Below are positions 1-33,300 of a DNA stretch of 33,300 nt, in pieces (position 1 is the stretch's first letter; each line of letters opens with the position of its first letter). The notes under the pieces are model-generated. The model did no database searches, had not been told where the DNA came from, and saw only the letters and a list, made by a program, of their open reading frames with translations. A program made the position numbers and the translations under genes. The stretch lies in contig MFNO01000030.1 of NCBI GenBank assembly GCA_001782075.1, positions 1 through 33,300 on the forward strand, in the 5' to 3' direction. Origin of the DNA: Candidatus Levybacteria bacterium RIFCSPHIGHO2_01_FULL_38_26 (lineage in GTDB: Bacteria > Patescibacteriota > Microgenomatia > Levybacterales > UBA12049).

Positions 1-1164
1 GAATTTGTCGGGCAGGAACATCTGGTTGGAAAAGGAAAAATTCTCCAAAGAATGATGGAGCAGAAACAGGTATCCTCGATGATCTTTTGGGGACCACCCG
101 GAAGCGGAAAAACAACTTTAGCTCAGATCATCTCTAAATCTACCGAGTCTGATTTTTATTCTCTCTCTGCTGTTCAAACTGGAAAAGATGATTTAAGAAA
201 AATTATAAATTCTGCAAGAGAGAACCAAAAAAACAATAAAAAAACAATTTTATTTATAGACGAAATTCATAGATGGAATAAGTCGCAACAAGACGCATTA
301 TTACCTCAGGTTGAAAGTGGATTGATAACTCTTATCGGAGCAACCACAGAAAATCCTTCTTTTGAAGTAATAAGCCCTCTCCTGTCCAGGTGCAGGGTTT
401 TTGTCCTGAAGAGCTTGTCTTATGAAAACTTGGAAAAGATTATAGACAAATCGCTTTCTGACAAACAAAAAGGAGTAGGGAAGTACCGCAAAAAAATAGA
501 TAAAGATTCTAAAGAGCTTCTTGTTAGGCTCTCCGGAGGAGATGCGCGTATTATGTTAAATGCACTGGAAATTGCCGTAACTAATTTTAAAGAAAAACAA
601 ATAACACAAGAAATTATCAGAGAAGTTTTCCAGACAAGAAGCGCCGGTCTTTATGACAAAAAAGCCGATGAACATTACAACATAATAAGCGCTTTTATAA
701 AATCTATGCGCGGAAGCGATCCGGACGCTGCTCTTTATTACATGGCAAGAATGCTTGAGAATGGAGAAGACCCGAAATTTATAGCCAGACGAATGATTAT
801 CTTTGCGTCAGAGGATATAGGCTTGGCAGACCGTGGGGCGCTCATTCAGGCAAACGCTGGATTTGAAGCAGTACACAAAATCGGTATGCCTGAAGCTCAG
901 CTGATACTCGCGCACATTTGCCTCTATCTTTCTACCGCCAAAAAATCAAGAGCTGTTGTTAACGCTCTTTCAGAGGCAAAGCAAGCAGTTTACGAATTTC
1001 CTAACGAACCGATTCCCCTTCATATCAGAAATGCTCCGACCAAACTTATGAAAGACTTGGGATATGCCAAAAATTATACCTGGAGCAACAGCTATGTCGG
1101 TCCTACTTCAAATCTTCCATTTCTACCAATAAAACTCAAAGGCAAAAAGTTTTACAAACCATAA
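1..1164 (+). CDS. rarA: RarA/MgsA-type AAA+ ATPase (5' end outside window)
   Basis: Replication-associated recombination protein A, a clamp-loader-like AAA+ ATPase that acts at stalled replication forks. The reading frame is open back to base 1 (it reads EFVGQEHLVG before the first Met at 52), so the gene begins left of the window and 52 is not the true start. Visible motifs are Walker A GPPGSGKTT (about 91-117), Walker B LFIDEIH, sensor-1-like ATTENPSF and the arginine-finger region LLSRCRVF. The C-terminal half, with GGDARIMLNALE and RRMIIFASEDIGLAD, matches the MgsA tetramerisation domain. It ends normally at TAA. The next gene converges on it. Family assignment is firm; the in vivo role is taken from the family. 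Confidence 0.95.
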   Translation, partial: EFVGQEHLVGKGKILQRMMEQKQVSSMIFWGPPGSGKTTLAQIISKSTESDFYSLSAVQTGKDDLRKIINSARENQKNNKKTILFIDEIHRWNKSQQDALLPQVESGLITLIGATTENPSFEVISPLLSRCRVFVLKSLSYENLEKIIDKSLSDKQKGVGKYRKKIDKDSKELLVRLSGGDARIMLNALEIAVTNFKEKQITQEIIREVFQTRSAGLYDKKADEHYNIISAFIKSMRGSDPDAALYYMARMLENGEDPKFIARRMIIFASEDIGLADRGALIQANAGFEAVHKIGMPEAQLILAHICLYLSTAKKSRAVVNALSEAKQAVYEFPNEPIPLHIRNAPTKLMKDLGYAKNYTWSNSYVGPTSNLPFLPIKLKGKKFYKP

Positions 1165-1197
1165 ATTTTGTTTCTTACCATAGATTAGATTTATTTG

Positions 1198-2040
1198 CTA
1201 AGTAGCGCGGGCGAAGATGCCGGTTGATAGGATTCTGCCTTTGGATTTTTCTTTTATCCCAAGCTCTCCTGATTCGACGATCATTTCAGGAAAAAAATCC
1301 CGCAGTATATTTTTTAAAGTTTCTGAAGAGGACGAAATCGCATATGCGTTCATTATGACAAATAAAGGATTTTGTGAAATTATTTTTGAACAATTATCAA
1401 GAAGTATTGGCAGGCTTTTATTGAAATCCCAAGTTTCACCTCCTGGTCCGTGTCCGTAAACAGGAGGGTCCATAATTATCCCATCGTAAGTTTTTTTTCT
1501 TTTTATTTCACGTTTAGTAAATTTTATAGCATCGTCTAGAATCCATCTGATTGGTTTGTCGCCTAAATTTGAAATCGCCTGATTTTCTTTGGACCATTTC
1601 ATGGATTGAATTGACGCGTCAAGATGCGTGACTCGTGCTCCTGCACTTGCCGCGACAAGCGATGCTATACCCGTATAGGCAAATAGATTTAGAATATTAA
1701 CTTCGCGATTGGCGTTTTTGACCTTGTTCCCAATATATTCCCAATGTATTGACTGCTCGGGAAATACACCTGTGTGTTTGAATGGAGTTAATTTCGCGTA
1801 AAAAGAAATATTTCTCCATCGAAGAAGCCATTTGTCAGCCATCTTTAATCTTTTTTTCCACCTCTCATTTTCAAATACAACATTACAACTGTTCCACTGC
1901 GATTCATCCAATCCTTTTTTCCATATGATCTGCGGATCAGGCCTGATAAGTTTGTATTTTCCAAATCTTTCAAATCTTTTACCATCACCCGAGTCGATCA
2001 GCTCATAATCCTCAAAATCTTTAGCAACAAGTAAATTCAT
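1198..2040 (-). CDS. class I SAM-dependent methyltransferase, RlmI/RlmK-like
   Basis: Predicted S-adenosylmethionine-dependent methyltransferase, probably acting on rRNA. The Rossmann SAM-binding motif is NLFAYTGIASLVAASAGA, followed by an acidic strand end (THLDAS) and the catalytic-type DPPVYGHGPGGETW, the pattern of RlmI-like 23S rRNA m5C methyltransferases. It is about 280 aa, shorter than RlmI, and no PUA domain is recognisable. An in-frame Met lies further upstream (2076), but a promoter TTGTTT-17 bp-TATGAT ends 7 bases before the ATG at 2040, so 2040 is preferred and the mRNA would be leaderless. It is divergent from obg, with both promoters inside the 66-base gap. The exact substrate is not determined. 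Confidence 0.85.
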   Translation of the reverse strand: MNLLVAKDFEDYELIDSGDGKRFERFGKYKLIRPDPQIIWKKGLDESQWNSCNVVFENERWKKRLKMADKWLLRWRNISFYAKLTPFKHTGVFPEQSIHWEYIGNKVKNANREVNILNLFAYTGIASLVAASAGARVTHLDASIQSMKWSKENQAISNLGDKPIRWILDDAIKFTKREIKRKKTYDGIIMDPPVYGHGPGGETWDFNKSLPILLDNCSKIISQNPLFVIMNAYAISSSSETLKNILRDFFPEMIVESGELGIKEKSKGRILSTGIFARAT

Positions 2041-2047
2041 AGCCCTG

Positions 2048-2076
2048 ATCATACCAAAATTACGATGCATAAACAA
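2048..2076 (-). promoter_or_regulatory. promoter for methyltransferase gene, leaderless type
   Basis: On the minus strand, TTGTTT (2076-2071), a 17-bp spacer, then TATGAT (2053-2048), and 7 bases to the ATG at 2040. Transcription would begin at or next to the start codon. It overlaps any longer N-terminus, which argues against upstream starts. Confidence 0.6.
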
Positions 2077-2091
2077 AATTAGTGTCCAAAA

Positions 2092-2100
2092 TGATAAAAT
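2092..2100 (+). promoter_or_regulatory. extended -10 promoter for obg
   Basis: TGATAAAAT, an extended -10 (TG-n-TAAAAT), lies exactly six bases before the ATG at 2107. No good -35 is visible. There is no Shine-Dalgarno sequence and no room for one, so a leaderless mRNA is predicted. Confidence 0.55.
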
Positions 2101-2106
2101 ACAATC

Positions 2107-3072
2107 ATGTTAATAGATGAAATAACAATTAAAGTAAAGGCCGGAAATGGAGGAAATGGTGCTTCTACGTTTCATAGCACCCGATGGCAACCAAAAGGCG
2201 GGCCTGATGGAGGAAATGGAGGAAATGGAGGATCAATATACTTCGTTGGAATAAACGATATTACATCACTCTCTCAATTTCGATACAAAAAAGAAATAAG
2301 GGCAGAAAACGGTATTGACGGAAAAAATAGAAAAATGTACGGAAAAAATGCAAGTCCCTTAATAGTAAAAGTGCCCATTGGGACAGAGATTACAGATATT
2401 CATTCAGACACTGCTATTTCCGTCAATGACGAGGATACAAAACATCTGATTGTAAAAGGAGGAACTGGAGGTCGCGGAAACACGGAATTTAAAAGCGCTA
2501 CGAATCAAACCCCTACATATGCCGAAAAAGGTGAAATAGGCGAGGAAAAAACTCTCCATTTGGTTCTAAAAATTATTGCGGATGTCGGACTCATAGGACT
2601 ACCAAACGCAGGCAAAAGTAGTCTATTATCATCTATCACAAATGCACATCCAAAAATTGCAGACTATCCATTCACAACGCTTGAGCCAAATTTAGGAGCA
2701 ATGAGCAAGCTTATAATCGCGGATATTCCCGGCCTTATAGAGGGTGCGTCAAAAGGCAAAGGTCTTGGAACAAGTTTTCTGAAACACATTCAAAAAACAA
2801 AAATCCTACTTCATTGTATAGACCCGACAAGCGATGATATTGTCAAAGATTACAAGACCATAAGGAAAGAATTGAAAGATTTTGCCAAAGAATTGTTCGA
2901 AAAAAGGGAAATGATAGTCGTAACAAAAGCAGATCTTGTTGATGAAAAGCGAACGAAAGAGGTAGAAAAAAAACTAAAAATGTCAAACAAAAATCTTATC
3001 TTCACCTCAATCTTTAACGACCAACTCCTCTCAAAACTAAAAGACAAAATTTTTGATCTGGTAAAAGTATAA
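2107..3072 (+). CDS. obg: Obg family GTPase
   Basis: Ribosome-associated GTPase of the Obg/CgtA family, involved in large-subunit maturation and growth control. Residues 1 to about 157 form the glycine-rich Obg fold (repeated GGNGGNGG, GGTGGRGN). The G domain follows, with G1 GLPNAGKSS at 164-172, switch region DYPFTTLEPNLG, G3 DIPGL at 206-210 and G4 TKAD at 273-276. At 321 aa it is a short form without the C-terminal OCT extension of some Obg proteins. The start is fixed by the extended -10 element six bases upstream. Divergent from the methyltransferase gene. Confidence 0.95.
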   Translation: MLIDEITIKVKAGNGGNGASTFHSTRWQPKGGPDGGNGGNGGSIYFVGINDITSLSQFRYKKEIRAENGIDGKNRKMYGKNASPLIVKVPIGTEITDIHSDTAISVNDEDTKHLIVKGGTGGRGNTEFKSATNQTPTYAEKGEIGEEKTLHLVLKIIADVGLIGLPNAGKSSLLSSITNAHPKIADYPFTTLEPNLGAMSKLIIADIPGLIEGASKGKGLGTSFLKHIQKTKILLHCIDPTSDDIVKDYKTIRKELKDFAKELFEKREMIVVTKADLVDEKRTKEVEKKLKMSNKNLIFTSIFNDQLLSKLKDKIFDLVKV

Positions 3073-3109
3073 ATAAAAATTAAATTTTTCAAACCCTAAT
3101 GCGAAGTCT

Positions 3110-3137
3110 TGATACATTCAGCCTGCATGAGAGTATC
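3110..3137. repeat. imperfect inverted repeat upstream of the PsbP-like gene
   Basis: GATAC-AT-TCA, a 7-base loop, TGA-GA-GTATC: two short stem blocks separated by symmetric 2-base mismatches, directly before a TTGACA at 3138. It could be an operator or a weak hairpin. No -10 at proper spacing follows that TTGACA, so the regulatory meaning is uncertain. Confidence 0.3.
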
Positions 3138-3173
3138 TTGACAAATAAGTCATTCTTGTGAAACGATGATATT

Positions 3174-3839
3174 ATGGAGAGTAATTACCAATACCATCCG
3201 CCAGAGGGTGTTGTTGATAAACAGCAGGCAGAAGGCGGGAGTCGGAAACTGTTTAGTCTGCCTCACAAATACTTAGCAATTCTAGTGGGTGTTTTATGTG
3301 TAGTTTCTCTTGGATCCGCAACCCTTCTTCTTTCAGACCATTTTAAAAAAGACAATAATATTGTAAGTCTTTTTAGCCAAAATTTTCTGCGCTTCCCGTT
3401 TCCAACTCCAACCCCTGAGCAGATACTTGAAGACGACCAAACAATAGACTGGAATATCTACTCAAACGAGCAATACACATATTCAATCAAATACCCTCGA
3501 GATTGGGAAGCAACAAAAAGCGCGCAGGAGGACGAAAAAATTCTCGATTACGTAGTCTTCAGACCTCTTTCTGCGACAAAATCAGGAGAACTGCCTATTA
3601 CATTAGGCTACACTACAAGAACATACAAAGAAGTTTTGGACTCAGATCCTCAAGTGGGGGAATCTATTTTGGTATCCTCTTATAGCGCGACTCGGAAGTT
3701 AAAGGAAGATTCACAAAGAAACGTTCTGATAAGCGTTGCTTTTCCTCGCGACCCAAATACAATGATTCTTTTGGGAATGGAAAAATACAAAGACATATAT
3801 AACCTCATGCTCTCAACTTTCCTCTTCGAAGTCCGCTAA
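3174..3839 (+). CDS. membrane-anchored PsbP-like domain protein
   Basis: Probable cell-surface protein of unknown function. The first 30 residues are polar. One transmembrane segment (about 33-54, rich in L, V and S) acts as signal anchor, followed by a Pro/Thr-rich linker (PFPTPTPE) and an extracellular domain. The domain starts with YSNEQYTYSIKYPRDWE, the signature of the PsbP-like/MOG1-type fold common in CPR and other bacteria (an aromatic motif, a KYP turn and a conserved W). It ends with a hydrophobic strand near LMLSTFLFEV. The gene stands alone between obg and the convergent DUF1428 run. No enzyme motif is visible, and function should not be inferred from plant PsbP. Confidence 0.7.
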   Translation: MESNYQYHPPEGVVDKQQAEGGSRKLFSLPHKYLAILVGVLCVVSLGSATLLLSDHFKKDNNIVSLFSQNFLRFPFPTPTPEQILEDDQTIDWNIYSNEQYTYSIKYPRDWEATKSAQEDEKILDYVVFRPLSATKSGELPITLGYTTRTYKEVLDSDPQVGESILVSSYSATRKLKEDSQRNVLISVAFPRDPNTMILLGMEKYKDIYNLMLSTFLFEVR

Positions 3840-3852
3840 AAAACCCTAAGGA

Positions 3853-3957
3853 TTAAAAAGTAGTTTTACTTTTTCTCTTCATGTAATTTACCATCCACCC
3901 AACGCCGAATTTGTCCTTCAGAGATCCGTAATAATCGCCCCCAAAACCTAATCGGTA
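3853..3957 (-). pseudogene. C-terminal remnant of a PhnB-like VOC protein
   Basis: Immediately after the DUF1428 stop, in the same frame, the minus strand reads on as YRLGFGGDYYGSLKDKFGVG then WMVNY, to a TAA at 3855-3853. DYYGSLKDKFGV.WMVN is the C-terminal signature of PhnB-like glyoxalase/VOC proteins (typically WGDRYG.L.DPFG..W). No start codon and no N-terminal VOC half are present. This is best read as the tail of a second VOC gene whose front was lost, probably by recombination at the DUF1428 stop. It could also be read-through tail sequence, but the match is too specific for chance. Confidence 0.65.
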
Positions 3958-4341
3958 TCACCTTCCCTCAACAACAGCCTCAAATCCTCCATACGCCATT
4001 CGTTTCATGTCAAAGGGCATGGGAAAATCCTTCTGATCCTTATACTTTTCGTTCATCTCATCCATTACTTTTTTATTTACCTCATCCCGATGTTCTTTGG
4101 ACTTATAGACAATAAAGGAAAACCACACCGTTTCGTCTGCGTTTGCTTTTGTCAGTTCGGTAAACGCAAGCGGCTTCATGCCTCCCATTTCTTTTGTCTC
4201 TAGATCGTCGCCCATGCATTCATAATACTCAAGGGCGCCGTACTTCATCCATATATCCCGGCCCTCGCTTGCCATTTTTTTATATTCTTCAGTTTTATTT
4301 TTTGGAACTACGAGAACAAACCCGTCTACATATTTTGTCAT
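3958..4341 (-). CDS. DUF1428 family protein
   Basis: A 127-aa protein of the DUF1428 (YbaA-like) family, a dimeric ferredoxin-like alpha/beta-barrel fold with no settled function. It starts MTKYVDGFVLVVPK and has the conserved GDDLETKEMGG..., VWFSFIVYKSKEHRDEVN and FDMKRMAYGGFEAVVEG blocks. The ATG at 4341 is chosen over upstream in-frame codons because AAGGGGGTG lies nine bases before it. It follows the RibD-like gene by 16 bases and is followed in frame by a VOC remnant. Genes of this kind often travel with VOC, DHFR-like and YdeI-like genes in accessory clusters. Confidence 0.85.
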   Translation of the reverse strand: MTKYVDGFVLVVPKNKTEEYKKMASEGRDIWMKYGALEYYECMGDDLETKEMGGMKPLAFTELTKANADETVWFSFIVYKSKEHRDEVNKKVMDEMNEKYKDQKDFPMPFDMKRMAYGGFEAVVEGR

Positions 4342-4350
4342 ATACTCTTT

Positions 4351-4359
4351 CACCCCCTT
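4351..4359 (-). promoter_or_regulatory. Shine-Dalgarno of DUF1428
   Basis: AAGGGGGTG, nine bases before the ATG at 4341, decides the start. The same AAGGGGGTGG word precedes the receiver-domain gene at 14034. Confidence 0.6.
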
Positions 4360-4960
4360 AGGAACCAAAAGATCCCGTTTTTACCTCTCCTTTTCGTTTG
4401 TAAGAAACGATGATAACACCGCTTGGCGAAGTTTTGGATTTCTCGAGTTTAAAGGCGGCGGGGATTGTATCTTCTGCAAACAAACGCTTTCCTTTACCCA
4501 AGGTTATCGGAAATACCTTAAGCCAAAATTCATCAACCAGATCATGTTTCAAAAGCGTTTGGATGAGGTTACTACTTCCATAAACTTGCAAGCTAGGACC
4601 GCGCTGGCGTTTGATCTTTTTTATTTCATCCACAACATTGCCTTTTATGAAAACCGAATTGCTCCATTCGTGCTTGCCAAGCGTTTTTGAGACAACATAT
4701 TTTGTTGCTTTATTGATACCAGACCATTCACTTTCATGGTCTGGCCAGTACGATGCGAAGATTTCAAATGTCTTTCGACCCAAAAGTAAAGCGAAGGGTT
4801 CGCGCATCTGCTCAGCCATTGCCTTACCAAGAAAATCATCGAAGTATGGAACTGTCCACCCGCCGTATTTGAAGCCGCCTTCAGTATCCTCTTCGGGGCC
4901 GCCTGGTGCCTGAATGACGCCGTCGAGAGTTATAAATTCCAAAATGATTATTTTTCTCAT
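4358..4960 (-). CDS. RibD C-terminal/dihydrofolate reductase-like protein
   Basis: A 200-aa reductase of the RibD_C/YyaP-YwjB type, which shares the DHFR fold and binds NADPH. Visible motifs are MRKIIILEFITLDGVIQAPG at the N-terminus (the S/TLDG turn), LLLGRKTFEIFASYWP, TKYVVSKTL, LQVYGSSNLIQTLL and LVDEFWLKVFPITLGKGKRLF. The start at 4960 is chosen because the TAA of the upstream VOC gene (4964-4962) ends one base before it, giving translational coupling; the extension to 5002 overlaps that gene and lacks family similarity. Family members are often annotated as deaminase/reductase domain proteins. The substrate is unknown and true DHFR activity is not implied. Confidence 0.85.
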   Translation of the reverse strand: MRKIIILEFITLDGVIQAPGGPEEDTEGGFKYGGWTVPYFDDFLGKAMAEQMREPFALLLGRKTFEIFASYWPDHESEWSGINKATKYVVSKTLGKHEWSNSVFIKGNVVDEIKKIKRQRGPSLQVYGSSNLIQTLLKHDLVDEFWLKVFPITLGKGKRLFAEDTIPAAFKLEKSKTSPSGVIIVSYKRKGEVKTGSFGS

Positions 4961-4961
4961 A

Positions 4962-5440
4962 TTACTTACCTTCGTATGCTTTTTGTAACTGCGCAATATC
5001 AAATTTCTTCATGGGTAGAAACGCCTGTGTTACTCGCGCAATTTGCTCTTTCGAACCCTTGCTCATCATCTCGCCCATTGCCGTGGGAACTATTTGCCAG
5101 CTTACTCCATATTTGTCTTTTAGCCAGCCGCATTGCTCGGATTCGGGTACGGCAGACCTCCTGGGCTTAATTTGTTCCATAGTCCGTCTATTTCTTCTTT
5201 GGTTTTGCATGCTACCGTAAAGGAAATTGAGGGATTGAACTTAAAAAGCGGTCCGGCAGAAATAGCCATAAACTTGTACCCCCAAATTTCAAACGACACA
5301 ATGTCGGCATCGCCCGAGGGCGTATCATGCAGCGTGGTTACGTTTGTAACTTTAGAACCATTGCCAAACACTGAAGCATAAAACTGTGCCGCTTCTTTAG
5401 CTTCCTTGTCAAACCACAAATGAGGAATAATTTTTTGCAT
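4962..5440 (-). pseudogene. VOC (PhnB/3-demethylubiquinone methyltransferase-like) protein, frameshifted
   Basis: The N-terminal part reads [20 protein letters not shown] and continues through [14 protein letters not shown] in one frame, ending early at about 5120. The expected C-terminal part ([20 protein letters not shown], then [16 protein letters not shown]) is intact in another frame, from about 5165 to 4962. The two meet near 5146-5165, where the family has KLS.GG followed closely by [16 protein letters not shown]. One indel therefore splits the gene. Without it this would be a complete PF06983-type VOC protein of about 155 aa. It has its own TGATAAAAT promoter six bases before the ATG, overlapping the YdeI-like stop. 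Either a real inactivation or an assembly error in a single base is possible. Confidence 0.8.
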
Positions 5441-5446
5441 AGATTT

Positions 5447-5455
5447 ATTTTATCA
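5447..5455 (-). promoter_or_regulatory. extended -10 promoter for the VOC gene
   Basis: TGATAAAAT, six bases before the ATG at 5440. Its TGA is also the stop codon of the upstream YdeI-like gene. Same arrangement as the obg and DUF5674 promoters. Confidence 0.5.
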
Positions 5456-6007
5456 CAAACCAATCGGCGCAAGGAGCACCCAATTCTTTGATACATATGG
5501 CTCAGAACATAGATTTCTGTTAAAACAGCAGGGGCGTCTCATGTCTTTGTTAAGTTTTGACAAGGCAACTTCAATATGTTTTTGACGTGTTTGGGGAGTT
5601 TTGACAGCGCGTATCCACCGGATCCAATCCCAACGGGCAAGTGGAGTAATATCTTTCCATAAAGCCTCGGCCTTGGGGGAAGCTGCTAAGGCTTTTTTCA
5701 GATCTGCAGGTACTACCGGCTCTATCCATTCTTTGGTAGGCTCAAGTGAAACTTGTACATTGTCTCCTGCCGCGGCGTTAGCGTCATCAAGCAACTTTTT
5801 GTCGGGGGCAAACCAGTGACTCGGTCTTTTCCCCGGTCCATACCTTCCATCCGGCTCCAGCAAGGCTTTAAAAGGAACATCATTGAGAGTACCCGCTACC
5901 ATTGTCATGCCCCTTGACGGAAGCTTTACAGAGGCACTCTCAGGCAGTCTGAGAATGATCCAGGAGTTAATTTTGAAAAGTTTTGTCTTAAAACGTATTG
6001 TCGACAT
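5453..6007 (-). CDS. YdeI/OmdA-family protein with DUF1905 domain
   Basis: A 184-aa protein with two domains. A DUF1905 domain lies at about 5-95 (FKTKLFKINSWIILRLPESA..., RGMTMVAGTLNDVPF, GKRPSHWFAPDKKLLDDANA). The C-terminal YdeI/OmpD-associated helical segment lies at about 98-165 (VPADLKKALAASPKAEALWK, ARWDWIRWIRAVKTPQTR, RRPCCFNRNL). Families of this type are described as bacteriocin-protection or stress-linked, with the mechanism unknown. It is the first gene of the minus-strand accessory run. A perfect TATAAT with extended TG lies six bases upstream of the ATG, supporting this start. Confidence 0.85.
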   Translation of the reverse strand: MSTIRFKTKLFKINSWIILRLPESASVKLPSRGMTMVAGTLNDVPFKALLEPDGRYGPGKRPSHWFAPDKKLLDDANAAAGDNVQVSLEPTKEWIEPVVPADLKKALAASPKAEALWKDITPLARWDWIRWIRAVKTPQTRQKHIEVALSKLNKDMRRPCCFNRNLCSEPYVSKNWVLLAPIGL

Positions 6008-6013
6008 GAAGAT

Positions 6014-6022
6014 ATTATATCA
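6014..6022 (-). promoter_or_regulatory. extended -10 promoter for the YdeI-like operon
   Basis: TGATATAAT followed by six bases and the ATG at 6007. A consensus -10 with extended TG; no clear -35. Leaderless transcription predicted. Confidence 0.6.
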
Positions 6023-6083
6023 ATGAACTGCCATTTGATTCATCTACGCTAATTGTACCAATCTTTTTTAAATAATTAAATTA

Positions 6084-6112
6084 TTGACAAATAGAAAATG
6101 AGACTATAAAAT
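6084..6112 (+). promoter_or_regulatory. promoter for the 6130 gene
   Basis: TTGACA (6084-6089), a 17-bp spacer, then TAAAAT (6107-6112), overlapping TATAAA. The ATG is 17 bases after the -10, leaving a leader of about 10 bases with no Shine-Dalgarno. Confidence 0.65.
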
Positions 6113-6129
6113 CATCTAATTAAATACTT

Positions 6130-6765
6130 ATGTCTGAGAGACAAAGTCCTTCATCATTCGAATTCAACAATTTCCATGAATCAAGATTCCAGGCAATTCC
6201 AAAATACGATGATGTTGAAAGAATTCCAAAAACAATCATAAGCCAGACTGATTCGCTTCTTGGTATTTATTCCAACGGAACAATCTGGCAACCGGACCTT
6301 GCAAGAGAATATCTCCACGATTATACCCTTGAGTTCTTAAAATCTGCAGAACAGGGAGCGGATCGTGTATTTACAAAAGACCAAAATGTTATAGACAGTC
6401 TGCCACTTGAGGCCAATGAAGCTGCCGACTATACATATGTCATTTTCGCATGGATGCACCAATTTGCCACGTCTAAATATCTTCCAAATGGATTTTCAAG
6501 AAGAGGTATGCTTCAAGCGCCTGCGACAAAAAGACAATTTGTCCAGAGAACAAATGAAATAAAAAAAGAACTGGGTCTTATTGTGGCAGGACTTGGAAAC
6601 AAAGATTTACCGCTTGAGACAAGGCCGTCCTCACTTCGCGCTCATACTTTTTTCCATGTAGGAAATATCATCCCATTCAAATTTCCAGAAACCAATGAAG
6701 AATATATCAATTATGAAAAAGATAAATTTAACAGATTGCTGGGAGACACAATTATTGATTTGTGA
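6130..6765 (+). CDS. hypothetical protein, 211 aa
   Basis: I do not recognise the family. The protein is soluble, with no signal peptide or membrane segment. It has a polar Ser-rich start (MSERQSPSSFEFNNFHESRF) and a mainly helical centre (PDLAREYLHDYTLEFLKSAE, ADYTYVIFAWMHQF). A basic patch (GFSRRGMLQAPATKRQF) and a His/Phe-rich C-terminal part (LRAHTFFHVGNIIPF) follow. It is monocistronic, with a good TTGACA-17-TAAAAT promoter, and is followed by a palindrome at 6771-6802. The N-terminal residues and promoter support the ATG at 6130. Confidence 0.6.
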   Translation: MSERQSPSSFEFNNFHESRFQAIPKYDDVERIPKTIISQTDSLLGIYSNGTIWQPDLAREYLHDYTLEFLKSAEQGADRVFTKDQNVIDSLPLEANEAADYTYVIFAWMHQFATSKYLPNGFSRRGMLQAPATKRQFVQRTNEIKKELGLIVAGLGNKDLPLETRPSSLRAHTFFHVGNIIPFKFPETNEEYINYEKDKFNRLLGDTIIDL

Positions 6766-6770
6766 CAAGC

Positions 6771-6802
6771 GTTCACCCCAGAGTGTTCACCCCAGGGGTG
6801 AA
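6771..6802. repeat. direct repeat plus perfect 17-base palindrome
   Basis: GTTCACCCCA occurs twice (6771-6780 and 6785-6794). The second copy forms the perfect palindrome TTCACCCCAGGGGTGAA (6786-6802). A TTGACA follows at 6809. No U-run follows, so it is not a classical terminator. An operator or an interspersed repeat unit is possible. Confidence 0.55.
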
Positions 6803-6910
6803 TTTACCTTGACACCTTAGGATATACCTAAACAAAATGAATTTTGGTGGGTAGACTACCGAATGATGCCAGGAATTATTATAGCTGTTTAGCGCATCAA
6901 GAATTACAGT

Positions 6911-6940
6911 TTTACACTCAATCATTTGCTATGATAAAAT
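6911..6940 (+). promoter_or_regulatory. promoter for the DUF5674 pair
   Basis: TTTACA (6911-6916), an 18-bp spacer containing an extended TG, then TAAAAT (6935-6940), and six bases to the ATG at 6947. Leaderless arrangement. Confidence 0.6.
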
Positions 6941-6946
6941 GATTCT

Positions 6947-7285
6947 ATGAAACTTGTTGATAAAACTATTTCAAAACTTGAACTTAAAAAGTTGTCTGAA
7001 CGTTTTTCAGGTGGTCTGGTAAAAGCAGTTGTTGATATTGAAAAGGAAATTATGATAATTGACGCCCCAATGCATGCTGATGAAGAAAAGGAATTACTTG
7101 ACCTGGGTTCTCACCAAGATAATCTTTGGGGAATTAACTTATACCCCGACTTAGCAAACGAAGATTTTATTGAATTCGACTCTATGATAAATGTCCGTCC
7201 AAGACTCAATAATTTTACAAGGGGAATTGATAGTACAGAACTACAAAAAAAGATTGTTTCTATTGTTACAAAATTAGTAAAATGA
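6947..7285 (+). CDS. DUF5674 family protein
   Basis: A 112-aa protein of a small family frequent in CPR and scattered elsewhere, annotated DUF5674. Recognisable blocks are HADEEKELLDLGSHQDNLWG, INLYPDLANEDFIEFDSMIN and VRPRLNNFTRGIDS. No catalytic motif or membrane segment is seen. The stop overlaps the next start by 4 bases (ATGA), so the two are translationally coupled. The start is set by the promoter six bases upstream. Function is unknown; I name the family from memory of its DLWG.NLYP...EFDSMIN..P pattern. Confidence 0.75.
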   Translation: MKLVDKTISKLELKKLSERFSGGLVKAVVDIEKEIMIIDAPMHADEEKELLDLGSHQDNLWGINLYPDLANEDFIEFDSMINVRPRLNNFTRGIDSTELQKKIVSIVTKLVK

Positions 7286-7614
7286 CTAATATTTTTCATA
7301 CGGGTTTGGAGGAAAGATGGAATAGCTTTTCACTCCCCGAACAAATGGCAAATATTGGAGCTGAAGTCGGAAGAACGATTAACTGGAAAAGGAAAAAGAA
7401 TATTAAGATGAGTACAAATTCATTCTATAGGAGCTTAGAATTATTGGACCTAACGATTAATGATAAAAAAAATAAGAATTCCTTAAAGGAAATAGTCAGA
7501 GTTAGAGAAGCACTCGTAGACTTTTTTATTGGTGACAATATATATAAGTCTTCAAACAAACTTTGGGAAAAATATTTTTTATACTTTAACCTCGCCGCGA
7601 GAAAAAACAAGTGA
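7282..7614 (+). CDS. small helical protein coupled to DUF5674
   Basis: A 110-aa, probably all-helical protein: LEERWNSFSLPEQMANIGAE, VGRTINWKRKKN, then SFYRSLELLDLTINDKKNKN and RVREALVDFFIGDN, ending near FNLAARKNK. The pattern of an N-terminal GLEERW..., a central NW, an ELLDLTI...DPKNK-like block and VREALVDFF.GDN..KSS..LWEKYF resembles a small bacterial family that I know only as uncharacterised. It overlaps DUF5674 by ATGA and ends just before tRNA-His on the opposite strand. The pair has the size and coupling of a toxin-antitoxin or partner-protein unit, but nothing in the sequence proves that. Confidence 0.7.
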   Translation: MTNIFHTGLEERWNSFSLPEQMANIGAEVGRTINWKRKKNIKMSTNSFYRSLELLDLTINDKKNKNSLKEIVRVREALVDFFIGDNIYKSSNKLWEKYFLYFNLAARKNK

Positions 7615-7619
7615 ACTTG

Positions 7620-7692
7620 GGTGGCATACCGGATTCGAACCGGCAACCCCTAGGTCCACAACCTAGTGCTCTACCATTGAGCTAATACCACC
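7620..7692 (-). tRNA. tRNA-His (GTG)
   Basis: On the minus strand the acceptor GTGGTAT (from 7691) pairs with ATGCCAC (to 7621). A genome-encoded G-1 (7692) faces C73 (7620), the tRNA-His identity pair. The anticodon arm is CTAGG-TTGTGGA-CCTAG with GTG, and the T-loop is TTCGAAT. The following bases are CAA, so CCA is not encoded. Confidence 0.95.
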
Positions 7693-7772
7693 ACGGAAAA
7701 TTTACAGCTTAAGTATATCATAGTCAAAACCCTCCCTTCAATTATTTTGTGCCTCGACTTGAACACTGATAC

Positions 7773-7801
7773 TTGATCGTAGGGCTTAACTTGTTTATAG
7801 T
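7773..7801 (+). promoter_or_regulatory. promoter for the exported Cys/His-rich pair
   Basis: TTGATC (7773-7778), a 17-bp spacer, then TATAGT (7796-7801), and eight bases to the GTG start at 7810. Very short or absent leader. Confidence 0.5.
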
Positions 7802-7809
7802 ATTAGAGT

Positions 7810-8928
7810 GTGAATAAGCTCAAACTTACACTAATTATTTTCTCCTTTTTTATCTTCTCTGCAATAATTACTATCTTGCTGATATACTTTCCCTCTACTA
7901 ATAATCCTCAAGAAATTCCAGAGCTAAAAGATATATTGGGAGACGATCAAACTGCACGTTTAACTGCAGCGAGAAAATTGGCTGAAAGAGTGGGCGTTGA
8001 AGAAGCTCTAGAAATTTTGGAAAAATCTTCATTGCCTCACACAGGCGAAGGACACCTGGTAGTTCATCAGATAGGTTTTTACGCTTACAGCAAATATGGA
8101 ATTGATTCTATTCTGAAATGTAAAGATTACTTTTTGTACGCTTGCTATCATGGGGCTATTATAGAAGCAGCGTCAGATGGAGGATTTGAGGCTGTAACCA
8201 AAATGACCGATCAATGCAAATCCTCTTCCCTTCAGTATTTTCAATGCGTCCACGCCGCAGGACACGCTATTCTGGCTATGTGGGATTATGATCTGCCAAA
8301 GGCACTGGAAACATGTGACGATCTTTATGAAAAGGAAAACCGTTTTCCAGATGCTTTATCATCATGCCACAATGGTGTTTTTATGGAAAATATTTTTGGA
8401 GTACATGACTGGGGAGCTGGCAAAGAGACAAAAAGAGAATGGCTGTCGGAAGATCCATATTTTCCATGTAATTTTTTCTCCGAAAAATACCAAAAAGGCT
8501 GCTGGCTCAACCAAGCAGCAAGGATCATTGAAATTCATGGAGGAGATATTGGCAAATCAACTTCTACCTGTGAAGGAATCGGTAATGACCAGCATACATT
8601 TTGGTGTATAGACAATATTGCCAGACAAATCCACCCTCTCACTCTTGGTGATCCCAAAAAAAGCTTTGATCTTTGCCAACAGGTTGGAAAAAAATGGCAG
8701 AATGATTGCATCCTAATAAATGCGACAGCATTTTATTCCGTGGGCGGAAGAGAAGAGGCGATATATATTTGTTCGGAAACTCCCCAAAATATAAAAAGCG
8801 AATGTTATATGCGTATAACCGAACAAATAATTTCTGATTCCATAGACAGAAATACCAAAGAAGAAACTTGCAATAAAATGGAGCTTCCTTACAGAAATCA
8901 ATGCGTCTCTGGTTTGGATTCCTCATAA
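7810..8928 (+). CDS. exported Cys/His-rich helical repeat protein
   Basis: Starts with GTG. The N-terminal signal anchor (residues 4-27, LKLTLIIFSFFIFSAIITIL) is followed by an extracytoplasmic domain rich in Cys and His. Ordered motifs are HLVVH (82-86), C104, CYHG (112-115), CVHAAGH (146-152) and CHNGVFME (186-193). These are followed by PYFPC, then Cys pairs spaced about 9-12 residues in helical repeats (CEGI...WC, CQQVGKKWQNDC, CSETPQNIKSEC). The same motif order occurs in the neighbour at 8932, so the two are paralogues. The Cys pairs suggest disulfide-stapled helical hairpins, and the HxxxH, CYHG and HxxGH positions could bind a metal. I know no characterised family member. It is cotranscribed with the next gene, 3 bases away. 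Confidence 0.75.
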   Translation: MNKLKLTLIIFSFFIFSAIITILLIYFPSTNNPQEIPELKDILGDDQTARLTAARKLAERVGVEEALEILEKSSLPHTGEGHLVVHQIGFYAYSKYGIDSILKCKDYFLYACYHGAIIEAASDGGFEAVTKMTDQCKSSSLQYFQCVHAAGHAILAMWDYDLPKALETCDDLYEKENRFPDALSSCHNGVFMENIFGVHDWGAGKETKREWLSEDPYFPCNFFSEKYQKGCWLNQAARIIEIHGGDIGKSTSTCEGIGNDQHTFWCIDNIARQIHPLTLGDPKKSFDLCQQVGKKWQNDCILINATAFYSVGGREEAIYICSETPQNIKSECYMRITEQIISDSIDRNTKEETCNKMELPYRNQCVSGLDSS

Positions 8929-8931
8929 ATT

Positions 8932-10344
8932 ATGACAAAGACAGTAATTATTCTTTTTATATTTTTTTCTTTTTTACTACCCAACAATATTTTTGCCCAT
9001 TCTCAAATCCAAATCATAGAAATAACACCAGATGGTTTCATCCCCCAATCGGTCACAATTGACCAAAATTCAACGATTATTTTTGTTAATAAAGATGAGA
9101 CAGATCACTGGCCTGCCAGCAACACCCATCCCCACCATGATTTATACCCTGAATTTGACCCAAAAAAACCAATAAAACCTGGTGAATCATGGACGCTAAA
9201 ACAAGACGGTGGATTGAAAATAGGAGAGTGGAGATTTCACGATCACCTGCATCCGCATCAAAGAGGAATATTGACTGTGACAGAGGAGGAAGCTTCTGAG
9301 AAAAAAGAGTCAAACTTCATAAATGAATTTGGGAAATTTCTAGAAGATATTTGGACGCAAATTAAAAAATTATTTACTTTTGAATCAATATCGATCGGTC
9401 AAAAAAGTCTTCCTGATAAAAATATCTTCTTCGCCCAAACCTCATCTGAAAAAGAAAATACAATAAAAGTAATTGCAGAAAGCCATGGAGCGGATATGGC
9501 GTGGCAATATTTAAAAAATACTTTCAAAGGAGAAGCGGGAGCGGATGGAGATATTCACGATCTATCGCATCTGGCGGGCGGTCTAATTTATGAAAAAAAT
9601 GGGTTTAATGGCTTGGGAAATTGCACAAGCGAGTATGCATTTGGGTGCTATCATGGATTTTTGGACGTTGCTTTTGCCAAAAACCTTGATTTGCTTCGTG
9701 ATGCCGAAAAATCCTGCCTGAAAATGAATAGCCGAAACACCGGCTACGTCTCAGGCCCGGCCGCAAGCTGTATTCACGGCATCGGACACGGAGTCGCAAG
9801 TTTTTATTCAACTGCCAACCTAAATGAATCCCTAACCTCCTGCGCAAAACTCTCTATCGGGAAAGAGTATTGCTATGACGGAGTGTTTATGGAATTTGTC
9901 AGAAACGCGAAGGATTCTTTTTTCAATAAAAATGATTCTTTTTATCCATGCAGTCAATTAGAAATAGAGTTTGGCGATGAATACTCATTTGCCTGCGGAA
10001 GAAATCAACCTTCGCTTTTGATGGGAAGGTTTGATATGGAGTTTAATCAAGTCATTTCCGTCTGTCATTCTTCAAATTCGAAGCCTTTTAAAGAAGGATG
10101 TTTTGATTCTTTGGGTTTTACACTTGCCGCATTAGAAGACCCAAAACAGGTTATAGACGGCTGTCAAAATATTGGCGAAAATGAATTTGCATCGAGATGT
10201 CTAGTAGCAGCAGCAGGAGAAATGGTGTTTCAAGAAGTGCCTAATTGGCGGGAAAAATCTAGAGAAGTTTGCGATGCAGCTCTGGAGGAAAAAGAAAATT
10301 GTCAACCCCACGTTGACAGACTTATTCTGGAATACGGAAGATAA
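8932..10344 (+). CDS. cupredoxin-like domain fused to Cys/His-rich repeat domain, exported
   Basis: A signal peptide at about 1-22 (VIILFIFFSFLLPNNIFAHS) is followed by a cupredoxin/plastocyanin-like beta-sandwich at about 24-117 (ITPDGFIPQSVTIDQNSTII, FVNKDETDHWPASN, GEWRFHDHLHPHQRGILTV). The usual Cu-ligand Cys is absent; the ligand loop is His-rich (H103, H105, H107, H109), with more His at 59, 66, 68 and 69. After a linker, residues about 180-470 repeat the neighbour's domain: HDLSH (209-213), C231, CYHG (239-242), CIHGIGH (280-286), CYDGVFME (314-321), YPC, and late Cys pairs such as CQNIGENEFASRC. Probably a surface or periplasmic-side metal-binding protein. Copper specificity is unproven. 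Confidence 0.8.
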   Translation: MTKTVIILFIFFSFLLPNNIFAHSQIQIIEITPDGFIPQSVTIDQNSTIIFVNKDETDHWPASNTHPHHDLYPEFDPKKPIKPGESWTLKQDGGLKIGEWRFHDHLHPHQRGILTVTEEEASEKKESNFINEFGKFLEDIWTQIKKLFTFESISIGQKSLPDKNIFFAQTSSEKENTIKVIAESHGADMAWQYLKNTFKGEAGADGDIHDLSHLAGGLIYEKNGFNGLGNCTSEYAFGCYHGFLDVAFAKNLDLLRDAEKSCLKMNSRNTGYVSGPAASCIHGIGHGVASFYSTANLNESLTSCAKLSIGKEYCYDGVFMEFVRNAKDSFFNKNDSFYPCSQLEIEFGDEYSFACGRNQPSLLMGRFDMEFNQVISVCHSSNSKPFKEGCFDSLGFTLAALEDPKQVIDGCQNIGENEFASRCLVAAAGEMVFQEVPNWREKSREVCDAALEEKENCQPHVDRLILEYGR

Positions 10345-10375
10345 CCAAAAGATAATCGCTCTGTCATTGTTTATT

Positions 10376-11026
10376 TCAACTGGTTTTTGGTCTAAATGCT
10401 CTCGCGATTAAAAAACCAGCCAAAAACCCTCCAATATGCGCGAAGAAAGCGACTCCTCCTGCCTCCCCAGAAAACGGAAGAGAAACTGCTCCGGAAATCA
10501 ACTGAAGCACGAACCAATACCCAAGCATGAATGTCGCGGGGATGCTAACGATAGATGCAAACCCAAAAAAAGGAACAAGAGTTTTTACTTTCGCGTGAGG
10601 AAAAAGTACAAAATATGCTCCAAGCATACCTGCGACTGCTCCGGATGCTCCAAGCATTGGAATCTGGGAATTTGGCATAAACATATATTGGGCAAGCCCG
10701 CCAATAATTCCAGAAGTTAAATAAACAGGCAGAAAGAAAAGCCAGCCGAAATGCGCCTCAACATTGTCACCAAAAACCCACAAAAACAGCATGTTTGAAC
10801 CTATATGCAATAGTCCTCCGTGCAAAAACATTGATGTCACAAAAGGCAAAAGAGTTTGAAAATCTGAAAAGTCAACATTCGCGGGAACCAATGCATACTC
10901 ATAAATAAACGCGTCCGGATTTGGAGTGATAATTTGCTGGATAAAAACAAAAATATTTGCTGCGATAAGCAGAATATTCAAAATTGGAAGTCTATGCGTT
11001 GATATAGAATCTGAAATAGGAATCAT
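10376..11026 (-). CDS. rhomboid family intramembrane serine protease
   Basis: A six-helix rhomboid protease of 216 aa. Catalytic Ser128 lies in GASGA and catalytic His197 in AFFAHIGGF. The HGGLLHIGSNM motif, with the conserved His and Asn, is in the second membrane segment. N-terminal residues before the first helix are short and polar. It would cleave membrane proteins within the bilayer; substrates are unknown. It starts four bases after the stop of the PPC-domain gene, so the two form an operon driven from the promoter at 11475-11503. It converges with the 8932 gene. Confidence 0.93.
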   Translation of the reverse strand: MIPISDSISTHRLPILNILLIAANIFVFIQQIITPNPDAFIYEYALVPANVDFSDFQTLLPFVTSMFLHGGLLHIGSNMLFLWVFGDNVEAHFGWLFFLPVYLTSGIIGGLAQYMFMPNSQIPMLGASGAVAGMLGAYFVLFPHAKVKTLVPFFGFASIVSIPATFMLGYWFVLQLISGAVSLPFSGEAGGVAFFAHIGGFLAGFLIARAFRPKTS

Positions 11027-11029
11027 GTT

Positions 11030-11464
11030 CTATAGACTCTCTGGCAAGTTCCAAAGCTTCAGTCCGATTTCTTCATCATGAGATTTAGTGTGACTGCTGT
11101 CAAAAACTGTTAAGACAATTTCAACTGTCGCCGATACCACTCCGCTGACCAGATGCCCGCCAAGAACATTCATATCCTCATCCGAAATAGTTACATGATT
11201 ATGAACCAATGGCTTGCCTTCAAAAATAGCAACAGAACCAACAAGACTCGTCAATTCAAATATTCCTTTAAATGTTTTCTCTTTGTACTTTTTGGTATCC
11301 ACTCGATAATGCGCAAGACTCGGATTTTCGACCGACCCAATTCCTACTATTCCAGCATTCTTAACATCCAATTTCTCACAAAATTTTTTAACAGACTCAT
11401 TAATCTCCTCGCCTTTTAAGAGCCGAATAAGGTATTTATCCGCACTTACCTTTGAATAAAACAT
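11030..11464 (-). CDS. PPC/DUF296 domain protein
   Basis: A 144-aa single-domain protein of the PPC (DUF296) family, a trimeric fold found in bacterial proteins and in plant AT-hook proteins. Motifs: YLIRLLKGEEINESVKKFCE, GIVGIGSVENPSLAHY, PLVHNHVTISDEDMNVLGGH and LVSGVVSATVEIVL. The two closely spaced His (VHNH) and the GGHL motif are the usual putative metal-site residues. The ATG at 11464 is preferred over the Met at 11503 because TTGAGA-17-TATAAT ends ten bases before it and overlaps the longer N-terminus. DNA binding should not be assumed, since no AT-hook is present. Confidence 0.85.
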   Translation of the reverse strand: MFYSKVSADKYLIRLLKGEEINESVKKFCEKLDVKNAGIVGIGSVENPSLAHYRVDTKKYKEKTFKGIFELTSLVGSVAIFEGKPLVHNHVTISDEDMNVLGGHLVSGVVSATVEIVLTVFDSSHTKSHDEEIGLKLWNLPESL

Positions 11465-11474
11465 AATCAAATCT

Positions 11475-11503
11475 ATTATAAACAATGTACCAAATACTCT
11501 CAA
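11475..11503 (-). promoter_or_regulatory. promoter for PPC-rhomboid operon
   Basis: TTGAGA (11503-11498), a 17-bp spacer and a perfect TATAAT (11480-11475), ten bases before the ATG at 11464. It is divergent from the PHP gene promoter. Confidence 0.7.
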
Positions 11504-11523
11504 GGAAGAAAGTTATTCAGATT

Positions 11524-11532
11524 TGATAAAAT
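11524..11532 (+). promoter_or_regulatory. extended -10 promoter for the PHP gene
   Basis: TGATAAAAT, eight bases before the ATG at 11541. Same nine-base word as upstream of obg, DUF5674 and the VOC gene. Confidence 0.5.
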
Positions 11533-11540
11533 AATTCTTA

Positions 11541-12314
11541 ATGAAAGAGATTTTAGGAGCTTATTCAAGAGATCAAAAGCTCGCTGATCCCCACGTTCAT
11601 ACCAATAAATCCAGAGATGCCTACTTAGCTCCGGAGCAAATTGTTGAGATAACAGTCGCAAGCGAACTACTGCATACAATCGCGATAACCGACCATGATA
11701 AAGTTTCCCCATCAATAGAGGCTTTTGAATACGCTCAGAGACATGGATATTCTCTTGAAGTAGTCAGCGGATCGGAAATTTCTACACTTGATGGTCATTT
11801 ATTGGCTCTCTATATCGAATATGATATTCCGAGTCACCAATCGGTGGAACAAACAATTAAAGAAATCCACAAGCAAGACGGCCTTGCAATAGCAGTTCAT
11901 CCGTTTTTTAAAAGAATAAGATCTCTAAATCAACAAAGAATTCTGGATGTTATCAAAAATGATGACCCTGAAATATATCTGGACGGATTTGAAATATTCA
12001 ACGCGGGAGTAAACAGTTATCCTAAAACAACTGCAATAAAAGAGGCAGGTGAATTTTATCTTCAACACAAAGGCTTTCTCGGAGCGCCAATCGGATCAAG
12101 CGACAATCACTATTTTACTCCCGGCAGGGGATTAACAGCTTATAAAAAAGATCTTAAAGAATCAATAAAATCTAGAGAAACTGCTGTGCTTATGTTAGAA
12201 GATCATGAAAGCGCACAAATTAGACATCACGCTATCAATTTATTTCCAAAAGAAATAAACCCGCTAGTTGCTAAGCTTGAAAAATATAGAGAATTGAGAA
12301 ACAAAAGAGAATAA
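11541..12314 (+). CDS. PHP domain phosphoesterase
   Basis: A 257-aa metal-dependent phosphoesterase of the PHP superfamily. Metal-ligand motifs in order are DPHVHTNKSRD (HxH near the N-terminus), AITDHDKVS, SGSEIST, IAVHPFFK and GSSDNHYF. Family members hydrolyse nucleotides, oligonucleotides or histidinol phosphate. This stand-alone form resembles the YciV/Trpphos-like group, but the substrate cannot be read from the sequence. Monocistronic, with a leaderless-type promoter. It converges with the small membrane protein at 12352. Confidence 0.88.
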   Translation: MKEILGAYSRDQKLADPHVHTNKSRDAYLAPEQIVEITVASELLHTIAITDHDKVSPSIEAFEYAQRHGYSLEVVSGSEISTLDGHLLALYIEYDIPSHQSVEQTIKEIHKQDGLAIAVHPFFKRIRSLNQQRILDVIKNDDPEIYLDGFEIFNAGVNSYPKTTAIKEAGEFYLQHKGFLGAPIGSSDNHYFTPGRGLTAYKKDLKESIKSRETAVLMLEDHESAQIRHHAINLFPKEINPLVAKLEKYRELRNKRE

Positions 12315-12330
12315 ACAAATAAACCCAAGG

Positions 12331-12353
12331 AGCTTTTACTTGAAGCTAGTTTT
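12331..12353 (+). terminator. weak hairpin between convergent genes
   Basis: AGCTT (12331-12335) pairs with AAGCT (12343-12347) around a 7-base loop, and a short T-rich stretch follows. A weak, possibly bidirectional terminator; low stability. Confidence 0.3.
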
Positions 12354-12807
12354 AAATGCCAAAGAGAAGTCTGACAATAATCGCTAATACCAAAGTTATT
12401 ATAAAAGCCCCGATGGTTATACCGGTAACTCCGGCGATCTTCAAGGCCTTACTTTTACTCGATTTCCATAATTTAATATTTATGGCAAAAGCTCCTCCTC
12501 CAATAGCTCCCCCAATCAAGCCGCCAATAAAAATTAAAATGAGTGGGATGCCGCAGACGAAATATTCATACCATTTCAGACCACTCCAAAAACCTGGTTT
12601 TTTAATCTTATGTGGTTGAGATGGGGAAGACTTTGGGTTTTTGGCTACTTGAGGTTTAATATTGTCTAAAGCTCTGAATTTAATCATCGAATGTGAGTCT
12701 AGTGGAGGCTTCAGTGATGTCAAAGGAAGAGGGGAAATTGGGCTTGCATTGTTCGGAGTATTTAATTTGGGACCTTTTTGCGGATCCATAATTATAGCTT
12801 CCAACAT
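12352..12807 (-). CDS. small Pro-rich membrane protein
   Basis: Unrecognised, 151 aa at most. The N-terminal 75 residues are low-complexity and rich in P, S and K (NNASPISPLPLTSLKPPLDS). Two hydrophobic segments follow, about 82-108 (with GGLIGGAIGGGAFAIN) and 121-149 (GVTGITIGAFIITLVLAIIV). The start is ambiguous: Met at 12807 or at 12789. A TATAAT lies one base before the 12789 ATG, too close to serve it. The gene may be read from the tRNA-Gly/tRNA-Arg transcription unit just upstream on the same strand. Likely a membrane-embedded protein with a disordered cytoplasmic tail; no function inferred. Confidence 0.6.
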   Translation of the reverse strand: MLEAIIMDPQKGPKLNTPNNASPISPLPLTSLKPPLDSHSMIKFRALDNIKPQVAKNPKSSPSQPHKIKKPGFWSGLKWYEYFVCGIPLILIFIGGLIGGAIGGGAFAINIKLWKSSKSKALKIAGVTGITIGAFIITLVLAIIVRLLFGI

Positions 12808-12829
12808 AAGGACTAAACCATGTTGTGTG

Positions 12830-12902
12830 TGACCCTGGAGGGAGTCGAACCCCCAACCTTGTCGTTAGAACCGACCTGCTCTATCCATTGAGCTACAGGG
12901 CC
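12830..12902 (-). tRNA. tRNA-Arg (TCT)
   Basis: The acceptor GGCCCTG pairs with CAGGGTC, with discriminator A. The anticodon loop GTTCTAA contains TCT, the T-arm is GGGGG-TTCGACT-CCCTC. It is followed by CAC, so CCA is not encoded. It lies 19 bases from tRNA-Gly on the same strand. Confidence 0.93.
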
Positions 12903-12921
12903 AAGAACATATTTGCTTGTG

Positions 12922-12992
12922 AGCGGGATAGGGGAGTCGAACCCCTCTTTTTTGCTTGGAAAGCAAATGTTGAGCCGATCAACTAATCCCGC
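12922..12992 (-). tRNA. tRNA-Gly (TCC)
   Basis: The acceptor GCGGGAT pairs with ATCCCGC, with discriminator T as expected for bacterial tRNA-Gly. The anticodon arm is TTTGC-TTTCCAA-GCAAA with TCC, the D-stem is GTTG/CAAC and the T-loop is TTCGACT. CCA is not encoded. Confidence 0.92.
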
Positions 12993-13047
12993 TAAATCTT
13001 ATACAATTTTATCAAAAAGTCGATGATATTACTATACCTAAGTGGTG

Positions 13048-13053
13048 TATAAT
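13048..13053 (+). promoter_or_regulatory. -10 element for transaldolase gene
   Basis: TATAAT directly preceded by TG, 19 bases before the ATG at 13073. No convincing -35. The leader would be about 12 bases without a clear Shine-Dalgarno. Confidence 0.4.
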
Positions 13054-13072
13054 TACAATAGCATAGTTTTCC

Positions 13073-13954
13073 ATGAAACCACGAAATCTTAAAACAAAAA
13101 TATTTCTGGATAGCGGGGATCCGGAGGAGACAAAAGAAGTTATAAAACTCCTTAGGTTTCTTGATGGTCAAACCACAAATCCTACTCTTATTTCTAAAAA
13201 TCCGGCAGCTAAAGTCCGTTTGGATAAAGGAGATAAATTCACAAAAGAGGAGATTCTGGGATTTTACAAAGAGGTTGTTAAAGAAATTTCAAATCTAATT
13301 CCGCAAGGATCAATATCTATAGAAGTATATTCTGATAAAAACACTAACTCTGAGGAAATGTTGGAGCAGGGAAGAGAAATGTTTTCCTGGATTCCAGGTG
13401 CCCATATCAAATTTCCTGCGACCAAAGAAGGTCTTAAAGCTGCAAATCAAGCTGTCAAAGAAGGAATGCGGGTAAATATGACTCTTTGCTTTTCCCAAGA
13501 ACAAGCAGCAGCGGTATATACCGCGACTAATAATTCCAAACAAAAAAGCTTAAAAGGTTTTAAAAACGTATTTGTCTCGCCTTTTATCGGAAGACTTGAC
13601 GATAAAGGAGAAAACGGCATGGACCTTATTGAAAATATTATTCGCATGTATCAAAAAGGAGACGGACACGTCGAAGTTCTTACTGCAAGCGTCAGAACTC
13701 TGGATCATTTTTTGTATGCGATTAAACTCGGAAGCAATATTATTACTTCTCCATTTAAGATAATCAAAGAATGGGCAGAAAAAGGAATGCCAATGCCGGA
13801 TGAAAGTTTTGAATATAAAGCCTCAGGACTAAAACCAATTCCATATCAAGAAATCGACCTCAACAAACCCTGGCAGGAATATAACGTCAAACACGAATTA
13901 ACTGACATCGGAATAGAAAAATTCTCCGAAGACTGGAACAAGCTTATTAAATAG
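13073..13954 (+). CDS. tal: transaldolase family protein
   Basis: A 293-aa TIM-barrel aldolase of the transaldolase/fructose-6-phosphate aldolase family, in the non-oxidative pentose phosphate pathway. Motifs: the N-terminal FLDSGDPEE, DGQTTNPTLISKNP, the Schiff-base lysine K113 in AHIKFPAT, VNMTLCFS, NVFVSPFIGRLDDKG and EVLTASVRTLDHFL. It is intermediate in length between the short TalC-like and the long TalB forms. It is monocistronic, and the next gene has its own promoter. Together with the cupin-type PGI at 20497 it points to a sugar-phosphate interconversion pathway that can feed ribose 5-phosphate to purine synthesis. Confidence 0.9.
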   Translation: MKPRNLKTKIFLDSGDPEETKEVIKLLRFLDGQTTNPTLISKNPAAKVRLDKGDKFTKEEILGFYKEVVKEISNLIPQGSISIEVYSDKNTNSEEMLEQGREMFSWIPGAHIKFPATKEGLKAANQAVKEGMRVNMTLCFSQEQAAAVYTATNNSKQKSLKGFKNVFVSPFIGRLDDKGENGMDLIENIIRMYQKGDGHVEVLTASVRTLDHFLYAIKLGSNIITSPFKIIKEWAEKGMPMPDESFEYKASGLKPIPYQEIDLNKPWQEYNVKHELTDIGIEKFSEDWNKLIK

Positions 13955-13981
13955 CCAGTTTTGACAATTAGAGTTAACCGC

Positions 13982-14010
13982 TTGCTTTTTTAGAATAACC
14001 CAAGTATTAT
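13982..14010 (+). promoter_or_regulatory. promoter for receiver-domain gene
   Basis: TTGCTT (13982-13987), a 17-bp spacer, then TATTAT (14005-14010). It is followed by a short leader with the strong Shine-Dalgarno AAGGGGGTGG (14020-14029) before the ATG at 14034. This gene is not leaderless. Confidence 0.55.
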
Positions 14011-14033
14011 TGAGCTGCCAAGGGGGTGGTACT

Positions 14034-14423
14034 ATGGCAAAGAAAACCATTCTCATTGCTGATGACAACGATGAACTTAGAAGTTTTCTGAGAAAGGCCT
14101 TAATTGCCAACAATCATAACGTAATTGAAGCTTCCGACGGAGCAGAAGCGCTGGAGACAGTAGAAAACAACCCGCCTGACCTCATAGTGCTTGATCTCGT
14201 GCTGCCAAAAGTATCAGGAGAAACAGTATGCACCAAGATCAAAAGCACGCATCCGAATATAATCATAATCGCGCTGACAGCAAAATCCAACACTGACGAT
14301 ATTGTACGAGGATTACAAATAGGCGCTGATGATTATGTGACAAAACCGTTTGTAAAAGAGGAGCTTATAGCTCGAATAGAAGCAAAACTCAAATCATCTA
14401 CAAAAGAAGAAGGATACCAGTAA
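14034..14423 (+). CDS. single-domain response regulator (CheY-like)
   Basis: A 129-aa receiver domain with no output domain. Acidic pocket D10-D11, phospho-acceptor D54 (VLDLVLP), switch T82 (ALTAKS) and K104 (VTKPF) are all present. The start is the ATG at 14034 behind AAGGGGGTGG; an upstream in-frame TTG at 14010 lies inside the promoter. No histidine kinase is in the window. The next gene, a membrane protein with a PH-like domain, begins seven bases downstream, so the two are probably cotranscribed and may be functionally linked. Confidence 0.92.
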   Translation: MAKKTILIADDNDELRSFLRKALIANNHNVIEASDGAEALETVENNPPDLIVLDLVLPKVSGETVCTKIKSTHPNIIIIALTAKSNTDDIVRGLQIGADDYVTKPFVKEELIARIEAKLKSSTKEEGYQ

Positions 14424-14430
14424 AGAAACC

Positions 14431-14940
14431 GTGCCCAACGAGGTTAAAATAACATGCAGAGAAAGCATTGCATTGGTTGTGACAAGAATTCTTGGCATAG
14501 AACTCCTTTTCGGGTTTTTGTTCTTTCTTACGACTATGTTTATTTCTTTCCTCTCCACGTCTTTTCAATTAATTGACATCTTCCTTTCATATACTTTGGT
14601 TTTGATTCTCTTTTCCATAGTCAATGCTTTGATTATATTTTTCGTTATTCTTCAATGGTACTCCCGGTACTCGGAGGTTACAAAAAAAGGTGTTATCAAG
14701 CATGAAGGAATTCTTTATAAAAGAAAACAGACATACGCATGCAGCTTTATCGAGACAATTACATTGCATCAATCATTTATCGGAACGATTCTTGATTTCG
14801 GGACTCTGGAGTTGTATGATCCTGCTCTAAAAGAACAGGTATATCTTCATAATATTCCAAACCCAAAAAAATACAATGATATTTTGCATAATATCTTCCC
14901 GAAGAACAACAAACAATATACGCCTATAATCCCCAGGTGA
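14431..14940 (+). CDS. membrane protein with bacterial PH-like domain
   Basis: A 169-aa protein starting with GTG. Two transmembrane helices (about 15-45 and 50-77) are followed by a domain with the pattern of bacterial PH domains (DUF304/bPH_2): RYSEVTKKGVIKHEGILYKR, FIETITLHQSFIGTILDFGT, LELYDP and VYLHNIPNPKKY. Such proteins are membrane-associated with unknown ligands. It is seven bases downstream of the CheY-like gene and probably depends on its promoter. It is followed by a 116-base gap and then tRNA-Leu. Confidence 0.75.
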   Translation: MPNEVKITCRESIALVVTRILGIELLFGFLFFLTTMFISFLSTSFQLIDIFLSYTLVLILFSIVNALIIFFVILQWYSRYSEVTKKGVIKHEGILYKRKQTYACSFIETITLHQSFIGTILDFGTLELYDPALKEQVYLHNIPNPKKYNDILHNIFPKNNKQYTPIIPR

Positions 14941-15056
14941 GCAAATCCGATCCAAATCCATTCTCGCCAAATTTTCCGCAGAATGGAATTTCGTTCTCAA
15001 AAAATCCGCTGCTCTTGATAGACCTCGGAATTTGAGCTAAAATATAGAGGTTGCTT

Positions 15057-15140
15057 GCCGAGGTGGCGGAATGGTAGACGCCCGGGACTTAAGATCCCGT
15101 GTTCTTTATGAACGTGTGGGTTCGACTCCCTCCCTCGGCA
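15057..15140 (+). tRNA. tRNA-Leu (TAA)
   Basis: A class II tRNA with a long variable arm. The acceptor GCCGAGG pairs with CCTCGGC, with discriminator A. The anticodon arm is CGGGA-CTTAAGA-TCCCG with TAA. CCA is not encoded (CTC follows). Two bases separate it from tRNA-Pro. Confidence 0.95.
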
Positions 15141-15142
15141 CT

Positions 15143-15216
15143 CGGGGACTAGCTCAGTTGGCTAGAGCGCGCGGTTTGGGACCGCGAGGTCGGAGGTTCA
15201 AGTCCTCTGTCCCCGA
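15143..15216 (+). tRNA. tRNA-Pro (TGG)
   Basis: The acceptor CGGGGAC pairs with GTCCCCG, with C1-G72 typical of tRNA-Pro and discriminator A. The anticodon loop TTTGGGA contains TGG. CCA is not encoded (CAG follows). It lies 29 bases before the truncated GDPD copy. Confidence 0.95.
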
Positions 15217-15245
15217 CAGTATCCTTATGTTCGAACCTAAATGAA

Positions 15246-15320
15246 ATGATTATCTCTCATCGCGGGCATTATAACGGAACTCCGGAAAATACCATTCCTG
15301 CTTTTGAAGAAGTCTTAAAG
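15246..15320 (+). pseudogene. truncated N-terminus of a glycerophosphodiesterase paralogue
   Basis: The first 25 codons read MIISHRGHYNGTPENTIPAF then EEVLK. They match the start of the intact gene at 18591 (MIISHRGHYNGLKENTIPAF then EVALR), with many synonymous and some non-synonymous changes (about three quarters of bases identical by eye). After 15320 the similarity stops abruptly and no catalytic domain follows. The open frame to 15485 is filled with unrelated sequence running into the opposite-strand gene. It is a decayed or recombined paralogue directly behind a tRNA pair. Confidence 0.75.
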
Positions 15321-15343
15321 TTAAAAGGTCACTTGGAGGGTGA

Positions 15344-15427
15344 ATTAGCTTTACACCCTATTCCTTACAAGATTTTATTGCCGTTTTTAAAGAAATGCCG
15401 GATGAATACACAATACTTATTCCGTAA
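15344..15427 (+). other. unassigned coding-like tail fragment
   Basis: Between the GDPD fragment and the convergent gene, one plus-strand frame reads ISFTPYSLQDFIAVFKEMPD then EYTILIP and a stop, with no start codon (a TGA precedes it). The composition is protein-like, so it may be the C-terminal scrap of a lost gene. I cannot name the family, and the evidence is compositional only. Confidence 0.3.
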
Positions 15428-15716
15428 CAGCCTCAAAATATTCCGTTATTACTTCCCGAACGATTTGAAGAAGCGTTTTTTCTAAAATGTCCTGTGCTAT
15501 ATGTTTTTCCGCCTGATGAATTACTTCCTCATAATTTTTTTGATCATTGGGAATAACGGAAACCACATCATCAGGAAGAATTGAAACGAGTTTGTTATAA
15601 TACCTGATCGCTACTATTTTTTCTAAATCCGCAATTGCCTGTTCCGTTAACTTATCAGAAAAATTAAGGGTTTTTAATAATTCTCGTATTTGTTCAGATA
15701 AATTTTTATTTTCCAT
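15417..15716 (-). CDS. small helical protein, 99 aa
   Basis: Not recognised with certainty. Predicted all-helical and acidic: NLSEQIRELLKTLNFSDKLT, EQAIADLEKIVAIRYYNKLV, then HQAEKHIAQDILEKTLLQIV. The layout of a short degradable-looking start followed by LLxxL...L..L..ivaiR...L... resembles small CPR helical proteins (DUF5663-like), which I give only as a possibility. The ATG at 15716 is preceded by GGAGGGAGGG, a strong Shine-Dalgarno. It overlaps the end of the upstream 201-aa gene by 11 bases, so translation is coupled. Confidence 0.6.
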   Translation of the reverse strand: MENKNLSEQIRELLKTLNFSDKLTEQAIADLEKIVAIRYYNKLVSILPDDVVSVIPNDQKNYEEVIHQAEKHIAQDILEKTLLQIVREVITEYFEAVTE

Positions 15717-16311
15717 CCCTCCCTCCAAATCTTAATCTACTTAATTTATCTTTGATGTATGCTCTCATATAGTGTTGTCTCGCTTGATCATCAGGAGTTT
15801 TTCCAGCCATTGTTCCAGCAACAGAACCTATCCCAACAGCTATTTTTGCTTTTGGGTCTGCTAAAAGAATAGACATATGTTTGCCAACTTCATTATAGCC
15901 TGGAATATTTAATACATTTATAGTAGAGAAGAACTCGGGGGGCAAAGGATTATGTCCAGTTATAGACTGAAAAACTCCCATGCCAATTAATGATGCTCCT
16001 GTTGCTAAGCTTATGTCTTTCACGACTAAACCCATATTCTTGTTTCGTAATTTTAAATATTCTCCAACAGCACTTCTTGAATTTGTAAGTACCCTATTTA
16101 TTGCTAAAGAATGTTTTTGCTCAGGAGAAACTTCTTTTGACCCTTTCATTTGAAATCCTTCCGCATCATCTATTCCTGCACCACCGATAAACTCTTCTGC
16201 TTGTTTTGCCGCATTAAAATTTCCCGGATCACCTCCTGCTTCTCCACCCTCGGGAGTTACAAAATCAGCCTTTGAAGAATTTTCGTCCGACTCTGGAAGT
16301 AAATCACTCAT
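15706..16311 (-). CDS. hypothetical protein with hydrophobic centre, 201 aa
   Basis: Unrecognised. The first 60 residues are acidic and Gly-rich, likely disordered (TPEGGEAGGDPGNFNAAKQA). Two hydrophobic stretches follow, about 94-117 (GLVVKDISLATGASLIGMGV) and 147-171 (KIAVGIGSVAGTMAGK), then a basic helical tail (YMRAYIKDKLSRLRFGGRDG). It may be a membrane-associated scaffold. The promoter TTGACA-17-TAATAT ends six bases before the ATG, so the start is well supported. It is divergent from the transglutaminase-like gene and overlaps the 99-aa gene downstream. Confidence 0.6.
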   Translation of the reverse strand: MSDLLPESDENSSKADFVTPEGGEAGGDPGNFNAAKQAEEFIGGAGIDDAEGFQMKGSKEVSPEQKHSLAINRVLTNSRSAVGEYLKLRNKNMGLVVKDISLATGASLIGMGVFQSITGHNPLPPEFFSTINVLNIPGYNEVGKHMSILLADPKAKIAVGIGSVAGTMAGKTPDDQARQHYMRAYIKDKLSRLRFGGRDGK

Positions 16312-16317
16312 GAAAAT

Positions 16318-16346
16318 ATATTAACTTATCTCACTAGGCTTGTCAA
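16318..16346 (-). promoter_or_regulatory. strong leaderless promoter for the 201-aa gene
   Basis: Consensus TTGACA (16346-16341), exactly 17 bp, then TAATAT (16323-16318), and six bases to the ATG at 16311. The best promoter in the window. Confidence 0.75.
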
Positions 16347-16380
16347 AGTGATGTCCTGAAAAAAACACTTGGCTTTTCTA

Positions 16381-16389
16381 TGGTATAAT
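16381..16389 (+). promoter_or_regulatory. extended -10 promoter for the transglutaminase-like gene
   Basis: TGGTATAAT, an extended perfect -10, nine bases before the ATG at 16399. No clear -35. Divergent from the promoter at 16318-16346. Confidence 0.55.
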
Positions 16390-16398
16390 TAATTGTAT

Positions 16399-18588
16399 AT
16401 GGAAGGGGTACCTGAACAACCACCAGCTCCAAAACCAGAAGCTCCAAAAAACATACCAAAACCAGACTTGGCAAAGCCAAAAGGAGGTGTTTATAGCATC
16501 ACCGAGGCTGATGGAGGATTTGATATTACTATTCCGGGACTTCTTGACAAAGAGCGAGAAGCTTTTGTAGGAACTGCGAAAAAGCATTTCTCAACAAGAG
16601 AAGAGGCAGGGCAAGCTGTCACAAATGCACAAGAAAGCAACAGAGTTTTGCTTGAAAGGACATCTCTTGATAAATCTTTTGTGGGTGATTTTTTTGGGAT
16701 TGATGAAACAGAAGGTGGAAAATTCCGCGTGACACTCCCAGGACTCCATGACTCAAAAACAGGTTTTTATATAGGAACAACGTATAGAGATTTCGATTCC
16801 TGGAATCAGGCAAAAGAGTACTTTTTGCAACAAAGAGAACAAGACGAACAACTTACTGACAAACCAATTCTTGAGATTCAAACAGCGGATAATGAAAGAA
16901 TTGCTTTTTCTCAATGGGAAGCTTTTAAACCAAGAGTTGCTCCTTCGGAAAAACCACTAGAAATCCCGCCTTCTGTTCGAAAGTATCTAATGGATAGAGG
17001 AAGACTGGATGGCAGTGACCCAAGCGCAAAAACATATCAGGAAACAATCAAAGAGCCAGGATGGGAGGGAAAGTTGTTTTCTTTCGTCTCTTCTTACCTA
17101 AAAGGAGATGGAGCGGAAATTGCAAATCAACTAAGAATTAGACACTTGGACGCTCTCACCCCAAAACAGTCGGCAGAACTGGCTACTCGCATAGTAATAG
17201 ATCTAACAAAATATAAATGGAGCGATACTCGCCAAGAGCACTCCGACTTGACATCAAGACAGGAAACAAAAGCGGATCAAAACACTGCACTTGATCTGCT
17301 TAAAGAGGGACTCCAAAGAAAAGACGATCCAGAGTGGGAAGGGAACGGAGTGTGTAGGAATTTTGCTAGTTCTGTAAAAGCAGTCTTTGAAGCAATGAAA
17401 GCTAACCAAACAAGATTCAGTCAACTTCGCAACACATACTGCCTATATGAAGGAGGCACAGATGAGTTTGCTCCGCGAAGGCAAAGAAGAAATGTCACGG
17501 AAATTTACAAAACAGGACATGCATGGAATACATTTATCACTGTGTCTAAGGAAGGCAGGGCAAACGCAACTATTGCCGATGTGACATGGGCTAAGCAAAA
17601 CTTGGATACAAAACAAATTGAAGGTTTGGATCATACCCTCACAAGAATGGAACCAGTGGTTCATGCGGTAGGACAAGAAATTAAAGAAAACTCTCCAGAT
17701 AGAGAAGGGCAAGTAAAACACCTTTTGTCATATTATGCGCTAAAAATTGAAGGAGCAGATCAAATCCATGTAGATATTCCGCCAGTTGAATCACTTACAG
17801 AACAGCAAAAGGCATATTGCAAAAAAATTGCACTTGAAAATTTTGCAGATAAGATCGATCTTTCAAGTCTTGACGAGTATCAAACAATAAATCTAGGTCG
17901 ATCTTTTATCGCAGAAGTTGAGAGACTCAAAAAACAAAAAAGGGAAAGGCAGTTTTTCACAACAAGAGCAGTGGAGCTAATGAAACAACAAGGGGTACCA
18001 AACGAAATACCAGAACCACTTCCAGCTGCTATCGAACAAGAGTATCAAGAACTAGCTTCTGATGCTGATATCTCAGAGATTGAAACCCTCAACAAAATTT
18101 ACCAAAATAACCCTGAATTCAACTTCCGTCCAATCTTTAAGAAATACTTGGAAGAAAAACAACTTTCTAATCACCACGCTCCCTCGATTATATTTAGAGA
18201 CGATGAGCTGCAAAAAATGGTCTTTGAAGAAATAAAAACTCATCCTGATTTTGAAAGACTAATGAATGAAAGTCCCAGATTTCGAATACGGATGAGAGAA
18301 GTACTACCACGGCTGTTTGTTGGTTTTTCCCCAACCTCTAAGCTAGAAGACGCTTTGGAACTCGAGTATTTGATTGACAGATCTAATCTTTTGAGACAAT
18401 CTAATTTCATCAGCAGGTACTCAGGAAAACCCGCTGATGAGACTAGAGCTAAAAGTTTCTTCGAGAATACCAGACAAACATTACAATCAATAAATCCACA
18501 AAAATTTGAGGAAATAGCAGCAGGACTTGACGATTACCAGTTGGTTAAACAATACGATATACTATATGGAGATCTAAAACAAGAATAA
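16399..18588 (+). CDS. large transglutaminase-like protein with N-terminal repeats
   Basis: A 729-aa cytoplasmic-looking protein (no signal peptide). A Pro-rich start (PEQPPAPKPEAPKNIPKPDL) precedes two copies of a domain of about 50 residues. Copy one contains GGFDITIPGLLDKEREAFVG and copy two GKFRVTLPGLHDSKTGFYIG. A central region has a transglutaminase-like triad: Cys319 in GNGVCRNFA, His374 in GHAWN and Asp394 in ADVTWA. The remainder is a charged helical C-terminal region of about 300 residues. This is the papain-like arrangement used by cross-linking, deamidating or protease enzymes. The start is the ATG at 16399 after an extended TATAAT. The stop is two bases before the GDPD gene. The specific activity is unknown. 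Confidence 0.75.
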   Translation: MEGVPEQPPAPKPEAPKNIPKPDLAKPKGGVYSITEADGGFDITIPGLLDKEREAFVGTAKKHFSTREEAGQAVTNAQESNRVLLERTSLDKSFVGDFFGIDETEGGKFRVTLPGLHDSKTGFYIGTTYRDFDSWNQAKEYFLQQREQDEQLTDKPILEIQTADNERIAFSQWEAFKPRVAPSEKPLEIPPSVRKYLMDRGRLDGSDPSAKTYQETIKEPGWEGKLFSFVSSYLKGDGAEIANQLRIRHLDALTPKQSAELATRIVIDLTKYKWSDTRQEHSDLTSRQETKADQNTALDLLKEGLQRKDDPEWEGNGVCRNFASSVKAVFEAMKANQTRFSQLRNTYCLYEGGTDEFAPRRQRRNVTEIYKTGHAWNTFITVSKEGRANATIADVTWAKQNLDTKQIEGLDHTLTRMEPVVHAVGQEIKENSPDREGQVKHLLSYYALKIEGADQIHVDIPPVESLTEQQKAYCKKIALENFADKIDLSSLDEYQTINLGRSFIAEVERLKKQKRERQFFTTRAVELMKQQGVPNEIPEPLPAAIEQEYQELASDADISEIETLNKIYQNNPEFNFRPIFKKYLEEKQLSNHHAPSIIFRDDELQKMVFEEIKTHPDFERLMNESPRFRIRMREVLPRLFVGFSPTSKLEDALELEYLIDRSNLLRQSNFISRYSGKPADETRAKSFFENTRQTLQSINPQKFEEIAAGLDDYQLVKQYDILYGDLKQE

Positions 18589-18590
18589 AA

Positions 18591-19325
18591 ATGATTATCT
18601 CACATCGCGGACATTATAATGGGCTAAAAGAAAACACTATTCCTGCTTTTGAGGTAGCTCTAAGAGCGGGGGCAGAGGGGGTAGAATGCGACCTTCGATT
18701 AACTCAAGACCATCAGGCTATAGTTTGTCATGAAAATAAGTTGATAATAAATGACAATGAATTCAAAATATCCAAAACGTCCCTAAACACCCTTGTCTCC
18801 CATGCTAAAACCCATGACCTTCTAACTATCGCTGATCTTTTTGACTATATAAATCAGAAAAAAATACCGTTTTTTTTGGAAGTCAAAACCAAATCTGCAA
18901 TTCTTGTCGAAGAAATAGCCACGGAAATAAAAGACAGGAATCTCTGGGATTACGTGCATATCATGGGATTTTCTATTTTTATCAAAAACGCTCTTGCCGC
19001 CCAGGAAAAATATCCAAAACTTAAGGTTCTTCCCATTGTAACCAATCCTTTTTACTCTTATGTAAGAAGGCCTAAAAAAAGCTATGGTTTGTTTCTTGGT
19101 TGGATTGACCAGTGGCATGGGAGCCAATGGCTTTTTAGAAAATCTCTGTCCAAAAAACGTTTGATACGACTTAAAAATTTTTATGAGAAAAGAGGCCTCA
19201 AGGTTATGGCCGGGGTAATAAATAACGACTCCGGATTTGAATATTTCAAACAAGCCGGAGTTGAAGATATAGTAACAGACAATATCAACGGAGCGGTTAA
19301 ATATTTTAAAAAAGCTAAGGACTAA
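18591..19325 (+). CDS. glycerophosphodiester phosphodiesterase family protein
   Basis: A 244-aa GDPD-type TIM-barrel enzyme, expected to cleave glycerophosphodiesters to glycerol 3-phosphate and an alcohol. The catalytic His is in ISHRGHYNG, the metal acids are in GAEGVECDLRLTQD, and a further conserved lysine-bearing strand is FFLEVKTKS. The C-terminal barrel contains VMAGVINNDSGFEYFKQAGV then EDIVTD. No signal peptide, so it is cytosolic or lipid-associated. The gene starts two bases after the transglutaminase-like stop and probably shares its promoter. A truncated paralogue of its first 25 codons lies at 15246. Confidence 0.9.
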   Translation: MIISHRGHYNGLKENTIPAFEVALRAGAEGVECDLRLTQDHQAIVCHENKLIINDNEFKISKTSLNTLVSHAKTHDLLTIADLFDYINQKKIPFFLEVKTKSAILVEEIATEIKDRNLWDYVHIMGFSIFIKNALAAQEKYPKLKVLPIVTNPFYSYVRRPKKSYGLFLGWIDQWHGSQWLFRKSLSKKRLIRLKNFYEKRGLKVMAGVINNDSGFEYFKQAGVEDIVTDNINGAVKYFKKAKD

Positions 19326-19337
19326 ACTTCTATATTT

Positions 19338-20306
19338 TTACTCATGCGGCGGGGGAATGATACCTTGTGTTTTTAATGAATAGTCTAAAATTTCTTTCAT
19401 TTCCTCTCTCCTATTGTTGCTGCCCAAAATTATACCGATTATTTCATGCCCTTCGTAATCCAAATAGCTTACCAGACAAAAACCAGCCTCCGACGTATAG
19501 CCGGTTTTTACTCCTTTAACTCCCGGATAACTTGTAAGAAGATTTGTTTCATTATAAAGCAAATATTCTTTATGAAATCCTGTTGGCGCAATGTAGAATT
19601 CAACAGTTGACACAATTTGCCTAAACAGATCAAAATTCATTGCATATTTTGTCATAATCAGGAGATCATAAGCTGTTGAATATTGCTCGCCATCGCCTTC
19701 CAAACCACTTGGGTTTGTAAAATTTGTGCTCAGAGCTCCGAGTGACTTTGCTTTATTGTTCATTGCCACAATAAAACTATCTCTTCCCCCCGAAAACTTT
19801 CGAGCAATAGTTTCCGCGGCATCGTTTCCGGACAAAAGTACCAATCCATAAAGAAGTTCTTTTAGATTTAATTCTTCGCTTTCCGCCAATCCCATGCTGT
19901 TTTCACCAACCAAATCTTCTTGTGACACACGGAAAATATCCTCTTCCCCGTAGCTTTCAAGGGCAACAACTGACGTCATAATTTTTGTAAGAGAAGCCAT
20001 AGCCATTTTCTCAGACGGATTTTTTTCAAAAAGAATTCTATTGGTCGTAAGGTCATAAATGAGTGCTGACTTTGCCGAAATTTCAGGCTTTTCCAAATCT
20101 CCACTCGCAGCTTCCGCGTAATTTTTTATAGGCACCCATATTGATAGCGTAGTAACTTGGTCATTTTTGAAAAATGTCAGAAAGTCGGGGACTGGAGAAG
20201 ATAGAACAATGTCTTTTCTAAAAAACTTTTGCTCGGATACAATATATGCCAAACCAAAAAGAGCTACAATAAATAATATTATATTCAACAACTTCTGCTT
20301 GCTCAT
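19338..20306 (-). CDS. serine-type D-Ala-D-Ala carboxypeptidase (peptidase S11)
   Basis: A 322-aa penicillin-binding carboxypeptidase that trims peptidoglycan pentapeptides outside the membrane. An N-terminal membrane anchor spans about 5-23 (KLLNIILFIVALFGLAYIV). The catalytic motifs are SLTK (Ser105, Lys108), SGN (159-161) and KTG (267-269). The C-terminal beta domain and amphipathic anchor of PBP5 are absent, so the N-terminal helix is the only membrane attachment. The ATG at 20306 has AAGGAG only one base before it. A TAAAAT lies 11 bases upstream, so a very short leader is likely. Confidence 0.93.
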   Translation of the reverse strand: MSKQKLLNIILFIVALFGLAYIVSEQKFFRKDIVLSSPVPDFLTFFKNDQVTTLSIWVPIKNYAEAASGDLEKPEISAKSALIYDLTTNRILFEKNPSEKMAMASLTKIMTSVVALESYGEEDIFRVSQEDLVGENSMGLAESEELNLKELLYGLVLLSGNDAAETIARKFSGGRDSFIVAMNNKAKSLGALSTNFTNPSGLEGDGEQYSTAYDLLIMTKYAMNFDLFRQIVSTVEFYIAPTGFHKEYLLYNETNLLTSYPGVKGVKTGYTSEAGFCLVSYLDYEGHEIIGIILGSNNRREEMKEILDYSLKTQGIIPPPHE

Positions 20307-20390
20307 GCTCCTTCGCTATTTTATCTGCCTCTCATCAGATTTTGAATCGTTTTGTTATTCATGATATTTTTTCTCATTTTTAACTTGTGC

Positions 20391-20431
20391 TTCGGCGGCA
20401 TGGCCCCTCGAAGCCTTGGCGAAATGGGCCA
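20391..20431. repeat. GC-rich palindromic element
   Basis: A 41-base GC-rich island in AT-rich DNA. TGGCCC (20401-20406) pairs with GGGCCA (20426-20431), with inner TCG/CGA pairing; an alternative pairing is TTCGGCGGC with GCCTTGGCGAA. It lies in the gap between two divergent genes. It resembles interspersed REP-like palindromes of CPR genomes (inference), and no transposase is nearby. Confidence 0.5.
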
Positions 20432-20461
20432 CAAATAAATATTTTAGCATAAAATTGCAAG

Positions 20462-20490
20462 TTGACTAAACCCCCCCGTTGTGCAAAAAT
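20462..20490 (+). promoter_or_regulatory. promoter for cupin-type PGI gene
   Basis: TTGACT (20462-20467), a 17-bp spacer ending in an extended TGC, then AAAAAT (20485-20490), and six bases to the ATG at 20497. The -10 is weak but the geometry fits the window's leaderless pattern. It may also drive the purine operon. Confidence 0.45.
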
Positions 20491-20496
20491 AGCAAC

Positions 20497-21114
20497 ATGT
20501 TTGTAGATTTCAAAAATGTCCCCAAGCACTTTGCATCAAGATCACACGAGAAAATGCAGGAAGTGCTTATGAATCCTCAGTCTCCTGGCCCATCTGTCCA
20601 TTACTACATGATAAGAGGCGACATGAAAGACGGAAGAGGAAACAACATCACTGTTTGGGAACCGGGAACTATTGGTGGAGAGTATATAAAAACCTATGGG
20701 CATTATCATATAGGAAATCTGGATGAGACATACAAATTTATATCAGGAGAGGGAATTGCTCTTTTGCAAAAACTGGCAGTTGATGACAAAGGAAATATGA
20801 TTCCAGAAATCGTAGAAGAATTCAAAGCAATCCCTGTTAAAACCGGTGATGAGCTTTTTATTCCCGCGGCTTCCGGACACTTGGTAGTCAATACAGGAGC
20901 GGATTTTCTCGTGACATCCGATGACAGCCCTGTAAACTTTGATGAAGTAAATCCAGCAAGCCTCCCAGGCCATGCTGATTACGAAATGGTCAAACAAATG
21001 CGAGGATTTGCATATTATGTCATCGAGCATGAAGGAAAACCCAGCCTTGTCAAAAACAAATTATATAAAGAGGTTCGCAAACAAGAACTATCCAACCTGC
21101 CTGTTATTGAATAG
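20497..21114 (+). CDS. pgiA: cupin-type glucose-6-phosphate isomerase
   Basis: A 205-aa metal-dependent phosphoglucose isomerase of the cupin (archaeal-type, PF06560) family, interconverting glucose 6-phosphate and fructose 6-phosphate. The cupin motif is TYGHYHIGNLDETYKFISGE, with metal ligands H69, H71 and E77; a later His lies in PAASGHLVVNTG. The canonical TIM-like PGI is not seen in the window. The ATG at 20497 is preferred to the TTG at 20479 because that TTG lies within the predicted promoter. It precedes purB by 17 bases and probably heads the same transcript. Confidence 0.9.
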   Translation: MFVDFKNVPKHFASRSHEKMQEVLMNPQSPGPSVHYYMIRGDMKDGRGNNITVWEPGTIGGEYIKTYGHYHIGNLDETYKFISGEGIALLQKLAVDDKGNMIPEIVEEFKAIPVKTGDELFIPAASGHLVVNTGADFLVTSDDSPVNFDEVNPASLPGHADYEMVKQMRGFAYYVIEHEGKPSLVKNKLYKEVRKQELSNLPVIE

Positions 21115-21131
21115 TCTTAATAACTTTAAAG

Positions 21132-22529
21132 ATGGCAATAAAACCGCTAGTATTTTCAGAGGCTACAGAATTAACCGCAATTTCTCCCCTTGATGGACGA
21201 TACCGTAAAACAATTCAAGAATTAGCTCCTTTTGTATCAGAAATGGCGCTGATAAACACAAGAATTGAAGTCGAAGCAAAATATCTAATTGCATTGTCCG
21301 AATCTCGCATAGTAAGAAGCATTACAAACAGGGAGAAAAAGTTATTAATAAATCTAGGTCAGAATATGACCACAAAACAGATAGAAAGAGTAAAAGAGAT
21401 TGAAAAAACAACAAGGCATGATGTCAAAGCCGTTGAAAGAGCTTTTCGCGAACTACTAAAAGACACAAGCCTAAATGACCTAGTTGAAATGATTCATTTT
21501 GGCCTAACATCAGAGGACATCAATAATCTTTCATATCGCTTGCTTCTTCAACGAGCAACTTATTCTGTGTGTCTTCCAACTATTGAACAAATTGTGGAAG
21601 AACTTGTTAAAAAAGCAAACAGATATAAAGCAACAGCCATGATTTCACGTACACATGGACAGCCTGCTTTACCAACTACTCTTGGGAAGGAATTTTCTGT
21701 TTTTGCTATACGACTACATACCCAGCTCCAAAAACTAAAAAAACAAAAATTTACCGGAAAACTAAATGGAGCTGTTGGAAATTTTAATGCTTTACATTTT
21801 GCCTACCCTAATGTTAACTGGATTAATTTTTCAAAAAATTTTGTCTCATCTTTCGGGTTTATCCCAAACCTTAGTACAACACAAATTAATGCGTATGATG
21901 ACACAAGCGAATGTTTTCAGACATATCAAAGAATCAATAGTATTATCGTTGATCTTGATCAGGACATCTGGCGATATATAAGCGATAATTGGTTTATTCA
22001 GGAGGTAAAAAAAGGCGAAGTAGGATCCTCCACTATGCCTCAAAAAGTAAACCCGATTGATTTTGAAAACAGCGAAGGAAATTTAGGGATGGCAAATGCA
22101 ATTCTTGGCTTTATGTCCTCCAAGCTTATCGTTTCTCGACTTCAACGGGATCTTTCAGACAGCACAGTTATTAGAAATATTGGGACAGCGTTGGGATTCT
22201 GCTTAATTGGATACAAAAGTACCCTTAATGGATTAAAAAGAATAATACCAAATGAAGATAAAATAGATGCTGAATTGCAAAAAGATTGGGTTATCTTAAC
22301 AGAAGCTGTGCAGACAATTCTTCGAAAAGCTGGTGTTTCTGACCCATATTCTTTAATTGCCTCTATTAGTAGGGGAAATCATATCAAAAAAGACGCATGG
22401 AAAGTTTGGGTTGGTAGTTTGCCAGTTGAGAAAAAATACAAAATAGTACTCAAAAATCTTACACCCAACAAATATACCGGTCTTGCAGTTAAATTAACAG
22501 AAAGAGCAATCTCTCAGATAAAAAAATGA
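21132..22529 (+). CDS. purB: adenylosuccinate lyase
   Basis: A 465-aa lyase of the fumarase/aspartase superfamily. It removes fumarate from SAICAR and from adenylosuccinate. The N-terminal LTAISPLDGRYRKTIQELAP places it in the E. coli PurB-like long subclass. The catalytic-loop signature GSSTMPQKVNPIDFENSEGN is complete, and HG (TSRTHGQPA-like ISRTHGQPALPTTLGKE) provides the general acid histidine. It overlaps purK by ATGA. First gene of the purine run; no riboswitch fits in the 17-base gap upstream. Only an AT-rich inverted repeat, GTTATT/AATAAC (21103-21124), is visible there. Confidence 0.95.
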   Translation: MAIKPLVFSEATELTAISPLDGRYRKTIQELAPFVSEMALINTRIEVEAKYLIALSESRIVRSITNREKKLLINLGQNMTTKQIERVKEIEKTTRHDVKAVERAFRELLKDTSLNDLVEMIHFGLTSEDINNLSYRLLLQRATYSVCLPTIEQIVEELVKKANRYKATAMISRTHGQPALPTTLGKEFSVFAIRLHTQLQKLKKQKFTGKLNGAVGNFNALHFAYPNVNWINFSKNFVSSFGFIPNLSTTQINAYDDTSECFQTYQRINSIIVDLDQDIWRYISDNWFIQEVKKGEVGSSTMPQKVNPIDFENSEGNLGMANAILGFMSSKLIVSRLQRDLSDSTVIRNIGTALGFCLIGYKSTLNGLKRIIPNEDKIDAELQKDWVILTEAVQTILRKAGVSDPYSLIASISRGNHIKKDAWKVWVGSLPVEKKYKIVLKNLTPNKYTGLAVKLTERAISQIKK

Positions 22530-23659
22530 ATTATCCATTGCGAATTGGTATTGTCGGAGGAGGACAACTGGGTAAAATGCTCACTATTGCTGCAAAAAAG
22601 ATAGGCTTTTATGTTACCATAATTGATCCTACTCCCAATAGCCCTGCCGGGCAGGTAGCGGATTTTCAAATAGTTGCTGGTTACAAAGATGAAAAGGCTA
22701 TAAAAAAACTTGCAGATATTTCAGACGTTATTACATTTGAAATAGAGCTTGCTAACGATAAGGTGCTAAATGGTCTTATATCCAAAGGAAAAATAGTTCA
22801 TCCCAGCCCGCAAACACTTGGAGTTATTCGAGACAAATTAAGACAAAAAGAGTTTTTGAAACAACATTCTCTTCCAACAGCTAAATTTATGGAAGTTTTC
22901 TCAATTGAAGATATTATTCATGCAGGTAAATTGTTTGGTTATCCTATGATTTTAAAAGCGCGTACAGATGCGTATGATGGTCGTGGTAATACGCTCATAA
23001 AAACAGACAAAGATATTCAAAGAGGCCTAGAGAAATTAAAAGGCAGAATACTATATATCGAACAGTATGTGCCCTTTGTTAAAGAACTTGCTGTTATGGT
23101 TGCACGAAACCCAAAAGGAGAAATTGCCGCATTTCCTGTCGTTGAAACTATCCATAAAGATAATATTTGCGATACTGTTATTGCACCGGCTCAGATATCT
23201 AAAAAGGTCAAACGCGACGCACAAAGACTTGCAGAAAAAGTAATGAAATACTTAAATGGAGCAGGAGTTTTTGGCATAGAAATGTTTTTAAAAAAAGATA
23301 ACAGTGTTATTATTAACGAAATAGCTCCACGAGTCCATAATTCGGGACATTATACTATTGAAGCATGTTTTACCTCGCAGTTTGAGCAACACATTCGCGC
23401 CATATCTGACCTTCCGCTTGGCAATACTGATATGCTGGTAAAAACGGCTGTTATGAAAAACATATTAGCAACTAAAAACGGAGAAGGATTTCCTAAAGGC
23501 ATTGAGAGAGCATTGGCAATACCGGGCATTTCTTTTCACGTATACGGCAAGAAAGAAGCAAGGAGTGCGCGAAAAATGGGACACCTAACTGTCACTGGAA
23601 GCAAGATAAAAGAGTGTCTGGACAAGGCTAACAAAGCCCGTAAATTTTTGGAGATATAA
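22526..23659 (+). CDS. purK: N5-carboxyaminoimidazole ribonucleotide synthase
   Basis: A 377-aa ATP-grasp enzyme that carboxylates AIR to N5-CAIR using ATP and bicarbonate. It has the N-terminal [20 protein letters not shown], the ATP-grasp regions [17 protein letters not shown] and [20 protein letters not shown], and the C-terminal [20 protein letters not shown]. Overlaps the purB stop by four bases (ATGA). Followed by purE after four bases. Together with class I purE this gives the bacterial two-step route to CAIR. Confidence 0.96.
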
Positions 23660-23663
23660 TTTT

Positions 23664-24188
23664 ATGCAAAAACTCCTAATCGCTATCATCATGGGATCAG
23701 ATTCTGATCTTCCGATAATGAGCGGTGCCGCAAAAGTCTTGGATGATTTTAAAATCCCATATGAATTAACTATTATGTCAGCTCACAGAACGCCTAAGAG
23801 AATGTACGACTATGCCAAAAAAGCGCATGAGCGGGGAATAAAAGTCATTATTGCCGGTGCAGGAGGATCTGCTCATTTACCAGGCATGGTGGCGTCTTTA
23901 ACTTCCTTACCGGTTATTGGAGTCCCAATTAAAACAAAAAACCTAAATGGATTGGACTCTCTTCTTTCAATAGTTCAAATGCCTCCTGGAATTCCTGTTG
24001 GAACAGTTGCAATAAATGGCGCTAAAAACGCAGGCATTTTGGCGGCAAGTATAGTCGGGTCAAATCATAAAAAAATCCTAAATAAAATTCAGAGATACAA
24101 AAATAAACTTAAAAAAGAAGTTACTCAAAAAGCGAAAACTCTTGAAAAATCAGGATTTAAAAAATATTTAACTGATGAAAATCATTAA
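23664..24188 (+). CDS. purE: 5-(carboxyamino)imidazole ribonucleotide mutase
   Basis: A 174-aa class I PurE that converts N5-CAIR to CAIR. Motifs are [12 protein letters not shown], the phosphate and substrate loops [35 protein letters not shown], and [21 protein letters not shown] Lys-rich tail of about 20 residues extends beyond the usual core. Its last 14 bases overlap the purC start in another frame. Presence of purK next door supports class I function. Confidence 0.96.
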
Positions 24189-25056
24189 GACAATTAATTT
24201 TAGAGGTTTTGGAAAAAAGTTCGGTGGTAAAACTCGCGATTTTTATATTAAAGATGACACAAGAATTATTATTTCAACAGATAGAATTTCTGCTTTTGAT
24301 AAGGTTCTTGGGTATATCCCAAACAAAGGGCAAGTTCTAAGTCAACTTTCTGTTTTTTGGTTTGAGCAAACAAAAGACATAATTTCCAACCATTTAATTT
24401 CAGTCCCGCATCCAAATATTATAATTGTAAAAAACTGCAAGCTAATTCCAATAGAAATGGTTGTGAGAGGTTATATGACAGGCGTGACCGGAACGTCTAT
24501 TTGGGGATCATACGCAAAAGGAGAAAGGGTAATTTATGGACTAAGATTCAAGACTGGTTTGAAAAAAAACCAAAAGCTTCCAAGACCGATTATTACTCCC
24601 ACTACAAAGGCAACAAAAGGACACGACGCTCGCTTGACAAGAAAGGAAATTTTGGAGAAAAAGATTGTGTCATCAAAGCTTTATAGTCAAATGGAAAAAA
24701 CAGCCCTTAAACTTTTTCAAAGGGGAACAAAAATATGTAAAAGAGCCCGTATTATACTTGTTGACACAAAGTATGAGTTTGGCCTCGACAAAAATAATAG
24801 GCTTATTTTGATTGACGAAATTCACACTCCGGACTCTTCAAGGTTTTGGATTGAAAAAACATATAAGGAAAGGTTCGAAAAAGGTTTGGAGCCGGAAAAT
24901 TTTGACAAGGAGTTTTTGAGAATCTGGTTTAAAAAAAGAGGCTATGCCGGAGACGGTAAGCCTCCCAAAATGCCCAAAAGTTTTATTTACAAAGTTACTA
25001 AAAGATATATAAGCATTTATGAAATGATCACTGGCGAAAAATTTGTTTCCTTATGA
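24175..25056 (+). CDS. purC: SAICAR synthetase
   Basis: A 293-aa phosphoribosylaminoimidazole-succinocarboxamide synthase that joins CAIR and aspartate with ATP. Visible motifs: [20 protein letters not shown] then [38 protein letters not shown] and DTKYEFGLD...[14 protein letters not shown]. The length fits the long (yeast ADE1-like) subclass rather than the bacterial form of about 240 aa. It begins inside purE and overlaps purL by ATGA. Confidence 0.95.
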
Positions 25057-27875
25057 TTCAAACAGTTCGAGTATCATATCTCTCAGAAAAAAAAGACAGC
25101 TACAAAATCCGCTCGGCACGCGTATATCGTCTTGAAGGAATTAAAAAAAAAGATGCTGAAATTCTTGCTCAAAAGTTATTTTGTGAACCGATAAATCAAG
25201 TCTATTCATTAAATAGACCTCTAATTAAGAACACTTCGCAAAAAGTCGAAATCGCATATAGACCAGGCGTGATGAACCCTGAAGCCGCTTCAATTATTAA
25301 ATCTGCCAAAGATATGGGAATCGAGTTATTGGCGGCTGACTCAAGCTGGGAATATTATTTTTTTGAAAAAATTTCAGAAGACGAAATACACGAAAGGGTC
25401 CGAAAATTAAACCTTTTCAACGAAACAGTCGAATATATTGTTAAAAAAGAACCAAAAACACTGCTTATTAGAGGGAATGTCGGATCAACTGCCATAGTTC
25501 CCATAAGAAAAATGACCGACGAGGAGTTACTTTCTTTATCTAAAGATAAACTTTTTCTTAACCTAGATGAGATGAAAATAGTTCAAAATTATTTTAAAAA
25601 AATAAAAAGAGATCCGACCGACTGCGAGCTTGAAACTATTGCCCAAACGTGGAGCGAACACTCCGGACATAAAACTTTTAAAGCAAAAATATTTGTTGAC
25701 GGAAAAGAGAAAACTCCGCTTATAGAAAGAGTAAAGAAAGAAGCGCTAAAACACAACAAAAATATCGTCTCAGCATTTGAGGACAATTCAGGAGTAATGG
25801 ATTTTTATGAAGGCTTCGCAATTTCGGCAAAAGGAGAGACTCACAATAGTCCATCTGCAATAGAGCCGTATGGCGGAGCTATGACCGGATCAGGAGGCGT
25901 ATTTCGAGATATTGTAGGGACCGGTCGTGGAGGAAAAACGCTTATCTCAACTGATATATTTTGTCTGGCAAACCCTAATTTACCCTCCTCAAAACTCCCA
26001 TCCGGGTGTCTCCATCCTAAATATATTTTAAAACAAGTTGTCAGAGGCGTAAAAGATTACGGAAACCGTATGGGAATCCCAACTAATAACGGGTCATTTC
26101 ATTTCCACGATGACTTTCGCGCAAAACCAACAGTACTCGTCGGAGCGTATGGGATATTGCCAAAAAGATACGCGAAAAAAGGAAAGCCAATGAAGGGTGA
26201 TTTCATTGTTAGCATCGGAGGAAGAATTGGAAGGGACGGCATTCATGGCGCGACTTTTTCTTCAGGAGTTATGACAGAGAGAACCAATTCTGTAAACAGC
26301 CAAGCAGTACAAATTGGCAACGCGATAGAAGAAAAAAGAACATTTGACGCAATTCTAGAGGCAAGAGACAGAAACTTAATAAGCGCAATTCAAGACTGCG
26401 GAGGAGGTGGACTCTCCTCTGCAATTGGAGAGATGGGAGAAAAAACCGGAGTAACTGTGGAGTTAAAAAATGCTTTATTAAAATACCAAGGCCTAAGTCC
26501 CTGGGAGATCTGGCTTTCTGAATCCCAGGAAAGAATGATTTTGGCGATTCCAAAAAATAGGATTCAAGAGTTTAAAAAAATCTGTAAAAAATATAATGTT
26601 GAGATTTCTGTTCTTGGCAAATTTGACGGAAGTAAGAAGTTAAAAGTTTATTACAGTAAAAAACTTGTGGCAGATCTTGACATGAAATTTCTACATCATG
26701 GCCTTCCTCAAAGAAAAATGATTGCCAACCACTCCAAAGTTATCGTTACCCGAAGAATTGCAAAAAAAAATAATTCCTTAATAGTATCTAAGGCTCAAAA
26801 ACAGTGGGTAAATATCATAAAAAAAATTTTATCCCACGGAAATGTTTGTTCAAAAGAACCAATAGTCAGATTATATGATCATACTGTCCAGGGAACAAAC
26901 GTGCTTAGCCCTTTTAGCGGAGAAGAGATGGACGGACCAAACGATGCGGCAGTAATCAGGCCGCTACTGGACAAGCCTTATGGAATGGTAGTATCTCATG
27001 GACTCAACCCAATCTTAAATAGAATCGATCCATACTGGGGAAGTATCTGGGCGGCAACCGAAGCTATTTCAAATTTCACGGCAGTTGGGGGAGATTATAG
27101 AAACGCATCGTTAATAAACAATTATATTTGGCCGTTTCCTGACGAAGAATCACTATGGTCGTTAGACCAGTCAGTTGACGCAGTTGTAGATTTTATGAAA
27201 CTCTTAAAAATTCCGGTAATTTCCGGCAAAGATAGTCTATCCTCAACATACAAAGGAAAAAATGAATTAACAATAAAAATTCCCCCTGTCCTTTGTATCT
27301 CTGTTTTTGGAAAAATCCCTGATGTCACAAAAACTATTTCCTCGGATTTCAAAAAACAGAATTCCGTAATCTGTCTTGTTGGAAAACTTGACATAAAAGG
27401 AATGGCAGGATCAGCTTATTTTGAAGTCCTCAATCGGAATATGGCAACTGAACAATTTAACAATATCCCCCACGTAGATTTAAAACTTTTACCAAAAACA
27501 TTAAACACTATCTACAGAGGAATTCAAACTGGAAAAATTTTATCCTGCCATGATGTTAGCGAAGGAGGGTTAATTACTGCAGTTTTTGAAATGTGTGTAG
27601 GCGGAAATTTTGGAGCTGAAATTTACCTCGGACGATTGATGGGAAATCGAGCAGATTATATTTTGTTTAACGAAACAGCAGGTTGCTTCATAGTTGAAGT
27701 CCAAAACGAGAAAATTGCTAAAAAAATCTTCAAAGACATTCCATATTTTATTCTGGGAAAAACAAAAAAAGAGAAAAATATAACTGTTAAAAAGAAAAAT
27801 GAAACGCTTTTTAGAGAAAATCTTGAAATTCTAAAAAAAGTCTGGCAAAAACCCATGAAAGAAATTTTTAATTAA
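25053..27875 (+). CDS. purL: PurS-PurL fused FGAM synthase, large subunit
   Basis: A 940-aa formylglycinamidine ribonucleotide synthase subunit. Residues 1 to about 150 look like PurS-type sequence (VYRLEGIKKKDAEILAQKLF, YRPGVMNPEAASIIKSAKDM, KLNLFNETVEYIV). The PurL catalytic body follows: WSEHSGHKTF at 200-209 (canonical WSEHCSYK), GETHNSPSAIEPYGGAMTGS from 261, DCGGGGLSSAIGEM near 447, and AIR-synthase-like repeats to the end. There is no glutaminase domain; it is the separate purQ next door. A fused PurSL with free PurQ is an uncommon but known arrangement. The ATGA overlap with purC supports the start. Confidence 0.92.
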   Translation: MIQTVRVSYLSEKKDSYKIRSARVYRLEGIKKKDAEILAQKLFCEPINQVYSLNRPLIKNTSQKVEIAYRPGVMNPEAASIIKSAKDMGIELLAADSSWEYYFFEKISEDEIHERVRKLNLFNETVEYIVKKEPKTLLIRGNVGSTAIVPIRKMTDEELLSLSKDKLFLNLDEMKIVQNYFKKIKRDPTDCELETIAQTWSEHSGHKTFKAKIFVDGKEKTPLIERVKKEALKHNKNIVSAFEDNSGVMDFYEGFAISAKGETHNSPSAIEPYGGAMTGSGGVFRDIVGTGRGGKTLISTDIFCLANPNLPSSKLPSGCLHPKYILKQVVRGVKDYGNRMGIPTNNGSFHFHDDFRAKPTVLVGAYGILPKRYAKKGKPMKGDFIVSIGGRIGRDGIHGATFSSGVMTERTNSVNSQAVQIGNAIEEKRTFDAILEARDRNLISAIQDCGGGGLSSAIGEMGEKTGVTVELKNALLKYQGLSPWEIWLSESQERMILAIPKNRIQEFKKICKKYNVEISVLGKFDGSKKLKVYYSKKLVADLDMKFLHHGLPQRKMIANHSKVIVTRRIAKKNNSLIVSKAQKQWVNIIKKILSHGNVCSKEPIVRLYDHTVQGTNVLSPFSGEEMDGPNDAAVIRPLLDKPYGMVVSHGLNPILNRIDPYWGSIWAATEAISNFTAVGGDYRNASLINNYIWPFPDEESLWSLDQSVDAVVDFMKLLKIPVISGKDSLSSTYKGKNELTIKIPPVLCISVFGKIPDVTKTISSDFKKQNSVICLVGKLDIKGMAGSAYFEVLNRNMATEQFNNIPHVDLKLLPKTLNTIYRGIQTGKILSCHDVSEGGLITAVFEMCVGGNFGAEIYLGRLMGNRADYILFNETAGCFIVEVQNEKIAKKIFKDIPYFILGKTKKEKNITVKKKNETLFRENLEILKKVWQKPMKEIFN

Positions 27876-27882
27876 ACGATAT

Positions 27883-28668
27883 ATGAAACCAAGAATATTG
27901 GTTCTAAAAGCTGACGGGACAAACTGCGATGAAGAACTCGCATTTGCATTCAAAATTGCGGGAGGAATCCCAAAAATTATTCATATCAACGATCTAAGAA
28001 GCAAAAAAGAAAATTTTAAAAATTATAATATTCTTGCGATCCCGGGAGGATTTGCATACGGAGACGATATCGCGTCCGGAAAAATATTGGCAGGAGAGCT
28101 AACTTCATTTTTCTCAGAAGAGCTAAAAAAATTTATAAAAAGAAAAGATACTCTTACAATAGGCATTTGCAACGGTTTTCAAGTTTTAGTCAGAACAGGA
28201 CTATTGCCTTTTGGTACAATTGGAAAAATGCAGGCAACCCTGACCGACAACGATTCTGGTCATTTTGAATGCCGATGGATAAATCTCAGAATAGATAAAA
28301 ATAATTCTTGTGTTTTCTTAAAAGATTTGGAAGATCAAATAATCTCTTATCAGGTCGCCCACGGCGAGGGAAAATTTTTTGCCAACAATAAAACTTTAAA
28401 AACAATCGAACAATCCGGTCTCGTCGTTTTCCGCTATATTGATAAAAAAGGTAAGCCTACAAAGAATTACCCGGAAAATCCTAATGGATCCCTTAATGCA
28501 ATCGCGGGAATCTGCGACCCGACAGGCCGAATTATAGGCCTTATGCCCCACCCCGAAAGATTTATTTTCAAAGAACACTATCCTAATTGGAGAAGGCAAA
28601 AAATTGATAGACCACAAGGGTTATCAATCTTTAAAAGTATGATAAGTTATATAAAAGAAGTTCTATGA
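27883..28668 (+). CDS. purQ: FGAM synthase glutaminase subunit
   Basis: A 261-aa class I glutamine amidotransferase that supplies ammonia to PurL. Nucleophile Cys96 lies in IGICNGFQVLVR, and the His223-x-Glu225 pair in LMPHPERF. The N-terminal ADGTNCDEELAFAFKIAG and IPGGFAYGDDIASGKILAGE are typical PurQ. It is seven bases after purL and its stop overlaps the next start by ATGA. The size (slightly longer than B. subtilis PurQ) fits the larger-type PurQ that works without a C-terminal PurL fusion. Confidence 0.96.
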   Translation: MKPRILVLKADGTNCDEELAFAFKIAGGIPKIIHINDLRSKKENFKNYNILAIPGGFAYGDDIASGKILAGELTSFFSEELKKFIKRKDTLTIGICNGFQVLVRTGLLPFGTIGKMQATLTDNDSGHFECRWINLRIDKNNSCVFLKDLEDQIISYQVAHGEGKFFANNKTLKTIEQSGLVVFRYIDKKGKPTKNYPENPNGSLNAIAGICDPTGRIIGLMPHPERFIFKEHYPNWRRQKIDRPQGLSIFKSMISYIKEVL

Positions 28669-29552
28669 AAATTGGAATTTTTTCTACTTTTATCGAACCT
28701 GCTGCTTTAGATCTTGTAAATTCTGTTCAAGGTGCTGTAAAGAGTGGAGAAATTCCCAATACAGAAATCTCCTTTATTTTTTCAAATCGGGAACAAGGAG
28801 ACGATCCAGCAACAGACAAGATTTTAGATACATTAAATAGACAAGACACACGTCTTATGACATTTTCAGCACCCAGGTTCAAACCTGATATGAGAAGAAA
28901 AGCAAGGCAAGAAGAAAAATCTGGGAGTACCTCTCTGATGCAAGAATGGCGAAATCAGTTTGGAGAAGAGGTTTTAAAAAGACTTCCCCGAACAGACGTT
29001 GATTTACTACTGGGCGACATGTACATTTGGGGAGATAATATGTGTGATGAAAGAAATGGAATCAATCTTCATCCGGCACTCCCCTGGGGGCCAAAAGGTG
29101 AATGGTATAAAGTTATCTGGCAATTAATTCAAGATAAGTCGCAAGAAACTGGCGTTATGATGCATAAAGTAACTCCTGAATTGGATCGCGGCCCTGCCAT
29201 TGCTTATTGCCGCTTTCCGATCAGAGATTCTTTCCTAACCCCGCTGTGGAATCGTCTACCAAGAGATCCACGCAAACTCGAAGAGGTAATTAGACAGGGC
29301 TTGATAGAGAAAGAAAAAGCAAACCATCCCCTTTTTAAGGAAATAAGAAATAGAGGGTTTACCCGAGAAACGCCGCTCATTGTCCAAACAACAAAGGCTT
29401 TCACAAAAGAATCACTTAGGCTCGAGGGGGGAACTCCCGTTGATAGAAATGGAATTATTCTTCGTGAAGGTTACGATTTAACGTCTCGGATTGACACAAT
29501 AGTTAGCCGTCAGCTTGAAGGACAAAATTTTGCGAGAAAGGAGGTGTTTTAA
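28665..29552 (+). CDS. PurN-like formyltransferase, divergent
   Basis: A 295-aa protein with a formyl-transferase core. INLHPALPWGPKGEWYKVIW contains the NxHP signature, and QETGVMMHKVTPELDRGPAI carries the aspartate that normally follows (canonical tG.TvH.V....D.GpII). The N-terminal half (MKIGIFSTFIEPAALDLVNS) and the 90-residue C-terminal extension are unlike standard PurN. Its position within the purine operon suggests GAR transformylase. A related formyltransferase with another acceptor cannot be excluded. Coupled to purQ by ATGA, and the next gene follows immediately with a strong Shine-Dalgarno. Confidence 0.75.
   Translation: MKIGIFSTFIEPAALDLVNSVQGAVKSGEIPNTEISFIFSNREQGDDPATDKILDTLNRQDTRLMTFSAPRFKPDMRRKARQEEKSGSTSLMQEWRNQFGEEVLKRLPRTDVDLLLGDMYIWGDNMCDERNGINLHPALPWGPKGEWYKVIWQLIQDKSQETGVMMHKVTPELDRGPAIAYCRFPIRDSFLTPLWNRLPRDPRKLEEVIRQGLIEKEKANHPLFKEIRNRGFTRETPLIVQTTKAFTKESLRLEGGTPVDRNGIILREGYDLTSRIDTIVSRQLEGQNFARKEVF
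29537..29546 (+). promoter_or_regulatory. near-perfect Shine-Dalgarno for the HAD gene
   Basis: AAAGGAGGTG, six bases before the ATG at 29553 and inside the end of the PurN-like gene. Shows that the ribosome's anti-SD is in use for internal operon genes. Confidence 0.7.
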
Positions 29553-30644
29553 ATGAAGCCAAAAGTATTGTTTACAGATGGAGAGGGTCCTATTGTATTT
29601 AAAGATCTCGCAGCAGATGTGACTGAAAAAGTTGTTCCGGGACTTTTTCCAGTATTAAGTTTTTATGATGATTATCTTGCTGAAATTGGAACTGAGGGTT
29701 ACCAAGCAGGAGACACTCTGGCGCTTGTGGTCCCGCATTTTCTAGCTCATGGCGTTAAAGATAAAGATATTGCAAACGAAGCAAAAGACGCGAAGTTATG
29801 CTTTGGCGTTGAAGAATATGTCTCAGAACTAAAAAAAGACGAGTGGAATATTAGAATTATTTCAACCGCATATAGCCAAATGTGGGAGCTGGTAGGTGAA
29901 CATTTGGGAATTCCTATCCAAGATATCGCCTGCACAAAACTTGACTTAAAAGCTCTCAAAGAAAGTTTTGGATCAAAAGATTTTTACGCTAGAGTTCTTG
30001 CCGCAGAAAAAAATATTCTTGCATCTACACCTTTAGCCAATGAAGCCATGCGGGAAGTTGATCAAGGCAAATCCGTGGTTGAGGTTTTGGGGAAAAATCC
30101 TAAATTTACTCCTTTAAGAGAAAGTCTTGATCATTTCTACTGGGATGAGCTAAAAAATTTAGGATACCAAACGCTGGAAGCAGTAACTGTTATTGGAGGA
30201 AAGAGAAAAATTGACGCAGCGCAAAATTTTGCGCGGGAATTAGGACTAAGCCTTTCTGATATCCCATACGTTGGAGACAGCATAACTGATGATGCTATTC
30301 ACAAACGTTTGAAAGATGAAGGAGGCCTACCGATTGCGATAAACGGAAACGCTTACGCGCTTCGTAATGCTCGCGTCGCTGTGGCAACAGAAGATATGAG
30401 AAATGTTCGTCCAATTCTTGACGCATGGCAAGCCGGTGGATTTGAGGCAGTAAAAAGTAGAATTGATGAATCAAATCAATCATTTATGGTTGGTGGCAAA
30501 GAGGGATCGCCTATACACGAGGAGCCAAGCCATTATTATCATATCGTTAAATGGGATAATCCCGCAAACCAAAGGGAGCTAAGACAAGTTCACGGAGAGT
30601 TCAGGCGCCGTGTTCGCGGAGCAGCAACCGCAAAACTGGGGTAA
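29553..30644 (+). CDS. HAD-superfamily phosphatase, EhaR-like
   Basis: A 363-aa haloacid-dehalogenase fold protein. Motif I is FTDGEGPIVF, with D9 and a Glu (E11) where most HADs have Asp. Motif II is in IRIISTAY, motif III is the lysine in VIGGKRKIDAAQ, and motif IV is YVGDSITDDA with D242 and D246. The N-terminal DGEGP and the segment YDDYLAEIGTEGYQAGDTLA resemble archaeal EhaR-type HAD proteins (annotated as energy-converting hydrogenase A subunit R). No hydrogenase genes are here. Its place between PurN-like and purM genes suggests a phosphatase on a purine intermediate or nucleotide; that is inference. Confidence 0.75.
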   Translation: MKPKVLFTDGEGPIVFKDLAADVTEKVVPGLFPVLSFYDDYLAEIGTEGYQAGDTLALVVPHFLAHGVKDKDIANEAKDAKLCFGVEEYVSELKKDEWNIRIISTAYSQMWELVGEHLGIPIQDIACTKLDLKALKESFGSKDFYARVLAAEKNILASTPLANEAMREVDQGKSVVEVLGKNPKFTPLRESLDHFYWDELKNLGYQTLEAVTVIGGKRKIDAAQNFARELGLSLSDIPYVGDSITDDAIHKRLKDEGGLPIAINGNAYALRNARVAVATEDMRNVRPILDAWQAGGFEAVKSRIDESNQSFMVGGKEGSPIHEEPSHYYHIVKWDNPANQRELRQVHGEFRRRVRGAATAKLG

Positions 30645-30646
30645 TT

Positions 30647-31183
30647 ATGCAAAAAAATATAAAGACAAACTGGTACGTGATTACTGGAGCGCCGAGTTCT
30701 GGAAAAACTACTACATTAAAATCTTTAGAAAATAAAGGTTATAAAGTTTTCTATGAATGGGCTCGTATTTATATTGACCAAGAAATGAAAAAAGGCAAAA
30801 CTCTTAAAGAAATAAGAGCTGATGAACTAAAGTTTCAAAAAAAAATTTTAAAATTAAAAGCTGATTTCGAAAAAAAACTTGATCCAAAAAAATTACTTTT
30901 TATGGAAAGGGGAATTCCTGATAGTAATGCTTATATGAAAATACTAGGTTTTGAAAATAATAAGTCTCTGAAAAATGCGCTGAAAAAATGTTATTATAAA
31001 AAAGTTTTTTTATTAGAGCTTATTAAGTACGAATTGGACTACGCTAGAACCGAAAGTCAAGAAGAGGCAATGATTATTGATTCTCTTCTTGAGAAAAGTT
31101 ATACAGATCTTGGAATTGAAGTTTTGAGAATTCCAAAAATGTCTGTAGAAAAAAGGATTGATTTTATTTTAGACAATTTATGA
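30647..31183 (+). CDS. AAA_28-like P-loop NTPase or kinase
   Basis: A 178-aa single-domain P-loop protein. Walker A is GAPSSGKTT (14-22). A helical insert follows (YIDQEMKKGKTLKEIRADEL), then an LLFMERGIPDSNAY motif (E87, R88, D92) reminiscent of the DR-type substrate/Mg site in nucleoside kinases. It resembles the AAA_28/NadR-like ATPase family. Coupled on both sides (2 bases after the HAD gene, ATGA into purM). Operon context suggests a nucleotide-related kinase; the substrate is unknown. Confidence 0.65.
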   Translation: MQKNIKTNWYVITGAPSSGKTTTLKSLENKGYKVFYEWARIYIDQEMKKGKTLKEIRADELKFQKKILKLKADFEKKLDPKKLLFMERGIPDSNAYMKILGFENNKSLKNALKKCYYKKVFLLELIKYELDYARTESQEEAMIIDSLLEKSYTDLGIEVLRIPKMSVEKRIDFILDNL

Positions 31184-32307
31184 GCAAGAATACAATTACA
31201 TATTCTCAGGTTGGGGATAATTATGATACAAAAGATCCTGTTAAAAAACTTTTCCAAAAAGCAGCTTCTAACACAGCAAAAAATCTAAAAAAACACGGTT
31301 TTGAGGAAATTTCAGATTCTCGGGGCGAATCGGCATATGTCTGGTCTCCCATTCGACAAGCTCAGGGCAAGCAAGACTTTATGTTGGCTTCAGTTATCGA
31401 AGGACTAGGGACCAAAAATCTCATTGCTGACGCAATGTATAAAACAACAGGAAAAACTTACTACGATGTAGTCGCCCATGATACAGTTGCGGCAATCATA
31501 AACGATCTTTCAACAGTGGGAGCAAAACCTCTTGTTATCCATGCATACTGGGCAATTGAAGATAATAAGTGGCTTTCCGATCAAAAACGCATGAAGGATT
31601 TGATCATGGGCTGGAAAAATGCATGCGATATTGCCGGTGCCTCCTGGGGCGGGGGAGAAACAGCAACGATGAAACAAATTGTCGTAAAGGGAGTGGCTGA
31701 ATTCGGTGGATCGGCTGTTGGAATAATAACCACGAAGAAAAATCTGATTACCGATAAAAAGCTAAAAGAAAGGGACAGAATATTGCTTTTAAAAAGCAAT
31801 GGCGTTAATGCAAATGGCATATCTCTGGCAAGAGCAATTGCGAAAAATCTTCCAAAAGGTTACTCGGAAAAGCTTCCAAACGGAAAAATGTATGGAGAGA
31901 CACTACTTACAAAAACAAATATTTATGCGAAGTTAGTTCAGGATTTATTAAAGGACAATGTTGATATTCATTATATCTCCAATATTACCGGTCATGGATT
32001 TAGAAAAATCATGAGAGCAAGACCGAATTTTACATATGTAATCGAAAAAATGTTTAATCCGCACCAGGTATTCCTTTTTATCCAAAAACACGCAAATCTA
32101 AACGACTATGAAATGTACCAGACATACAATATGGGAATGGACTACGCGATTTTTCTTCCAGAAAAAGAGGTTACTAGGACGCAAAAAATTATCACAAAAC
32201 ATAAATTTCAAAGTGTCAATGCTGGATTTATCGAAAAAGGAGAAAGACAAGTTATTATCAAGCCAAAAAAATTAGTCTATAAAGGAGAAACCCTTGATCT
32301 ACGCTAA
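31180..32307 (+). CDS. purM: AIR synthetase, divergent, with in-frame repeat insertion
   Basis: A 375-aa phosphoribosylformylglycinamidine cyclo-ligase. Motifs: VIEGLGTKNLIADAM (canonical GVGTK), HDTVAAIINDLSTVGAKPLV, AGASWGGGETATM (canonical GGETAEMP), LKSNGVNANGISLARAI and NITGHGFRKIMRARP. Divergent in wording but complete. Residues 59-65 (RQAQGKQ) are encoded by a palindromic interspersed-repeat word between WSPI and DFMLASV, a region that is otherwise a conserved strand start. The insertion is in frame and does not break the gene. Last gene of the purine run. Confidence 0.9.
   Translation: MSKNTITYSQVGDNYDTKDPVKKLFQKAASNTAKNLKKHGFEEISDSRGESAYVWSPIRQAQGKQDFMLASVIEGLGTKNLIADAMYKTTGKTYYDVVAHDTVAAIINDLSTVGAKPLVIHAYWAIEDNKWLSDQKRMKDLIMGWKNACDIAGASWGGGETATMKQIVVKGVAEFGGSAVGIITTKKNLITDKKLKERDRILLLKSNGVNANGISLARAIAKNLPKGYSEKLPNGKMYGETLLTKTNIYAKLVQDLLKDNVDIHYISNITGHGFRKIMRARPNFTYVIEKMFNPHQVFLFIQKHANLNDYEMYQTYNMGMDYAIFLPEKEVTRTQKIITKHKFQSVNAGFIEKGERQVIIKPKKLVYKGETLDLR
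31348..31376 (+). repeat. interspersed REP-like element inside purM
   Basis: CCCATTCGACAAGCTCAGGG continuing into CAAGCAAGA. The core TTCGACAAGCTCAGG is a widespread repeat word in many CPR and environmental genomes and is often translated as RQAQGK or similar. Here it sits in frame within purM. Identification as this repeat is from memory; only one copy is in the window. Confidence 0.6.
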
Positions 32308-32331
32308 ATCGTCTTAAGGATAAGTTAAAAT

Positions 32332-32934
32332 TTATGACCTTATGTAGAGAAGATAGGGAATAGTACCCAATAGATTAACAGCGCTTGCCAGGAAAAACAA
32401 TATTTGAAAACCATACTGACTGGCTATAAAACCCCCAACAACTCCAGCAAGTGCCATACTGAAAAAATGGGTCGCGTCATAAACACCCCATTCAGTAGGC
32501 TCTTTATCTTTATCCAAGTGAGTTGAAAAAAGCGCGTGTTTTGCAGGAGAACCGATCCCCAAGCCAACTCCAGCCATACCGTAAAAAACAAAAAGAGGAA
32601 AAACAGTGTTGGAAAAAGCGAAACCCAAATACGAAAGGCTCATTATGACCATTCCCATTATGACAAATAAAATTCTTTTGGCTTCCGGGATTTTTGATAA
32701 ATAACGACAAATAACAAGCTCCGCAAAAACTCTTGATATAAGAAAAAAACTAAAAGCAGAAGCCGCAATTTGCACATTACCCCCTTGCACGTTATCTACA
32801 ACAAATATAGCAAAAATGGGAACAATAAAATTATAGGCGGACCAAAGAAGCGTTTCTGAGATGATAAATGCCTTGACCACTGGATTTACTTGAAAATGAG
32901 AAGGATTTCTCCCAATAAACTGATCTTTTAGCAT
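32332..32934 (-). CDS. half-size MFS transporter-like protein
   Basis: A 200-aa protein with six predicted membrane helices, corresponding to the N-terminal half of a major facilitator (FIISETLLWSAYNFIVPIFA, VNPVVKAFI, FYGMAGVGLGIGSPAKHALF, FFSMALAGVVGGFIASQYGF). It ends at a normal stop. The second half is absent, and downstream DNA converges with purM in a 24-base gap. Either a natural 6-TM protein that dimerises or a truncated gene. A promoter TTGTAA-18-TAAGAT lies eight bases before the ATG. The substrate is unknown. Confidence 0.7.
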   Translation of the reverse strand: MLKDQFIGRNPSHFQVNPVVKAFIISETLLWSAYNFIVPIFAIFVVDNVQGGNVQIAASAFSFFLISRVFAELVICRYLSKIPEAKRILFVIMGMVIMSLSYLGFAFSNTVFPLFVFYGMAGVGLGIGSPAKHALFSTHLDKDKEPTEWGVYDATHFFSMALAGVVGGFIASQYGFQILFFLASAVNLLGTIPYLLYIRS

Positions 32935-32940
32935 CTAAAT

Positions 32941-33300
32941 TTATCTTAGCAGCAAAGCTTCGGAAATTACAAGAGGATATGTCTGAATCGCACTCTTTGC
33001 TTCGTATACAGACAATTTGAGATTCTCGCCGTCATAAATAAATTCAAAAATAACCGGATTTTTTTTATTGTTTGTTATATACAAATTTTGCCTAGCGTTT
33101 GCCGTTACATGACCCGGATAACTATAAATCGAAACGCCGAACTCTTTTGAAATCTCTGGAATTACCGCAAAGTCATGGCTGGTTGGAGCGTACGCGTCAA
33201 GCCCGGCTGTTTTTGCCGCCAAATAGATAAGAGAAGCCAAATGACATACTCCATTGCCCATAAGATAGCCGTCGGATTTAAATCCTTCCTGATGGTTAAA
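32941..33300 (-). CDS. VanW-like protein, C-terminal part (continues past window)
   Basis: The frame is open through the right edge; residues before the Met at 33261 read FNHQEGFKSDGYL, so the gene begins outside the window and that Met is internal. GYLMGNGVCHLASLIYLAAK then TAGLDAYAPTSHDFAVIP matches the VanW core (GGGVCQ.STTLYNA...AGL...R..H). It is followed by NLYITNNKKNPVIFEFIYDG, the typical N-terminal beta strand of the G5-adjacent part. VanW-type proteins are surface or cell-wall associated; function is unsettled. Cys-His residues are present (CH in GNGVCH). Confidence 0.75.
   Translation of the reverse strand, partial: FNHQEGFKSDGYLMGNGVCHLASLIYLAAKTAGLDAYAPTSHDFAVIPEISKEFGVSIYSYPGHVTANARQNLYITNNKKNPVIFEFIYDGENLKLSVYEAKSAIQTYPLVISEALLLR
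32943..32972 (-). promoter_or_regulatory. promoter for the half-MFS gene
   Basis: TTGTAA (32972-32967), 18 bp, TAAGAT (32948-32943), then eight bases to the ATG at 32934. Overlaps the end of the VanW-like gene. Confidence 0.4.

Follow-up and report, generated by a model that had tools for sequence, protein, structure and literature searches.

Two adjacent genes of a Candidatus Levybacteria genome, named here P1 and P2, encode exported proteins which share a domain of about 300 residues, predicted to be helical, with five conserved histidines. This five-His domain is probably an overlooked site for copper (or another metal) on the cell surface. The genes lie in the window, i.e., the whole stretch of 33,300 nucleotides that was analysed. 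The five histidines of the domain are likely to make up a functional metal site; with moderate confidence, we propose copper as its metal and a predicted His-brace Cu(II) module as the partner of the domain. Both the binding of a metal and its identity are inferred here from conservation and from the recurrent fusion of the domain to copper modules.

The P1–P2 gene pair and the conservation of its shared domain

The genome that contains the window has a size of 1.13 Mb and is 98.5% complete, and P1 and P2 are its only copies of the five-His domain. An earlier note on this DNA had described, at positions 7810–10344, two adjacent exported proteins that share ordered motifs. Their open reading frames do lie there (Table 1) and the gap between them is only 3 bases, so P1 and P2 are probably co-transcribed. 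The export of both proteins is also borne out: P1 has a membrane anchor and P2 a signal peptide that looks cleavable. Elsewhere in the window, positions 21132–32307 carry a row of purine biosynthesis genes (PurB, PurK, PurC, PurL and an AIR-synthase-like gene), which is notable given the small size of the genome.

Table 1. Genes and features of the P1–P2 pair; nucleotide positions are those of the window
Feature	Residues	Nucleotides	Strand	Remarks
P1 gene		7810–8928	+	GTG start, 372 aa, one five-His/Cys domain
P1 N-terminal membrane anchor	about 5–27		+	hydrophobic helix, looks uncleaved
P1 five-His/Cys domain	50–372	7957–8925	+	16 Cys = 8 predicted disulfides
P1 HxxxH	H82, H86	8053–8067	+	His in 130/130 and 130/130 non-redundant domains
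P1 His of CYHG	H114	8149–8151	+	His in 130/130
P1 HxxxH (CVHAAGH)	H148, H152	8251–8265	+	His in 129/130 (H148) and 130/130 (H152)
P1 GVFME	G189, E193	8374–8388	+	G189 invariant, E193 Glu in 115/130
P2 gene		8932–10344	+	470 aa: signal peptide, Cys-free cupredoxin, five-His/Cys domain
P2 predicted signal peptide		8932–8997	+	predicted cleavage IFA/H23, after Ala22
P2 Cys-free cupredoxin	23–118	8998–9285	+	PF13473 match 7.2e-8; predicted N-terminal His23
P2 cupredoxin HPxH	H66, H69	9127–9138	+	both His invariant in 12 relatives
P2 cupredoxin HDH	H103, H105	9238–9246	+	Asp aligned with the amicyanin Cys ligand
P2 five-His/Cys domain	171–470	9442–10341	+	14 Cys = 7 predicted disulfides
P2 HxxxH	H209, H213	9556–9570	+	conserved-His alignment
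P2 His	H241	9652–9654	+	conserved-His alignment
P2 HxxxH	H282, H286	9775–9789	+	conserved-His alignment
P2 GVFME	G317 to E321	9880–9894	+	conservation in alignment

The shared motifs are all present and in the expected order, in P1 as H82xxxH86, C112-Y-H114-G, C146-V-H148-A-A-G-H152, C186-H-N-GVFME, PC220 and then Cys pairs, and in P2 as H209xxxH213, C239-Y-H241-G, C280-I-H282-G-I-G-H286, C314-Y-D-GVFME, PC340 and then Cys pairs. The likeness of the two proteins is beyond chance, since BLASTP aligns them over 308 residues (21% identity) with E=6e-16, as expected for the paralogous pair that the note had proposed. Orthologues of P1 in other genomes are 63–68% identical to it.

Conservation was measured on 130 domains which are less than 70% identical and have a median pairwise identity of 25%. 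Residues were counted on HMM columns, because MAFFT had placed H114 of P1 one column off in alignment A5. The five histidines are retained in 649 of the 650 cells; apart from them, only Cys columns and two Gly reach a conservation of at least 99%. Earlier alignments of 66 and 118 domains agree. The His and Cys motifs are therefore conserved among homologues, and the conserved His site of the earlier note stands. It is the retention of the five histidines at such a low median identity that favors the binding of a metal. The column of position 118 holds an acidic residue (Glu or Asp) in 99/130 domains, but P1-type proteins lack this Glu and have Ile there. A sixth histidine, in the loop after GVFME, is found in just 55 of 93 domains and was excluded from the site.

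All of the cysteines of P1 (16) and P2 (14) lie inside the five-His domain, so that each of them can be paired. The Cys pairs, eight in P1, look like disulfides according to their pattern of occurrence. The optional cysteines 81 and 108 are both present in 89 domains and both absent from 41, cysteines 104 and 112 are both present in 52 and both absent from 78, and no domain is mixed for either pair; cysteines 254 and 266 are present or absent together in 129/130 domains. The structural disulfides suggested by the note thus gain support from the perfect pairing of the optional cysteines. The spacing of 9–12 residues that it gave holds for most pairs and is wider in P2 at 262–280 and 340–355. 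The pair 81/108 suggests that the helix of H82 stands beside that of H114. The covarying cysteines 81/108 and 104/112 would tie these two helices together, which favors the reading as a metal site; the Ile that replaces E118 in P1-type proteins weakens this reading.

The P2 cupredoxin, fusion partners and the proposed metal

Residues 6–116 of P2 match the family Cupredoxin_1 (PF13473) with 32.8 bits, for a cut-off of 27 (E 7.2e-8), and a PDB search with the cupredoxin profile A8 retrieves CuNIR (E 9.7e-9) and amicyanin (E 3e-7). The cupredoxin part contains none of the 14 cysteines of P2. In every fused or lone relative examined, Asp or Asn stands where amicyanin has its Cys ligand. The His and Met that this loop contributes in amicyanin are lost as well in P2-type cupredoxins, which do not have the Cys-His-Met ligands of a type 1 (blue) copper site. 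Unlike amicyanin and CuNIR, they have HPxH and H(D/N)H motifs, which are invariant whether the cupredoxin is fused or lone. The note had described a His-rich cupredoxin without its Cys ligand, and it is conserved as such in the relatives. In the AlphaFold2 model of P2 this part is poor (pLDDT about 40), because the alignment contained no cupredoxin rows.

A histidine may also be present at the N-terminus of the mature protein. Ala-His occurs at the predicted signal-peptidase site in 12 of the 14 N-terminal cupredoxin fusions with a readable start (the exceptions being L070 and L197), and the CopC fusions have a histidine at their predicted mature N-terminus. In the CopC domain of YcnJ, the N-terminal histidine is a ligand of Cu(II), which it binds through its amino group (PMC12362106). 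In PmoB, the N-terminal His33 binds Cu(II) together with the HxH histidines His137 and His139 (PMC12576850). Because of the Ala-His at its predicted cleavage site and its HxH, P2 looks like a PmoB/CopC-type site carried by a cupredoxin, and is a candidate histidine brace. It would resemble CopC and the CuB site of PmoB in its predicted N-terminal histidine and in an HxH within a cupredoxin fold, but it has an additional HPxH.

Lone membrane-anchored cupredoxins which have no Cys but contain HPxH and H(N/D)H are encoded at L036:1950-2324 (minus strand), on contig C1 of the window genome (9889–10203) and in L007–L032. These His-only cupredoxins are common in the relatives of the window organism and make up a second such group without a described copper site.

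The recurrent fusion of the five-His domain to copper modules is the strongest functional clue, and favors copper. In L158, L165, L166, L168, L171, L203, L204, L205, L210 and L213, the domain is fused to CopC (PF04234), with or without a CopD part (PF05425). Cupredoxin fusions comprise P2 itself, L005, L065, L066, L068, L072, L207 and L208, and L053, where the cupredoxin is C-terminal; the Cys-free type occurs in Patescibacteria and in Rubrobacter-like Actinomycetota. A membrane protein of the PMT_2 type (L215) has a weak match to the five-His domain. On a quick tree of 93 domains, which gives approximate counts, the fusion state changes at least eight times, and fusions with a cupredoxin are spread over four distinct clades. 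The CopC–CopD fusions form one clade, and may therefore derive from a single event.

In the actinobacterial relatives L165, L166, L168, L171, L210 and L213, CopC is followed by CopD in one chain, as in YcnJ-type importers. YcnJ from Bacillus subtilis consists of a CopC–CopD unit with a C-terminal extracellular YtkA domain (PMC12362106). The relatives place the five-His domain at the same position, C-terminal and extracellular, and their CopC also starts with a histidine after the signal peptide. The C-terminal domain of the relatives is, however, not YtkA according to Pfam, and the pair in the window has neither CopC nor CopD, Cupredoxin_1 being the only family found in P1 and P2. The copper reading is favored because the five-His domain takes the place of YtkA, and because the predicted N-terminal histidine of the CopC fusions and of 12 of the 14 N-terminal cupredoxin fusions matches the ligands of YcnJ and PmoB. 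It is also favored by features of other relatives: a His/Met-rich stretch precedes the domain in Gemmatirosa, the protein from Nitrospira defluvii has a DHHHHE loop, and the gene from Kitasatospora adjoins Caa3_CtaG.

The assignment to copper is weakened by the many members from Nitrospira and Gemmatimonadota that stand alone, with no copper gene seen beside them. In Nitrospira, Actinomycetota and Doudnabacteria, the domain has mostly housekeeping genes as neighbors (tRNA synthetase, EF-G, NusA, Clp), which gave no hint of its function. One stand-alone member from Nitrospirota (L249:1360-2346) has HDEEAH as its predicted mature start, with a histidine just after the signal peptide.

The same site could instead bind haem or a metal other than copper (Zn, Fe or Mn), the domain being a redox or hydrolytic enzyme whose copper partners are incidental. 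One relative (L206) is a fusion with cytochrome c. A short cytochrome b5-like protein is encoded directly downstream of the domain at L119:6849-7295, and homologues of it adjoin the domain in L122, L128 and L137; this neighbor occurs in Rubrobacter and Saccharibacteria. Both the cytochrome c fusion and the b5-like neighbor would be compatible with haem or with a more general redox function, which weakens the copper reading. In a protein from Saccharibacteria (L131:3238-4953), the domain is fused to a multi-helix membrane segment with several histidines, for which there is no Pfam match. Moreover, five histidines and carboxylates arranged in i/i+4 pairs recall di-iron sites, such as that of hemerythrin. 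However, the closest cysteines of P1 or P2 are more than 7 residues apart and the CxxCH motif of c-type cytochromes does not occur inside the domain, the cupredoxin and CopC/CopD partners are far more common than haem partners, and none of the 60 members searched against Pfam at E<=5 matched hemerythrin, tyrosinase or a haem family. We therefore regard haem or another metal as rather unlikely. The note had suggested a metal or haem site: the conservation of the histidines and the fusions largely support the metal, while haem is made less likely by the absence of CxxCH and by the mostly copper-related partners. Its proposal of redox or metal handling is suggested independently by the CopC–CopD and cytochrome c fusions.

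Database searches and predicted structure of the five-His domain

No family of Pfam or NCBIfam scored above its cut-off for the five-His domain of P1, P2 or their relatives. Sixty relatives scanned singly against Pfam at E<=5 gave scattered chance matches only, and sequence searches of the PDB, including a profile search, gave none; nor did P1 match viral contigs, or P2 phage records. This agrees with the view of the earlier note that the domain corresponds to no characterised family.

The five-His domain of P2 alone was modelled by AlphaFold2 with 59 relatives (pLDDT 89.8, pTM 0.88) and is all helix in the model. Most of the modelled Cys pairs connect consecutive helices, where one ends and the following one begins, giving stapled hairpins. 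From the sequence and DSSP, H209/H213, H241/D245 and H282/H286 have similar positions on three successive helices, which come after the staples, and E321 is on the fourth. This helix register, together with the covarying cysteines, suggests that the five histidines and the carboxylate residues could meet in one site.

The best Foldseek match has E 0.011 and Foldseek returns helical arrays only. The best match by VIA is the proteasome subunit Rpn1 (Z 7.6 over 254 residues, rmsd 11.4), which is within the range of unrelated arrays. A family assignment based on the fold was dropped, since the likeness is weak and extends to many helical arrays. The lack of a fold match is no evidence for a new fold. 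As in TPR, Sel1 and PC-repeat arrays, the helix hairpins of the model repeat about every 33 residues, and Rpn1/Rpn2 top the structural list; in contrast to these arrays, the five-His domain has a disulfide per hairpin and invariant histidines, and has no sequence match to them. The note had held that a match to a known non-metal helical-repeat family would speak against it: no match to a helical-repeat family was found by sequence, although arrays of helical hairpins such as the modelled one are common.

These results bear on the idea that the domain is a structural, disulfide-rich helical repeat devoted to protein–protein contacts at the surface, in which the histidines make buried hydrogen bonds and are not metal ligands. 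The common type of the alpha-hairpin array, its weak likeness to TPR and Rpn1/Rpn2 arrays and the paralogue arrays of some genomes are in line with this idea. However, the five histidines are invariant at a median identity of 25% when most other polar positions vary, and the domain has been joined repeatedly and independently to copper or haem modules, so a purely structural role seems improbable.

Cassettes, distribution and proposed function

In eight Patescibacteria genomes, a P1-type gene is followed by the gene of an exported Cys-repeat protein and then by the cupredoxin form; in six of these cassettes, the latter contains the five-His domain twice. A small membrane protein belongs to the cassette in six genomes; a Crp-type regulator is found in two of the eight and also beside a P1 orthologue in L035. 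In 6/8 genomes, the Cys-repeat protein has a terminal tail of 158–578 residues with 20–24% Tyr. That of L033 has a similar end of 320 residues, and the copy of L222 was left out of this measurement owing to a Cys at its extreme end. The exported proteins, among them those at L216:4936-7701, L218:4043-6820 and L033:7941-10838, have up to about 980 aa and contain CxxxxxCxxYCxDPxNxxxxC repeats and a Tyr/Thr/Pro-rich tail. The window has the shortest version of the cassette, the two end genes being adjacent.

The bracketing of the Cys-repeat protein by P1- and P2-type genes in eight genomes, with a Tyr-rich tail in six, could mean that the domain is a copper oxidase which oxidises or cross-links a Tyr/Cys-rich surface fibre encoded alongside, but this is highly improbable, since the Cys/Tyr-rich protein is absent from the 98.5% complete window genome (the same query has matches in six control genomes), relatives from other phyla have no such neighbor at the loci examined, and no oxidase signature known to Pfam is present.

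Profile A3 detects the domain in 22 of the 281 genomes sampled from the window's class and in 22 of 380 from its phylum. Profile A5 was applied to four further phyla: an actinobacterial phylum has the domain in 14 of 296 sampled genomes, the one that includes a Gemmatimonadetes genome in 54 of 249, that of Nitrospira defluvii in 19 of 198, and that to which a Woesearchaeota genome belongs in 2 of 194, where one of the two matches is weak. In a scan of named genomes, the best 80 of 405 relatives include Patescibacteria, Woesearchaeota, Rubrobacter, Gemmatimonadetes, Nitrospira and Actinomycetota, and among these 80 the closest are from Patescibacteria, e.g., Doudnabacteria and Kaiserbacteria. 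The copies from Gemmatirosa and Kitasatospora come from plasmid records. An array of five further adjacent genes with six five-His domains (L033:10859-17847) suggests that the domain has expanded in some lineages.

We propose that P1 and P2 form a two-gene unit of exported metal proteins, held at the membrane or the surface and most likely binding copper. The shared domain would consist of helices throughout, arranged as a series of hairpins with a disulfide stapling each of them, in which three successive inner helices offer the pairs H/H, H/E(D) and H/H and the fourth offers the Glu of GVFME, so that five histidines and one or two carboxylates may build one metal site. Cleavage of the signal peptide after Ala22 would leave a histidine at the mature N-terminus of P2. 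The P2 cupredoxin, which has lost the Cys ligand and keeps HPxH and HDH, would then form a histidine-brace Cu(II) site similar to those of CopC and PmoB, capture Cu(II), and may exchange Cu(II) or electrons with the five-His domain.

A bolder proposal, which we consider unlikely, is that five histidines and one or two Glu from adjacent inner helices of a disulfide-stapled array define a new class of metal site: a two-copper centre that oxidises copper or uses oxygen, fed with copper or electrons by a His-brace cupredoxin or CopC, and which in Patescibacteria could modify the Tyr-rich protein.

Exported copper handling is already known as a kind of system; the domain itself is new. It spans several phyla of Bacteria and at least one lineage of Archaea, with a frequency of about 8% in the sampled genomes of the window's class and 22% in the sampled Gemmatimonadota, and is covered by none of the family libraries searched and by no solved structure. 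The five invariant histidines make a simple mutational test feasible. Its recurring union with copper modules makes the domain a candidate, so far overlooked, for the handling of copper outside the cell, also in organisms whose genomes measure 1 Mb and in nitrifiers, e.g., Nitrospira.
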